From positions 1-52,385 of IMG/VR virus record IMGVR_UViG_3300022602_000137: DNA of 52,385 nt. One strand, written 5' to 3'. Numbering within the stretch: position 1 is the first letter of the stretch; every line of letters begins with the position of its first letter. A program made the translations under genes and the position numbers. The notes below the pieces were generated by a model that did no database searches, was not told the DNA's origin, and was given only the letters and a program-made list of their open reading frames with translations. Below, piece by piece: positions 1-52,385 of this stretch. The DNA is from a virus.

Positions 1-8
1 GTTGTACT

Positions 9-323
9 ATGTTTGCTCCAGATCATTATCAAAAATGGACCAGCATGGATCTTGCTACTGCTATAGCAATTGAAATCACTGGAGCATATGAATACGTGAC
101 TGATAATCAAAGTCCAATGGCATTTGTACATATGAAAATACCACTACAAAAATGGACTTCTTTTTTCGCCCGTTGGGAAGATGCTGTACCTTTTGTATTA
201 ACACACAAGGGAGATTTAGTAGTTGGTAATATAAAACAACCTAAGTTATTTCATTATGTAGAAAAGAAATTTATTAATAATGATTTAATAACACAATTAG
301 AGGAGTTAGCATATGGCTCTTAA
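9..323 (+). CDS. Unknown phage protein, possibly 5'-truncated by the window edge
   Basis: I do not recognise this 104-residue protein. It is rich in aromatic residues and has no clear signal peptide or membrane segment. The frame stays open to the left edge, so the ATG at 9 may be internal and the true start may lie outside the window. Its last codons overlap the start of the next gene by 11 bases, as expected for co-transcribed phage genes. Function unknown. Confidence 0.6.
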   Translation: MFAPDHYQKWTSMDLATAIAIEITGAYEYVTDNQSPMAFVHMKIPLQKWTSFFARWEDAVPFVLTHKGDLVVGNIKQPKLFHYVEKKFINNDLITQLEELAYGS

Positions 324-897
324 AAAGATTGTTCAAAAATACTACTTACACTACGATAAAAAAACTGGAGCAATTACTAGTGTATCAAATGAAAAAAATG
401 AAAAAGACAAATATAGTTGTGAAGTGCCATTTTCAGAATATAAATTATTTGTTGAAGGATTTAAAAAAACACAAGACCACATAGTGACCTATGCTAAAGG
501 TGTTTCTGGTAAAACAGAATTGAGTGTTGTGAAAATTACCGATAGTCTATATGAATTTAAAAATAAATCATTTGAATGGATTAATAAACCTCCAAAGAAA
601 AATACTGAATTAACAGTCGAATGGGATCATAAAAATAAACGATGGAAGTTTACATTAAGTACCGATGCTAAAGAAAGATTAAAAGACGACTTAGTAAACC
701 CTCATACTATATTTTTTATAATGCTAAAGAACGATTTTGATTTTTTGATTAGAAGTATTATTTTTAAAGTAGATGATTTGATTAATAAAGATACAATTAC
801 AATACCATTTACTAGTGATGTAGAAAGTTACATAGATAAAATTTCTATTTCTACAAAACTATTTTTTCACAGTTACGGATTAAAAATAAATGATTAA
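313..897 (+). CDS. Unknown phage protein, 194 aa
   Basis: A lysine-rich, soluble-looking 194-residue protein with no motif I can name. It begins inside the end of the previous gene, behind the Shine-Dalgarno-like AGAGGAG, and its own end overlaps the next start by 8 bases. All four plus-strand genes at this end therefore look like one transcript with the glycosyltransferase-like pair downstream. Function unknown. Confidence 0.75.
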   Translation: MALKKIVQKYYLHYDKKTGAITSVSNEKNEKDKYSCEVPFSEYKLFVEGFKKTQDHIVTYAKGVSGKTELSVVKITDSLYEFKNKSFEWINKPPKKNTELTVEWDHKNKRWKFTLSTDAKERLKDDLVNPHTIFFIMLKNDFDFLIRSIIFKVDDLINKDTITIPFTSDVESYIDKISISTKLFFHSYGLKIND

Positions 898-1780
898 AAT
901 TATAGAACAAGACATTATCTTTCTCAGCTATGACGAACCAAATGCTGAAAAAAATTACGCAGATTTAGTAAGTAAGTTTCCTTGGGCTAAACGTGTACAC
1001 GGAGTCAAAGGTAGTGATGCCGCACACAAAGCCTGTGCCGCATTAAGCGATACAGAATACTTTGTTACTGTAGATGCTGATAATATTGTAGACCCTAAAT
1101 TTCAAGAAGTTGAAATTGATCTAGACGCATTAGGACTAACTAATGAAAATGTTTTTAGCTGGTGCGGTAAAGTTCATGTTAACGGGCTTATGTATGGCAA
1201 TGGCGGATTAAAATTGTGGACACGTAAATTTGTTAATGAAATGCGTACACATGAAAATTCAGATCCTAACGATATTAAAGGTAAAGTTGAGTTTTGTTTT
1301 GATAATAGATATTATCAATTTAATGAAAACTACAGTGAAAGTTTTACCAATGCTAGTCCGTTTCAAGCCTGGCGAGCAGGCTTTAGAGAAGGGGTCAAAA
1401 TGTCGTTGGATCAAGGAGCCAAGGTAGACAATTTACAAAATATTTGGTGGCAAAATTATCATCGTTTATTAGTTTGGTCTAGTGTAGGTGCTGATGTTGA
1501 AAATGGTATGTGGTCGATCCTTGGAGCAAGAGAAGGAGCATATCTTACTAATTGTACAGATTGGGATTATAGTCAGGTTCGTGATTTTGATTATCTAACT
1601 AATCGATGGGAAACCCAGCATGCTATACTAACACCGGAAGGTGCTAGCACTTTAATTAATCAGGTAGGACGAGACCTAATGACTAAATGTAAATTAGAAA
1701 TTGCCAACTTAGACCCAGCCGGCAGTAAATTTTTTAAAACTGTCTATCAAAATACTCCAAGAATTATACGTAAACGATAA
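890..1780 (+). CDS. GT-A-like glycosyltransferase, paralogue 1
   Basis: Probable nucleotide-sugar glycosyltransferase. The N-terminus has a beta-strand IIFLSYDEPNAE, then KRVHGVKG, then the segment FVTVDADN, whose DxD-type triad is where GT-A enzymes bind metal and sugar nucleotide. A later YGNGGLKLW segment is shared with the next gene. At 296 residues it carries a longer C-terminal half than its neighbour. The two are tandem duplicates, the second start overlapping this stop (TAATG). Acceptor unknown: virion protein, modified DNA base or host envelope are all possible. The class call rests on motif and fold resemblance. Confidence 0.6.
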   Translation: MIKIIEQDIIFLSYDEPNAEKNYADLVSKFPWAKRVHGVKGSDAAHKACAALSDTEYFVTVDADNIVDPKFQEVEIDLDALGLTNENVFSWCGKVHVNGLMYGNGGLKLWTRKFVNEMRTHENSDPNDIKGKVEFCFDNRYYQFNENYSESFTNASPFQAWRAGFREGVKMSLDQGAKVDNLQNIWWQNYHRLLVWSSVGADVENGMWSILGAREGAYLTNCTDWDYSQVRDFDYLTNRWETQHAILTPEGASTLINQVGRDLMTKCKLEIANLDPAGSKFFKTVYQNTPRIIRKR

Positions 1781-2460
1781 TGTACGATATTGTATTCATC
1801 AGTTATAATGAGCTCGATGCTGACGATAACTTTTCTAGTTTAAAAGAACGATTTCCTTTAGTGAAACGAGTACATGGTGTTAAAGGAATACATCAAGCAC
1901 ATATTGCCGCCGCCAAAAAATGCTTTACTAAAATGTTTTGGGTAGTAGATGGTGATGCTGTTATACTTAATGACTTTAAATTCGATTATCAAGTTCCAGA
2001 ATGGGATTTAGATGTTGTCCATGTGTGGCGTAGTATCAACCCCATTAATAGTCTAAGTTACGGATACGGTGGCGTAAAATTATTACCACGTAAGATGACA
2101 ATTGAAATGGATACCACTAGCACAGATATGACCATGAGTATTAGTAGTAAATTTAAGGCCATGGAAGATATTAGTAATATTACTGCATTTAATACTGATG
2201 ATTTTAGCACATGGCGCAGTGCTTTTAGAGAGTGCTGTAAATTAGCAGTAATTAATAATCCAGAATCATTATCTAGACTAGACACTTGGTGTCAATTAAA
2301 TGTAGAAGCACCTTATGGATTTTATGCTTATATTGGTGCTCTTGCTGGTAAGCAATACGGTGAAAGAAATGCTTCCAATAAGGAAGCATTGAGTAAGATA
2401 AATGATTTTAATTGGCTAGAAGCGTGGTGGTTAGCGGAAAAATCTCAGCTATCACTGTAG
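1780..2460 (+). CDS. GT-A-like glycosyltransferase, paralogue 2
   Basis: A 226-residue paralogue of the preceding gene. It repeats the same landmarks in order: IVFISYNELDADDN, VKRVHGVKG, WVVDGDA (DxD-like) and YGYGGVKLLPRK. It lacks about 70 residues found in paralogue 1. Its ATG overlaps the previous stop, so translation is probably coupled. Its last 53 bases overlap the 3' end of thyX on the other strand, so the two transcripts share complementary ends. Donor and acceptor cannot be told from sequence. Confidence 0.6.
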   Translation: MYDIVFISYNELDADDNFSSLKERFPLVKRVHGVKGIHQAHIAAAKKCFTKMFWVVDGDAVILNDFKFDYQVPEWDLDVVHVWRSINPINSLSYGYGGVKLLPRKMTIEMDTTSTDMTMSISSKFKAMEDISNITAFNTDDFSTWRSAFRECCKLAVINNPESLSRLDTWCQLNVEAPYGFYAYIGALAGKQYGERNASNKEALSKINDFNWLEAWWLAEKSQLSL

Positions 2461-3076
2461 CACAAGCAATCGCTACTTCTTGATGTTCTAGTTGTGTGCC
2501 ATTACCACTGCGTAGCTCAATAAAATGAATCCAACTACGCAATGTACCATTCATATATAAACGACTTTCAGTAAGCCCTTCTGGTAGTACAGCACGAGCT
2601 TGTTCTTTAGCAATACCACGTTCAATTGCTTCTTCGTAGGCTAAGCGACTAGATTCAATGATGAATTTTTGCTTGGCATCCCACCATGCTTGTAATGTTG
2701 GATCATCCGTTGCGATGCTATTTTGCCTATTTTTTGTGTCCTGTAATCGAGCTTCTCTTGTGACAAACGCAAGGTCCTTAGTAGGGTCTGCGTATCGCTG
2801 AGAAAATTCTTGAAAGCTAAAAGATCTATGTCTAAGGATTTGTCTGGCAATATCTCTTGTTGTGGTAATTTCAATACAGGCTGAGACCATTTCGAGTGGT
2901 GACCAGTGTTGGTGTTTGATGAGGTATTGGATGAGCTTTGCTGATGTTTCGGTGTTAAGTTGATTGCTTGGATTGGACACACGGGCGCAATACGCAATGA
3001 GTTCCTGCGCATCCGCGATGCCCATATTAGCAAATTCTTTTGTTGGTTGGCTGTAACTGAGTAATCGAACATTCAT
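2408..3076 (-). CDS. thyX: Flavin-dependent thymidylate synthase ThyX
   Basis: Makes dTMP from dUMP using FAD, NADPH and methylenetetrahydrofolate. The family signature RHRxxSxxxxSxR is intact at residues 82-94 (RHRSFSFQEFSQR), and the HWSPLEM segment near 57-63 is also typical. At 222 residues the length fits the family. Together with the dCMP deaminase at 45723-46184 it supplies thymidine nucleotides for phage replication. It is the last gene of the minus-strand group and overlaps the convergent glycosyltransferase gene by 53 bases. Confident call. Confidence 0.95.
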   Translation of the reverse strand: MNVRLLSYSQPTKEFANMGIADAQELIAYCARVSNPSNQLNTETSAKLIQYLIKHQHWSPLEMVSACIEITTTRDIARQILRHRSFSFQEFSQRYADPTKDLAFVTREARLQDTKNRQNSIATDDPTLQAWWDAKQKFIIESSRLAYEEAIERGIAKEQARAVLPEGLTESRLYMNGTLRSWIHFIELRSGNGTQLEHQEVAIACATVIAEIFPLTTTLLAN

Positions 3077-3397
3077 TTATAGTTTCTTTTTCTTTAAAAA
3101 TTGTTGAGTTAATTTTTCCATATCTTTACGAACACGTTCAGTATCCAATTTAAAATCAACATCTTCGATTGTATCTTCGTATGTTCTACAGACTTCGGAT
3201 AAGTTTTTTTCAAAAGCGGGCCAACCATCGCGCCGTGCTTTTGCTGTTATTTTTATTTCCCAAATCTTGCCATCTTTAAAGTTGACCAGAACAGTATGGA
3301 GATACCTAAGAGGTAGCACATTGAGTTTTACCTCTCCAAATACTTCTGGCCAATGAGCAATGACATCTTTGGGAAGATTTCTTCCCTGTTTTGTCAT
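3077..3397 (-). CDS. Conserved phage protein, 106 aa
   Basis: Small basic soluble protein with a lysine-rich tail. The LPKDVIAHWPEVFGE segment resembles unnamed proteins that I recall from T4-like cyanophages. It abuts thyX and overlaps the upstream gene's stop by one base, so it belongs to the same operon. No enzymatic motif was seen. Function unknown. Confidence 0.75.
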   Translation of the reverse strand: MTKQGRNLPKDVIAHWPEVFGEVKLNVLPLRYLHTVLVNFKDGKIWEIKITAKARRDGWPAFEKNLSEVCRTYEDTIEDVDFKLDTERVRKDMEKLTQQFLKKKKL

Positions 3398-3996
3398 TAC
3401 TTAACTTTTTTGGTCGGAACCAACTCCTCAGCTTTACGACGAAACGCTGCAGCTTCTTTGGCTAATTTATCAGCTTGTGAACGATAAAATTTTGCCTCAG
3501 CATCGGGGCTATCAAACGTAGTAGGTGTTGCTTCAACTGTACTAATTACTTCAGCTGTAGGTTTAGATTCAGTTTCTGCTACAGTGGTTTTCTCAGCACT
3601 AGTATCGCCTTTTAATGATAAATCATCAACTGCTACACCGCGTTGTTCAGCAATAATTTGATTAAGCTCGGATAACTGAATTGACATGTTTGTCGTCGGT
3701 GTCATTTCAATTTCGCTAGTAGTAGCTTTAATTAATCGACCTGACGCATGTAACGCAGGTAACATTCTTGCTCCATCGGGGAATTGTGTACGATCTAATG
3801 CTTCAGCAAATTCATATGCTTCTTGCCCAGCGGCTGATTCAACTAAATTGATCAACGCATCGTGATATAAATCGGGTAAATTCTCTGTTGGTATAATTAG
3901 GCAATGATGAGCATCGCCAGGTAGTGTGCGATAAGCAACTAAACATTTTTTGTTAGTAGCCTTAACACGACCTACGTGTTTGAGTTCTTGTGCCAT
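3397..3996 (-). CDS. Conserved phage protein, 199 aa, with linker and helical tail
   Basis: The first ~120 residues look globular (KHVGRVKATNKKCLVAYR near the start). They are followed by a Thr/Glu/Ser-rich low-complexity linker (about 130-165) and a charged helical C-terminus. The start is supported by AGGAGCC seven bases or so upstream. The order, a short Pro/Ala-rich gene just upstream and the 106-aa gene just downstream, resembles a block I recall from marine T4-like phages. Function unknown. Confidence 0.75.
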   Translation of the reverse strand: MAQELKHVGRVKATNKKCLVAYRTLPGDAHHCLIIPTENLPDLYHDALINLVESAAGQEAYEFAEALDRTQFPDGARMLPALHASGRLIKATTSEIEMTPTTNMSIQLSELNQIIAEQRGVAVDDLSLKGDTSAEKTTVAETESKPTAEVISTVEATPTTFDSPDAEAKFYRSQADKLAKEAAAFRRKAEELVPTKKVK

Positions 3997-3997
3997 A

Positions 3998-4258
3998 TTA
4001 GGCTCCTGTTGCTGGCGTAGCTGGTGTTGCGGCTGGTGCGCCTGCTGGTGGTTGTTGTGGTTGTGCTTTAGCTACTGTGTCTAAAAATGTAGCCAATTTA
4101 GTGTAAGTTTGACCAACTGCTACCATTTCATTTGGCTTAAATGCGCCACGTGAACTAGCAATATCAATGATTACTTTTAATGCGTTTAGGTCATTAATAG
4201 TTAAATCTGTTGATTCGGCTGCTGGTGCTTGTTGCTCTTGTTGTACTTGATCAGTCAT
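3998..4258 (-). CDS. Small conserved phage protein with Pro/Ala-rich tail
   Basis: An 86-residue protein with an N-terminal Gln-rich stretch, a helical core (NDLNALKVIIDIASSRGAF then GQTYTKLATFLDTV) and a low-complexity Pro/Ala/Thr tail. Start chosen on a strong AAGGAG six bases upstream. The core resembles short uncharacterised proteins that recur in T4-like phages of marine bacteria. Function unknown. Confidence 0.75.
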   Translation of the reverse strand: MTDQVQQEQQAPAAESTDLTINDLNALKVIIDIASSRGAFKPNEMVAVGQTYTKLATFLDTVAKAQPQQPPAGAPAATPATPATGA

Positions 4259-4291
4259 GGTATCTCCTTAAATTAATATGTACGTATATAA

Positions 4292-4579
4292 TTATCTTTG
4301 TTGTAAAAGTGGACAGGCAATTGTGAAGAAACTGAGTTCCTTTTCACTTTCAAAACCAATAATAGTATTATAAACTATTGTATTGGTATTGTCTAGTTCT
4401 ATTCCCTGCCCTATATAGTACCTATTATTTAAGTTATGGCGTATCCATTGATCAACAGATTTGAGTAAGTTTGGATTATAACGATCTAGGGTAGTATATT
4501 TAAAATGCGGACAGGCAAACTCGACCCTCCGTAAGTCAAAATAATTTAGAGGATTAGGTTTGCCTGTCTTTAATGCCAT
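4292..4579 (-). CDS. Conserved phage protein, 95 aa
   Basis: Small soluble protein with two matching segments, FACPHFKYTTLD and FFTIACPLL, each holding a Cys-Pro pair. I do not recognise the family. The start overlaps the stop of the VWA gene (TAATG), so it is probably translationally coupled to it and could act with it. Confidence 0.7.
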   Translation of the reverse strand: MALKTGKPNPLNYFDLRRVEFACPHFKYTTLDRYNPNLLKSVDQWIRHNLNNRYYIGQGIELDNTNTIVYNTIIGFESEKELSFFTIACPLLQQR

Positions 4580-5763
4580 TATGCTGTAACTTTAGCTTGT
4601 TCGTAATATGCGTATTCACCAAATGGTGGAACAATCTTATCGTTGCCGTGAATGATGAATACTGTATCACAGTAGTTTTCATCACCCCAGCTACCCCAAG
4701 GATACCCGTCTGTAAACATAATGAACTTTTTAGGTTCAATATCGTTTTCTTTCATGTAATCCCAGTTTACATCAAACTCAGTACCGCCACCACCCATTGG
4801 TTCGTATTCATCAAATTCGTCCATTGAGTAGCCGTCATAATCTTGCTCGTTATAAACTTTAGTATCAAAGCACCAAACCTTAATTTTAAAGTCTCTGTAC
4901 TCTTGCATAATGCCTTTAATCTCTGACAAGAAGTCTTTAGCCTGTTCGTCACCGATTGAGCCAGACATGTCAATAGCTACACAAATATCAATTGTTTCTT
5001 GGAATTGTGTACCTGGAAGAATAGCACTCATATGCCAGCCCTTACGATTTGGGCGCATAAATGTATAGTCGTTCTTAATAGTACTTTGGATTTGTTGACG
5101 TAGGATTTCACGCCAATTCATCTTAGGTTCTGTAAGTTCCTTAATCATGCGTTGTACACTAGCAGGAGTATGTCCAGCACCTGCGGCTTGTGCCGCTTGA
5201 ATTGTAGCTTCGCGAATCTCGTCACGAATCTGTTTCAATTCTTCTTTAGTATATTTTGGCTGTCCGTCTTTGCCGTTCTCGCCCCAATCAACGTGTTCAT
5301 CTAGCAATTGACCTAGAGCATCTAGTTCTTCTTGATCATATTCGTCAAAAATGCGATCATAAACTTCTTCAGCACCCATGCCATAGTACTTTTGGTCATG
5401 AAAGATTTTGATATCTGGAATTTGATGATCGCCAATGCGGTCACGCACTAATTGTCCGTTAACACAGTAGTCAGCGGCAATGTTAAAAATCTTTGCGTCA
5501 CGCCCTTCTCGACGGGTCATATGATCAAACACATTATGTAGAATTTCGTGAGCAATGACAAACTCAACTTGTTTAACAGTTAGTTTTTCAAAAAATTCAC
5601 GATTAAAATAAATGTGGCGTCCATCTGTTGCCGCAGTAGGCAACCATTTTTCTGCTTCTTGAATTTTAAGACGTGTAGCCATGTTACCAAAAAACGGATG
5701 TTTAAGTAGTAGGCTAACTCTTGCTACGATAATCTTGTCTATGACTGGATCTTGATGTGCCAT
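4579..5763 (-). CDS. VWA-like metallopeptidase-domain protein (partner of MoxR ATPase)
   Basis: Starting at the ATG at 5763, which has GGAG seven bases upstream, the protein has 394 residues. An upstream in-frame extension would translate a promoter hairpin and was rejected. An N-terminal putative metallopeptidase region carries HEILH (about residues 72-76), a zinc-binding HExxH motif. The C-terminal half is a von Willebrand A-like domain with the metal-site motif DMSGS (about 265-269) and a later FTDGYPWGSWGD segment. This resembles proteins that pair with MoxR-family ATPases, such as CobT-like and DUF2201/VWA-like proteins. The MoxR-like gene lies just upstream, separated by a promoter. Substrate unknown; remodelling of a protein complex or metal insertion are options. 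Confidence 0.85.
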   Translation of the reverse strand: MAHQDPVIDKIIVARVSLLLKHPFFGNMATRLKIQEAEKWLPTAATDGRHIYFNREFFEKLTVKQVEFVIAHEILHNVFDHMTRREGRDAKIFNIAADYCVNGQLVRDRIGDHQIPDIKIFHDQKYYGMGAEEVYDRIFDEYDQEELDALGQLLDEHVDWGENGKDGQPKYTKEELKQIRDEIREATIQAAQAAGAGHTPASVQRMIKELTEPKMNWREILRQQIQSTIKNDYTFMRPNRKGWHMSAILPGTQFQETIDICVAIDMSGSIGDEQAKDFLSEIKGIMQEYRDFKIKVWCFDTKVYNEQDYDGYSMDEFDEYEPMGGGGTEFDVNWDYMKENDIEPKKFIMFTDGYPWGSWGDENYCDTVFIIHGNDKIVPPFGEYAYYEQAKVTA

Positions 5764-5794
5764 TTCTGCTCCTGTTTTCTTACTGTATGTATAT

Positions 5795-5823
5795 ATTATA
5801 ACACCTCCCGAAGGAGGTGTCAA
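5795..5823 (-). promoter_or_regulatory. Sigma-70-type promoter with a hairpin filling its spacer
   Basis: Read on the minus strand, TTGACA (5818-5823) and TATAAT (5795-5800) are both perfect and 17 bases apart. Transcription would enter the VWA gene starting at 5763. The entire spacer is part of an inverted repeat (see 5801-5820). Confidence 0.85.
5801..5820 (-). terminator. Perfect 8-bp hairpin with a TTCG loop downstream of the MoxR gene
   Basis: On the minus strand ACACCTCC, loop TTCG, GGAGGTGT forms a perfect stem, extendable by a G-T and a T-A pair. It lies 20 bases past the stop of the MoxR-like gene, where a terminator is expected. A UUCG loop is typical of phage T4-type terminators. 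There is no U-run after it, so strength is uncertain. Confidence 0.6.
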
Positions 5824-5839
5824 TTGGTACTAAACCAAA

Positions 5840-6931
5840 TTACTTCTCAGTTGCTTGGCTAATATACTTACCAAATTTAGCATGGAACTCGTCAAAACAC
5901 TTGATCTCATCTGGGTCCAAAGGCAACTTGTAAGTTGACAATGCTAATTTAGTACCCATAATAACCAATTCTGTTTCAAAATTGTCCATAACAAATTGGA
6001 AGAAGTTATTTACTTGTTCGTTCCAATTTTTAGCTTTCTTATCGCAAGCATCTTTTAATTCATAGCACAATGCTACAGTTAAAGAGTACATAGCTGAAAT
6101 TTCTTTACTATCCATCTTTTTAACTTTACCTGACAAGATATCAGTTGGGTTAGGCATTTTGCTAGCATGTTTACGGTGCGCCATAAACTTAATAGCAAGA
6201 CCTTCACCAATTGAGCCAGAAACTAAGTCAGTTAGCGTATCTGAGTCAACATCGTCGTCAACTAGCAATTCGCTTACAAATGACCAAGAGCGTGGAGTAG
6301 CAAAAGCACGTGAACTAGACTTCGGATCAAAATCGTACAAGTCTTTTTTACTAAAAGTAAGGAAGCCAACTACGTCTTTATGGATCTTGTTTTCAGCCGC
6401 CCATTCAAAATAGTCATCCCAGTCAACTGCCATTTCTAAGTGAACGAAACGGTTAGCTAACGGAGCAGGCATACGATATGTAACACCCTTGTCAGTTTCT
6501 CGGTTACCAGCGGCAACCATTACCACGTTATCTGGCAATTCATATGTACCAACCTTACGGTTAAGCACTAGTTGATATGCGGCAGCCTGTACGCTAGGTG
6601 CGGCACTATTCAATTCATCCATAAACAAGATGATTTGTTTGTGATTAGCGGCAAATTCTTTGCTTGGCAATTCTGAAGGAGGTGCCCAACGCATTGTACC
6701 ATCGTTGGAATCGAAATATGGAATACCTTTAATGTCAGTAGGTTCCCAAAGACTCAAACGAACGTCGATAACATGAGCATCTAACTCAGTGCCTAACTGC
6801 TTGATAATATCGGATTTACCAATACCTGGGGGACCCCAGATAAAAATTGGTCGTTTACTTTTTAGAGCCTTACGCAAAGAACGTTTTGCGCCTTTTGGGC
6901 CAACTGTACGATTGACTAGTTCTGAAGCCAT
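5840..6931 (-). CDS. MoxR/CobS-like AAA+ ATPase
   Basis: An AAA+ ATPase of 363 residues. Walker A is GPPGIGKS (33-40) and Walker B is ILFMDELN (Asp105-Glu106). A later AAGNRE segment matches the sensor-1 region of this clade. Such ATPases remodel complexes together with a VWA-domain partner, and exactly such a gene follows. Many marine T4-like phages carry a cobS-annotated homologue; whether this one acts in cobalamin chemistry or in protein remodelling cannot be told. The start has AGGAAA upstream and a strong promoter at 6991-7019. Confidence 0.85.
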   Translation of the reverse strand: MASELVNRTVGPKGAKRSLRKALKSKRPIFIWGPPGIGKSDIIKQLGTELDAHVIDVRLSLWEPTDIKGIPYFDSNDGTMRWAPPSELPSKEFAANHKQIILFMDELNSAAPSVQAAAYQLVLNRKVGTYELPDNVVMVAAGNRETDKGVTYRMPAPLANRFVHLEMAVDWDDYFEWAAENKIHKDVVGFLTFSKKDLYDFDPKSSSRAFATPRSWSFVSELLVDDDVDSDTLTDLVSGSIGEGLAIKFMAHRKHASKMPNPTDILSGKVKKMDSKEISAMYSLTVALCYELKDACDKKAKNWNEQVNNFFQFVMDNFETELVIMGTKLALSTYKLPLDPDEIKCFDEFHAKFGKYISQATEK

Positions 6932-6990
6932 TGTATTTCCTATCTTTAAGTTGAGGTTTTGTTGAACTAAATTTGTTACGCTATGTAGTT

Positions 6991-7019
6991 ATTATATTGT
7001 CAACTAGGATAAATGTCAA
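6991..7019 (-). promoter_or_regulatory. Sigma-70-type promoter for the MoxR-like gene
   Basis: Minus strand TTGACA (7014-7019) and TATAAT (6991-6996), 17-base spacer, both hexamers perfect. A second TTGACA overlaps the -10 side of the spacer. The leader to the ATG at 6931 is about 55 bases and holds no obvious hairpin. Confidence 0.85.
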
Positions 7020-7031
7020 TGTCTTTTTTGG

Positions 7032-7448
7032 TTATTTTTCAGAATTTTCTTCAGATTTGGCGAATTCTTTTTCACGTTCTGTCATAGCTTTGATCAGCCC
7101 AAATTTGCGAATGTCGTCCGAAAACATAAACAGCTCAAAACTTTTTCTTTCAGTGAAAACAGTAATCGAAAGTGGGGTAAGATAATATGGACAGTCAATA
7201 TACCTTTCCAAAAAGATAAGTGTTTGGGGGCTTAATTCGATTGGTTCTGTAAACGGTACTTCGTATGCTTTTAAATCTAATTCATTGGTTAGAAAATTAT
7301 AGCCTTCTTCACTTAACCGAAAAGCAGTCTGTTTGCCGCTACGGTTACTTTGCCACCATTGACGGCTAAAAAGTTTTACATTAACATCATCTGTAGTTTT
7401 GCCCCATTGTTGTAAAAATATTTTAGTTAGGGCATCTTGTGTAATCAT
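7032..7448 (-). CDS. Conserved phage protein, 138 aa
   Basis: Soluble protein with [18 protein letters not shown] near the N-terminus and a strongly charged C-terminal tail. It is similar in feel to unnamed T4-like phage proteins. Its start overlaps the previous stop (ATGA). It ends 13 bases before the -35 box of the MoxR promoter. Function unknown. Confidence 0.75.
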
Positions 7449-7729
7449 TTTACTACTGTACCTTGAGTGAGTTTAACCACTTGGAAATCTTCGCATCCAA
7501 ACGTTAAATTTAATTTTTTAGCCAGATTGCGAGCATGTCCAGGATTTGAAAAACTAACTTTTTTATATTTTGGACCTGGATAACTCGTGAGGCTATTGAA
7601 CGACTTTAAATTAAATGGTTCGTTCTTATAAAATACAGCCCAGATAGCATCGGCTTCTAAAATTTGCTCTGCTTTATAGGTCTTTTTATTAGTGTACTCT
7701 AATAGTACTTTTGGTTTTGGTCGACTCAT
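7445..7729 (-). CDS. Unknown phage protein, 94 aa
   Basis: A basic 94-residue protein with a Gly/Lys segment around 50-60 and [15 protein letters not shown], possibly a small alpha/beta fold. Its TGAGG Shine-Dalgarno lies in and next to the loop of an inverted repeat (7732-7758), so initiation may depend on RNA folding. Coupled to the next gene by ATGA overlap. Function unknown. Confidence 0.7.
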
Positions 7730-7731
7730 TA

Positions 7732-7758
7732 TATGCGTACCTCAATAATATACGCATA
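7732..7758 (-). promoter_or_regulatory. Inverted repeat around a ribosome-binding site
   Basis: TATGCGTA (7751-7758 on the minus strand) can pair with TACGCATA (7732-7739) across an 11-base loop whose end supplies the TGAGG ribosome-binding site of the gene at 7729. An ATAAATA box (7759-7765) lies immediately upstream. A role in translation control is inferred. Confidence 0.4.
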
Positions 7759-7765
7759 TATTTAT
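7759..7765 (-). promoter_or_regulatory. Possible T4-type late promoter box ATAAATA
   Basis: ATAAATA on the minus strand, 30 bases before the ATG at 7729. The seven-base match is weak evidence in A+T-rich DNA, and the downstream genes are not recognisably virion genes. Confidence 0.25.
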
Positions 7766-7767
7766 CT

Positions 7768-8016
7768 TTATTTAGGCTCTTCGAAACCACCACCGTCTAA
7801 CTGTATTTCTACTTCTTCCTGCTGTACATGACCTTTTAACGCATTATACATACTTTCATAGTCTTGTAACAGCTTATCCTGTATTTCGCTCAAGGCTAGA
7901 CTAAGCAATCTAGCTTGAGCGATTGGAATTTTAACTTCTTTCTGTTGACTAAGTTCGGCAGATCTTAACAGTTGGGTAAACTGTGATAATGGAGTTAAAT
8001 TAATCTGATTTTGCAT
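7768..8016 (-). CDS. Small helical phage protein, 82 aa
   Basis: Predicted mostly alpha-helical and acidic at the C-terminus. It begins inside the end of the upstream gene (17-base overlap). No motif recognised; a small regulator or subunit of a complex would fit, without evidence. Confidence 0.65.
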   Translation of the reverse strand: MQNQINLTPLSQFTQLLRSAELSQQKEVKIPIAQARLLSLALSEIQDKLLQDYESMYNALKGHVQQEEVEIQLDGGGFEEPK

Positions 8017-8479
8017 TTGATAACACCATTTTCATTTCAAGTTCGTTTTTAAATGGACCTTTGTATTCATTACGCTCTAAGGTAATTAACTTAGGACAAA
8101 ATGATTTGACCCATCCTTTGTTAAATTTAATAGTGTAATAACCGGCACAGTATAAACTCTTACTTGCGTTAGATTTTGTAAACAATGGTAATTTATTGCG
8201 TACATCATACATGGCGTTGTATGGTTTACTGCTAGTTGGAAATCCGTGACATTCATAAACATCCGGAGTAGTAACTTTGATTTTAGCACTGGTTAAGAAA
8301 AACCCATCGCCAAACTGTTTAGTAAGGTCTTGTTTTTTATTAAACATCACTTCGCCCTGTGTGCTACTAAGAACGAATTTATTATTTTCTTTTTTATGTA
8401 GTGTTGCGATTTTAGAACCATCTTGTTCTACAATCCAAAATTTGCCATCTACAATAGGCTTTGCGTGTATCTCTGTCAT
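8000..8479 (-). CDS. Unknown phage protein, 159 aa
   Basis: Starts at the ATG at 8479, behind AAGGAG seven bases upstream. An in-frame ATG at 8548 also has a good AGGAG, so a 23-residue longer, cysteine-containing form is possible. The protein holds a lysine-rich beta-type region and no known motif. The gene follows an imperfect hairpin at 8564-8591. Function unknown. Confidence 0.7.
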   Translation of the reverse strand: MTEIHAKPIVDGKFWIVEQDGSKIATLHKKENNKFVLSSTQGEVMFNKKQDLTKQFGDGFFLTSAKIKVTTPDVYECHGFPTSSKPYNAMYDVRNKLPLFTKSNASKSLYCAGYYTIKFNKGWVKSFCPKLITLERNEYKGPFKNELEMKMVLSNAKSD

Positions 8480-8563
8480 AAGTTTCTCCTTACACCCCTT
8501 AGTTTTATTTGGGCATGTTGTTGCGTACATACATACTGTATCATACATATATTTCTCCTTTTC

Positions 8564-8591
8564 TTACTCTGCCCCGAAGGCGCTGGAGTAA
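8564..8591 (-). terminator. Imperfect hairpin with TTCG core after the 301-aa gene
   Basis: TTACTC and GAGTAA arms enclose a second short GC-rich stem around TTCG, just after the stop at 8601. No long U-run follows. Likely a weak terminator or processing signal. Confidence 0.45.
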
Positions 8592-8600
8592 TATACGTAT

Positions 8601-9506
8601 TTATTCCTCAAGATCTGGATCCTTAGCAAGCCCCTGCCATTCTTTAATTTTAATTTCTTCAGTATCTGGTGTATCTTCTTGCCAAGCACTAATCCAACGT
8701 GAGCCAGTCCATTTACACTGATAAGTGTAACTGTTTCGACCAGCAGTTTTAACCATATAAATACCATCGCGAACTGGCTTGATCTTTTTAGGAAACCATT
8801 CAGTCATTTCGTATTCTATATCATCCATTGTGGTATATTTTTCCCACTTGCCTGTAGTTGATTGCGAGTGGGCAATATAAAAGCCAAAATCACTACTTTT
8901 TCCGTCAGTACTACCACCAAAATTATCAATATCTTCGCCATCGTATGTTACGCTATTAACAAGTTCTTCACCGTCAATTTCATCGTAACTTAGTGTTAGC
9001 TTAGTAATATCAAATGGTTGTTTAAGTTCGATCTCTCCCTCAAAAAACGTACCTTTCTCATTTGAATTTCCAAGGAATACAACAGTGCCTGCTGGTTGTG
9101 AATCAATCCACACTTCGTCGTCACAAGCCCATTCAATACTGTCATCACTGCCGCCATCGAAGTCTTCGAGAGAACGTTCTAAAATAGTTTCACCGTTTTC
9201 ATCTTCAATCTGTAGTGTGCCTGCGTTACGGCTAACTCCATTAGTATGACCCATACCATCACACTCGTACCATGATCCTGGAGGAAATGGCCACATATCC
9301 TCTGGGATATTATTTTCTTCAGCATAGTCACTTTGCCAAGCAAACTCATTTAGATCAAGTCTACGATGTTTAAAGTAATCGTAAATTTTACGATCTACTG
9401 TGCCCATAACCTTTTCACCACCGTAACCCCACATATAAATTTTATAAGTGCGCGGTGTGAATGATAGTATTTCTACTAGCTTTGCTTTTTCTTCAGATGT
9501 TGCCAT
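8601..9506 (-). CDS. Conserved phage protein, 301 aa
   Basis: Large acidic soluble protein. An N-terminal segment reads LVEILSFTPRTYKIYMWGYG, with many Trp/Asp/Gly residues after it. The C-terminal third (DGIYMVKTAGRNSYTYQCKW) looks like a small beta domain. The start has AAAAGGAAAA upstream and overlaps the exonuclease stop (TAATG), so it may be co-translated with that enzyme. I do not recognise a function. Confidence 0.8.
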   Translation of the reverse strand: MATSEEKAKLVEILSFTPRTYKIYMWGYGGEKVMGTVDRKIYDYFKHRRLDLNEFAWQSDYAEENNIPEDMWPFPPGSWYECDGMGHTNGVSRNAGTLQIEDENGETILERSLEDFDGGSDDSIEWACDDEVWIDSQPAGTVVFLGNSNEKGTFFEGEIELKQPFDITKLTLSYDEIDGEELVNSVTYDGEDIDNFGGSTDGKSSDFGFYIAHSQSTTGKWEKYTTMDDIEYEMTEWFPKKIKPVRDGIYMVKTAGRNSYTYQCKWTGSRWISAWQEDTPDTEEIKIKEWQGLAKDPDLEE

Positions 9507-10501
9507 TATACTTTTTCCTTTTCTGGGTATCGTGCTTGAAATGGTTCTGCGTATGACTGAATATTATCAGCAATCTTTTTCATGTCCCAAGCATTACAAA
9601 ACTTGAGCATACGAATACCAACTTGGCTAACATCTTTAGGTTTAGCATTAGCCGCAATTGTCTCTTTAATTTTAACTTTGATATCTTCGGGTTGTGCTGT
9701 TAAGTCGCATAGTTGTACATTACGTTGGTAATCTTCTAGGACTCTATGTTCTTGTCCGTTGTGGTCTACCCACCGTTGCAACATTAGATTGTTCCAATTG
9801 AACCCCTTAGTCTTGCGGTCAGCGAAGGCCTCTTGTAAACCAACCTTATTCTTGGAACCTTTAGTACGTACTCCTGGATATGCGGAAAAGACGTTGTCGC
9901 TGGTATCGCCACGCATACACTTTTCAAACAACATCCATTCTGGGTCTTGCGCAGGTTTGGGTTCGCCTGTTTTCTTATCTTTAACTGGTTTACCTTTAGC
10001 ATCAAATGTACCCTCATGAGTAATATGTAAATCTCCAACACCATTATATTGGCTGACTGTGGGACTTACTAACTGTGCAAAATCACCATCTGTTGAAATA
10101 ATAACGTGTTTATCTTGAGGATGTGCTTGTACCCATCCAGCAATAAGATCATCTGCTTCTAAATTAGGATGCTGTAATACAGTACAGTTAGTTTTCTCTG
10201 TAATGAAATTTTTAAACTCGTCAAATGCTTCCCAGAACAATTTGTCTTCATCTTGTTCTTTCTGCGTCATAGCCGCACGAGTTTCTTGCCGATTTGCTTT
10301 GTAAGGCTTGTAATAGTCTTTACGCCAGCTACGACCTTCGAGGCAGAATACTACGTGAGTGCCACTGAAGTCTTGCCATGCTTTCTTGATACTGTTAAAA
10401 GTAATATGGAAGGCCATTCCAAGTTTGATATCAGATGACCCTTGAACTACGTGTCTAGCACGAAAAAATGTGTTAGCAGTATCAACTATAATATATGTCA
10501 T
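9506..10501 (-). CDS. rnh: 5'-3' exonuclease / flap endonuclease (T4 RNase H family)
   Basis: Nuclease of the FEN/PIN-like family that removes RNA primers and 5' flaps during lagging-strand synthesis. Conserved acidic metal-binding residues are visible: Asp7 in YIIVDTAN, Glu115-Asp117-Asp118 in EADDLIAG, Asp138 and Asp140 in STDGDFAQL, and RGDTSDN further on, the helix-hairpin-helix entry typical of these enzymes. At 331 residues it is close to T4 RNase H. It fits with the polymerase, clamp and clamp loader in this window. Start overlaps the upstream stop (ATGA). Confidence 0.85.
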   Translation of the reverse strand: MTYIIVDTANTFFRARHVVQGSSDIKLGMAFHITFNSIKKAWQDFSGTHVVFCLEGRSWRKDYYKPYKANRQETRAAMTQKEQDEDKLFWEAFDEFKNFITEKTNCTVLQHPNLEADDLIAGWVQAHPQDKHVIISTDGDFAQLVSPTVSQYNGVGDLHITHEGTFDAKGKPVKDKKTGEPKPAQDPEWMLFEKCMRGDTSDNVFSAYPGVRTKGSKNKVGLQEAFADRKTKGFNWNNLMLQRWVDHNGQEHRVLEDYQRNVQLCDLTAQPEDIKVKIKETIAANAKPKDVSQVGIRMLKFCNAWDMKKIADNIQSYAEPFQARYPEKEKV

Positions 10502-10953
10502 TCTACAGATGCTTTCCCGTTTCCGAGTTTGTTTACATTAATAAAACCAGCGCCGACACGTTCTGGTTCAGCAACACCTTCTTCAGCTAGCATATTACGA
10601 GCCAAATCACGGAACCAACGATCGACAATCTCTTCTTCTGGATCACCATCAAAACCATATCCAGCTTGTTTTAATTGTAACACAAATTCGTCATTCCAGT
10701 CAAGCTCAAAGAATCCGTTTCTAACGTTTTCTTTATTAACATGTGTATCCAAAACTGCTACATACGGCTCCCCTCGAGCAGTAGCACGATCTTTTGGAGT
10801 CATCTTTGCTTGCTCTGCGGCTTTTTCAGCTTCAACAACTTCTTCTAATCGCTGTTTGGCTAACTTTTCAGCCACTGCCGCTTCAGCCAATGCTTGATCT
10901 TTTTGAGCCTCAATTTTATCAATGCCAAATAATTTTTTAATTAATTTTTTCAT
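10498..10953 (-). CDS. Conserved phage protein with coiled coil, 151 aa
   Basis: The start is placed at 10953 because the 5' part of the longer frame is occupied by another gene (10937-11086). The protein opens with a basic MKKLIKKLFGI helix, then an Ala/Glu/Lys coiled coil (about 15-55). A conserved domain follows with FFELDWNDEFVLQLKQAGY and DRWFRDLARNM, a pattern I recall from unnamed T4-like cyanophage proteins. Function unknown. Confidence 0.75.
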   Translation of the reverse strand: MKKLIKKLFGIDKIEAQKDQALAEAAVAEKLAKQRLEEVVEAEKAAEQAKMTPKDRATARGEPYVAVLDTHVNKENVRNGFFELDWNDEFVLQLKQAGYGFDGDPEEEIVDRWFRDLARNMLAEEGVAEPERVGAGFINVNKLGNGKASVE

Positions 10954-11086
10954 TTTTCTTCTCACAATCGCAAGGTAATCTACCTTGTTTACAATTTCCA
11001 CTACAGCCATGACATCCACGTAAAAATTTAACAATTAGATATATTGCTATACTCCATCCTAATATAAGACAAATCCAAAAAAACAT
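10937..11086 (-). CDS. Short membrane peptide with a cysteine-rich tail, 49 aa
   Basis: A short gene with a strong TAGGAG eight bases before the ATG at 11086. Residues 2-20 form one transmembrane helix. The tail reads CHGCSGNCKQGRLPCDC, five cysteines in 17 residues, as in small metal- or redox-linked membrane peptides such as the FeoB-associated Cys-rich family (similarity of architecture only). It overlaps the next gene by 17 bases and sits 9 bases after the preceding gene. Function unknown. Confidence 0.7.
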   Translation of the reverse strand: MFFWICLILGWSIAIYLIVKFLRGCHGCSGNCKQGRLPCDCEKKNEKIN

Positions 11087-11095
11087 AATTATCTC

Positions 11096-11263
11096 CTAGA
11101 TTTCCGTACGACCAATAAACCATCTGCGAGCAAATTTGCTATACCTTACTCGATATAATTTATTACCTAATCTAATTCTAAATCCAAAACTACTAATGCT
11201 AGTTAACGGATAAAAATTTATACCGTTACTAACTTTATCACCTTCGTGTCTAAAATATATCAT
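11096..11263 (-). CDS. Short basic protein, 55 aa
   Basis: Its ATG overlaps the stop of the QueE-like gene (TGATG) and its stop lies 9 bases before the next ATG, so it fits the operon exactly. The protein is Arg/Tyr/Phe-rich (RIRLGNKLYRVRYSKFARRW), which suggests a small nucleic-acid- or membrane-binding beta protein. Family not recognised. Confidence 0.65.
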   Translation of the reverse strand: MIYFRHEGDKVSNGINFYPLTSISSFGFRIRLGNKLYRVRYSKFARRWFIGRTEI

Positions 11264-12117
11264 CAAGTTCCCCACTCATTTTTAAATAACGGTACTTGTA
11301 GTCTGTCGCTATAACGTAAGCCATGTTTCATAGCCATGTCAGCAACGGCTCTGTTATTAAGAGCATAAACGCTTTCAACACCACCAACTGGCATTAAATA
11401 GACATGTCCTTTAAATCCTGCGGCACGATATTCGCTTGTGGCTTTAAGAGCGTAATCTCGATCTGCCTCTGTAGAAATAACAAACTTTAAGTATGCTGTG
11501 CCTACTTGTTCATATTCGCAAACTACTTCTGGCAGTATTGCTTCTTCCCACTTTTCTCCACTACACGGAAGTTTAGCACTTACGCTAAATGTAATCTCGC
11601 GATTCTTCCACTTGCTCCATTCTTGTAAATATGATTTGAACTCTGGAGTTAATTTTTGAGTACCGTTTGTCTCAAACGTAATCTCTTTTAGTCCTGCCAT
11701 TTTAGGATGATCTAACAAGTCTGGATAAGCACGTTGCCAACCTAACAAAGGCTCGCCACCTGTAATAACCAGATGTTCATCTAACCATTCTCCGTGCGGA
11801 AGAATTTCCATAATACGGTCTGTAATGGCATCGCTAGTAAGCATTGGCGATAAATCTTTAAAAGTAGGATGCCAACTAGCATAGCTATCGCAACCTGTAG
11901 AAACTAAAGGAAGTTCGTTATAAGTTTGCCACTTATTATACTTGATTTGTTTCTCAGCTAATACATCTGCTTCTCCGCTTATTGTACCCAGCGGCATGCC
12001 AAAGCCAGCACATTTAAAGTTACAACCGAATGTACGTAAGAAAACAGACGGAACACCCATGTACCGTCCTTCACCTTGAATTGAATAAAACAATTCTGCT
12101 ATTTTTAATTTACTCAT
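11263..12117 (-). CDS. queE: QueE-like radical SAM enzyme (7-carboxy-7-deazaguanine synthase)
   Basis: Expected to turn 6-carboxytetrahydropterin into 7-carboxy-7-deazaguanine. The N-terminus KIAELFYSIQGEGRYMGVPS is typical of QueE, and ITGGEPLL matches its GGEP motif. The cluster cysteines are split: Cys32 and Cys36 (GCNFKC) are followed, after 39 residues, by Cys76 in GCDSYASW, which aligns with the usual CDTxYxW. An insertion therefore lies between the second and third ligands. From memory the same arrangement occurs in T4-like cyanophages. 284 residues; ATG at 12117 overlaps the upstream stop. Confidence 0.8.
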   Translation of the reverse strand: MSKLKIAELFYSIQGEGRYMGVPSVFLRTFGCNFKCAGFGMPLGTISGEADVLAEKQIKYNKWQTYNELPLVSTGCDSYASWHPTFKDLSPMLTSDAITDRIMEILPHGEWLDEHLVITGGEPLLGWQRAYPDLLDHPKMAGLKEITFETNGTQKLTPEFKSYLQEWSKWKNREITFSVSAKLPCSGEKWEEAILPEVVCEYEQVGTAYLKFVISTEADRDYALKATSEYRAAGFKGHVYLMPVGGVESVYALNNRAVADMAMKHGLRYSDRLQVPLFKNEWGT

Positions 12118-12578
12118 ACACAATCACCTTGTTCCGCTAATTTACCTGTTGCTGACTTTTCTTTACGGTCTTCTTTAAACAGTTTAACATCTTTAATAGC
12201 AGATTTCAATGTTTCTGAGTAGTTAAGAGCTTGTTGTTCGGTCATAGTGACTGTAGTTTGGGCGGTAATAGTACCGGTTATCCAAACTTCCCAAGTTAAT
12301 TTAGCTTTACGAATTAAACTGTTAATAAGATCTTTCCAAAACCAATCAAATTCTTCTAACCAAACATTTTTAATATCATAACGTTTTTCAAATGTGTCAG
12401 TCCAGTAGTTTGTTTTAACAGTGGAATAGATGTTTACGTTAACACCCATCTCATCTGCTTCGACTTCTACTGTTTGATCGTGATAATCTTGTCCGCAACC
12501 ACAAGTAACTTTATACCACTTACTATTACCAAAATCGTTTGTTTTTAAAATGCCTTCTGCCGGTGTTTGTGCTTTCAT
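12114..12578 (-). CDS. Unknown phage protein, 154 aa
   Basis: Begins with a CGCGQDYHDQ segment that may bind metal. Trp-rich and helical parts follow, with a Lys/Glu-rich end. Coupled by ATGA overlaps to both neighbours, so it is expressed with queE-like and folE genes and might serve the same pathway, but no motif proves this. Confidence 0.7.
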   Translation of the reverse strand: MKAQTPAEGILKTNDFGNSKWYKVTCGCGQDYHDQTVEVEADEMGVNVNIYSTVKTNYWTDTFEKRYDIKNVWLEEFDWFWKDLINSLIRKAKLTWEVWITGTITAQTTVTMTEQQALNYSETLKSAIKDVKLFKEDRKEKSATGKLAEQGDCV

Positions 12579-12793
12579 ACTGATTCACCAAACCATTCGT
12601 CAACCATTTGTTCTGCTTCGTGTTGTGTTAACGCAAGAACAAATATACGGGCCAGTTGTCCCTGAGTATGTTGTACGCTAAATCGAACAACACCCTGTAA
12701 CGGAATATCGTTAAATTCACGCTCAACTATGAATTCTTTTAAATTTTTAGCACGATCGATTAATTGATCAGTTAGGTCTTTTGCTGTTGTCAT
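12575..12793 (-). CDS. Unknown phage protein, 72 aa
   Basis: Small soluble protein with a basic N-terminal helix and a beta-type middle (GVVRFSVQHTQGQLARIFVLAL). It starts within the end of the membrane-coil gene and ends in an ATGA overlap with the next gene. Function unknown. Confidence 0.65.
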   Translation of the reverse strand: MTTAKDLTDQLIDRAKNLKEFIVEREFNDIPLQGVVRFSVQHTQGQLARIFVLALTQHEAEQMVDEWFGESV

Positions 12794-13022
12794 ATCTAGC
12801 CTTTTCTAATTCTAATTTTCTTATTTTGGATTTTAATTCCGCAACATCTTGCGTTAAACTTTGATTTAAATTTTTTGATATTTTTAATTCTTCAGTCAGT
12901 TCAGTTTCGAGTTCTTTTAACAACCGCTTTTTATATTCACGGTCGCTGTCAAATCTCCAATTATGGCCAACAAGGATTCCTAAACCCATTACAATTAAAA
13001 GAAGTATTAAATCACTAGTCAT
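12768..13022 (-). CDS. Membrane-anchored coiled-coil peptide, 84 aa
   Basis: One N-terminal transmembrane helix (LILLLIVMGLGILVG), then about 55 residues of Lys/Glu/Leu coiled coil. The layout resembles small phage inner-membrane proteins. Start overlaps the folE stop. It overlaps the following gene by 26 bases, which makes the exact start of that gene less certain. Function unknown. Confidence 0.65.
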   Translation of the reverse strand: MTSDLILLLIVMGLGILVGHNWRFDSDREYKKRLLKELETELTEELKISKNLNQSLTQDVAELKSKIRKLELEKARYDNSKRPN

Positions 13023-13783
13023 CGCGGAGCAAACTCCTGTTGTAGTTTAATATTGTCAAAGAATTCTTTCTTTGTATTACCGTCGGTATTGAACGCACCT
13101 TTGAGTACTGTTGTCTGTGTTAGACTAGAGTGTGCCATAATACCGCGATTCTCGCAACACCCGTGAGTTGCTTGAATGTATACTGCTACGTTTTCTGATT
13201 CTGTGGCTTTTTGGATTTCCCTAGCAATGTCATTACAGAGTTCTTCTTGTAACGTGCCACGGCGAGCACACCACTGAGCGATCCGAGTATACTTAGATAA
13301 ACCGATAAGTTTGTTAGCGGCGATAATGCCAATATAAGCAACACCACTAACAGGCTGATGGTGATGACTGCACATGCTTCGTAGCTCAGAGCGAACCACA
13401 AGCATACCCTCATAGCGGTCTTCTGAATCGTTTGGAAATGCTGTTGCGTCTGGTCCTGCTTCATAACGTCCTGCCATTATTTCATTAAAATACATTTTAG
13501 CTAGTCGTCTAGCAGTGCCTTTTGAGTTAGGATCGTTTTCACGATCAATAAGCAATCGATCTAATACTAGTTCAAAGGCCTCTGTTGCTTCATCGATTAA
13601 TCGTTCTTTTTTCTGTTCGTCGACATATTCGCTAATATTGTCTCCAGCCCAGAAACGTTTGCCTTCGCGTTTCATTTGAAAACGAATGACATCTGCTAGA
13701 TGTGCTTCTTTGTAGCCTTTGTCGCTCATATCATCTGCGCCTTTAAGTACGTTTTGAAGGTCTTCTGTTGTAAATGTTGTCAA
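13019..13783 (-). CDS. folE: GTP cyclohydrolase I
   Basis: Converts GTP to dihydroneopterin triphosphate, the first step of both folate and 7-deazaguanine synthesis. Zinc ligands are visible: Cys138 and the following His residues in RSMCSHHHQPVSG, and the Cys in ATHGCC (209-210). KLIGLSKYTRI and RGIMAHSSLTQT are standard FolE segments. The best start is a TTG at 13783 with GGAG nine bases upstream. At 254 residues it carries a longer N-terminus than bacterial enzymes. With QueD-like, QueE-like and DpdA-like genes nearby, the deazaguanine route is the likely purpose. Confidence 0.93.
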   Translation of the reverse strand: MTTFTTEDLQNVLKGADDMSDKGYKEAHLADVIRFQMKREGKRFWAGDNISEYVDEQKKERLIDEATEAFELVLDRLLIDRENDPNSKGTARRLAKMYFNEIMAGRYEAGPDATAFPNDSEDRYEGMLVVRSELRSMCSHHHQPVSGVAYIGIIAANKLIGLSKYTRIAQWCARRGTLQEELCNDIAREIQKATESENVAVYIQATHGCCENRGIMAHSSLTQTTVLKGAFNTDGNTKKEFFDNIKLQQEFAPR

Positions 13784-13828
13784 TTTATAATACTCCGATG
13801 TTAAGCCAGTGGATTGGCATATATTTTT

Positions 13829-13857
13829 ATTATACAGGTTTATTTAGGTTTTTTCAA
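13829..13857 (-). promoter_or_regulatory. Sigma-70-type promoter for folE
   Basis: Minus strand TTGAAA (13852-13857) and TATAAT (13829-13834), 17-base spacer. The -35 box lies in the last codons of the preceding gene, so the operon has an internal promoter that can raise FolE and QueE relative to upstream genes. Confidence 0.7.
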
Positions 13858-14067
13858 GTCTTCTTGAGAATATTTTGCTCGAAGTTTGCGACAACCTTCT
13901 TTTACTTCAATAGGATAGTCTGGACTAATTTCTGCTATTGAACAATCATATTTTACAACTAAATGCGGATTAGAATAGTTCCACCAAACAGCAAATATCA
14001 TTCCTAAAAATCCTAATAGGATCACAGCATAAAAATCTAAATTTTCTCTGATACTAGTATTCGACAT
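13840..14067 (-). CDS. Small single-pass membrane protein, 75 aa
   Basis: A helix at about 12-30 (FYAVILLGFLGMIFAVWW) is followed by a ~45-residue charged domain with two cysteines, probably outside the cytoplasm. The gene overlaps the previous one by 31 bases and its 3' end carries the -35 box of the folE promoter. Function unknown. Confidence 0.65.
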   Translation of the reverse strand: MSNTSIRENLDFYAVILLGFLGMIFAVWWNYSNPHLVVKYDCSIAEISPDYPIEVKEGCRKLRAKYSQEDLKKPK

Positions 14068-14294
14068 AATTGTGCATCCTTTTCTGATTTAAAATAAAAG
14101 TCCATGTACTCTGCTGTAGGATGACTAGTGAATCGGTCTCCCGGTAATCCGAATACTTCCATAATATCAGCACATGCCTCGTTCCACCAAACGCCTGATT
14201 GTCCGGTCCACGGTAGTCGAACTACATGGACATGACCTTTATCACGTGCCGGGATTCGACTGTCCCAATTAATGTGTTTTTTGCTCAGGCGCAT
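14037..14294 (-). CDS. Conserved phage protein, 85 aa
   Basis: Soluble protein with HVHVVRLPWTGQSGVWWNE and a C-terminal YMDFYFKSEKDAQLCRI, resembling a small alpha/beta fold. No family name can be given. Overlaps both neighbours by 26-31 bases. Confidence 0.7.
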   Translation of the reverse strand: MRLSKKHINWDSRIPARDKGHVHVVRLPWTGQSGVWWNEACADIMEVFGLPGDRFTSHPTAEYMDFYFKSEKDAQLCRILVSEKI

Positions 14295-14460
14295 GTTGTT
14301 GTTTTAACTGTTCAATTTGATCTTTAAGATGAAGTTTTTGTTTTTTTAAATCGTTTAGTCGTTCATCTTCATAAACACCAGTGCTTTCTAAACCATGAAT
14401 TTGTTTATCAAGGGCATGGTGTGCTTCTTCTAAATGAGCTATACGTCTTTCCCAGGTCAT
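14269..14460 (-). CDS. YdcH/DUF465-like small coiled-coil protein, 63 aa
   Basis: The spacing of LEEAHHALDKQIHGLE and then LNDLKKQKLHLKDQIEQL matches the small DUF465 (YdcH) family of Gram-negative bacteria, predicted to be a helical hairpin. The role of the family is unknown. It overlaps the previous small coiled-coil gene by four bases (ATGA). A recent acquisition from a bacterial host is possible. Confidence 0.7.
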   Translation of the reverse strand: MTWERRIAHLEEAHHALDKQIHGLESTGVYEDERLNDLKKQKLHLKDQIEQLKQQHAPEQKTH

Positions 14461-14612
14461 TGCTGTTTCCTTTCTGCTAGTTTAAGTTCATCTTTTAGAT
14501 AATCAAGATATGATATCAAAACTTCTCTGCCTTTTTCTTGATCAATATGTTTAATATCTTCTTGAACTTTATCGATCTTTTCTTGAAGTTCTTGAACGCT
14601 TAGTTCTCTCAT
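14457..14612 (-). CDS. Short coiled-coil protein, 51 aa
   Basis: The ATG overlaps the upstream stop (ATGA) and the stop overlaps the next ATG (ATGA), so it fits exactly between neighbours. The sequence is a Lys/Glu/Gln-rich amphipathic helix throughout (VQELQEKIDKVQEDIKHIDQ). It may pair with the YdcH-like product next to it. Function unknown. Confidence 0.7.
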   Translation of the reverse strand: MRELSVQELQEKIDKVQEDIKHIDQEKGREVLISYLDYLKDELKLAERKQQ

Positions 14613-14806
14613 TTTTTAGATCCAAATCGAACACCCGTGATTGGCGCAATTAACAAGAAATATGCTAACCAAGTTTGCCATGTATATGGAATAGCCAATG
14701 CTGGAAACAATGTGTTTAATGCCCAAATTCCAACAAGTGGGCCAAACACTACGGCAATTATAATCAATACAATGCCAAATATAAGTTTAAGTAATGCTGA
14801 GGTCAT
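14609..14806 (-). CDS. Small two-helix membrane protein, 65 aa
   Basis: Start placed at 14806, which overlaps the phosphoribosyltransferase stop. Two hydrophobic helices are visible (LIFGIVLIIIAVVFGPLVG and WQTWLAYFLLIAPITG) with a short basic tail. Possibly an antiholin, exclusion or host-membrane protein; nothing distinguishes these options. Confidence 0.6.
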   Translation of the reverse strand: MTSALLKLIFGIVLIIIAVVFGPLVGIWALNTLFPALAIPYTWQTWLAYFLLIAPITGVRFGSKK

Positions 14807-15324
14807 AACCAAAAATCCTCCCAGGGATAAACCAACCAACAATCTTCTTCTGCTTTATTGACTTCCCATACCGAGTAGTCAACTGTTTCTTTGCTAGCTA
14901 GATTGTTAGTAAGCGTAGCAAAGCGTACATTTTGTCCCCATACATGTCCCCAGCGAGCATCGTTGGGTAAACAACTAGATTGCCAATCTTGTTTGATCCA
15001 AGCAATCGTTGATCCTTGATCATTAATATCATCAACTACAAGGATGTTTTTACATAGTGGATCCCCATCCTTTTCAGCGGCGTTAAATCCATACGCATCT
15101 TCAGCCATGCCGCAGTTACTAACAGTATCGCCACCGTCACGTAAGCTAACATCTAAGGACTTCATAGGCACTTCTAAATATTGACTTAACAGTACAGCAG
15201 GAACTAAACCGCCTCGAGTAATTCCAACAATGTAATCAGGTCGCCAATTACTATTATTAATTTGTCTAGCAATATCTAAGCAAGCACCCTCTACTTGTTG
15301 CCAACTATAATAAATTTTCTTCAT
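14803..15324 (-). CDS. Type I phosphoribosyltransferase
   Basis: The PRPP-binding signature is VVDDINDQGSTI (about 95-106), preceded by DYIVGITRGGLVPAVLLSQYL as in hypoxanthine/xanthine-type enzymes. It would join a base to PRPP, releasing pyrophosphate. At 173 residues the length fits the family. Being in the operon with deazaguanine genes, it may recycle guanine or a modified base, but the substrate cannot be read from sequence. Confidence 0.85.
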   Translation of the reverse strand: MKKIYYSWQQVEGACLDIARQINNSNWRPDYIVGITRGGLVPAVLLSQYLEVPMKSLDVSLRDGGDTVSNCGMAEDAYGFNAAEKDGDPLCKNILVVDDINDQGSTIAWIKQDWQSSCLPNDARWGHVWGQNVRFATLTNNLASKETVDYSVWEVNKAEEDCWLVYPWEDFWL

Positions 15325-15539
15325 TGTAAAATATCTGGTATAAATTTTTTAACTTGACTACGACTAGCAGAAATGCTATCAACCATTTGATTATAATCAA
15401 TTTCGCTAAGGCTTGTTTTATAAATGCTAAGAGCTTGTGTCATCATAATTGCGGCAACCTCCATGGCACCGTATTCCTCAACCATATGTGCTGTTACTTC
15501 TAACATTTCATTGTATAATACTTCTAATTGATCAGCCAT
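15321..15539 (-). CDS. Unknown phage protein, 72 aa
   Basis: Short helical protein with several methionines in MVEEYGAMEVAAIMMTQAL. Overlaps the upstream gene by 8 bases and the phosphoribosyltransferase by four. Function unknown. Confidence 0.65.
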   Translation of the reverse strand: MADQLEVLYNEMLEVTAHMVEEYGAMEVAAIMMTQALSIYKTSLSEIDYNQMVDSISASRSQVKKFIPDILQ

Positions 15540-15756
15540 TTAAAAGTCCTTTACACAGTACTTCTAAATCTTCCTGAGTCATAAAAAAGTTATATGTTTG
15601 TGAGTCCATAACCTCACCGTCTTTAAGACTTTCTTGAATAAAGTCTAAGGAATATAATCCTTTAGGAGCAAGTACTTCGTGCTGTGTCACACGCATACGG
15701 TAACTGTCATTTTCTTTAACAGTAAACTTCTTTTGTTTAATTGATTCATGTAACAT
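15532..15756 (-). CDS. Unknown phage protein, 74 aa
   Basis: Two adjacent ATGs (15759 and 15756) follow AAGGAG; the second has the better spacing. The longer upstream frame overlaps the previous gene and has no ribosome site, so it was not used. Basic N-terminus, acidic C-terminus, no motif. Confidence 0.65.
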   Translation of the reverse strand: MLHESIKQKKFTVKENDSYRMRVTQHEVLAPKGLYSLDFIQESLKDGEVMDSQTYNFFMTQEDLEVLCKGLLNG

Positions 15757-16087
15757 CATCTTCTCCTTTAATTGCTTCAAATGTTCTGTATTTTGCCAAA
15801 GCATTTACATACTCATCGTATAATTTTTTTAACTTTGGATGCTTTTTTTCTAGTATAACATCTCTTTCTGGAATTGCCAAGACTTTTTCAATTGTATTCA
15901 ACCGTTCTTCTAGATCAACTCCGTTGATAACCATATTACCCCTAACTTCTATAGTAGGAGGATTAGTCTGCTTAACAGACATTACTGTATCGTAGTTATT
16001 ATTAGGAACTGTCCAATTTGTTGTACTAGTACCAGTTGAGTACAATACAGAATTACTAGGTATAGTAGTTGCGGTTAGACTAGTCAT
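15746..16087 (-). CDS. Conserved phage protein, 113 aa, virion-like N-terminus
   Basis: A Ser/Thr-rich beta-type N-terminus is followed by a charged helical end (GVDLEERLNTIEKVLAIPERD, PKLKKLYDEYVNAL). The C-terminal half resembles proteins I recall from T4-like cyanophages and is built like the C-terminus of 16525-16980. Start 16087 has GGAA upstream; an ATG at 16114 would add nine residues. A minor structural or accessory role is possible. Confidence 0.65.
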   Translation of the reverse strand: MTSLTATTIPSNSVLYSTGTSTTNWTVPNNNYDTVMSVKQTNPPTIEVRGNMVINGVDLEERLNTIEKVLAIPERDVILEKKHPKLKKLYDEYVNALAKYRTFEAIKGEDDVT

Positions 16088-16559
16088 GTTGTTTCCGTGA
16101 AGCGAGATACTCATCGTTATGAATCCATTTATTTTTTACAAGGAATCCCCACTCTCGTTTTTGTGGACCAGGCATAAACAAAGTCCAACACTGTATTGTA
16201 GGATCGATTTCGATCCTATGAAAGCTATTTGCTCGGCAGAATCGAAAATGGCCAGGGCCACGCCACTTGCCTATTTCACAAGTCTTTTCGCCGTTACTAT
16301 TAAACTGAGGAATAAATTCCCAATAACCGCCTTTTAAAATAAGTGTAAAATATCCCCACGGATGATCATGAACGTCATCTGGATCACCTTTTAAAAAGTG
16401 ATGTAAAAAAATATTAAATGGAAAGTTCTTACGGTCTTTTAAAAACAAATAATAACGTTCAAGATATGGTTCGTTACAAATACGATCCATGACTATACGT
16501 TTACGACCGCAATGGTCTAACCAATTAAGGACGCGGTCTTTCATCTTCTGGGGTATCAT
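16080..16559 (-). CDS. Cupin-like conserved protein, 159 aa
   Basis: Segments FLHHFLKGDPDDVHDHPW and GYFTLILKGGYWE, with a later NSFHRIEID, give the His-rich pattern and double-stranded beta-helix strands of small cupins, which often bind a metal. Reaction unknown. It overlaps both neighbours. An alternative start 15 bases downstream (MKDRVLN) is possible. Homologues I recall occur in phages and bacteria without assigned function. Confidence 0.65.
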   Translation of the reverse strand: MIPQKMKDRVLNWLDHCGRKRIVMDRICNEPYLERYYLFLKDRKNFPFNIFLHHFLKGDPDDVHDHPWGYFTLILKGGYWEFIPQFNSNGEKTCEIGKWRGPGHFRFCRANSFHRIEIDPTIQCWTLFMPGPQKREWGFLVKNKWIHNDEYLASRKQHD

Positions 16560-16980
16560 AATGATCTTTCACTAGTTTATAGGTTGTTACAAATTTTTCG
16601 TATGCTATTTTTAATGCCGGATATTGCTCACACATTTCCTTAACACGATCAAAATCAGGAAATGCATTGACCCACTCAACAGGAAAAGATTGTGACCATT
16701 CATAACCGGTTCCTGCTCCTCCACTACCGATCGGACCAATGCTAATAGTTCCAGATGATGTGATACCGTTGCTGATAACATATCCACCACCACCACCGTT
16801 AGATATAGTTATATTACCAGCCCCACTGCCACTAATTCCAGTGCCGGTATAGTAAACGGAACTGGTATTGCTACTAGTTATTGTAATAGCGTCTGGCAGT
16901 ATTGTGCTTACATCTTGCGCTATAAAACCAGTATCACTTGATATTGTCAAGTAGTCCTGTTGCACTAAAGAATCGTTCAT
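16525..16980 (-). CDS. Gly/Ser-rich phage protein with conserved helical tail, 151 aa
   Basis: The first ~95 residues are Ser/Thr/Gly-rich with a run of glycines, fibre-like in composition. The last ~55 are a conserved helical segment (EWVNAFPDFDRVKEMCEQ, LKIAYEKFVTTYKLVKDHYD) that I recall from many T4-like cyanophages. AAGGGA precedes the ATG. The gene starts inside the end of the glycosyltransferase gene (47-base overlap). Function unknown. Confidence 0.7.
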   Translation of the reverse strand: MNDSLVQQDYLTISSDTGFIAQDVSTILPDAITITSSNTSSVYYTGTGISGSGAGNITISNGGGGGYVISNGITSSGTISIGPIGSGGAGTGYEWSQSFPVEWVNAFPDFDRVKEMCEQYPALKIAYEKFVTTYKLVKDHYDTPEDERPRP

Positions 16981-18025
16981 GTAAATCCCTTGCTTGTTTG
17001 CGGATGGACGGTATCCTTGTAGAATAATTATCCATATGTTCCATTATCTTACCGCATAAATCTGGTCTATATACTGTGTAGGCGTCGTAACTTTCAGTCC
17101 ACTTACTAGGATACTTGAACGTATCGTAATACATTTCTGTATAACTTAAACGATCCGGCACCATGGGAATAGCATCGACTACCGCACCTTCATAGCAACT
17201 AATGCCTAAAGTTTCTTGTAAGTTAGCACTAAACACCATCTTTGCTTCGCCTAACAAGTTATGATATTCATTTTTTGTTAGTTGTTGATCCTGACACACT
17301 ACAAACTCATACTGCGGTAAGTGTGTAGCTAAGTCTCGAAAAATCTCAACTTGCTTCTCTGGTGCGATACGATGCGGAAAAAGAATAAGGTCACGCTTGG
17401 GCATATTCTTATACATGGTTAATGTATCTTCCATATACTCCATTGGCCAACCTGTGCGTACATACTTTTTATCTTCAAGCATATCTGCTTTATCCTCTTC
17501 TTCCCAAGGATTTTCAATCATTCCATCATTAAGTAAATTATGATGAAACATATCAATATGGAACTGAGTAGCAAAATAATTATGATCAAATGCCGCAAAG
17601 AAACTTTTCTCAGCGTGTCGTACCCAGGGTTTATTGCCAACTAGTCTACCTAAGAAGTCTTGAGGATCATATGATCCAGCATGCCATAAGCCATGTGTAG
17701 TTACTGGAATATTCAGTAGTTCACTCATGTACTTTAAGTTTATGATACCAGGGTGCCAAGCATCAGTAAAGATAAAGTGATCGCCAGGTTGAACTGATCC
17801 GGAGCAAAATAGGCGCCCCATTTGCTCAACTTGTCGAGACTTATATATATTGGTGCCACCAAAATTAAGAAAAGCACCAGGAGTAGTGGCTGTAGGAATA
17901 TCCGTAGGCCCAGATATAACTTGAACATTGTGTCCTGCCTTTCGTAAGAGAGCAGGCACATGAGTCTTCCATTGACTCGTGTACCTTGTCTCAACAGCTT
18001 CTAGATCAATTAGAAATACGGTCAT
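16934..18025 (-). CDS. GT-B (GT4-like) glycosyltransferase
   Basis: A 363-residue enzyme with the two-domain GT-B layout. The C-terminal domain has ILFPHRIAPEKQVEIFRDL (the strand and loop entering the donor site) and FSANLQETLGISCYEGAV, matching the E-x7-E nucleotide-sugar motif of GT4 enzymes. Acceptor unknown; it could decorate phage DNA carrying a modified base, a virion protein, or host surface sugar. It lies upstream of the cupin-like gene and downstream of the deazaguanine genes. No signal or membrane segment. Confidence 0.8.
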   Translation of the reverse strand: MTVFLIDLEAVETRYTSQWKTHVPALLRKAGHNVQVISGPTDIPTATTPGAFLNFGGTNIYKSRQVEQMGRLFCSGSVQPGDHFIFTDAWHPGIINLKYMSELLNIPVTTHGLWHAGSYDPQDFLGRLVGNKPWVRHAEKSFFAAFDHNYFATQFHIDMFHHNLLNDGMIENPWEEEDKADMLEDKKYVRTGWPMEYMEDTLTMYKNMPKRDLILFPHRIAPEKQVEIFRDLATHLPQYEFVVCQDQQLTKNEYHNLLGEAKMVFSANLQETLGISCYEGAVVDAIPMVPDRLSYTEMYYDTFKYPSKWTESYDAYTVYRPDLCGKIMEHMDNYSTRIPSIRKQARDLHERFFSATGLLDNIK

Positions 18026-18266
18026 TATTGTATCTCGGATTCTTACCTAAATATGGTTTACGTTCACGAGTACCATCTGGACGTTTAGGTCGACGGCTCT
18101 TTTCAAAATTACGCCATACCCAACTTTCTCTATTATACAGATGACTTTCATCAAATGGATGAAGTTCAATACGGCAGTAATTGTGGAATGCCTCTAAGTC
18201 GTCAAAGATTTTGACGATATCAGGGCGGGTTTCGAAATAGTTGATTTCTTTGTAGTTCTTAGCCAT
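18006..18266 (-). CDS. Conserved phage protein, 86 aa
   Basis: A basic protein with YCRIELHPFDESHLYNRESW and an Arg/Lys/Pro-rich C-terminus that could bind nucleic acid. AGAGG stands before the ATG. It sits between the QueD-like gene and the glycosyltransferase, overlapping the latter by 20 bases. Function unknown. Confidence 0.7.
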   Translation of the reverse strand: MAKNYKEINYFETRPDIVKIFDDLEAFHNYCRIELHPFDESHLYNRESWVWRNFEKSRRPKRPDGTRERKPYLGKNPRYNNDRISN

Positions 18267-18278
18267 TGCAGCCTCTTA

Positions 18279-18668
18279 TTAGTATTTGATGAATGAACCA
18301 TTTTCTCCGTCTTCGGAGACCTCAATCCAAACCTCACGGTCTGGATACTTCTTGCTAATAGCGTCATACAGGTCGTCTGACATCATTTCGCAACTTTTAA
18401 AATCAAGATCGAGAATGTCTTGATTATAAAGGCTTTCACACCAGCGTTTAAATTGAATAAATTCAATATCACGATCGTTGTGTTTAACACTAATCCATAC
18501 TTTAAAATGGAATATATGTCTATGTGCGTTTGCTAAGAAACTAACATCGTACTCTCCTGCTGTACACAAATTAGGATCAGTAGCCGCCGCTGGATATCTA
18601 TGAATACCTTCTTTGCGAAAGGTAACCCAGATCATTTTGTTAGGTCTAATATCTTGTTTAATAATCAT
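18279..18668 (-). CDS. Divergent QueD-like (6-carboxytetrahydropterin synthase) T-fold protein
   Basis: At 129 residues it has the size and order of QueD. A first His in GIHRYPAA is followed by a HRH pair in ANAHRHIFHFKVWI, matching the zinc triad of the family (the HGH segment). IEFIQFKRW resembles the VDFxxLK strand, and REVWIEVSEDGENGSF the final strand with its glutamate. Overall similarity is low, so activity is not certain. Co-operonic folE, queE-like and dpdA-like genes support the reading. Confidence 0.5.
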   Translation of the reverse strand: MIIKQDIRPNKMIWVTFRKEGIHRYPAAATDPNLCTAGEYDVSFLANAHRHIFHFKVWISVKHNDRDIEFIQFKRWCESLYNQDILDLDFKSCEMMSDDLYDAISKKYPDREVWIEVSEDGENGSFIKY

Positions 18669-19192
18669 TTTATAATTTCATCTTTACTATACTCATCCCA
18701 ATTGGTAAAATACTTACGTTGTGTAATAGCGCCAATTGGTACACACCATACACCTGGATTTGTTGCTTCAAAACCTTTATCATCTATTTTAACAGTAGCA
18801 TTATATCCTAACTGTGCTAGATATGGTAATTTTACACTAATTTGTGGAATAAATCTACGATATTCGGTTAAACCACTTTCTAGTAAACCCTCGGTTTGGG
18901 CTACTTCAAAGTCTAAAGTACACCAGAATCCTTCGTCAAGGCATGCTTGGATCATATCTTCCCATGGAGACCAACCAATACTATCATTGGTATCTAGTTT
19001 TGGAAAACTTTGATTAGCACCAAAATAGATATGATTACAATCGTTGTCTTTGGCTAGATTAATAACAACTTGTTCGTTATGGGTACCTACAACAAATAAC
19101 GTTTTCATACCAAATGCTGGAGTACGTTCAATTTCTGTACCAATAAAAAATGTTACATCTTCGGTAACACCACTGCTATAATCACGCTTCAT
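18665..19192 (-). CDS. Conserved phage protein linked to deazaguanine genes, 175 aa
   Basis: Contains VTFFIGTEIERTPAFGM, HIYFGANQSFP and GFWCTLDFEVAQTEGL; the protein looks like an alpha/beta fold. I recall similar sequences beside queuosine-type genes in T4-like cyanophages but know no assigned function. It overlaps the QueD-like start by four bases (ATGA) and is preceded by GGAAAAG. A role as partner or extra enzyme in the pathway is an inference from position. Confidence 0.7.
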   Translation of the reverse strand: MKRDYSSGVTEDVTFFIGTEIERTPAFGMKTLFVVGTHNEQVVINLAKDNDCNHIYFGANQSFPKLDTNDSIGWSPWEDMIQACLDEGFWCTLDFEVAQTEGLLESGLTEYRRFIPQISVKLPYLAQLGYNATVKIDDKGFEATNPGVWCVPIGAITQRKYFTNWDEYSKDEIIK

Positions 19193-19436
19193 TGCTTTTC
19201 CTTTCTTCCCAATACTTGATCATACGATTAACATCTTCCATTCTTTCTTGTACAACATCTGGTGCCGCACGTTCTAGCATTTTTAAATTATGATAACTAG
19301 GATAATGACGCAAACACCACCGTGCTTGCTCACGTATTTCTTTCGGAACTCGAGGAGTTTTTTGAGGATTAAGTAAATCTGTCAAAAATTCTTCTGTTCG
19401 TTGTAAACTTCTAAAACGTTCGTCGGGCAATGTCAT
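19182..19436 (-). CDS. BPSL0761-like small protein, 84 aa
   Basis: The sequence TLPDERFRSLQRTEEFL then PQKTPRVPKEIREQARWCLR followed by HYP matches, from memory, the short BPSL0761-type proteins of Burkholderia-related and other proteobacterial genomes, whose function is unknown. It is out of character with its phage neighbours and suggests capture from a proteobacterial host. It overlaps both flanking genes. Confidence 0.65.
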   Translation of the reverse strand: MTLPDERFRSLQRTEEFLTDLLNPQKTPRVPKEIREQARWCLRHYPSYHNLKMLERAAPDVVQERMEDVNRMIKYWEERKSNEA

Positions 19437-21142
19437 AGCTCAAATAATGATTCGTTGAAAACAGGTTTAACCGGTTCTTTAACTACTTTTTCAATGGTTA
19501 AATTTCCTTCAAATTCAAAGTGTACATCAGCCATAGCACTAGCATTGGTAATCCTATCGCCAGTATTACCCCTAGTACCAATAATACGATCAAAGTAATC
19601 ACCATAAAATTCAACCATATCTAACGCATCTTGTCTATTATCTAGACTAAAGATTAAATCAACAATATCTTTAAATTTATTTGGTGCTGGGCTATAATCT
19701 CTGTGTGTCTTTGTTTCTGCTGTTGTAGCATCTAGCATCGCAGGAATAACACCCGAATCACTTTGACGATTAGCTTCTTGTACAGCATTACAGTGCATCC
19801 ATACATTATGACCCATCATGATAGCATAGGTAAAACTATCCCAGCTAGTACGTCCTTCTTTACCTACTTTATTTAGGTCGCCTGGTTTATAGATACAAAT
19901 ATCTTTCATTTGGACTTGATCTATAATAGGGCTAGATTCAAATTTATCAAAAATACCATCTTGTACTACAGCGTCTTTAAAAAGTCTTGTGTCTGTTGCG
20001 TATTTCTTGTCGTCTGCAGAAGCCTGCATACGGTAGACCCATTTGTCTGCGTGTGGTGTTTCGGTAGCCATGTAGATTTGTCCGTTCGCTGTTGCGAGGA
20101 AGGGACTGGCGCAATCAAAAGAGATGGTAAATTGTTCATTATGATATTTCCTTACAGCACGTTGAATGTCGGTTAATAAAACAGCCCACTCTAATTTAGA
20201 GGTGCCCAAGAAGTGCATCCAGTCTTGATGACCTTTTTCAAGAAGTCCGTCGAAACGTAAATCCACTAATCTCTTTAATACTAGGTGTACGTCACACATA
20301 TTCTGTCCACCCATAGCCCAACCATTAAATGGTTTATCATACTGCTTAGGGTCACAGAATTTTTTCATCTCATTATACCAGTTATCTGCGTCTGTATGAT
20401 TCTCACCTTGTAACACGTTTAAGAACTTACAAGCACCTGTTCGATGTTTAATCCAATATTCATTATTATATTTGGTAGCATCAACCGCTTCTTGATAACT
20501 TGATACACCTGTAGCTTTAATACCTTCTGGGCTACGGCATACCCATGCTGGGATATCGAGTACCATGCCATAATCCATATACGCATCCATCCACGCAAGC
20601 ACTTGCTCGCGCTTCTTCTGTGCCGCATCTAATTGTGCTTGATATAGTTTAGGATGATCGATTTTAGTATACTTTGGATTACCATTCTTATCTGTCTTAG
20701 GATGACCTGTAGGATGTAGTTGTGGGACTAGTTCAACGCCTCGAGCAACAGCTTCGGCCATTCGCTGAGCCACTACTGGTCCTGTTGGATCATTCCACTC
20801 ACCTTCCCACACACCTTTACCAATCTGGAATCCGCCTGAATCTCCTAGTACCCAACTAGTAGAACGATCTCTATTACGAAACATATCTTCGCCGTCATCT
20901 TTCTTAGTCATATCTAAGTTAGCATGGCCTGCCGAGTACAAACAATGATCATAATAAAATAACGCATTAGGATCTAAGTAGTTCATTGCTTCAACACCCA
21001 TTGGGCCAAAACTTGCCGGTACACGAGCCGGATCTACATAGTTACCAAAACGTTGTTTGCCTATAAATGTACTATAAAAACCAGATGTTGCTGGTAAAAA
21101 GTACGCATAATCATTTTGTGTTGCTGTTAAATTTTTATTCAT
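19433..21142 (-). CDS. dpdA: DpdA/TGT-like base transglycosylase
   Basis: A 569-residue protein built like tRNA-guanine transglycosylase, the fold used by phage DpdA to swap guanine for a 7-deazaguanine base. LGDSGGFQIG (Asp about 101) matches the TGT substrate-binding DSGGFQ. FLGTSKLEW then SFDCASPF (Asp about 343) matches the segment with the nucleophilic aspartate (FDCVxPTR in TGT). GWAMGG matches the GGLAVGE loop. The ATG at 21142 overlaps the upstream stop; the longer frame was not used. It is longer than bacterial TGT, as phage DpdA can be. DNA rather than tRNA as target is inferred from phage precedent. Confidence 0.7.
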   Translation of the reverse strand: MNKNLTATQNDYAYFLPATSGFYSTFIGKQRFGNYVDPARVPASFGPMGVEAMNYLDPNALFYYDHCLYSAGHANLDMTKKDDGEDMFRNRDRSTSWVLGDSGGFQIGKGVWEGEWNDPTGPVVAQRMAEAVARGVELVPQLHPTGHPKTDKNGNPKYTKIDHPKLYQAQLDAAQKKREQVLAWMDAYMDYGMVLDIPAWVCRSPEGIKATGVSSYQEAVDATKYNNEYWIKHRTGACKFLNVLQGENHTDADNWYNEMKKFCDPKQYDKPFNGWAMGGQNMCDVHLVLKRLVDLRFDGLLEKGHQDWMHFLGTSKLEWAVLLTDIQRAVRKYHNEQFTISFDCASPFLATANGQIYMATETPHADKWVYRMQASADDKKYATDTRLFKDAVVQDGIFDKFESSPIIDQVQMKDICIYKPGDLNKVGKEGRTSWDSFTYAIMMGHNVWMHCNAVQEANRQSDSGVIPAMLDATTAETKTHRDYSPAPNKFKDIVDLIFSLDNRQDALDMVEFYGDYFDRIIGTRGNTGDRITNASAMADVHFEFEGNLTIEKVVKEPVKPVFNESLFEL

Positions 21143-21495
21143 TATTTCACCAAATGTTGAGCAAGCACCATACAACTAATCCAAGCCCATATAGTGTTAA
21201 ATCCTACTAGAGTAGGCAATAGTTTCTTCTCACTAGCCCAAATAAGTGTTAGGCTTGTTGCTAATGTGAAGAAATATAACCACCAAATTTGTATACCAAA
21301 AATTAGACCTGGAACAATGATAACAGCCTTAGCAAACCAGCTTAAGAATTCTACTGTGTTATAGCTTACCCAATACTCTTTTTTAAACCACATAGCATAA
21401 CATTCCTTAACCTTAGCGAATGTAATATGTCGGTATACAACTAATATCAGTAATAGCCAAACTATTGAAGCAACTGCTATTTGTATAAGGTTCAT
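21142..21495 (-). CDS. Multi-pass membrane protein, 117 aa
   Basis: Four hydrophobic segments are visible (about 4-21, 47-66, 70-85, 95-113) with many Trp and Tyr residues, so this is an integral inner-membrane protein. The start follows the sliding-clamp stop by one base, without a clear Shine-Dalgarno, so translational coupling to gp45 is likely. Function unknown; transporter-like, exclusion or host-takeover roles are possible. Confidence 0.6.
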   Translation of the reverse strand: MNLIQIAVASIVWLLLILVVYRHITFAKVKECYAMWFKKEYWVSYNTVEFLSWFAKAVIIVPGLIFGIQIWWLYFFTLATSLTLIWASEKKLLPTLVGFNTIWAWISCMVLAQHLVK

Positions 21496-21496
21496 A

Positions 21497-22228
21497 TTAC
21501 TTGCTCTGTGCTGGTAGAATGTATTCGTAAACAGCTGAACCACTATCAACTGTGATACCTAATGCGCCTGCGTCAGCAATACGCATAGTAATATCACCCG
21601 ACAGAGCTAAAATAGCTTGTACTTGGTTAACCGGCCATGACCATGTTTGTTTTAGTTTACCTGTAATACCACTTTGGAATACAAATGAACCTGCGTGTGT
21701 TGACGCATCACCAAAACTAAACACTAAGTTTCCATTGTCTGTAGACACTTGGAATACTGTTTCTTCAGTATGTGCGGCAGCCTGATATTTTAATTTTTGA
21801 ATTGCGGCCACGGTTGGTTGAAATTCAACTTCCCATGTAGCACCTTTGAACTTAACAGTTTTCAACTTTTCGTTGATAATGTCTTGATTCATAAAACGAT
21901 AGTCGTTTTCAAAGTCGCCTGTGCTATTCTGGAAGTGTAAACCTGTTGGAATATCTTCACCGTTGCGTTGTTGCGTGACTACGCTAATACCAGCACCTTC
22001 TTTGTACTCTGGACACTTCAAGTGTAAGTCTAGCTTGTTTAAGTTAGGCATACCAAATGTACCTTCAAAGGTATCAACTGGCGTGTGCGTTTTAGCGTTC
22101 AAAATAACTGAACGGTCTTCAGCCATTGACTCGATAGTTGTTTCTTTTGAGCTTGAGCTTACCTTGACCAAAGGCAAGAAGCCCAAACTATGTGTGTGTG
22201 CTACTAGGTCTTGTAAAAAGTCTTTCAT
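21497..22228 (-). CDS. 45: DNA polymerase sliding clamp (gp45-like)
   Basis: T4 gp45-type processivity clamp, 243 residues (T4: 228). Recognised from overall pattern: an N-terminal helix MKDFLQDLVAH, KFKGATWEVEF and FSFGDASTHAG in the middle, and a C-terminal MRIADAGALGITVDSGSAVYEYILPA typical of the second repeat. It encircles DNA, tethers gp43, and in T4 also activates late transcription. The start at 22228 has GGAG six bases upstream. A perfect-hexamer promoter lies 21-48 bases upstream, so it leads a transcription unit that runs into the deazaguanine operon. Confidence 0.85.
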   Translation of the reverse strand: MKDFLQDLVAHTHSLGFLPLVKVSSSSKETTIESMAEDRSVILNAKTHTPVDTFEGTFGMPNLNKLDLHLKCPEYKEGAGISVVTQQRNGEDIPTGLHFQNSTGDFENDYRFMNQDIINEKLKTVKFKGATWEVEFQPTVAAIQKLKYQAAAHTEETVFQVSTDNGNLVFSFGDASTHAGSFVFQSGITGKLKQTWSWPVNQVQAILALSGDITMRIADAGALGITVDSGSAVYEYILPAQSK

Positions 22229-22248
22229 ATGATTCTCCATGTTTAGTT

Positions 22249-22276
22249 ATTATACAGCATTTTGTGACTATGTCAA
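22249..22276 (-). promoter_or_regulatory. Sigma-70-type promoter for the clamp/deazaguanine operon
   Basis: Minus strand TTGACA (22271-22276) and TATAAT (22249-22254), 16-base spacer. It directs transcription into gp45 and the overlapping genes after it. Confidence 0.85.
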
Positions 22277-22279
22277 GGT

Positions 22280-23047
22280 TTATTTGCGTATTTTTTCATT
22301 GTATTTTACCACTTCTTCGAGTACTGTAATAGGTTTATTTAGGTCGTTGGCATAATGAATGAACGCTTTTGTGTCTTTTGGAAAGCAAGCACCGCCAAAG
22401 CCACGGCTCATATCAGGACCGGGTACCATCATATGGCTACTGCCAATACGAAGATCATGTGTTAATACCTGTCGAACTAGGCTATATTCAGCGCCATTAG
22501 CTTGACAAATATCATACAATTGATTAAAAAATGCTACCTTAGTACTTAAGAAGCAATTAACGGCATATTTGATTGTGCTGGCTTCTATGATACTGGTATT
22601 AAAATACATTTTGCAATTTGGCAATGATTCTGTAAACAATGTTTGCCAAAATCCTTCAGGATCGTCCCCGCCTACTACCATATATTTTTGATTGGCAAAG
22701 TCTTCATTAGCAGTGGCTGCACGTAAAAATTCTGGACTATAACAAATGCTATGATCTTTAAAATCTTTGAGCAGTTGTTCTAAATAGTCCGGACGAGTAG
22801 TACATTTGATTAATATAGGTATATGTATAGGCACTTCGGCCATTACACTATAGATTTGACTAACATCACAATCACCATTTTCAGTACTAGGGGTTCCTAC
22901 ACAAATGATAATACCATCGGCGTAAGGGAAATGTTCTATTTTCGATGTTGTATATGCTGGATCTACTATGTGTATAGTATTGTTTTTGTCAATACTATTA
23001 GCAACAGCTTTACCAACGAATCCGTATCCTGCGATAATTATATTCAT
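22280..23047 (-). CDS. Short UDP-glucose/GDP-mannose dehydrogenase-family protein
   Basis: NAD-dependent nucleotide-sugar dehydrogenase. It has GYGFVG (7-12) for NAD, SPEFLRA (104-110), the helix YAVNCFLSTKVAFFNQ and the catalytic cysteine in GGACFPKDTKA (Cys221). It ends at 255 residues, lacking the C-terminal UDP-binding domain of the usual 390-450-residue enzyme, so it may be a minimal form, need a partner, or be inactive. Possible link to the phage glycosyltransferases by making a sugar acid. ATG at 23047 lies just after the polymerase stop. Confidence 0.85.
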   Translation of the reverse strand: MNIIIAGYGFVGKAVANSIDKNNTIHIVDPAYTTSKIEHFPYADGIIICVGTPSTENGDCDVSQIYSVMAEVPIHIPILIKCTTRPDYLEQLLKDFKDHSICYSPEFLRAATANEDFANQKYMVVGGDDPEGFWQTLFTESLPNCKMYFNTSIIEASTIKYAVNCFLSTKVAFFNQLYDICQANGAEYSLVRQVLTHDLRIGSSHMMVPGPDMSRGFGGACFPKDTKAFIHYANDLNKPITVLEEVVKYNEKIRK

Positions 23048-23048
23048 A

Positions 23049-25715
23049 TTAAAACTCAAATAAACTATTAAAGGTATTCTTTTCTTCGGTACTATTAATA
23101 TCCCACTTTAGAACACCAATTAGGTTATCTAACTTGTTATCGATAATAGTCTGTTCCATTTCAGCATGGTCAAAAGGTAAATCTTTAAACCATTGTGGTA
23201 AACGAAGTTCGTCGACTGGGTAAGCTACTGATGTAAAGCCTAACGGATTAGGTTTAAGTTTACATACAATAACTTTCTGACCATCAGTAATACTCATTGA
23301 GTATTTGTCGTTGTACATTCGCTTGAGTGTATTCCAATTAATACTTGCTCGTACATGACCAGGCATATTAGCCTTGCCAGCCTTCTTCTCTTTTGCTTCG
23401 TATTCTGTAATATTGTTTGCACGTTTTGGACTACCTTTCTCCCATCCTGGGCGACTTTTAAATAATGTTCGGAATTGGGTAATGTGATCAAGCACTTCTT
23501 GTTCGCTCTTACCTGTTAAAACCATTTCAAGAACATCGCTTAAAAAGTTTTGAATAAATTCTGGTGTATCACTACGCTTAAGGTCCAAGCCCATGGCCTT
23601 GATCTTACCAGGTTTACCATCTACGTCTGCCCGTTTGCCTTCCTTATCATAATAAAGAACAGCATAACGTTTCTTAGTAATGAATAATGATTTAGATCCA
23701 ACAATTTCACGACCAGCTTTGATAACTTCGCCACGTGTTTTAGGTACATGAAAAGCATCTAACATGAATTGTGGGAATGTTTGATTTACTTCGTCACCGA
23801 TTGTGTCATACAATTGGATAACAGTTTCTTTACTCCACGGAATCTTACCAGCATCAATATCTTTCTGTAAGGTCTTATATGCTGAGAAATAACAACTGTC
23901 TGTATCACCATAGATAATTGCCTTACCAGTATGATTATATTCACCTGCGATGATTTCGTTTACTTTACCAGCCATATGTTTAGCGATCTGGCGTCCTGTA
24001 AGAGTAGTGGATTGTCCAATACGCTTATCAAAGAAACGACAACCAGGATTAAGAATAGCACCATATAAGCTATTAAGGTTAATCTTTTTAACCAGTTGAC
24101 GCTTGTCCCAGTATTCTTCTTCAATTTTATTCCCCGCTTTAATTGCTTCTTTTAATTTGGCCTGCATCTCTTTACGTTCAGCATACCAACGTTTTAGCAG
24201 TCCAGGAATAACACCTTCAGTTTCGTGGCTAAAGATAGTACCATTAGCACTAAGCATCCAAGGTTGATTGCTTTCAAATATTAATCTATATACTTCAGCG
24301 GCACTTAATACATCACTATCTCCATTTTCCCAATCAATGGTGATATCTGTGCCAATTTCTTGATTCATTACAGCAGTATACTCTAATGAACCAAATATAC
24401 CTTCCCATGCCGCCGCAAATGATTTACCTTTAGCCATTTGCGTTTCAATAAAATCATCGGTCATTGTTTGACGCAACTGTCCAATGATTGTCTCTGGACC
24501 CATGTTAAGTGCTCTAATAGCTGATGGATACAGTGAGTTGATATCTAATGATCCGACCCAGTCTTGAATACCTTCCTTGGGATAAGCAACATAAGCACCA
24601 GCCGCGGCATTATTTTCTCGCTCATCCATTTTGGGACGATTAGGAACTTGGAATCCACGTCTATGGGCTTCGTTAATAATAGCCTGTTCAGTTACAGCTA
24701 CAGCACCCATTGTAGTTTGTAGCAATACTGTATTTTCATGTGCTAGTGTATTGGCAAGATCTAAAAATTTAAGTTTTTTGTCTAGATCATCTAATAGTTG
24801 ACAGTCATTGATGTTATATTCAACGAATGTTTTAAAATCATTATTATATAATTGATCTAGTGTACCTTCGTATTGTGTTTTACGTTGACCTAATTCGTAT
24901 TCAGCAATAGCATCTAGTCGATAACTATGGCGTTCTTCATATGTGTACTTACGATATAGTTCTAGACTATCTAAGTGTACACGGCCTACAAAGTCATAGG
25001 TAACTGATTGACGACCATATTTTTCATATTCTCTGCGTTTAGGAAATTGATCAAATAAACAGAAACGTCTTGTATCTTCTTTACTAAGTGTTTTAGTTAC
25101 ACGATTAACAGTATACGGGATATCAAAGCCTTCTGAGTTCCAACCAGTTAAGATATCTGCGTCTTTGATCAAATCTAAAAATACATCTAGCATCTCTGCT
25201 TCAGTTTCGTAAAGCATTACGTTATCAAAGTCTTTAACAGCTTCTTTAGCCTGCTCCATAGTTAGAGTCTTTGGTGGAATGGCTAAACATATCATGGTAT
25301 CTAACCATTGTAGCTTAACAGCAATGGCAGTAATTGGCATGAACGCATCGTCAGGTGATGCGTAGCCACGCTCTGGATCAAAGTCTACCTCAATATCGAA
25401 AAATGCTACATTTAATTTTGGAGCATCTTGATTAAGATAGTTTTCACTGAGTGTTACAAAGATTGGATTAATGTCTGCTTCGTACATTGTCTTGCCACTG
25501 TTAATGGCCATTTCTTTACGAAGTTCTTTAGTGTTTTTACAGACGATCCGTTGAACAGGATCTCCATAAATGGATTGGTGTTTACCTCTAGGATCTTTTA
25601 CATAGAAAGTGTGACGAACGGGAATGTCTCTAAATTCTCTTTCGCCTTTCTTGTTGCGTTCAACGATTCTAATAATATCGTTGTCGCGATCAAACCATGC
25701 GTCTACATAGCTCAT
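23049..25715 (-). CDS. 43: Family B DNA polymerase (gp43)
   Basis: Replicative polymerase with proofreading exonuclease, 888 residues (T4 gp43: 898). Exonuclease motifs: FFDIEVDFD, ILTGWNSEGFDIPY and the later YNINDCQLL. Polymerase motifs: DINSLYPSAIRALNMGPE (A), KKINLNSLYGA (B), YGDTDSCYF (C, catalytic aspartates) and KKRYAVLYYD. The C-terminal NTFNSLFEF resembles the clamp-binding tail of T4-type polymerases. GGAG lies ten bases before the ATG, preceded directly by a small hairpin (25732-25749) that may be a translational operator. Confidence 0.97.
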   Translation of the reverse strand: MSYVDAWFDRDNDIIRIVERNKKGEREFRDIPVRHTFYVKDPRGKHQSIYGDPVQRIVCKNTKELRKEMAINSGKTMYEADINPIFVTLSENYLNQDAPKLNVAFFDIEVDFDPERGYASPDDAFMPITAIAVKLQWLDTMICLAIPPKTLTMEQAKEAVKDFDNVMLYETEAEMLDVFLDLIKDADILTGWNSEGFDIPYTVNRVTKTLSKEDTRRFCLFDQFPKRREYEKYGRQSVTYDFVGRVHLDSLELYRKYTYEERHSYRLDAIAEYELGQRKTQYEGTLDQLYNNDFKTFVEYNINDCQLLDDLDKKLKFLDLANTLAHENTVLLQTTMGAVAVTEQAIINEAHRRGFQVPNRPKMDERENNAAAGAYVAYPKEGIQDWVGSLDINSLYPSAIRALNMGPETIIGQLRQTMTDDFIETQMAKGKSFAAAWEGIFGSLEYTAVMNQEIGTDITIDWENGDSDVLSAAEVYRLIFESNQPWMLSANGTIFSHETEGVIPGLLKRWYAERKEMQAKLKEAIKAGNKIEEEYWDKRQLVKKINLNSLYGAILNPGCRFFDKRIGQSTTLTGRQIAKHMAGKVNEIIAGEYNHTGKAIIYGDTDSCYFSAYKTLQKDIDAGKIPWSKETVIQLYDTIGDEVNQTFPQFMLDAFHVPKTRGEVIKAGREIVGSKSLFITKKRYAVLYYDKEGKRADVDGKPGKIKAMGLDLKRSDTPEFIQNFLSDVLEMVLTGKSEQEVLDHITQFRTLFKSRPGWEKGSPKRANNITEYEAKEKKAGKANMPGHVRASINWNTLKRMYNDKYSMSITDGQKVIVCKLKPNPLGFTSVAYPVDELRLPQWFKDLPFDHAEMEQTIIDNKLDNLIGVLKWDINSTEEKNTFNSLFEF

Positions 25716-25725
25716 ATTTCATATT

Positions 25726-25749
25726 CTCCGATGTCATTTCCGGCTGACA
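25726..25749 (-). promoter_or_regulatory. Candidate gp43 translational operator (hairpin plus Shine-Dalgarno)
   Basis: On the minus strand TGTCA, loop GCCGGAAA, TGACA (25732-25749) forms a 5-bp stem with an 8-base loop, two bases upstream of the GGAG (25726-25729) of gene 43. T4 and RB69 gp43 repress their own translation by binding a 5-bp, 8-base-loop hairpin at the same place. The loop sequence differs from T4, so the assignment rests on geometry and position. Confidence 0.5.
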
Positions 25750-25799
25750 AATACCTTTATGCTGTTTATGGCCAGCGTACCTTTCTTATGTATTACTTA

Positions 25800-26057
25800 T
25801 TAGATACGTTTAGTGATATCTAAAATTGCTTCAATCTCAGCCCAATCTTCGTTATGTGCCGCCCAATCACCTTTATGAGCGATCTTAATAGCTTTGTTAA
25901 TAACGCTAGGTTTGATTTGTAATTCTTCTGCTACTGCCTTAACTGTCTCTTTCAAGCCTTCTGTTAAGTCTTCTACTTCACGGAGTACTGTAGAGCCTTC
26001 GCTGATTAATCTTTCTAGTTTTGCCTTTTCTTCTGGACCGTAATTTCTACCTGACAT
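25800..26057 (-). CDS. dsbA: DsbA-like dsDNA-binding / late transcription protein
   Basis: An 85-residue helical, charged protein. Length, the LKETVKAVAEELQIKPSVINKAIKIAHK segment and position near replication genes agree with T4-like DsbA, a double-stranded DNA-binding protein that helps late-promoter expression. Assignment is by pattern only. It has its own promoter (26078-26106) and AAGGAG six bases upstream. Confidence 0.55.
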   Translation of the reverse strand: MSGRNYGPEEKAKLERLISEGSTVLREVEDLTEGLKETVKAVAEELQIKPSVINKAIKIAHKGDWAAHNEDWAEIEAILDITKRI

Positions 26058-26077
26058 GTAATTCTCCTTTATAGCCT

Positions 26078-26106
26078 ATTGTATATTAATTATCTGTGCG
26101 TGTCAA
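26078..26106 (-). promoter_or_regulatory. Sigma-70-type promoter for the DsbA-like gene
   Basis: Minus strand TTGACA (26101-26106) and TACAAT (26078-26083), 17-base spacer. A strong hairpin (26120-26145) lies just upstream and separates it from the late block. Confidence 0.8.
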
Positions 26107-26119
26107 ATTTTTTAGGTGG

Positions 26120-26145
26120 AAATGGCAGAAATAAATCTGCCATTT
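26120..26145 (-). terminator. Perfect 10-bp hairpin after the 767-aa virion gene
   Basis: AAATGGCAGA and TCTGCCATTT arms, 6-base loop, three bases after the stop codon. A-rich and T-rich flanks let it act in either direction. Marks the end of the late virion block. Confidence 0.75.
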
Positions 26146-26148
26146 TGA

Positions 26149-28452
26149 TTACTTAGCTGGTGCTGTTGTTGGTGCTGTTGTTACTTTTGGTGGCGTATAT
26201 GCTGGATCGCGCTGTGATACATTGTCCCATGGGCCACCCAATGAAGTATCAGCCGCTTCGGGCGGAGTACATTTCATGTTAGTAATTGCTGTTTGTGCTT
26301 CCTTAACTGCTCTTGCTACAGCTGGATCATTCGCAGCCATTGGAGTTAGTGCGTCAATTTCAGCTTTGATCTTTTGAACTAAGTCCATTTGTTCTGCTGT
26401 ACATACCGCAGGTTTTTCTTCAGCAGGTGTTTCTGGTGTAGTTGGACCTGCTGGAGGTTGAGTACCTTGAGCTGGACCGCCACTAGTAGGAGTATCATCA
26501 CCGTCTAGTGCAGCTGTAACACCTGCGCCTATTACACCGCCAGTAATTAAACCAATAGCCATTGCTTTCTTAGGATTAGCTTTGATCCAAGCCGCTACTC
26601 CGCCTTTACCGCCGGCCTTTTTAACTGCGTCAAACTCACGCATGATAGCTTTATATTCTGGACTTGCTGGATCTAGTGTACCTGCTCTGGCGGCAAATTT
26701 ACCTGTACCACCGTTGCCTGTTTCACGAACCCACTTAGTACCATTCCATTTAAAGTTAACACCCTTCATTGGACCAGTTTTAACTGTTCTAATAGCACCT
26801 TTTGGAACTTTAGGAATTGCTTTACCTAGTTTAGGTACTAGTTTAGCACCACCTTTAAATAATGTATCCCAGAAACCTTCTTCAAGTGTACCTTCATCTA
26901 ACTGTGTAAGCATATTGCGTAGACTAGCAATTTGTTCTGCTACAGTAGCAGGTTGCTGTTGAGTACCACCTGACATTTCTAATCCCATGGCAGCTAATGT
27001 TTCTGGATCTGGTTCACCACTTGGTACTAGACCGTTTTCTTCTTGCCATTTAGCAATAGCGGCCTGTGTTCTTGGACCAGGTACTCCGTCGAGATCTTTA
27101 CCAACCATTCCTACTTTTGCTTGAATCGCCTGGACATCTGGGTTGCCGTTTGGTGCTTTGAATGTTGCTAGGTCTGCCTTGCTTCTTAACAAGTCAGCAC
27201 CTTTTTGTAATAATAAATTGCCACCGATCATTGCGCCGTATTTTGCGCCAGTTTGTAGTGCAGCTCCAGCGCCTAGTTTAGCGGCACCACGTGCAGCCAA
27301 GTTACCAACACCTGAACCTGGAACAATCATACTACTACCAACTGCTCCAGCAAGATTACCACCGCCATATAACCATGGGCTACGTTCTTGTGCGGCTTTG
27401 TCTGCTTGTTGTTCTTTGTCTAGCTCGTCTTTGTATTTTGTGCCTTTGACTAGGCTCTTAACTCCAGCATTGATATTATTACCAAATCCTAGTGTAGCAC
27501 CTTGTTCAATACCACGTGCTGTATCACCTACATCACCTTTAAATTGATCCCAACTATATTCTACAAGTGTTCCATCGACGTCGCGGAAGTAACGGGTATC
27601 TTCTGCGGTATAACCAAAACTTTCCATCAACGCATCAGACATGCTAGTTGATTCGGCAATCTTTTCAATAATAAATGGTTTTTCACTTTCACTAATAACT
27701 TGTCCGGTGCCGTCTTCACTTACGATAACCCATTCACCAGTTTCGTCTTTGATTAATTTTTTACTAGCATTTTCTACACCTTCTGGAGTACCAAGTCGAT
27801 AACCAGTAACACCACCGCCTACAGCACCTAGACCAGCGCCAATTGGGCCACCAAGTGCTAGTCCACCTAAACCGCCTGCGGCAGCTCCGATAGCGGCATC
27901 TGACCAACGATGGTCACTATTATTAGTTTTAACAGGTTGTGTAGCAGGAGGTTGAGTGCCTTGATTAGGTTTCTTAGGATCTGTTTTAGCATCTGGTTTT
28001 GCAGCAGTAGCAGGAGTTGCTTTAGCTAACTGGTCTACTAGACCGTATAGTGTTTTTAAATGTTCTTGTTTAAATTCGATGTCGTCTTGTGATTTATTAT
28101 AAGCGTCACTAGATTGACGAATCGACTGATCATATTTGTCACCACTTACACCTGTAAGACTACCAAGGAAAGATGAACTATGAGAATTAGGAGGAATTAA
28201 CCCGCTTGCTTGTAATTGGGCATCAACTGCGGCACTAGGAACACTACCGCGACTAGCTCTGTTGTCAACAAACTCGCCGTCGATCGGATCATATAATCCT
28301 GGCAATTTATTGTCATTGGCTAATTTTGCTAATGTAATAGCACGAGATTTTGGATCAGGATCGTTTCCTACCGCGGCCTTAACATCTTTTAAACGAAATT
28401 CGTTAAGTTGTTCGATAGTTTCTAGTTTGTTTATTAAATCTCTGATATTCAT
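26149..28452 (-). CDS. Large internal/ejected virion protein with glycine zippers and peptidoglycan-binding domain
   Basis: 767 residues from the ATG at 28452. The N-terminus MNIRDLINKLETIEQLNE fits the capsid-targeting-like motif of its neighbours and ends in an LxE cut-site pattern (16-18). Ala/Gly-rich segments at about 185-218 and 363-415 are glycine-zipper, membrane-inserting in type. About 437-490 is a PG_binding_1-like domain (VQAIQAKVG then GPRTQAAIAKWQEENGL). A further membrane segment lies near 630-648, and the tail is Pro/Thr-rich. Such a mix fits a protein ejected with DNA to breach the cell wall and membrane. Domains are seen; the role is inferred. Late box at 28473-28479. Confidence 0.75.
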   Translation of the reverse strand: MNIRDLINKLETIEQLNEFRLKDVKAAVGNDPDPKSRAITLAKLANDNKLPGLYDPIDGEFVDNRASRGSVPSAAVDAQLQASGLIPPNSHSSSFLGSLTGVSGDKYDQSIRQSSDAYNKSQDDIEFKQEHLKTLYGLVDQLAKATPATAAKPDAKTDPKKPNQGTQPPATQPVKTNNSDHRWSDAAIGAAAGGLGGLALGGPIGAGLGAVGGGVTGYRLGTPEGVENASKKLIKDETGEWVIVSEDGTGQVISESEKPFIIEKIAESTSMSDALMESFGYTAEDTRYFRDVDGTLVEYSWDQFKGDVGDTARGIEQGATLGFGNNINAGVKSLVKGTKYKDELDKEQQADKAAQERSPWLYGGGNLAGAVGSSMIVPGSGVGNLAARGAAKLGAGAALQTGAKYGAMIGGNLLLQKGADLLRSKADLATFKAPNGNPDVQAIQAKVGMVGKDLDGVPGPRTQAAIAKWQEENGLVPSGEPDPETLAAMGLEMSGGTQQQPATVAEQIASLRNMLTQLDEGTLEEGFWDTLFKGGAKLVPKLGKAIPKVPKGAIRTVKTGPMKGVNFKWNGTKWVRETGNGGTGKFAARAGTLDPASPEYKAIMREFDAVKKAGGKGGVAAWIKANPKKAMAIGLITGGVIGAGVTAALDGDDTPTSGGPAQGTQPPAGPTTPETPAEEKPAVCTAEQMDLVQKIKAEIDALTPMAANDPAVARAVKEAQTAITNMKCTPPEAADTSLGGPWDNVSQRDPAYTPPKVTTAPTTAPAK

Positions 28453-28472
28453 AATCTTTTCCCGTGACACTA

Positions 28473-28479
28473 TATTTAT
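28473..28479 (-). promoter_or_regulatory. Candidate late promoter box ATAAATA
   Basis: ATAAATA on the minus strand, starting in the stop codon of the preceding gene and about 20 bases before the ATG at 28452. Matches the T4 late -10 core (TATAAATA, seven of eight). Supported by recurrence upstream of other virion genes. Confidence 0.45.
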
Positions 28480-30446
28480 TATCCAATATGTTTGTTAATA
28501 CCGCGACTTTGAACGCCGCCTGCTTTACGTTTTTTAACTAGCTCATTAATAGCATGACGTATTTGTTCTAGGTTTTGTTCTAGGCCCATAAACATTCCGC
28601 CCTTGGCTAGTTGTGTAATTCTTTCCCAGGCTAGTAAATCATCCGATTCTGCCATTTGTGCTAGTTCTTTTAATTGAGCACGAGCACGTATAATGCGATC
28701 TCGTAGTGTGGCAGGATTAGCCTGTTGATGCCCATGTATTAATGGATTGTTTGGCTCAGCTGGATCCATAGCAATTGGTGCTTCATCTACTGGTTGAGTT
28801 CCACTAAATCCTGCTCCTGGTTTAAATCCTATACTGTGTCCTGGTACTGTATGCTCACTTAAGGTAAACTTAGACAATTCAAATAGTGTACCTTGTTGCG
28901 GCTCTGGAGCAGGCAAAGGCAAATCTAATTGTTTTGCTTTTTGTGCTGTAGCCTTAGCGATATTTGGATTAACTACTTTTGGAGGACGAGCTGTTGAATT
29001 AACCGTGGCAATAAACGCATCTAATCTTTCTTTATTAGGTAGGGTATTATTAATAAAATCTTGTTTAATAGCAGGATGTTTGCCAACAGTTTTAACTATT
29101 TTATTAACAGTAGCTCTTGATAATACAGTCTTAACACCATTGCCATAATCTAATACAAGATTAGGCATTCTAATGTCTGCTAGAAAATTACCAATTTGGT
29201 GAGCAAACTTTTCACCTACATGTTCTCCAGCTCGAAATGCTGTACCGGCAACAGTACTGGCTAAACTTTCTAATTTAACTAGAGGTTTGGCTGGAGTTTT
29301 TGCTCTATTAATTACAGTCTGTGTAGTAGGTAGTATTTCGCCAACATCATCGTCGGATTTTTCAGCAGACACAGCACTTTTAGCATTTTGAAAATCTCCG
29401 TAACCCCACTTTTGTGCTAATTGTTGTGAAGTTGCGGCAACTTTTTTAGGATTAAGTTTTTGTTGCTGTTGTAATGGCGCAGTCATAGATGGATTATATC
29501 TTGGATCAGCAATAGCTAAGTGTCCAGCAGGTGCTTGAGTTGTAGTATGTTTTTGTACTTGTGGTGCAGCAACTGGAGCACGACGAACTGGAGCAACAGT
29601 CGCTGGTTTTTTAACAGCAGTTTTTTCAGGAGCCTTTGCTACTGTTTTAGGTTCATCTTTAGCTACTACTGTTTTTTCTTCATCATGATCTTTATGGTCG
29701 TGATCTTTAGTACGTTCGATTTCTGCTCTTTGTGCTTTACTATCTTTGTCAATTTCTTGTGAAATTAGTGCAGCTTCTTGATCGCTTATTTCGCCCGATG
29801 CTACTTTAGCAGTAAGTTCAGCAAATCGATCATTTGTGTCATCTAACACTCTTTGTAGTCTAGATAGAGTATGCTGTAGTTTACGTTCTCTTTCTTGTTG
29901 TTGTTCGATTGTATGTTGCTGTCTTTGAGCAGTATCGGCCATTGAAGCCGCGGCAGTTACAGCCGCTTCGAAATCGTTTTTAGCTCCAGAACCGGCACCT
30001 TGTTTTGCTTTATCTAAAAAACGTATTACATTAACATTATCGCCAGTGTAATTAAGAGCAGAATTTTTAGGACTATCGTCTTGTTGAGCAGTGGGTGAAG
30101 TTTGTGGAGTTTCACGTGCTTCTTTCATTAACACACGTTCAGCAATAGTTTGACTATACTGTTTAATTAACTGACGTTTTTGATCTTGTTTGAGCGCAAT
30201 CTCTTCAGCAGTTTGTTCTTCAACTTCACGGAAGAATTTACGAACACTAGTTTTAATATTCGTTTTATTTTCTAATTTAGCTGGAGTAGACTGATAGTGT
30301 TGCATTGCCATTTGAACTGGCAATGTTACTTTGTGTGGACTGGCGCCTTCGTTGATAATCGACACAAATTTCTTCATGTCACTGGCGCCTTCTACAGGCT
30401 TAGAGGCAACGCCATCCATTGCCTGTAGTATGCGCTTCATGTCCAT
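28479..30446 (-). CDS. Probable virion/internal protein, 655 aa
   Basis: Long, low-complexity protein: a conserved N-terminus (MKRILQAMDGVASKPVEG then FVSIINEGASPH), a coiled-coil region about 165-245, Ala/Pro/Lys-rich linkers, and a C-terminal helical domain. IINE followed by GA fits the (L/I)xE cut pattern of T4-like prohead protease. It starts five bases after the previous stop. I recall similar N-termini in marine T4-like phages. No enzymatic motif; likely packaged or scaffold-associated. Confidence 0.7.
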   Translation of the reverse strand: MDMKRILQAMDGVASKPVEGASDMKKFVSIINEGASPHKVTLPVQMAMQHYQSTPAKLENKTNIKTSVRKFFREVEEQTAEEIALKQDQKRQLIKQYSQTIAERVLMKEARETPQTSPTAQQDDSPKNSALNYTGDNVNVIRFLDKAKQGAGSGAKNDFEAAVTAAASMADTAQRQQHTIEQQQERERKLQHTLSRLQRVLDDTNDRFAELTAKVASGEISDQEAALISQEIDKDSKAQRAEIERTKDHDHKDHDEEKTVVAKDEPKTVAKAPEKTAVKKPATVAPVRRAPVAAPQVQKHTTTQAPAGHLAIADPRYNPSMTAPLQQQQKLNPKKVAATSQQLAQKWGYGDFQNAKSAVSAEKSDDDVGEILPTTQTVINRAKTPAKPLVKLESLASTVAGTAFRAGEHVGEKFAHQIGNFLADIRMPNLVLDYGNGVKTVLSRATVNKIVKTVGKHPAIKQDFINNTLPNKERLDAFIATVNSTARPPKVVNPNIAKATAQKAKQLDLPLPAPEPQQGTLFELSKFTLSEHTVPGHSIGFKPGAGFSGTQPVDEAPIAMDPAEPNNPLIHGHQQANPATLRDRIIRARAQLKELAQMAESDDLLAWERITQLAKGGMFMGLEQNLEQIRHAINELVKKRKAGGVQSRGINKHIG

Positions 30447-30450
30447 GGGT

Positions 30451-31788
30451 TTATCCCAATAAACGTTTTAGGTTAGACTTAAATTGGCTAACTTCTGCTG
30501 ACTCTTTAACTGTTTCTTTCTTAGCGGCCTTGATAGCCTTATCTACAGAACCAGCGTGTTCGTCCTTGCCAGACTCAATCTTACCATCGCCGTCATAATC
30601 TTTTTTAGCCATCTTCTCTGCCTTTTCAGCAACGTAAGCAGTAGTTTCTTTGATGTTCTTCCACATAGCGGCAGCGGCGATCTTCTCACCTTTCTTACCA
30701 CCACCAGCAGCCTTAGCTACTTTGTCAAAGCTCTTACCTGGCTTACCAATGTCGCCACCTGCCTTAGCTTTTTTAACTACAGCAGACTTTTTCTCTTTGC
30801 TTAGACCAGCTGATGGTTTGCTTTCCTCAACCTTGCCGTGTACTGGGCATTTAGCTTTGCTCTTTTCTTCACAGCAACATTTGCCTTTTGACTCGTCTGT
30901 TTTCTTACGATTATCAAACTTTTCGCCACCTTCCATACCCCAAGTACCTGTCTTAGATTTCTTTTGGTGTGGAGCTTCTTTTTTCTTTTCATCAGCTGAT
31001 TTTGATTTAGCATGACTCTTCTTGCCATCACCGCCATCGTGCTCGTCGCTAAATGTGCTTGATTTACGAGTATAACGTGTACCAGTTGAAGTTTTTTGTA
31101 CATTAAACTTACTTGGTGTATCTTGATCTCCGCCGCGTTCGCCATCAAAATTTTCAGCAGTCATTTCTGGTTCTTCACCGTCCATGTGCTGATTGTGGAT
31201 CGCTTTAACTGCTTTGCGAAGTTTAGCATATTTTGAAACTTTTTCAGCATGTGCTGGATGTACTGTCATACCAGGAACAGATTTATATCCAGTACCACCG
31301 CATTCGTCACACATTTCATCATGTGGTGCTAGACGATTTTCTTCAACTTTCTTAAGTTTCTCAGCTTGGGCTTTCTTAATTTCTTTAACTTTATCTTTAG
31401 CTTCTGCTAATAGTTCTTTCATTCTCATTTTTTGTCCTTCGCTGAGTGTATCAGCATTGTCTAAATGTTGACCATACTCGCTAAATTTCATTTCATATTC
31501 TAGGTAGTGATAAACGCTAGCAATGTAATCAGCGGCTTTAGTGATTTTAGCTTGTACCCATGCTTCTAATTGATCATCATCATGTAGTTGATCACCTAAT
31601 TTCTTAGAATATGTAGCTAGTTTGAGCAAATCAGCTTTAGCCATCGCTCCTTCTTGATCGATACCGCCATCATGAACACCAATTACTTCACCCTCTGGAG
31701 CAGGAGTTGCTTCAGGTGCTGATGTGTCCATATCTGCGGTTGCTTGTGGGTCCATTGCTGGATCTTGATTATCTAATTCTGCTGGCAT
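30451..31788 (-). CDS. Lys/Glu-rich conserved phage protein with DxDGD motif, 445 aa
   Basis: Start moved to 31788, behind CGGAG, from a longer frame that overlaps the late promoter. A helical domain (LEAWVQAKITKAADYIASVY), a CDECGGTGY zinc-ribbon-like CxxC, then a lysine-rich disordered part with CCCEEKSKAKC. The C-terminus carries KKDYDGDGKIESGKDEHAG, like an EF-hand or dockerin loop but with Lys at position 12. I recall both the helical domain and the DYDGDGK motif from T4-like cyanophage proteins. Probably virion or prohead related; function unproven. Confidence 0.7.
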   Translation of the reverse strand: MPAELDNQDPAMDPQATADMDTSAPEATPAPEGEVIGVHDGGIDQEGAMAKADLLKLATYSKKLGDQLHDDDQLEAWVQAKITKAADYIASVYHYLEYEMKFSEYGQHLDNADTLSEGQKMRMKELLAEAKDKVKEIKKAQAEKLKKVEENRLAPHDEMCDECGGTGYKSVPGMTVHPAHAEKVSKYAKLRKAVKAIHNQHMDGEEPEMTAENFDGERGGDQDTPSKFNVQKTSTGTRYTRKSSTFSDEHDGGDGKKSHAKSKSADEKKKEAPHQKKSKTGTWGMEGGEKFDNRKKTDESKGKCCCEEKSKAKCPVHGKVEESKPSAGLSKEKKSAVVKKAKAGGDIGKPGKSFDKVAKAAGGGKKGEKIAAAAMWKNIKETTAYVAEKAEKMAKKDYDGDGKIESGKDEHAGSVDKAIKAAKKETVKESAEVSQFKSNLKRLLG

Positions 31789-31810
31789 GTTTATAACTCC
31801 GTTATCATTG

Positions 31811-31817
31811 TATTTAT
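31811..31817 (-). promoter_or_regulatory. Candidate late promoter box ATAAATA
   Basis: ATAAATA followed by C on the minus strand, 23 bases before the ATG at 31788 and directly after the upstream stop codon. Confidence 0.45.
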
Positions 31818-32353
31818 TATCTTTTAAGGGTAGCACCGCCAAATAAACTAGTGCCTTTAATATCTAATCCGTTTTTAGCTGTTCCATCGCTATTTTTAGG
31901 CTGTACAACCTTAGGCTGAGGTGGCGCTTTAGTGCCTGATCCTGTTGATACACTGCCTGTATAGCTTTTTTTACCACGTGCTTTGCCTGGGCTTAACTGC
32001 GGAGCATCAACTGTGCCAATATTAGCGGCACTAGTAGCGCCTGCTGTAGCATCTTCACCTAGCGATCTAGCTATATGAACTTTCTTTCCATTAGCCGCTA
32101 GTTTTCTAGCTACATTTTCAGCATGACTCTTTGAGCCAAACGTTTTCCATTTGCGTCCGTCAATATGTACATCATGCGGAACATCTGCTTGATATTGGCG
32201 ATGTTTACGAGGATCCCCAGCACCTATTCTATCATGTGCCGCGCTGTATTCCCAAGAATCTTCTCCCTCATCGTGGCCCGGAGCAAGACTCATTCCGCTA
32301 TCATCATAGCCATGTCGATTTTCTGATAATCCTATTAATTCTCTAATTTTCAT
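31817..32353 (-). CDS. Probable packaged protein, 178 aa
   Basis: Begins MKIRELIGLSENRHG, the same M-x-I/L-R-E-L pattern as nearby genes, with LSE as a possible protease site (9-11). The middle has a short conserved stretch (WKTFGSKSHAENVARKLAANG) and the rest is Gly/Ser/Lys-rich and probably disordered. Overlaps the preceding gene by four bases. Likely an internal virion protein; no enzyme motif. Confidence 0.65.
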   Translation of the reverse strand: MKIRELIGLSENRHGYDDSGMSLAPGHDEGEDSWEYSAAHDRIGAGDPRKHRQYQADVPHDVHIDGRKWKTFGSKSHAENVARKLAANGKKVHIARSLGEDATAGATSAANIGTVDAPQLSPGKARGKKSYTGSVSTGSGTKAPPQPKVVQPKNSDGTAKNGLDIKGTSLFGGATLKR

Positions 32354-32586
32354 TTTCTATTCCTAAAACCAGGACTGTGCGGAACAAACGCTGGTTCACC
32401 GCCCATAAACTTGGGTAAACTAAACCACAATTTAAACCATTCTGGTGTTCCTGGTTGTATGTTTTGTTCACGCATTATCTTTGCTTTCTCTGTACCAGTT
32501 ATACTGATATTACTTCCGCCGTAAGGTTGTAGGCCTTTAAATTCATTAACGCCTGCTAACTTCTTAAGACGTGCTATTTCATCCAT
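32350..32586 (-). CDS. Probable packaged protein, 78 aa
   Basis: Short protein starting MDEIARLKKLAGVNEFKG. This start resembles N-termini I recall from T4-like phage virion-block genes, and VNE (13-15) fits the protease pattern. The remainder (PEWFKLWFSLPKFMGGE) is aromatic-rich. Overlaps the Dps stop by one base. Function unknown. Confidence 0.65.
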   Translation of the reverse strand: MDEIARLKKLAGVNEFKGLQPYGGSNISITGTEKAKIMREQNIQPGTPEWFKLWFSLPKFMGGEPAFVPHSPGFRNRK

Positions 32587-33017
32587 TATTTAAGACTCGC
32601 TCTTAACATCCAGCTATGCTTTTTATGAGCATCTTGACGATCTGCTAGGAAATTACTTAGGCCATGATCTCCGTTCTGTTCTGCCATTTCAAAAGTTACA
32701 CGGAAAATATTGGCCATTTTTTCGCTATCTGCTAACAGTTCTTGAAGCATACCACTCCATTCTGGTACATGGTTTTCATCTTGTACAGTAGTTAACATAC
32801 TAAATTTTTGTAAACTAGCAGGAGTATAGATCTGTAAAGCACGTAAATGCTCAGCAAAAGTATCTATGCTTCCATAAACTTCTTCATAGATGGTTGCGAA
32901 TAACTCGTGTAGTTGGGGGAAAAGTGGACCTTCGACATTCCAATGAAAGTTGTGAGCTTTTAGATAAAAACTAAATTCACTAGCAAACGCTGTTTTAAGT
33001 GCTAAATGATAATCCAT
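32586..33017 (-). CDS. dps: Dps-family ferritin-like protein
   Basis: A mini-ferritin that oxidises iron with peroxide and can protect DNA. The ferroxidase ligands have exactly the family spacing: His25, His37, Asp52, Glu56 (HWNVEGP, then QLHELF, then IDTFAEH). At 143 residues it lacks the lysine-rich N-terminal tail that lets E. coli Dps bind DNA, so protection would be by iron handling. It lies in the late block with packaged-type proteins, suggesting that it is made late or carried in particles. No capsid-targeting motif at its own N-terminus. Confidence 0.85.
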   Translation of the reverse strand: MDYHLALKTAFASEFSFYLKAHNFHWNVEGPLFPQLHELFATIYEEVYGSIDTFAEHLRALQIYTPASLQKFSMLTTVQDENHVPEWSGMLQELLADSEKMANIFRVTFEMAEQNGDHGLSNFLADRQDAHKKHSWMLRASLK

Positions 33018-33018
33018 T

Positions 33019-34056
33019 TTAAATTCCGTACTTGTTTTTCTTAGGTTTAGCTACAGGGCTAATTTTATTAGTGTCTTCTTCTTCAAAAGATCCTTCTTCG
33101 GTTTTCTTAACACTCTTAACACCCATTTGTTTTCTTGCTACATCTAAAATTTCTTCATCACCTTTAGTATAACCAAGTGTTACAAATTGTCCGCCTACTG
33201 GTCCATTAGTAACTGGGGGATAGTGATGGTTATCTGGATCTAAATCGTGTCTAGGACCTGCTCCTGCTAGGATAACACCGAAACGATATGCTGAATACGG
33301 GCTATTGTTATTATCTAATGCTGGCCAGGTTTTCATACCCGGAGTCGCAGATGTCGAATCCGTTGGCATATTAGTATCTTCTTTAAGATCTTTTTGTATA
33401 AATTCTCTAGCTCGCATTTCTCTAACTATCCTATTAGCTTCTTTTATATTTACCGTTTCTGCTACTTCTGATTTTTTAACTTTTTTTGCTTTAACAGGAA
33501 ACTGGTTTAAGTAATGTGCTACAAGATCAAAAAATGAATGATCACCGACTGGCGTATCAGCATCTACTCCAGCCGCTTGACTAAATTCTTCACGGTTGCC
33601 GTTGCGTACAGCATCACGTAATTTAGTAGCAGAACTTAATCTTGGTGTAGCAACGTGTTGTATACTAGCAAATTTAAAATAACCATGTGCGGCTTCTTTG
33701 CCATTGTATTTCTCTAACCCACTAGCTAACCATAATTCGTCTGTACATACTTTTAAATGTGTATGCTCACCGTGTTTTTTATACACTGCTACAGCAAGAC
33801 TGAATACATTTTGTTCGGGAATTACATGACCAGCAACTTCTGGCCAAATTGTAGCCATACATTCTAACTTAACATCATATGGTAATGGATCATCCTTGCC
33901 CTGTGTATTATGGTTAGTACCGATATAGAATGTACCAAATTCTGCAGCAGTTTCCCATGCGGCACGATGTCCCTTATGAGGGGGATTCCAACGACCATAG
34001 CATATGGCTACATTATGACCGGCGTTAGAGCTTTCAAATATTTCACGCAAGTTCAT
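33019..34056 (-). CDS. Nucleotidylyltransferase-domain protein with packaging-type N-terminus
   Basis: 345 residues from the ATG at 34056. After MNLREIFESS comes a cytidylyltransferase/NMNAT-like domain: GRWNPPHKGH (about 21-30) supplies the HxGH nucleotide site and LSSATKLRDAVRNG matches the ISSTxIR motif. The ~150-residue C-terminal part holds a conserved YRFGVILAGAGP segment and a Lys/Glu tail. Substrate unknown (nucleotide cofactor or sugar activation). It overlaps the ligase-like gene by 14 bases. Similar genes in marine T4-like phages are annotated cytitidyltransferase. Confidence 0.75.
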   Translation of the reverse strand: MNLREIFESSNAGHNVAICYGRWNPPHKGHRAAWETAAEFGTFYIGTNHNTQGKDDPLPYDVKLECMATIWPEVAGHVIPEQNVFSLAVAVYKKHGEHTHLKVCTDELWLASGLEKYNGKEAAHGYFKFASIQHVATPRLSSATKLRDAVRNGNREEFSQAAGVDADTPVGDHSFFDLVAHYLNQFPVKAKKVKKSEVAETVNIKEANRIVREMRAREFIQKDLKEDTNMPTDSTSATPGMKTWPALDNNNSPYSAYRFGVILAGAGPRHDLDPDNHHYPPVTNGPVGGQFVTLGYTKGDEEILDVARKQMGVKSVKKTEEGSFEEEDTNKISPVAKPKKNKYGI

Positions 34057-36106
34057 GTTTTTTCTCTGGTTCGTGTGGCATTTGTTGTGCCATCTTTGCG
34101 GCAAGTTGTGATTTGAATTCTGGTGTTGTGACTTTAACAGGAGCACCATCATCGCGATGTAGAATTAAACCTTCAATGTTATTGCCTACAACATCTTTGC
34201 CTAGTATGTTTGGATGTTTGAGAATAAAATCAGCTAGTTGATCTTTTACAGTTTGTATTAGGGCTTTAACTTCTTGTTTGTCGGCAGCATCTGCTTTCAT
34301 TCTCGATCCTAATACTTCTTTAGATCTTGAATTTAAACTAGCTACAGGATCAATAATAGCACTAACATCAATCTCACCTGAGAATTTTAATCTATCATCA
34401 ATGAATTTAATATGATCATTACTTTGTTGTAGTAGCTGATCTTTAATTTGTTCACTGTGAGGATGACGAGCACCTGTGCTAGATATAAGAGCATAGTGGG
34501 GAACAATACTTAATAGTTTGCCTAACTTATTATGATCGTATTCTACCGTAACAAATTTAATACCAGTGTCGGTTAATTCCGCCATTGGGTTATACATTAT
34601 TTCACAACTGACTTTTGTGTCGTTTGGTAAATTCTTAACAAAGTCACTAGATGTAATTAAATTATGTATTTCATCATAGTGTATAGCACGTTGTAGCTTT
34701 TCACCCTCAAAACCTTTGCTTAATGCGTGGGCACTGAAAGAACCGTGTGTAAAGATAGGACCACTATGTGAACTTTCAAAGAATGGTCGTCCGCTTGCGT
34801 CTTTACCGAATCGAGCACCAAGGCCGTCTACTTTAAGAGTCATACGAATACCATCTAAACGACCGCCTAGTTGATGTTGAATTTTTTCAACAAACTGAAT
34901 AAACTGTAAGTCGTTCATTTTTTGTAAATGTGCTATACCTTCCCTAGGACTAGCTTTTACATCTTCGTTAATACTTTCACGTACCTTAAATATATTTTGA
35001 TAATAGTTAGCAATCTGTTGATCTATATTATTTTTAGAACTAGCATAGTATCCGCTTAGATCTAAATCTTGCGCCATAGTGTCTAATGCTACTAGTTTTT
35101 CAGCGCGATCTTGATCTGGATTATCCCTGTACATTTGTTGAGCCGCTGGCCCAAATAAAGTATTTAAGAATCCATTAAATATTTTTTCTTTGTGTTGTGT
35201 ATCTAATAAATGATTAGCTAAAGTTAATCCACCTTTGAATGAAGCGAGATGATTAGCTTCGTTACCTTTTGGTGGACGACCAAAAATCATTTCAAACATG
35301 CCTGCGGTGCTATTAGTAAATTCACTGTCTTTAATAGGAATCTCAGTATAGACCTCGTGTGGTCCGTGTTCGCCGTCATCATATGTTTCACCAGTGCTAT
35401 GATACTTAGGACGCATACCATAATCAGCACTGAAAGCAACATCAGTTGCCATCTCATATTTGATACTGCGTGGTTTTTTAATGTAACGAGGTTTAAGAGT
35501 ATTTGTTGTAAATGCTCTCATTAAGTATTTGTGGAATACACCTTTAATGCCTGCTTGTAAATCTTCCCAGCTTGAGCTATGACTAAATTTAGCCCATTCG
35601 GTTGGTTTATCATTTTCGTAATCTACTAATTCTAAATCAATTTGAATTTTGATTGCTGGATTAGGAAATTCCCAAATAGTAATAATTTGATTTCCTGATT
35701 CTTTTGCTCCAACTAGTGTAGCCCCGCCTAATGCTTTTCCTTGTATTTGATTAAGGAAGGCATCGATATTAGGTTTCATATCTTTGTCTAGTTGTGTATC
35801 AATGTCGCCAACTAAAGGTTTAACACGAGTAAATTCTTCATGCGGAATATTTTGATTAAAGAAATGAAAACTACTTCCGCTTAAAAATTCACGTGAGCGC
35901 ATGAGCTCAGGCAACCATAAGGGTTTTTTATATGATGCTTGATAAGCGCCGTTAATGGCAACAAGTAGATTCCAAATAATAGGAGTAATCTCAGCGCGAC
36001 TAATTTGTTTTAGATCGATCTTTTCAGAGCGGTGGCCACCGATAAGGGCATTGCCGCCTTCGAGGATGATACGCTTAGGACTATAAAACAGCTCACGTAA
36101 TAGCAT
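34043..36106 (-). CDS. Two-domain nucleotidyltransferase / ATP-ligase-like protein
   Basis: 687 residues. N-terminus MLLRELFYSPKRIILEGG has the targeting-type start and an ILE cut pattern (14-16). About 90-160 may be a polymerase-beta-like nucleotidyltransferase (GDID at 100-103 and a later Asp157 in IQIDLEL). The C-terminal ~280 residues look like an ATP-dependent ligase adenylation domain: KVDG (425-428) as the lysine motif, CEIMYN (501-506), EGLILH (645-650) and the Lys in APVKV (658). Another site, INE, near 380 separates the two halves. It may join or cap nucleic acid ends; specificity unknown. Confidence 0.6.
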   Translation of the reverse strand: MLLRELFYSPKRIILEGGNALIGGHRSEKIDLKQISRAEITPIIWNLLVAINGAYQASYKKPLWLPELMRSREFLSGSSFHFFNQNIPHEEFTRVKPLVGDIDTQLDKDMKPNIDAFLNQIQGKALGGATLVGAKESGNQIITIWEFPNPAIKIQIDLELVDYENDKPTEWAKFSHSSSWEDLQAGIKGVFHKYLMRAFTTNTLKPRYIKKPRSIKYEMATDVAFSADYGMRPKYHSTGETYDDGEHGPHEVYTEIPIKDSEFTNSTAGMFEMIFGRPPKGNEANHLASFKGGLTLANHLLDTQHKEKIFNGFLNTLFGPAAQQMYRDNPDQDRAEKLVALDTMAQDLDLSGYYASSKNNIDQQIANYYQNIFKVRESINEDVKASPREGIAHLQKMNDLQFIQFVEKIQHQLGGRLDGIRMTLKVDGLGARFGKDASGRPFFESSHSGPIFTHGSFSAHALSKGFEGEKLQRAIHYDEIHNLITSSDFVKNLPNDTKVSCEIMYNPMAELTDTGIKFVTVEYDHNKLGKLLSIVPHYALISSTGARHPHSEQIKDQLLQQSNDHIKFIDDRLKFSGEIDVSAIIDPVASLNSRSKEVLGSRMKADAADKQEVKALIQTVKDQLADFILKHPNILGKDVVGNNIEGLILHRDDGAPVKVTTPEFKSQLAAKMAQQMPHEPEKKHELA

Positions 36107-36108
36107 GT

Positions 36109-36483
36109 TTAGTCCTTATACTTGCCGTCTGCTATATGCTGGCAAACTTCTTCATGCATTTTATCGCAGACTTTTTTACAGGTGTCCTCTTCTATTTCAT
36201 CAGGTAGTTCACGTATAGGAAACTTCTTAATATAGATTTTATAGCTGTCTTCAACAGCGGGTCTAAAAATGCTAGGTTTTGGAGTGATCTTTTTCTTATC
36301 TAAATCAAGAACACGGGCAATAACAGGGAACAAATGGCGACGATATACATGATCATCGTGGTTCATAAAATGGATTAAATCGTCGGGTAAATCAAAGTTA
36401 ATTTCACGTCCACCTTCTTCTTTAGGTGTTACAAAGTCCTCATCTTTAAAAAGATTACCCTCTAATAAGTCTTGTATGCGCAT
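36109..36483 (-). CDS. Conserved phage protein with packaging-type N-terminus, 124 aa
   Basis: Starts MRIQDLLEGNLF, with LLE (6-8) as a possible protease site. The body (KPSIFRPAVEDSYKIYIKKF, IRELPDEIEEDTCKKVCDKM) resembles a protein common in T4-like cyanophages. Acidic and helical. A GATAAATAC late-type box lies about 50 bases upstream, making it the first gene of the late virion block. Function unknown. Confidence 0.75.
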   Translation of the reverse strand: MRIQDLLEGNLFKDEDFVTPKEEGGREINFDLPDDLIHFMNHDDHVYRRHLFPVIARVLDLDKKKITPKPSIFRPAVEDSYKIYIKKFPIRELPDEIEEDTCKKVCDKMHEEVCQHIADGKYKD

Positions 36484-36529
36484 TTTTAAGCCCGTTTTAA
36501 TAATTCAGCAGAAGTCTCTGCGGTTAGAG

Positions 36530-36536
36530 TATTTAT
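36530..36536 (-). promoter_or_regulatory. Candidate late promoter GATAAATAC
   Basis: ATAAATA in the context AGCGATAAATAC, the same 12 bases as the box at 49665-49671. It heads the block 36483 down to 26149. A small hairpin (GCAGA, loop GACT, TCTGC) follows in the leader. Confidence 0.55.
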
Positions 36537-36562
36537 CGCTTTTTGAATCAACAGGCTAAACT

Positions 36563-37192
36563 TTATTCTTTGACAATTCGCTCTATTTTAGCTATACTAT
36601 CGCCTAATTGCATCTTAACCATGAGTAAATTATTATCACCAGTAACATACAAGTGCTTTCCACCCCATGTTCGATCCTTAAGCAGATCTAATTTACAACT
36701 TTTAGTTAATTTAACTTTTGAATTGCTTTCTGCCCAAGAAATAAACGTACTATGCTCGTGTGAAGTTTTACCTAAAGTAATGCGAAAATCGTAATTCATC
36801 TTTGGCATTATTATAGTATTGCTAGCTAATGTAGAATTACTAGGAGGTGCGCTGATATATTTTACTTGATTTTTATCAAGATTTGTTAGCGTGGTAATAT
36901 TCTTTTTATTATTTGTATAAACACTGATCCAAGGACTCTCAACACGCACATCTATATCAGACATCTTACTTAAAGCAGATTGTAATTTAAATGCGTAGTC
37001 TAAATCTTCTTGTGTTTTAATATGAATATTTCGCCAAGTATTTACTTTAGGGTTATCTAAATTAACTTTTTTTAAATGCTCTAAAGTAGTAGTCATATCT
37101 CCGCAACGGAACCATTGTGCGCCAGAACATACCAGCACTATTTTGTACTGGTATATTCCTCTAAATAGTTTAGTTGTTGTTTTAAATTGCAT
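36563..37192 (-). CDS. Conserved phage protein, 209 aa
   Basis: Start taken at 37192, overlapping the clpA end by 11 bases. The N-terminal half reads FKTTTKLFRGIYQYKIVLV then WRNIHIKTQEDLDYAFKLQ; the C-terminal half is basic and beta-rich. I recall similar unnamed proteins in T4-like phages. Its stop lies 27 bases from the late promoter of the next block, so it closes the chaperone operon. Function unknown. Confidence 0.7.
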   Translation of the reverse strand: MQFKTTTKLFRGIYQYKIVLVCSGAQWFRCGDMTTTLEHLKKVNLDNPKVNTWRNIHIKTQEDLDYAFKLQSALSKMSDIDVRVESPWISVYTNNKKNITTLTNLDKNQVKYISAPPSNSTLASNTIIMPKMNYDFRITLGKTSHEHSTFISWAESNSKVKLTKSCKLDLLKDRTWGGKHLYVTGDNNLLMVKMQLGDSIAKIERIVKE

Positions 37193-39464
37193 CAGGAATA
37201 TCAACTAATGATGTATTTGAATCAACAGTTAGTAATGGAACTTTTGATTCCTTAGCTTTAGTTACTAGGCAAATTTTATCATCAGCAACAGTGATAGTAA
37301 CCCATCCACCGTTTTTCAAATCACCGAATAACATTGTTCGAGCTAACTCACGTTTAATTTCTTTATCAATTACACGTTGTAGCGGACGAGCACCCATCTT
37401 ATCATCAAATCCCTTGTCAAGTAACCAATTGGTAGCCGCTTTATCAATCTTAACACGGATACCTTTATCTTTAACTTGATCTCGCAATTCATCGATAAAC
37501 TTGCTAACGATTTTAACCATTGTTTCTTTACCAAGTTTATTAAATGTAATAACACCATCTAAACGATTACGGAACTCCGGAGTAAAGAACTTTTTAAGAT
37601 CTTTGTCACTGTAATCTTTAGTTTGTGCGCCAAACCCAATAGCGTTCTTTTCAGCGTCAGCGGCACCGGCATTAGTAGTAAGGATAAGGATAATGTTACG
37701 GCAATCTGCTTTCTTACCATTAGAACCTGTAATGAATCCATTATCCATCAACTGTAATAACACAGTCATAACATCTGGATGTGCCTTTTCAACTTCATCT
37801 AACAACAATACAGCATTAGGTGCTTCTTGAATTTGTGTAATCAACTGCCCAGCATCTTCTTCAAAGCCAACATAGCCTGGAGGGCTACCAATCAACTTAC
37901 TGATGCTATGCTTCTCTTGATATTCGCTCATATCAAAACGTAGCAACTTAACACCCAAGTTTTTAGCAAGAGCTTTAGCAGTTTCAGTCTTACCAGTTCC
38001 GGTTGGACCCATGAATACAAATGATCCTACAGGTTTATTTTCTGATTTAAGGCCTGCTTGTGCTACCATAATTTTATCTACAACTTCTTGTAAAGCAAGA
38101 TCTTGTCCATATACTTGTTGTTCAAGATTTTCTTGTAGGTTAGACAAATTACTTGATTCAGTTTCGGCAATTTTCTCTTCAGGCATATTAACCATTTTAG
38201 CCAATTCAAATTGGATCTCACGTTCACCGACTACACGTTCGTCTGCTAGTTTAAGATTAAATCGAGAGCAAGCACAATCAATTAAGTCAATTGCTTTATC
38301 GGGAAGTTTTTTATCTGTTTGATACTTAACTGATAATTTAATAGAGGCATCGATAGCATCATCTTTGATCTTAACATTATGATGATTTTCGTAATACTTC
38401 TTAATACCTTTAAGGATTTGTTTAGTAACTTCGATAGTTGGCTCGTCAACAGTAATACGTTGGAAACGACGCATTAGGGCACGATCCTTTTCAAAGTGCT
38501 TGCGATATTCTTCCCAAGTAGTACTTGCCACAACTTTAATGTTGCCTTTGCTTAGAGCAGGTTTCATCATGTTGGCAAGATCGTTAGCAGAGTTGCTAGC
38601 AGATCCTGCGCCAGAGATCATATGTGCCTCATCGATGAACAGCACAGTCTTACCTTTCTTAGTTAATGCCTTTAGTACCATCTTAAAGCGTTCTTCAAAG
38701 TCTCCACGATACTTAGATCCAGCTAACATAGCTGAAATATCTAAATTGTAAACAGTATAGTCTTTTAAGAAATCTGGAACTGCCCCCTTGACAATATTAT
38801 AAGCAAGACCTTCGGCAATAGCAGTCTTACCAACACCCGGATCACCGACTAGGATCACATTGTTCTTGCTACGGCGACCTAATGCTAGAGCAATGTTTTC
38901 AAGTTCATCTACACGACCAATTACTGGGTCAATTTTATCTTTCTTAACGGCATCGTTAAGATTTGTAGTAAATGCCGCAAGTGCTTTGTTACCGCCACCT
39001 TCACTAGCACCAGCTTCTTCTTCTACCTCATCAACTGTGCTGTTTAGGTAATCATTAAATTTATCTTTATCGATTTCAGCTTGCTGGATGTAAAAGTATG
39101 CCCAGCTACGCTTCTCACCCATCATAGCAAGGAACACGTCTGTTGGCTCAATGCGTTGACGACCATTGAATAATACTTGTGTAAAAGCACGGTTAAGTAC
39201 ACGCTCAACTGCTTGTGTTTTTTTAGGTTTAACTACAACATCTTCGATAGTAATTTCGCTAGATTTATTTTGTAGATAATCTGATAAATTTTGTTTAAGA
39301 GTGTCAACATTTGAACCAAACCCCTGAACTGTATTAGTAAAACTTTCATCAGCTAGCATGGCAAACAGTAGGTGTTCTATTGTCAGATATTCATGATGTA
39401 GTTTTTTGGCAGTTTCAATTGCTCGTTCAAATACTGCTTGTAAATTGTCGCTTGGTTCAACCAT
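37182..39464 (-). CDS. clpA: ClpA-type Hsp100 unfoldase
   Basis: 760 residues, the length of bacterial ClpA (758). Order: Clp N-domain repeats (HHEYLTIEHLLFAML), first AAA+ module with GDPGVGKT (207-214) and LFIDEAH, no ClpB-type middle coil, second AAA+ module with GPTGTGKT (486-493) and LLLDEVEKAH, then the C-terminal D2 small domain. The IGF tripeptide (609-611), just before the FTPEFRNRLD segment, corresponds to the loop by which ClpA/ClpX dock on ClpP, so it may redirect host ClpP. Lies downstream of deformylase and DnaJ on one transcript. Confidence 0.93.
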   Translation of the reverse strand: MVEPSDNLQAVFERAIETAKKLHHEYLTIEHLLFAMLADESFTNTVQGFGSNVDTLKQNLSDYLQNKSSEITIEDVVVKPKKTQAVERVLNRAFTQVLFNGRQRIEPTDVFLAMMGEKRSWAYFYIQQAEIDKDKFNDYLNSTVDEVEEEAGASEGGGNKALAAFTTNLNDAVKKDKIDPVIGRVDELENIALALGRRSKNNVILVGDPGVGKTAIAEGLAYNIVKGAVPDFLKDYTVYNLDISAMLAGSKYRGDFEERFKMVLKALTKKGKTVLFIDEAHMISGAGSASNSANDLANMMKPALSKGNIKVVASTTWEEYRKHFEKDRALMRRFQRITVDEPTIEVTKQILKGIKKYYENHHNVKIKDDAIDASIKLSVKYQTDKKLPDKAIDLIDCACSRFNLKLADERVVGEREIQFELAKMVNMPEEKIAETESSNLSNLQENLEQQVYGQDLALQEVVDKIMVAQAGLKSENKPVGSFVFMGPTGTGKTETAKALAKNLGVKLLRFDMSEYQEKHSISKLIGSPPGYVGFEEDAGQLITQIQEAPNAVLLLDEVEKAHPDVMTVLLQLMDNGFITGSNGKKADCRNIILILTTNAGAADAEKNAIGFGAQTKDYSDKDLKKFFTPEFRNRLDGVITFNKLGKETMVKIVSKFIDELRDQVKDKGIRVKIDKAATNWLLDKGFDDKMGARPLQRVIDKEIKRELARTMLFGDLKNGGWVTITVADDKICLVTKAKESKVPLLTVDSNTSLVDIPDAI

Positions 39465-39945
39465 TTAATTTCCTTTGTTTTTTCCGTGCCATTTTTAATT
39501 TTAAATCACTTACATATTCTGTAAATGTAATACCGTCTAAATGATCCAATTCGTGTTGGAAACATCTAGAATCGATTCCCTCAAGTTCTATTATACACTG
39601 TTTGCCTGTGTTGTCAAGATACATGGCAGTAATTTTATTGCTTCTTTTGACTTTGAGCCATAAGTTAGGAAAACTCAAACAGCCTTCTTCGGCATCTATG
39701 TCGGCATTGTCGCCTACAAGAATAGTAGGATTGAAGAAACCCATTTCTCTTCCATCTTGTAGGCGCATGACAAATACTCTACGTAAGAGTCCAACTTGAT
39801 TAGCGGCAAGTCCAATGCCATTATTAGCCTTCATTGTTTCAAGCATTTCACGCTCAATAACTGCGGCATTAACGTGTTGATCAAAATCCCAACGTTCAGC
39901 TTTTTGCTTTAGTATTGGATCAGGTTCTTTTACTAAGTTCATCAT
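39457..39945 (-). CDS. def: Peptide deformylase
   Basis: Removes the formyl group from new proteins. All three family motifs are intact: GIGLAANQVG (43-52), EGCLSFP (87-93, with the metal-binding Cys) and QHELDHLDG (130-138, the two metal-binding His and catalytic Glu). 162 residues from the first of two adjacent ATGs. Marine phage deformylases are known from cyanophages, where they may favour turnover of photosynthetic proteins; here the target is unknown. Overlaps dnaJ by 26 bases. Confidence 0.95.
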   Translation of the reverse strand: MMNLVKEPDPILKQKAERWDFDQHVNAAVIEREMLETMKANNGIGLAANQVGLLRRVFVMRLQDGREMGFFNPTILVGDNADIDAEEGCLSFPNLWLKVKRSNKITAMYLDNTGKQCIIELEGIDSRCFQHELDHLDGITFTEYVSDLKLKMARKKQRKLNG

Positions 39946-40774
39946 TGAGTTGTTGCAACCTTTGTACAATTACAGGATCTACGACAGCAGGAGTTTTAAT
40001 TTTAATTACACTGACAAACCGCCCTTTGAAACCATTGTTGTTTACATTAGGAAATCCATGCCCGCCTGCGGCATATTCTGTGCCATGCTCAACCCCTGCT
40101 CTGATGTCTAAATCTAGTGTTGCGCCAGCTAAGGTCTTAACTTTTTTCTTACAACCAATCATAGCCTCAATAGGGCTGATTTCTACAAACGCATATAGGT
40201 CGTCGCCTCGACGCTCATAGTTTGGATCAGGTTGTACTAAGATAGTAACATTAAGATTACCACGTGGCATTCCTGGAATACTATCATCGCCTAATCCGCT
40301 ATATCGAATAGTGTCACCGTGGGTAACACCAGCTGGTACGTTGATAACAACATTTTGATTTCGTCCACTAGGTAATCTATAGTTTGCCTCTAACTGCTTA
40401 CCTGTAAAAGAATCTACGAAGCTTACTGAGCATTGTATATTTAAATCCCGATTACGTCTAACCTGTTGACGATGCATGTGGCCAAAAATATCACCAAATG
40501 GATTTTGTCCACCAAACACATTGCCAAACGGATCAAAGCCACCACCGGTATTAAAATGGAATTGTGGACCACTACCGTACATACGTTGTTGATCGTATTC
40601 GGCTTTCTTTTGTGGATCGCTTAGATTTTCATAGGCTACAGAAATATCTTTGAATTTGGCTTGGTCGCCCCCTTTGTCAGGATGATGCTGATTAGCCAAT
40701 TTTCTGTAGGCTTTCTTAATTTCATCCGGGCTAGCTGTTTCGCTAACACCCAGTATATTATAATAATCAGTCAT
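39920..40774 (-). CDS. DnaJ/CbpA-type co-chaperone
   Basis: J domain with HPD (31-33) in a typical helix-loop-helix (YYNILGVSETASPDEIKKAY). A short Gly/Phe-rich linker with FGNVFGGQNPFG follows, then two substrate-binding beta domains (PAGVTHGDTIRYSGLGDD and EHGTEYAAGGHGFP). The four CxxCxGxG zinc repeats are absent, as in CbpA, and the length is 284 residues. It should recruit host DnaK. First gene of a unit with def and clpA, driven by the promoter at 40805-40833. Confidence 0.92.
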   Translation of the reverse strand: MTDYYNILGVSETASPDEIKKAYRKLANQHHPDKGGDQAKFKDISVAYENLSDPQKKAEYDQQRMYGSGPQFHFNTGGGFDPFGNVFGGQNPFGDIFGHMHRQQVRRNRDLNIQCSVSFVDSFTGKQLEANYRLPSGRNQNVVINVPAGVTHGDTIRYSGLGDDSIPGMPRGNLNVTILVQPDPNYERRGDDLYAFVEISPIEAMIGCKKKVKTLAGATLDLDIRAGVEHGTEYAAGGHGFPNVNNNGFKGRFVSVIKIKTPAVVDPVIVQRLQQLNDELSKRT

Positions 40775-40785
40775 AGTCGTAAAAA

Positions 40786-40827
40786 AGCTCCAAATAATAT
40801 AGTAATTATACTATCTTACCTGGAGCT
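40786..40827 (-). terminator. Terminator hairpin enclosing a promoter
   Basis: On the minus strand AGCTCCA (its complement at 40821-40827 on plus) pairs with TGGAGCT (40786-40792), followed by a run of T. The long loop contains a second hairpin (ATAGTA, TAAT, TACTAT; 40799-40814). It follows the stop of the 59-aa secreted-peptide gene by about 20 bases. Confidence 0.6.
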
Positions 40828-40833
40828 TGTCAA
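40805..40833 (-). promoter_or_regulatory. Sigma-70-type promoter for dnaJ-def-clpA
   Basis: Minus strand TTGACA (40828-40833) and TATAAT (40805-40810), both perfect, 17-base spacer. The spacer and -10 lie inside the terminator hairpin 40786-40827, with the -10 forming its inner loop. Confidence 0.85.
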
Positions 40834-40846
40834 GTTTTTGAAACTA

Positions 40847-41026
40847 TTATTTTTTCTTAGCTGGTGCTGTATCTGGTTTAGTTCCGGCTACAGTTGTGCC
40901 ATCTACTTTCTTATGATGTTTAACTTCTTTTTTGACTACAGGCTTAGCTGGTGTTTTAGCTTTCTCTGCGGCAAAAATTGGTGATACAAATGTTAGTGCT
41001 ACTAATAATGCTACTAATTTTTTCAT
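40847..41026 (-). CDS. Secreted Lys-rich small protein, 59 aa
   Basis: AAGGAA lies before the ATG at 41026. Residues 1-19 are a textbook Sec signal peptide: MKK, a Leu/Val/Ala core, then SPIFA with cleavage before AEK. The mature ~40 residues are Lys/Pro/Thr/Ala-rich with a HHKK patch and no cysteine, so disordered and strongly basic. It may bind peptidoglycan, membrane or nucleic acid in the periplasm. It follows the holin-like gene by 10 bases, suggesting expression with lysis genes. Function unknown. Confidence 0.7.
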   Translation of the reverse strand: MKKLVALLVALTFVSPIFAAEKAKTPAKPVVKKEVKHHKKVDGTTVAGTKPDTAPAKKK

Positions 41027-41036
41027 AATATTTTCC

Positions 41037-41681
41037 TTATATCGCTGGTTGATCTGCTTGGGGGATAACCTTTAATCCCTTAGCGTTTACTGCTGGAGTT
41101 GTTGGTGTTGCGGGTGTTGCTCCAGACCCGCTATTAAAACCCGATCCAAAACTCCCTGTTGATGCTGGAGGTGTTGATGAACCAAAACCACTGGTTGGTG
41201 CGCCGAATCCTCCTGACGCAGGTGCGCCAAATGCTGAGCCGCCGCCCATTGATGAATTGAATCCGCCACTTGATGCTCCTCCAAAACCGCCTGTTGAACC
41301 TCCAAAGCCACCGCCCATTCCTGAGTTCATACCACCCATGCCGTTGTTCATGCCCATACCCCCAGCAGGAACACCGCTCATATTAGTGTTAGTTGTCATG
41401 GTTTGTGAAGTAGCCATTGGGTTAGCGGCAGTGCCTGCTAACTTCTCTTGTGTGCGACCAAATGCCGAAATGCCTAGTACTGCGCCCATGGCGATATGAA
41501 ATAAACCCGCACCTTGTAAACTTAGTGGATTCCACTGTGTAATAGGTACATGATTAACACCTTGCCATAGTGCCCATAGTACTGGGAAAACTATCATGTC
41601 ACAGAAACAAACTAGCATGTATAACCAACCCATTGCTGGGCGCCACATGGTTTGCATCCAATCTTCTCTTTTTGCCGCCAT
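41037..41681 (-). CDS. Holin-like membrane protein with Gly/Met-rich tail
   Basis: The N-terminal ~80 residues have two strong hydrophobic helices (about 19-39 and 54-74) after WMQTMWRPAMGWLY, a start like that of three-helix phage and gene-transfer-agent holins. The last ~130 residues are Gly/Met/Ser/Ala-rich low complexity, unusual for a holin. It lies in the lysis cassette with spanins and endolysin, and AGGAGCG precedes the ATG. Holin is the best guess; timing function cannot be seen. Confidence 0.6.
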   Translation of the reverse strand: MAAKREDWMQTMWRPAMGWLYMLVCFCDMIVFPVLWALWQGVNHVPITQWNPLSLQGAGLFHIAMGAVLGISAFGRTQEKLAGTAANPMATSQTMTTNTNMSGVPAGGMGMNNGMGGMNSGMGGGFGGSTGGFGGASSGGFNSSMGGGSAFGAPASGGFGAPTSGFGSSTPPASTGSFGSGFNSGSGATPATPTTPAVNAKGLKVIPQADQPAI

Positions 41682-41707
41682 TTGATTCGCTCCTAATTTT
41701 GTATTAC

Positions 41708-41714
41708 TATTTAT
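41708..41714 (-). promoter_or_regulatory. Candidate late promoter box ATAAATA
   Basis: ATAAATA on the minus strand, overlapping the stop codon of the repeat protein and about 27 bases before the ATG of the holin-like gene. Confidence 0.45.
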
Positions 41715-42142
41715 TGCGGTGTTACGTTTGGGTCCGCTTGTGCCTCTGTAGTGGGTTGAACTGTTGCTGTTGGTTCTACTATTTCTTCTGTAGTGGGTTG
41801 AACTGTTGCTGTTGGTTCTACTATTTCTTCTGTAGTAGGTTGAACTGTTAATGTTGGTTCTACTATTTGTGGCGCATTTACTAAATGCTTTTCTGCTCGT
41901 AGTCCTGCTTGATACGCCGCATCTATTAAATCTTCTGCTTCTTTCTTTGCTTTTTCAGCCGCCGCTAATGCAGCTTGATGCGCTTGCTGTGCTAAGTCAG
42001 CAATTTTTTGTTTTTCTGCTGCCAATTTTGCTTCTAAATTTGCTATCTCTGTTTCGCTCGCATCAACTAATGATTTAGCATCTAAAAAAATACTTTTTAA
42101 TTTACTAGCCGCTGCCTTTTCTAAATTTGTAAAAAAACCCAT
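41711..42142 (-). CDS. Coiled-coil protein with tandem repeat tail, 143 aa
   Basis: About 90 residues of Ala/Lys/Glu-rich coiled coil, starting with an amphipathic MGFFTNLEKAAASKLKSIF, then three 14-residue repeats of the type VEPTATVQPTTEEI, then a short tail. AAGGAG precedes the ATG. Sits between the outer spanin and the holin-like gene. A lysis-linked or virion role is possible; I know no homologue. The repeat DNA is at 41745-41870. Confidence 0.7.
   Translation of the reverse strand: MGFFTNLEKAAASKLKSIFLDAKSLVDASETEIANLEAKLAAEKQKIADLAQQAHQAALAAAEKAKKEAEDLIDAAYQAGLRAEKHLVNAPQIVEPTLTVQPTTEEIVEPTATVQPTTEEIVEPTATVQPTTEAQADPNVTPQ
41745..41870 (-). repeat. Three tandem 42-bp coding repeats
   Basis: Units at 41745-41786, 41787-41828 and 41829-41870. 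The first two are identical; the third, nearest the protein's middle, differs at a few bases. The unit length is a multiple of three, so copy number can change without breaking the frame. Confidence 0.95.
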
Positions 42143-42153
42143 TATACTTCTCC

Positions 42154-42426
42154 TTATTTAATAGTAGCAGAAATTTCTTTCTGCTTGTTATACCACTCAA
42201 TCCATGTGTCAACTTTAACTTTACATTCGTAGTATGTGCCATAGTTATCGACGATTACAGGTAGTACATCACTTAATTTGTCAGTTGATGTATCAACTGT
42301 TTTAAGATCAGGACATGCTTTCATTAAACCATCGGGAACTTCTGGAAATGTCATTTGAACATTAGTTTGTGTTGTCACACATCCAGCAAGGATAAGAACA
42401 AAAAATAATATTAATATTTTTTTCAT
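42154..42426 (-). CDS. Outer-membrane lipoprotein spanin (Rz1/LysC-like)
   Basis: Residues 1-16 form a lipoprotein signal with lipobox LAGC (Cys at 16), so the mature protein is lipidated and outer-membrane directed. The mature part has the CPDL, YYEC and WIEWYNKQ pattern of Rz1/LysC-type o-spanins. The ATG overlaps the stop of the membrane coiled-coil gene (ATGA), the usual i-spanin/o-spanin order. It would link to the i-spanin and fuse the membranes after wall degradation. Confidence 0.75.
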   Translation of the reverse strand: MKKILILFFVLILAGCVTTQTNVQMTFPEVPDGLMKACPDLKTVDTSTDKLSDVLPVIVDNYGTYYECKVKVDTWIEWYNKQKEISATIK

Positions 42427-42881
42427 TGCTTGTCCTTATTAGGGTTTTTTGCCGCATCATTTATAATTTGTTTTGCGACATCATCAAATTTACAATCTTT
42501 ATCAATAGTCTTAGTAACTTCTTTAATCTTTTCTTTATAGACTATTTGAACATCGTGTATGACTTTTGTTTTTGTTTCTACTTTTTGATTTAACAAAGCA
42601 TTGGCACTATTGCTGTTTTCTTCAGCAACAGCTATTCTTTGTTTCATTGCATCTACTTGTGCTTGATAGACAGCAGTAACACCAGCACCACCATATAAGA
42701 AAATACCAGCAACACAAATCAAACCACCTAATGGTCTAATAAAAATTGTGTAGGGTTTGAATTCCGGAAAATGCGCAATAACACCAGCAAAGAAATAGAT
42801 AGCAAATCCGGCACCTGCTAGTGCTGGCCAAATCCAACTGGGTAAATCGCCTAGTATTAAACCAATTATCCAACTAAACAT
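42423..42881 (-). CDS. Inner-membrane spanin-like protein, 152 aa
   Basis: Two or three hydrophobic segments in the first ~75 residues (WIWPALAGAGFAIYFFAGV and PLGGLICVAGIFLYG), then a periplasmic coiled coil of about 60 residues (VDAMKQRIAVAEENSNSANA onward) and a Lys/Asn-rich end. The o-spanin gene follows immediately. More membrane segments than a classical Rz, so it is called spanin-like on position and coiled coil. Confidence 0.6.
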   Translation of the reverse strand: MFSWIIGLILGDLPSWIWPALAGAGFAIYFFAGVIAHFPEFKPYTIFIRPLGGLICVAGIFLYGGAGVTAVYQAQVDAMKQRIAVAEENSNSANALLNQKVETKTKVIHDVQIVYKEKIKEVTKTIDKDCKFDDVAKQIINDAAKNPNKDKQ

Positions 42882-42883
42882 AG

Positions 42884-43516
42884 TTAGCTTTGTAGAATTT
42901 GTAGTGCTTGGTGATAGTGTGCTTGGCGTTCTTCTAAACCAATAGTACCACCATTAATCTTTTTAGTCATAGATAATATATCTCCACTATCTGCTAGAGC
43001 ATTTAGATTATTGCTTTCCCAGAACCAGCAAGCTGACTGGATAGCACCTTCAAAAGTTCCAAGGAATTCTGGAATTTCTTCTACCGGTGTATCAATACTA
43101 TCAGCAAATGCTTGATAGTTTGCCTTGCCGGTCAATTGAATTAGGCCACGACCACAGTATTTCCATCCATCTCCACTTGCTTCATCCCCATTACCCATAC
43201 GCCCTGCGTATGCTCTGTTGGCAATTTGTTCTGGATGATGTGCGTATTGGTTAGCAATCTCTTCTGTTGGAAAATGACTATGCCATAATTTCATTAATGA
43301 CTCTGGACGATAGTTTAAATTTTCTACTAGTGCTTTATACCCGCCACTTTCGACCATTGTTTGGCCTAAGAAAGCCGCAACACGTGGGATCGTGCTGATA
43401 TCATAGTCTGGAAGAATTTTACATAATGCTTCGTACCAGTGTTCTGAGTACGGATTGTTTTGTAATATTGCTGTACATTTTTCTTGTGTAAAATCAAAAT
43501 CAAATGGAGTTGCCAT
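42884..43516 (-). CDS. GH19-type endolysin
   Basis: Cell-wall hydrolase of the chitinase-19/lysozyme-like class, 210 residues. FLGQTMVESGGY (Glu56 the probable acid) and AGRMGNGDEASGDGWKYCGR with GLIQLTGKANY are the family hallmarks of phage GH19 endolysins. No signal peptide, so it depends on a holin. AGGAAA precedes the ATG. Cuts peptidoglycan glycan strands. Confidence 0.92.
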   Translation of the reverse strand: MATPFDFDFTQEKCTAILQNNPYSEHWYEALCKILPDYDISTIPRVAAFLGQTMVESGGYKALVENLNYRPESLMKLWHSHFPTEEIANQYAHHPEQIANRAYAGRMGNGDEASGDGWKYCGRGLIQLTGKANYQAFADSIDTPVEEIPEFLGTFEGAIQSACWFWESNNLNALADSGDILSMTKKINGGTIGLEERQAHYHQALQILQS

Positions 43517-44247
43517 TATTTCCTCTCTAACGCAACGGCCCAGCCGTTGTTTTCAAAAATGAAAGTATTGCCAATTTTATTAATATTATAATTGCCAATA
43601 ACTTTAGTTAAGAACATAACCTCTGCCATGTCCTTGCTCTCTAGCACGATCGGACCTGTTACCGTATCGTATACTTCTTGTTTACTACCACTATTTACTA
43701 TTTCAAATGTTACAGGTCCGCTAAATGTTCTATTAAATGTGATTGATTCATCTAATACAACGATATTATCTGCGTAACTACCTCTAAAGAAATTACTAAA
43801 ATTGTCTAGTAGATACTTTTCAGTGGCAATTTCATAAGACTCTTTGTCTTTAGGAACTGCAGCATTTAAATTCTCTTCAGTAGCTAGCTCGCTTTTAAAA
43901 CTTTTAAAATAACGGAAGCGTAAATCTTCTAATCCAGTGACCTTTTTAACACCTTCTGCGATTTCAAATATTTGTTGACCAATGTGACGACTGCGTTCGA
44001 TCTCAACATATACACGCCATTTGCCATCATCAGTTTCGCCCGGAGTAACGTCTGAGTCTAGCACAAAGTTATAGCCCATCTCAATAAAATTTTCTAAATC
44101 TTTGGCGGCATCTTCGTGATCAACAACAAAACTTATTACACATATATCTTTGTCGTCACCGATTTTGCTTTTGAAACTATCAATTTCGAAAACTTTTTTA
44201 ACTAGATGTTTTAAATCATTAGGACGTAGTGCTTCTGTAATATTCAT
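43516..44247 (-). CDS. Conserved T4-like phage protein, 243 aa
   Basis: The N-terminal half (FEIDSFKSKIGDDKDICVIS, KDLENFIEMGYNFVLDSDV, then TPGETDDGKWRVYVEIERSR) strongly resembles a protein I recall from T4-like cyanophages, always without a function. The C-terminal half is beta-rich. Starts in the stop of the upstream gene (TAATG), so the pair is coupled. Confidence 0.8.
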   Translation of the reverse strand: MNITEALRPNDLKHLVKKVFEIDSFKSKIGDDKDICVISFVVDHEDAAKDLENFIEMGYNFVLDSDVTPGETDDGKWRVYVEIERSRHIGQQIFEIAEGVKKVTGLEDLRFRYFKSFKSELATEENLNAAVPKDKESYEIATEKYLLDNFSNFFRGSYADNIVVLDESITFNRTFSGPVTFEIVNSGSKQEVYDTVTGPIVLESKDMAEVMFLTKVIGNYNINKIGNTFIFENNGWAVALERK

Positions 44248-44819
44248 TACGCTGGTGCTCCGCCTGTTGGTGCTCCACCCGGTGCGGCCATTGGTGCGGC
44301 TCCTTGCGCTGGAGGAGCAACTGGTGCTTGTGGTGCTGGTTGTCCTGCTGGAGTTGTACTATCAGTTAGTACAGCTTCGTTATTATCATTTTTCATCTTG
44401 TCCATATAACCTTTATAAACATCAAAGGCTACAGTTTTAGGCATCTGTACTTCTACAATCCATATAGGTTTACGGTCTAGTTTACCTTTCTTGCTATTAG
44501 GACGTAGGTCGTCTGGAGTACGTATTTTACGTGGTTCTAGCAAATGACTCTTTTGGAATGTAACTTTGCAGCCTAATTCTGTTAAACGCTTACCTGCTAC
44601 TGGATTAGGCATTTTATCTGCTTCCCACATAAAACCAGCAGTAATCCAATGACGATCAACACGCGGTCCATAAGCTAATTCGCCGTCTATCCAATTTTCG
44701 TATACATAAACATCAAGCTCTTCAAAAACTCGTTCAAAATCCTTCAATACAGCAAGGCTACTGTTGTTTTCGTATAGTTCTTCTATGTTTTTAATTACGT
44801 CTAAAATATCGTGGTGCAT
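44247..44819 (-). CDS. Conserved T4-like phage protein, 190 aa, with Pro/Ala/Gly tail
   Basis: About 145 folded residues (WIDGELAYGPRVDRHWITAG, PKTVAFDVYKGYMDKMK) followed by a low-complexity tail of Ala, Pro and Gly. The folded part resembles conserved T4-like cyanophage proteins of unknown role that pair with the 243-residue gene. AGGAC lies before the ATG. The gene is divergent from phoH. Confidence 0.8.
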   Translation of the reverse strand: MHHDILDVIKNIEELYENNSSLAVLKDFERVFEELDVYVYENWIDGELAYGPRVDRHWITAGFMWEADKMPNPVAGKRLTELGCKVTFQKSHLLEPRKIRTPDDLRPNSKKGKLDRKPIWIVEVQMPKTVAFDVYKGYMDKMKNDNNEAVLTDSTTPAGQPAPQAPVAPPAQGAAPMAAPGGAPTGGAPA

Positions 44820-44909
44820 GTTGTAGTCCTAGATGATCTTATACTTATTTAGCTGGTTTAAAATCATAACGTATAACTTTATTATTTTGTGTATTCGTTA
44901 AATAATAGT

Positions 44910-44973
44910 GTAGGACCTCTGTAGTTATCGGGGCGGTCGCTACAAGTCCTGCTTTTTTAACCTAAAGTAGGAG
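44910..44973 (+). promoter_or_regulatory. Structured phoH leader: terminator-like hairpin that can switch to mask the ribosome site
   Basis: GTAGGAC (44910-44916) pairs with GTCCTGC (44946-44952), with an inner stem TGTAG (44920-44924)/CTACA (44940-44944), and is followed by TTTTTT (44953-44958), so it looks like an intrinsic terminator. The same GTCCTGC can instead pair with GTAGGA (44967-44972), which holds the Shine-Dalgarno of phoH. The two pairings exclude each other. A weak promoter (TTAGCT at 44849, TATAAC at 44872) could start the leader near 44884. Confidence 0.55.
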
Positions 44974-44981
44974 CAACTTAG

Positions 44982-45701
44982 ATGAGTAAAAGAGTGAAGA
45001 AACGCTTTACATCAGAAGTTAACATAATTGATTTTCATCAACCATACCTTCCTTCAAAGAAGCCGCGTGTAAGTCTTTATCCACGCAATTCCAACCAAGA
45101 AACATATATCCGTAAATTACAGGACGAAAGCAAAAGTATTATTTTAGCTATTGGCCCTGCTGGTACGGGTAAGACTATGTTGGCTGTACAAGCTGGAATT
45201 AAAATGTTTCAAGAAGGTAAAATTGATAAAATCGTTGTGACAAGACCTGCCGTTTCTGTAGATGAAGATTTAGGATTTTTACCAGGTACGCTAAATGAAA
45301 AAATGGCTCCTTGGACTCGTCCTATATTTGATGTTTTTCAGGAATATTACCAACAAAAAGATATAGCAAGAATGCTAGAGGAAGGAACTATTGAAATAAG
45401 CCCATTGGCCTATATGCGAGGCCGCACATTTAAAAACGCATACATCGTCGCAGACGAATGCCAGAACACAACAGTAAATCAAATGAAGATGCTACTAACC
45501 CGACTAGGAGAGGGCTCTAAGATGGTAGTCACAGGAGATTTAGCTCAAGCAGATAGATTAAGTGATAATGGATTAATAGATTTTTGTAATTTATTAGCCG
45601 GCCGTCCTGGACTACATCATATCGATGTTATACAGTTTGACGCCAAAGACATCGAACGCCATAATGCCGTGAAGGAGGTGTTAGCGGTTTATGGAGACTA
45701 A
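44982..45701 (+). CDS. phoH: PhoH-like ATPase
   Basis: P-loop ATPase of 239 residues: GPAGTGKT (58-65), then VVTRPAVSVDEDLGFLPGTL, IVADECQN (Walker B) and MVVTGDLAQAD, all PhoH signatures. PhoH-like genes are common in marine phages; their exact role, perhaps RNA handling or phosphate stress, is unsettled. It is the only plus-strand gene between 2461 and the right edge, stands alone behind a structured leader, and ends at a strong terminator, so it is regulated on its own. Confidence 0.95.
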   Translation: MSKRVKKRFTSEVNIIDFHQPYLPSKKPRVSLYPRNSNQETYIRKLQDESKSIILAIGPAGTGKTMLAVQAGIKMFQEGKIDKIVVTRPAVSVDEDLGFLPGTLNEKMAPWTRPIFDVFQEYYQQKDIARMLEEGTIEISPLAYMRGRTFKNAYIVADECQNTTVNQMKMLLTRLGEGSKMVVTGDLAQADRLSDNGLIDFCNLLAGRPGLHHIDVIQFDAKDIERHNAVKEVLAVYGD

Positions 45702-45711
45702 TAGGATGTAA

Positions 45712-45737
45712 AAAAAGGACTCTTAGGAGTCCTTTTT
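45712..45737. terminator. Bidirectional terminator between phoH and dCMP deaminase
   Basis: Perfect 11-bp stem, AAAAAGGACTC and GAGTCCTTTTT, loop TTAG, with A- and T-runs on both sides so that it can stop both converging transcripts. The last codons of the deaminase gene lie within it. Confidence 0.92.
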
Positions 45738-46184
45738 CATTTGCGGAACTTGCGTAACTGCTACCTTTGACTGTTCGAGGAAACGTATTCCATCTTCGCT
45801 ACGATAAGCGTCACGATAAAAGACACTCCGAATGCCAGACTGGTATATAAGTTTGGCGCAATCCAAACAAGGAGCGTGAGTAATAAACATATCAGCATCG
45901 AGCCCAGACTCATTGCTTTTAGCCAACTTAGCGATTGCATTTGTTTCAGCATGTAATACCTCCGGTTTAGTTTTTAAAACTGTTTCAGGTTCATCATCAC
46001 CATTATCTGTAAGTATTTCATATTCACAGTCGTTATCCCAACCTGCCGGCATACCATTGTAGCCAATTGAAATAATCCTATCGTCCTTGACAATAATAGC
46101 ACCAACATGTAGTCTACGTGCATGGCTGAGCTCTGCAAATATTTCAGCAGTATTCATGTATGCGTAGATAAACTTTGGTTTCAT
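45723..46184 (-). CDS. dCMP deaminase
   Basis: Zinc-dependent deaminase giving dUMP for ThyX. The catalytic motifs are HAE (78-80) and PCLDC (105-109). NGMPAGWDNDCE is typical of the deoxycytidylate class. 153 residues, slightly shorter than T4 Cd. Overlaps the clamp-loader stop (ATGA). In T4 the enzyme is allosterically controlled by dCTP and dTTP. Confidence 0.93.
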   Translation of the reverse strand: MKPKFIYAYMNTAEIFAELSHARRLHVGAIIVKDDRIISIGYNGMPAGWDNDCEYEILTDNGDDEPETVLKTKPEVLHAETNAIAKLAKSNESGLDADMFITHAPCLDCAKLIYQSGIRSVFYRDAYRSEDGIRFLEQSKVAVTQVPQMKKDS

Positions 46185-47095
46185 AGATGACTTAATCTAA
46201 TCAGTGTTGCGGCGAGATTGATTTCTGGATCCATAACTAGAGCATGATCAACTAATCCTTGTTTGATAATGAGAATCGCTTTATCTTGTACAGACTCATC
46301 ACCAAAGATACTAACATTGTCATAGAGCCAACGATAAATTTCATCCATTTCTTCTGGCAATGCTTGATTACATACTAGTTTACGTGCTTCTGAAATTTTG
46401 CCTGCTTTAAATAAATCTACCATTTCAGTTCTATAGTCAACACTAGAATCGCTGGTTTCTGGATTATGTAATTCGCCATCCATGCTATTTTGTTGTAAAC
46501 TATTAATACATTTACGTAAATCTGGATAAGTTGACGATACATAAGAAGCTAGTACTTCTTCAGAAAATGTCACACCTTCCTGTTTTAAAATATTTTCTAC
46601 ACGTTTAAAAAACTCAAGCATATCTGTTTTATTAATATGTAGACGCTGACAACGACTATGGATCGCTGGAATAAGTTTGTTAGGGTAGTTACAAGTTAAA
46701 ATAAATCTAACAGTATTACTATATTCTTCCATTAAGTTACGTAAAGCAGGTTGAACTGAGTTAATGTTCATATAGTCTGCTTCGTCGATAAGTACAATCT
46801 TAAAATCACCAAATGCCATAGTTTGGCAAAAGCCGATTAATTTATCAACCCACTCAACTTTACGTGCTTCTTTGGATCCGTTAGCGTACATAACATCACT
46901 GTCCTGTACACCTAACTTGTTAATTAGTATCTTAGCTAATGTAGTTTTACCTACACCAGCATTACCGCTAAACAACAGATGTGGAATTGATCCTTCTTTA
47001 ATCCAGCTTTCTATTTGCGACTTTTGATGATCGTCAGCAAAAACATATCCGTCTAAGGTATCTGGGCGATACTTTTCTACCCAAAGTTCTTTCAT
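46181..47095 (-). CDS. 44: Clamp-loader ATPase subunit (gp44-like, RFC family)
   Basis: 304 residues from ATG 47095, which has GAGGAA upstream and overlaps the previous stop; the longer frame was discarded. ELWVEKYRPDTLDGYV is the RFC-box start. Walker A is GNAGVGKT (44-51), Walker B IVLIDEADYM, and HSRCQRL is the SRC arginine-finger motif. It opens the gp45 clamp with ATP. The small subunit gp62 usually follows gp44; here a dCMP deaminase follows, so gp62 must lie elsewhere. Confidence 0.92.
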   Translation of the reverse strand: MKELWVEKYRPDTLDGYVFADDHQKSQIESWIKEGSIPHLLFSGNAGVGKTTLAKILINKLGVQDSDVMYANGSKEARKVEWVDKLIGFCQTMAFGDFKIVLIDEADYMNINSVQPALRNLMEEYSNTVRFILTCNYPNKLIPAIHSRCQRLHINKTDMLEFFKRVENILKQEGVTFSEEVLASYVSSTYPDLRKCINSLQQNSMDGELHNPETSDSSVDYRTEMVDLFKAGKISEARKLVCNQALPEEMDEIYRWLYDNVSIFGDESVQDKAILIIKQGLVDHALVMDPEINLAATLIRLSHL

Positions 47096-47337
47096 ACTAA
47101 TTCCTCGGCAATTCCTAACACTTCTGCTATTACTAACAATAATCCAGCGCCTTGAATGTATGGATTCATTTCTAACCAACCACCACCAGCAAGTGCTAGA
47201 CCAGCGGCAATCCTAAATACACTTTTAATCATGCTTACGCTAGTGTGTGTAAAGAATTTTTTAGCCTGTATAACATCGCCATCTAATACGCTTTTTGCCT
47301 TTTTAATGTCCTGTACTGCTTCTTCATGTGTACTCAT
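47092..47337 (-). CDS. Small membrane protein, 81 aa
   Basis: A charged N-terminal half (EEAVQDIKKAKSVLDGDVIQ) and a hydrophobic C-terminal half with one or two helices (VFRIAAGLALAGGGW and GAGLLLVIAEVLGIAEEL). The stop overlaps the gp44 start, so translation is coupled. Function unknown. Confidence 0.65.
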   Translation of the reverse strand: MSTHEEAVQDIKKAKSVLDGDVIQAKKFFTHTSVSMIKSVFRIAAGLALAGGGWLEMNPYIQGAGLLLVIAEVLGIAEELV

Positions 47338-47346
47338 AATAGTTCC

Positions 47347-47487
47347 TTAAATGTAATATAGTAGTGTGTGGAGATCCCAGCCTAATAAACCTGCCCAAAA
47401 CATAGCCCAACCGATCTGATACTGATCATATGATTGCTTGGCAAAATATGCCGCAATACCTGTAACAACAAGATGTAATATAAACAT
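47347..47487 (-). CDS. Short membrane peptide, 46 aa
   Basis: Start at 47487 with AAGGAG eight bases upstream; the longer in-frame reading would run into the promoter and was not used. One or two hydrophobic helices (MFILHLVVTGIAAYFA and IGWAMFWAGLLGW). First gene after the promoter at 47507-47535, ahead of the gp44 group. Function unknown. Confidence 0.65.
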   Translation of the reverse strand: MFILHLVVTGIAAYFAKQSYDQYQIGWAMFWAGLLGWDLHTLLYYI

Positions 47488-47506
47488 TTGAGTTCTCCTT
47501 TTACAT

Positions 47507-47535
47507 ATTATAAAGGTGAGAACAGGACTTGTCAA
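47507..47535 (-). promoter_or_regulatory. Sigma-70-type promoter for the gp44 operon
   Basis: Minus strand TTGACA (47530-47535) and TATAAT (47507-47512), both perfect, 17-base spacer. The -35 box is the loop of a hairpin (47523-47543). Confidence 0.85.
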
Positions 47536-47543
47536 TAGTCCTG
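47523..47543 (-). terminator. Hairpin with the -35 box as its loop
   Basis: CAGGACT, loop ATTGACA, AGTCCTG on the minus strand: a perfect 7-bp stem, 18 bases after the stop of the co-chaperonin gene. No U-run, so it may be a weak terminator or act through DNA structure. Confidence 0.5.
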
Positions 47544-47560
47544 TAGCTCAAATACTTAGA

Positions 47561-47971
47561 TTATTGTTCGAAACTTGCTCGGGCAAATGTCGAAGGATCG
47601 AATGTTGCGTGTGACACCTGAGAGTGACTACCAAACGTTTGTAATAAATTTTCATCGGGCTTTTCGTCACTGACCATTAAAATTCCGTTTAGATCTATTC
47701 GGCGAATAATAATATCAGAGCCATCTTCCTGCTCTAATGTTACACCTCTAGTCCAACGACCGTGTTCAACTAAGATCCAATCTCCTACTTTGATATCCTG
47801 TTGTTCTGGACCAACTGCCCAAACACGCCCCCAGCGATGACGGATTCCTTCTGATTTACCATCATCACTTAATAGCACTAAACCGCCTTTGGATTGTCGC
47901 TCTCCAAATTCCATATCTGTAACGATTACGTTGTCACGAATTGGGATTAATTTACCTGTTACCTTGTTCAT
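47561..47971 (-). CDS. GroES-like co-chaperonin (gp31 counterpart)
   Basis: 136 residues. LIPIRDNVIVTDMEFGERQS followed by GGLVLL matches the GroES start plus mobile loop, and GRVWAVGPEQQDIKVGDWIL matches the GroES beta-barrel VVAVGxG...VGD. The C-terminal ~40 residues are an extension not found in GroES. T4 uses gp31 with host GroEL to fold its capsid protein; the same is inferred here. Overlaps the upstream gene by four bases. Confidence 0.8.
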   Translation of the reverse strand: MNKVTGKLIPIRDNVIVTDMEFGERQSKGGLVLLSDDGKSEGIRHRWGRVWAVGPEQQDIKVGDWILVEHGRWTRGVTLEQEDGSDIIIRRIDLNGILMVSDEKPDENLLQTFGSHSQVSHATFDPSTFARASFEQ

Positions 47972-48279
47972 TCTTCACCTAATGGATCTTGAGTAGAAAT
48001 ATCTTTTTTAGTTACTGTTGGCACAGCAGGTGCCTTTGTTACAGCAGGTGCTGGAACCGGATCTGGCGTTCTAACATTAAATTGATTTGGAATCGCTTGA
48101 CCAGTTTGTTCAGCTACGATCTGCTCTCGAGTTTTAATAATAGTTCCGCCTGGGCCTAATTTATCACCGCGAGCATTAACTTTAGCATTGCCAACGGCAA
48201 TAGTCATTTCGTTTTGTTTAACCAACTGTAGCATGTCAATTTCTTTGCCACGAGCTGATCTGTAAATTTGTTTTGCCAT
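47968..48279 (-). CDS. Conserved T4-like phage protein, 103 aa
   Basis: The first ~60 residues (ARGKEIDMLQLVKQNEMTIA, NAKVNARGDKLGPGGTIIK) closely resemble a small protein I recall from many T4-like cyanophages, function unknown. A Pro/Ala/Thr-rich tail follows. AGGAG precedes the ATG. Coupled to the co-chaperonin gene by ATGA. Confidence 0.8.
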   Translation of the reverse strand: MAKQIYRSARGKEIDMLQLVKQNEMTIAVGNAKVNARGDKLGPGGTIIKTREQIVAEQTGQAIPNQFNVRTPDPVPAPAVTKAPAVPTVTKKDISTQDPLGEE

Positions 48280-48305
48280 TTTAATCTCCTAGATTATATT
48301 ACTAC

Positions 48306-48815
48306 TTATCTCAGGAATTCCTGCCAGTCTAAATTATATTTGACTGAATCGATTTGATGAACGCCTAGTAAAAATAGCACAAAACTAGCTACACTTGAGC
48401 CACGTCCTACACCCCAAACAATGCCGTTTTCAGTACAAGTATCTACAAAATGTTTGGTCCATTGTAGCAACGGAATCATGCCGCGTTCATTGTAAGCGTC
48501 CATTTCATCTTGTACACGTTGATTTTGCTCATCAGTAGAGCATCTTTCTAAACACCAGGCTTCTACATCAAAGTCGCGATATTCCGGAGGCATAAACCAA
48601 TCACTTTGTAGGGCAGAGTCGAAGTCTTCGATGCTAATTTGATCTAATTGTTCGTTAAACTTTTGGAACGTGAATCCAGCAGTATGCTCTAACTGTTCAA
48701 TATCTTCTGTATAGTCTACGGTGATATCTTTGAGGTTGGTTAGCTTTCCTTGATAAAGGAATTTGAATATATCTTGTGAATTAAAAATGGGATTACCGAA
48801 TTTATCTAGGCGCAT
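48306..48815 (-). CDS. Small protein with a DNA polymerase III alpha-like segment
   Basis: 169 residues. The C-terminal stretch GIVWGVGRGSSVASFVLFLL followed by GVHQIDSVKYNL and EFL matches the conserved GxGRGSSxxSLVAYLLGITxxDPLxYxLxFERFL segment of bacterial DnaE at the start of its palm. The rest of the polymerase, including catalytic aspartates, is missing. I recall similar small proteins in marine T4-like phages. It may bind DNA or a polymerase, or be a relic. A promoter at 48823-48851 precedes it. Confidence 0.75.
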   Translation of the reverse strand: MRLDKFGNPIFNSQDIFKFLYQGKLTNLKDITVDYTEDIEQLEHTAGFTFQKFNEQLDQISIEDFDSALQSDWFMPPEYRDFDVEAWCLERCSTDEQNQRVQDEMDAYNERGMIPLLQWTKHFVDTCTENGIVWGVGRGSSVASFVLFLLGVHQIDSVKYNLDWQEFLR

Positions 48816-48822
48816 AGCCTAT

Positions 48823-48851
48823 AGTTTAACTGATGTTGATCAGCTTGTCAA
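48823..48851 (-). promoter_or_regulatory. Sigma-70-type promoter with palindromic spacer
   Basis: Minus strand TTGACA (48846-48851) and TAAACT (48823-48828), 17-base spacer. The spacer folds as CTGAT, loop CAAC, ATCAG. It lies in the last codons of the preceding gene and would drive 48815, the 103-aa gene and the co-chaperonin. Confidence 0.6.
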
Positions 48852-49056
48852 GACCTTTATCGCGATTTGCCATCATTTTTTCTATGGCAAGTTGCTGTCG
48901 TCTACTCGATTCTTCTTTGTATGCTTCCAAAAGAGCAGATATTTGAGCTTGGACTCCCGGATTATGAGTCATAAAATACTTTTTAGTAAGATCTGTAATC
49001 TTATCATGAATCTCGTTATCTTTGAGATTGGCAAAATCACCGGCTAATGGATGCAT
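48826..49056 (-). CDS. Conserved T4-like phage protein, 76 aa
   Basis: Helical, charged protein starting MHPLAGDFANLKDNEI, with KYFMTHNPGVQAQISALLEA. It resembles a small conserved protein of T4-like cyanophages without known role. Follows the fibre-like gene by two bases, with no clear Shine-Dalgarno, so coupling is likely. Confidence 0.75.
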   Translation of the reverse strand: MHPLAGDFANLKDNEIHDKITDLTKKYFMTHNPGVQAQISALLEAYKEESSRRQQLAIEKMMANRDKGLDKLINIS

Positions 49057-49058
49057 AA

Positions 49059-49634
49059 TTAGATAGCGTAGGTAAATGTACCTAAGTGGCGAATGAATAC
49101 ATTTTGGTGATCAACAGTTATTGCTTCAAGCATAATTGATGTTGTTGCATTACTGATAGCCAAACTAGGTAAAGTGGTCGATGAATACACTTGTCCACCT
49201 GCTGTGGCAGCAAATGTAGGAGTCCATGTACCATTGCCGTCACCTTCGACAATGATAATTGCTGTACTGAAAATATTTACACCGTTATATGATGGCCAAT
49301 TAGTAAATGTTAATGTAGCATTTCCCGATAAGACAAATTTCTGTGCAGCACCAATAGACAAATCAATAGCATACGCACCACTAACACCGCTCGCTACGTT
49401 TAAAGTAGCAGATAGTTGAGTATACAATCCATTGCTAAGTGTGCTTCCTAGCAAGTTGTTTATTGGTTGTGTAACATCAACACTGTTAGTTTGTAGTGCT
49501 GTGATTTCGTTTTTAGCAGTGGTAAAATTAGCTACGATTTCCGCAAAATTATCACGGAATCCCTGGCTGTCATTATCTTGTCCAGCTACTGGAAAAGTTG
49601 TTGATATTAAATTTGGTGTTATTGCGCTTGTCAT
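49059..49634 (-). CDS. Tail-fibre-like or virion structural protein, 191 aa
   Basis: Begins ITPNLISTTFPVAGQDNDSQ then GFRDNFAEIVANFTTAKNEI, a start I recall from T4-like cyanophage structural proteins. A beta-rich Thr/Ser/Gly domain follows (LSGNATLTFTNWPSYNGVN, EGDGNGTWTPTFAATAGG), typical of fibre or adhesin modules. Start overlaps the upstream stop (ATGA). A late-type box lies 30 bases upstream. Confidence 0.7.
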   Translation of the reverse strand: MTSAITPNLISTTFPVAGQDNDSQGFRDNFAEIVANFTTAKNEITALQTNSVDVTQPINNLLGSTLSNGLYTQLSATLNVASGVSGAYAIDLSIGAAQKFVLSGNATLTFTNWPSYNGVNIFSTAIIIVEGDGNGTWTPTFAATAGGQVYSSTTLPSLAISNATTSIMLEAITVDHQNVFIRHLGTFTYAI

Positions 49635-52385
49635 ACAGTTATCCTATCATCTCTGAATACAAGGTATTTATCGCTTGTATAACCGGTGACAGCTGAGATT
49701 GTGAATCTGTCTACGGTGTAATCTATTGTGCTAAAATCAAACCCGCTAAATTTGATATTTTTTACTATTGCACTGCTAGTTCCTACTTTACAAAAACAAA
49801 GTGGTACACACAGTACATAACCTAGTTGTTCTTTACTGCCGCTAGGAATGCTACGCATCCATAATGGCAAATAATTGCGTTCGCTTAGTCCTACAGCACT
49901 TAATCTTGTCTGCCAATTTGTAATACTATTTGGATAATATTCGTTGATATTTGGACTACCTGCTTGATATCCAGTACTATCTATTGTAATTTCGTAATCT
50001 GGACGTACAGCAGACGGAGCAGTAGTATTAAGGTCATCAGATCTAATTGACCATATACTGTTGCTATCGTCAACTGTAATTGGTTTAGGTTCAGTAGTTG
50101 GTGTTTTTATAGCCAATGGCAAATGTTTTCCATCTGTTTCCATAGGATCGATCATTTTTATATAAACTACCTCATATACTGGGTTACCGGTATTGGGATC
50201 AATAGCAGTTGCTGAGTTAACTGATCCAAACTTAAATCTCTTACGTTTAAATCCTAAACCCATTGCTCCAACATAGGCTGCCGCAACTTCTGTTTGTATA
50301 CCAGCGTATACTAACATGGTTAAATTTGATTGAACTCCGAAATTACTATCAGTTGATCGATAAATGCTACTAGGAGTAAAGATTGTACTATTGTTAATAA
50401 ATGTTCGCCATTCTGATCTTTGTGTAGGTGATAAGAAAGGTTGAGTAGTTATATTGCTGTATGGTACAGTGTTAGGCGTTGTAATGGTAATTGAAAATTC
50501 TTTTGAAACAGCACTATATTCATACTGATCGCCAACTGTAACTGTAAATTTATAAACTCGATCAATAGTAGTAGCATTGTAATCAAATGTTAAATTTCCA
50601 CCATCAAATGTAGTTAATCCTAACTCGTGTGTACTAGAATTATAGTATTGATTAGGAATACCTGTTATCTCACCATCTAGATTTAATTTTAATCCGGGAG
50701 GCAAAGAACCTTTAGTTACATTATACAATAATATAGCATCTGGTATATTAGTACTGGCACTTACGTTTAGTGTAGAAATATAATTAGCTGGTATAGTTCC
50801 TAATAATGAAGGACTGTTCCAAGTGATAGTACTAGTTATACTACCTAATATTGTGATAGTAAATGTTTTTGTACTTCTAATCTGCTCAGTATCAGTGGCA
50901 TCTATTCTAAGTGCTGTGATACTAAATTTATAACTTTTAGTAATGGTTGGTTGATAAGGAACTCTGCCATATAAATCACCAGTTTGTTCATCAAATTCTA
51001 TACCTGGTGGTAACTGACTAAGAGTGCCTATATAAAATCCTGTGAAATCTGGAATACTAAGTAACAAAGGTGTAGATAAAAATAATCTATAATAGCCTTC
51101 TCCTAGATCACTTACTGATGAAATTTGATACGTTGCTCCGGTAGCACCTGTTAAGAAAAAATCAAAAGTCAAATATTGTCCGATTTGCGGAACGCCGCTG
51201 GCATTAGTAATTGTTAAAGAATTACCACCTTGTCTGTTATCAGTAAGGTGTACTTGTTTAGTTACAGTATAAATTTCAGCATTAGTAGTTTCTAAACGAA
51301 ACAATGTAAGCGTGTTATCATATAACGCAATCGGCACTGTAAGATAATTATTAGCTCTATGAAGCCCTAGATTAGAATTAGACAACCATACAGGTGTTCT
51401 TAAAAAACTAGCATCTGCGGTAAACCCCATATCAGAAGCAAAACCGTCAAGTGAGGTAGAATCTGCGCGGAACTGATCATTACCTACAACAAATATTCTA
51501 AATAAACGTTGTGCTGTATTGACACCGTCTGTTAATGTTACTCGAAATTGATAGTTAGAATTTAAACTTTTAGGAACAGCATATGGTTGATTATAGTCAA
51601 AGTACAAATCATCATAGTTGTATGTGTCAAAACCATCCGAAGCAGTTAGACCAAAGTCAAATGCTCCAGCATCATAATATGCCTCGTCAAAATTACCATT
51701 TCCTTCAGCAGGTGTTATAATTAATTTTGGTTGTATATATCCACTAATGACACCGTCATCGGTTAATGTTAACCCTGGAGGTAATTCTCCATCGCCGGAT
51801 GCGATAAAATATTTTAATACAGCCCCAACTTCTGTGTTTAAATCAAAGGCTTCGATTTGATAATTTACATATGACTCGTCTAAAGCGTATAATTGTTTAG
51901 CAGGCCCAACCGGTAAATTGCCAGGGTCGGTAATAAACTCTGGAAGGTTAGTACTTGAGATTTGAATTTTAAATGTGCGGTCAGCAAATCCTGAGCCATT
52001 GGTAACTACACTAGTGATATTTTTTGTAATGTTTACGGCAAAGGTACCATCACCGTTGTCTGATACTATATAAGTTCCGACAGGGATACCCGAACCAGTC
52101 AAGGTCATACCTACTAAGAATAGGCCTGTTGTAGTTCCTCCTGGTATAAATTTGCCAGCATCAAACCTAGCGGCAGTTGAACTAGCGGTTGAACTAGCTC
52201 TAATACAGAAATTATAAGTTTGTATTCCTTGGGTAACAAATGGGCTACCAACGATATGGCCATCTTTTATACCCAGTCCGCCGGGCAATGCTCCACTAAT
52301 TATACTAAATGTTAAATTAGATACATTAGTGGAGGTAGGATATGATGCTCGAGCTACAATAGTCGATACATTTCCATTATATAAA
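49631..52385 (-). CDS. Large structural protein with Ig-like (He_PIG) repeats, 5' end outside window
   Basis: The frame is open to the right edge, so more than 900 residues are visible and the true start is missing. Repeated segments such as GELPPGLTLTDDGVISG, SQLPPGIEFDEQTGDLYG and GSLPPGLKLNLDGEITG are putative Ig (He_PIG) motifs that stack in fibres and adhesins. The last ~200 residues (FKRKRFKFGSVNSATAID, YLPLWMRSIPSGSKEQLGYV) look like a separate conserved domain that I recall from T4-like cyanophage virion proteins. Likely a tail fibre or baseplate-associated protein. Its stop overlaps the next gene. Confidence 0.8.
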   Translation of the reverse strand, partial: LYNGNVSTIVARASYPTSTNVSNLTFSIISGALPGGLGIKDGHIVGSPFVTQGIQTYNFCIRASSTASSTAARFDAGKFIPGGTTTGLFLVGMTLTGSGIPVGTYIVSDNGDGTFAVNITKNITSVVTNGSGFADRTFKIQISSTNLPEFITDPGNLPVGPAKQLYALDESYVNYQIEAFDLNTEVGAVLKYFIASGDGELPPGLTLTDDGVISGYIQPKLIITPAEGNGNFDEAYYDAGAFDFGLTASDGFDTYNYDDLYFDYNQPYAVPKSLNSNYQFRVTLTDGVNTAQRLFRIFVVGNDQFRADSTSLDGFASDMGFTADASFLRTPVWLSNSNLGLHRANNYLTVPIALYDNTLTLFRLETTNAEIYTVTKQVHLTDNRQGGNSLTITNASGVPQIGQYLTFDFFLTGATGATYQISSVSDLGEGYYRLFLSTPLLLSIPDFTGFYIGTLSQLPPGIEFDEQTGDLYGRVPYQPTITKSYKFSITALRIDATDTEQIRSTKTFTITILGSITSTITWNSPSLLGTIPANYISTLNVSASTNIPDAILLYNVTKGSLPPGLKLNLDGEITGIPNQYYNSSTHELGLTTFDGGNLTFDYNATTIDRVYKFTVTVGDQYEYSAVSKEFSITITTPNTVPYSNITTQPFLSPTQRSEWRTFINNSTIFTPSSIYRSTDSNFGVQSNLTMLVYAGIQTEVAAAYVGAMGLGFKRKRFKFGSVNSATAIDPNTGNPVYEVVYIKMIDPMETDGKHLPLAIKTPTTEPKPITVDDSNSIWSIRSDDLNTTAPSAVRPDYEITIDSTGYQAGSPNINEYYPNSITNWQTRLSAVGLSERNYLPLWMRSIPSGSKEQLGYVLCVPLCFCKVGTSSAIVKNIKFSGFDFSTIDYTVDRFTISAVTGYTSDKYLVFRDDRITV
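49665..49671 (-). promoter_or_regulatory. Candidate late promoter GATAAATAC
   Basis: ATAAATA in the context AGCGATAAATAC, identical over 12 bases to the box at 36530-36536. It lies inside the 3' end of the long structural gene and 31 bases before the ATG at 49634. Confidence 0.5.

Follow-up and report, generated by a model that had tools for sequence, protein, structure and literature searches.

The mRNA of the λ cIII gene adopts two conformations, and metastable 5′ hairpins are known from the mRNA of the MS2 maturation gene and from hok mRNA. The leader of the phage phoH gene analyzed here resembles these RNAs in having two competing folds, one of which hides the ribosome site, but it is unrelated to them in sequence, exact copies of GUAGGA stand on either side of its shared strand, and the two folds are nearly equally balanced in most leaders. 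Translational riboswitches have the same layout as the phoH leader, a 5′ unit enclosed by a stem (P1) whose 3′ strand is common to the helix sequestering the Shine-Dalgarno sequence. The phoH leader differs from them in that it has no Rfam class and is confined to the phoH gene of one phage lineage.

In T4, the ribosome sites of gene e, soc, 49 and I-TevI are hidden in a helix of the phage mRNA (PMC3014915), which is also predicted for phoH. The gene e and I-TevI leaders are moreover tied to late promoters, the late promoter TATAAATA being named in the same review, just as the phoH leader adjoins a T4-type late promoter. For gene e and I-TevI, the late promoter coincides with the 5′ arm, and late transcripts are without the helix (PMC3014915). 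In the phoH leader, the Shine-Dalgarno sequence likewise pairs with an upstream strand, but the TAAATA box is found 4–5 nt before P1, upstream of both sequestor arms; the late start is thus predicted to precede every arm, and both exclusive folds would be contained in the late transcript. The T4 gene 32 pseudoknot and gene 43 hairpin are, like the phoH leader, gene-specific phage structures preceding a gene for a nucleic-acid-binding protein. Their proteins occlude the site by binding (PMC3014915), whereas the phoH leader has two built-in exclusive folds. A riboswitch-type RNA in aquatic phages, the glutamine riboswitch of the marine methylophage Melnitz and of pelagiphages, belongs to another family and to another gene, ssrA (PMC9004378), and the phoH leader gave no match to the Rfam glutamine riboswitch. 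According to a review of post-transcriptional control in T4, no riboswitch has been functionally characterized in this phage, and related phages are a possible source of candidates (PMC3014915).

We propose that the late phoH mRNA begins with a conserved leader which acts as a translational strand-exchange switch, its balance probably being shifted by something that recognizes the conserved P2 loop. We give this reading a probability of about two in three.

The phoH gene and its late promoter

The window, i.e. the whole stretch of DNA analyzed, is a 52,385-base phage fragment (a virus record) that encodes a family-B DNA polymerase, a clamp loader, a ClpA-like ATPase, an endolysin and virion proteins. 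A tRNA search of the sequence found none. The minus-strand segments 11263–13783 and 19433–21175 carry GTP cyclohydrolase I (PF01227), a QueE-like radical-SAM gene and a large tRNA-guanine-transglycosylase-like ORF, for which the Pfam search gave no hit; together they suggest 7-deazaguanine DNA modification. The phoH gene (Table 1) had been described as the lone plus-strand gene. This holds locally, but not for the window as a whole, since plus-strand ORFs are also present at 9–2460. A divergent TAAATA box on the minus strand (44846–44851) serves the virion structural gene at 44247–44819, also on the minus strand; it is 47 bp away from the box of phoH, and the two boxes form a putative bidirectional late promoter region. 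Downstream, the sequence AAAAAAAGGACTCTTAGGAGTCCTTTTT at 45710–45740, where phoH and the dCMP deaminase gene converge, resembles a bidirectional intrinsic terminator.

Table 1 Features of the phoH locus (positions in the window)
Feature	Position	Strand	Remark
T4-type late promoter element TAAATA (GTTAAATA)	44899–44904	+	Predicted transcript start 44910, from box spacing
P1a, 5′ strand of P1 (GTAGGAC)	44910–44916	+	Partner 44946–44952 in the fold with free Shine-Dalgarno
P1a plus 44917	44910–44917	+	Partners 44935–44938 and 44940–44943 in the fold with hidden Shine-Dalgarno
P2 hairpin	44920–44944	+	44920–44925 with 44939–44944; apical loop has the conserved UAUC..GGCGGUC
P3, inside P2	44927–44929 with 44935–44937	+	Predicted helix
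GGUC-R-CUAC, alternative partner of GUAGGACC (44910–44917), stem AS	44935–44943	+	Fold with hidden Shine-Dalgarno; fold prediction
P1b, shared switching strand (GTCCTGC)	44946–44952	+	Substitutions keep pairing with both partners
Sequestor helix, 5′ arm (9 bp)	44947–44955	+	Minimum-energy fold and comparison
Sequestor helix, 3′ arm AAAGTAGGA	44964–44972	+	Covers the Shine-Dalgarno; comparison and shuffles
Shine-Dalgarno AGGAG	44969–44973	+	8 nt upstream of the start codon
phoH	44982–45701	+	PhoH-like ATPase, 239 aa; Pfam PF02562 E 6e-73, phrog_170 E 8e-77

From 44910, the leader reads GTAGGACC TCT GTAGT TATC GGGGCGGTC GCTAC AA GTCCTGC TTTTTTAACCTAA AGTAGGAG CAACTTAG ATG. The hexamer GTAGGA at its 5′ end (44910–44915) is repeated at 44967–44972, and GTCCTGC is followed by six T (44953–44958). 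T4 late promoters have the sequence TATAAATA, centered near −10. In the phoH leaders, the end of TAAATA (rarely TAAGTA) precedes the first G of P1 by 5 nt in 98 of 106 leaders and by 4 nt in the other 8, and the position of the T4 box places +1 at this G (44910), so that RNA and switch would begin with the same base. Within the 110 nt preceding 56 ORFs of the window, the late box was found 10 times in sense and 3 times in antisense orientation. The preliminary description had delimited the element as 44849–44981 and its leader as 98 bases; the conserved element proved to be shorter (44910–44981), and the leader predicted from the late start comprises about 72 nt. In nearly all of the leaders compared, the Shine-Dalgarno sequence is part of GTAGGAG or GTGGGAG.

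Two exclusive folds and their conservation

In the upstream pairing, positions 44910–44916 form 7 bp with 44946–44952 (hairpin energy −19.9 kcal/mol, z −2.8), whereas the downstream pairing joins 44947–44955 with 44964–44972 in 9 bp and belongs to the fold of lowest energy computed for the leader as a whole. The two helices cannot coexist because 44947–44952 is common to both. The earlier proposals that GTCCTGC pairs either upstream or with the strand holding the ribosome site, and that the duplication of GTAGGA makes the folds exclusive, were thereby borne out in their coordinates. GUAG occurs three times and CUAC or CUGC twice in the leader, and the two folds differ by strand exchange. The fold with the hidden site probably gains a second alternative stem, AS, which would make the arrangement that of a strand-exchange translational switch. 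Two exclusive conserved folds, of which one frees and the other masks a signal for expression, are a mark of riboswitch mechanisms and were found in the phoH leader.

The balance of the folds is close. The best P1 fold of the window has −26.0 kcal/mol and the best sequestor fold −27.1 kcal/mol, and the difference of P1 minus sequestor over 107 leaders (best constrained folds) was +0.7 ± 2.2 kcal/mol, with either sign; all these are model values which leave out tertiary contacts. Folding of successive prefixes of the window leader showed that P1/P2 is complete at 43 nt (−18.7 kcal/mol) and that the sequestor fold is best only from 64 nt, where the lowest-energy fold joins stem AS (44910–44917 with 44935–44943) to the sequestor. 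This order of folding, together with the pairing of the first mRNA base that P1 would provide and the similar logic of the MS2 maturation gene and hok mRNA, favors a device with no effector: the 5′-terminal P1 would form first and leave the Shine-Dalgarno free, the RNA would then relax to the sequestor so that only young mRNAs are translated, or P1 would guard the 5′ end from decay. A relaxation timer, however, works only if the sequestor has the greater stability, yet in a good many leaders it is P1 that is favored, and a pure timer has no need of conserved loop bases. We consider this explanation fairly improbable. An RNA thermometer, with a sequestor melting as the temperature rises, would suit the A+U-rich helix over the Shine-Dalgarno, and λ cIII mRNA also works via two alternative folds. 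The share of the sequestor predicted by the energy model for the window nevertheless amounts to 0.998 at 4 °C and still to 0.90 at 45 °C, a weak dependence on temperature in the model. We regard a thermometer as very improbable.

Taken alone, the sequence of the window does not carry the switch pairing beyond chance: a shared-strand switch of at least 7 and at least 7 bp was held by 384 of 2000 dinucleotide shuffles (19%), and the folding of the whole leader gave a z of only −1.9. The conservation over 121 distinct leaders, by contrast, is judged to carry it far beyond chance. The loci were collected by PhoH searches of IMG/VR, with the window and successively more distant relatives as queries, and by a pattern scan. 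A phoH match was obtained at 510 loci, many of them from the same contigs, and the promoter, leader and start were intact in 498, which represent the 121 distinct leaders; the element was present in all of these, and the remaining loci were cut by contig ends. Hundreds of freshwater phage contigs carry the element, always before phoH, with PhoH identity to the window down to about 73%. Since the loci selected by PhoH were not picked by their RNA, the conservation is not a selection bias. The 43-base core shows a mean identity to the window of 91%, compared with 51% at four-fold degenerate sites of phoH, which indicates strong constraint on the leader.

P1 pairs in all seven positions in 103 of 107 leaders. 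Changes on both sides (U-A to C-G, G-C to A-U and A-U to G-C) produced the compensatory variants GTAGGGC/GCCCTAC, GTAGAAC/GTTCTAC and GCGGGAC/GTCCTGC, and the stem has matched extensions (GA/TC and C/G; forms GTAGGACGA/TCGTTCTAC and GTAGGACC/GGTCCTAC). The P1 covariation is thin, with one both-side cell in the 54-row alignment and a shuffle test that was not exceeded, because the 5′ strand of P1 is nearly frozen. Similarly, the P2/P3 helix is paired in 99.2% of cells and, being mostly invariant, provides little covariation evidence. The sequestor is paired in 97% of cells and three of its pairs are changed on both sides (compensatory variants CTACATT/AATGTAG and CTACTAT../..TAGTAG); none of 500 shuffles matched the observed pairing or covariation score, and both measures also exceeded the slid controls. 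The linker between the sequestor arms varies in sequence and length (7–17 nt) and has 3.18 extra pairs compared with 0.65 in shuffled sequences (means). Compensatory changes are accordingly seen in both stems of the alignment, the point on which the preliminary description had let its proposal depend. The substitutions in P1b are almost all C to U or A to G, wobble-neutral towards both partners; P1b is constrained by both, which is the double constraint expected of a real switch. Stem AS is paired in 98.8% of cells and is nearly invariant, with zero covariation. The otherwise odd invariance of GGUC would be explained by the need for it in stem AS, which re-forms in a shifted register (GGGACU/GGUCCC) in the divergent leaders L391 and L478. 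We regard stem AS as likely.

The terminator-like stem with six T, the attenuator and the short RNA from early termination suggested earlier are not supported by the comparison. An intrinsic terminator or attenuator, or a small RNA ending at 44955–44960, would fit the window, where P1 is a hairpin of −18.7 to −19.9 kcal/mol followed by six T, but the six T are particular to that sequence. The longest T run is at most 4 in 91 of 121 leaders and at least 6 in just 12, the median 8-nt tail has 4 T, and in variants the stem is followed by CATTCCCC or CTTAACC. With a T-run that is not conserved, the element is not a conserved terminator; the T stretch after the stem is accounted for by its pairing with the A-rich bases before the Shine-Dalgarno. 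As 80 of 107 leaders are without ATG, GTG or TTG before phoH, there is no conserved leader peptide. Leader-peptide attenuation was rejected for the same lack of a conserved short ORF, and we regard a terminator, attenuator or small RNA as very improbable.

In the leaders L391, L478, L324 and L331 (383-kb contig), P1 and P2 are fused into a single 13-bp hairpin; the conserved UAUC..GGC loop is gone and GGUC is retained, and the variant is possibly a constitutive form. In L391 and L478, this hairpin is 5–7 kcal/mol more stable than their own sequestor fold, and these two may not switch and may be a natural constitutive-on form.

Distribution of the element

Rfam 15 gave no match at gathering score in the window, the best chance match (E 1.1) being far below gathering. 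This agrees with the earlier statement that the leader fits no known riboswitch class, and the description of a riboswitch-like leader with two exclusive folds before a separately controlled phoH is upheld, both helices being conserved and outside the Rfam classes. The covariance model search found one clear copy per genome in all 21 whole phage records of the lineage, where the next hits were either weak or due to the hairpin being read in antisense. All 117 testable core matches stand before phoH. A search of 257 Gb of genomes from bacteria and archaea gave no plausible match to the strict core; its sole hit, in a bacterium, appears antisense inside a coding gene and is taken as a chance match.

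The element was not found before the phoH genes of the nearest isolates, Phosso, the phi30-2/PA5oct group and Atu_ph07 (PhoH 49–56% identical), nor in the phoH leaders of the other distant contigs compared. A 24-bit match in phi30-2 lies antisense within a coding sequence and was likewise judged to be due to chance. Most of the distant phoH genes, including the PA5oct-like, Atu_ph07 and Phosso ones, have an [AT]TAAATA-like box upstream. In Pseudomonas phage phi30-2 (1204–1381), phoH is a lone plus gene among minus genes and follows ATAAATA, and its leader forms a different, simple hairpin (ATGTAAAGATTAGATCTTTATACAT). In another contig (IMGVR_UViG_3300020172_002480), the minus-strand phoH (775–1554) is interrupted after ...SPLAYMRGR by AEPITALIPTPTGTQKMGDLKVGNLVLGSNG..., and the stretch inserted at this conserved motif resembles the beginning of an intein (Hint domain).

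These data bear on the possibility that P1/P2 is the aptamer of a metabolite riboswitch, in which a small molecule stabilizes P1 and turns phoH translation on. In its favor are the compactness of the stem, an apical loop (UWAUC..GGCGGUC) that is highly conserved and for the most part unpaired, and the textbook P1/anti-P1 expression platform. The element is, however, absent from Rfam, its strict core has no plausible match in the searched cellular genomes, and it is limited to one gene, one phage lineage and one copy per genome. Known classes usually precede several genes; occurrence before several pathway genes is usual for riboswitches, although not essential, and here only phoH was found. 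Variants with a changed loop also occur (L391 and L363). We hold a metabolite riboswitch to be improbable, and the single-gene, single-lineage distribution would argue somewhat against any ligand-binding riboswitch.

A literature search found no paper describing an RNA element before phage phoH. The type of mechanism, a translational switch with a sequestor, is already known. As far as our tools show, the novelty lies in the RNA family, in its confinement to phages, in its predicted position at the very beginning of a late transcript and in its link with phoH.

Proposed mechanism and effector

Late in infection, transcription from the T4-type late promoter would begin at 44910, so that the first mRNA nucleotides are the 5′ strand of P1 and P1/P2 can form first during transcription. 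In the presumed ON fold, P1 would enclose the P2 hairpin, the Shine-Dalgarno would be free and phoH translated. Opening of P1 would lead to the OFF fold, in which GGUC-R-CUAC in the P2 arm captures the 5′ strand; P1b, set free, would close on GUAGGA, mask the Shine-Dalgarno and switch phoH off. A factor which binds the conserved P2 loop, or remodels the RNA, probably sets the balance.

Provided that the leader is a switch, the effector that we favor is PhoH itself, in a feedback by an RNA-acting ATPase, or another RNA-binding protein of the phage or host; this is a tentative assignment, put somewhat below even odds. PhoH is a P-loop ATPase, and its family has been discussed in terms of RNA helicases. 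A kinetic or mRNA-stability device without an effector would, on the same premise, be rather doubtful, and a small metabolite is unlikely. The restriction to one gene in one lineage makes feedback by a protein, PhoH or other, seem likelier than a metabolite.

A conserved RNA with two folds, always standing before phoH, is probably a new on/off switch for PhoH production. It may even be, although we would not wager on it at evens, a phage-born class of translational RNA switch absent from cellular genomes, in which the 5′ end of a late mRNA gates one gene by exchanging strands, either as a new riboswitch class or as the feedback operator of PhoH. If so, it would for the first time give direct access to the signals or targets of phage PhoH. 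The phoH gene is among the commonest auxiliary genes of aquatic phages, and a dedicated, strongly conserved switch which this lineage has before phoH alone would tell at what time PhoH is required and perhaps which stimulus calls for it. The trigger of the switch would be a clue to the role of PhoH and makes this question testable.
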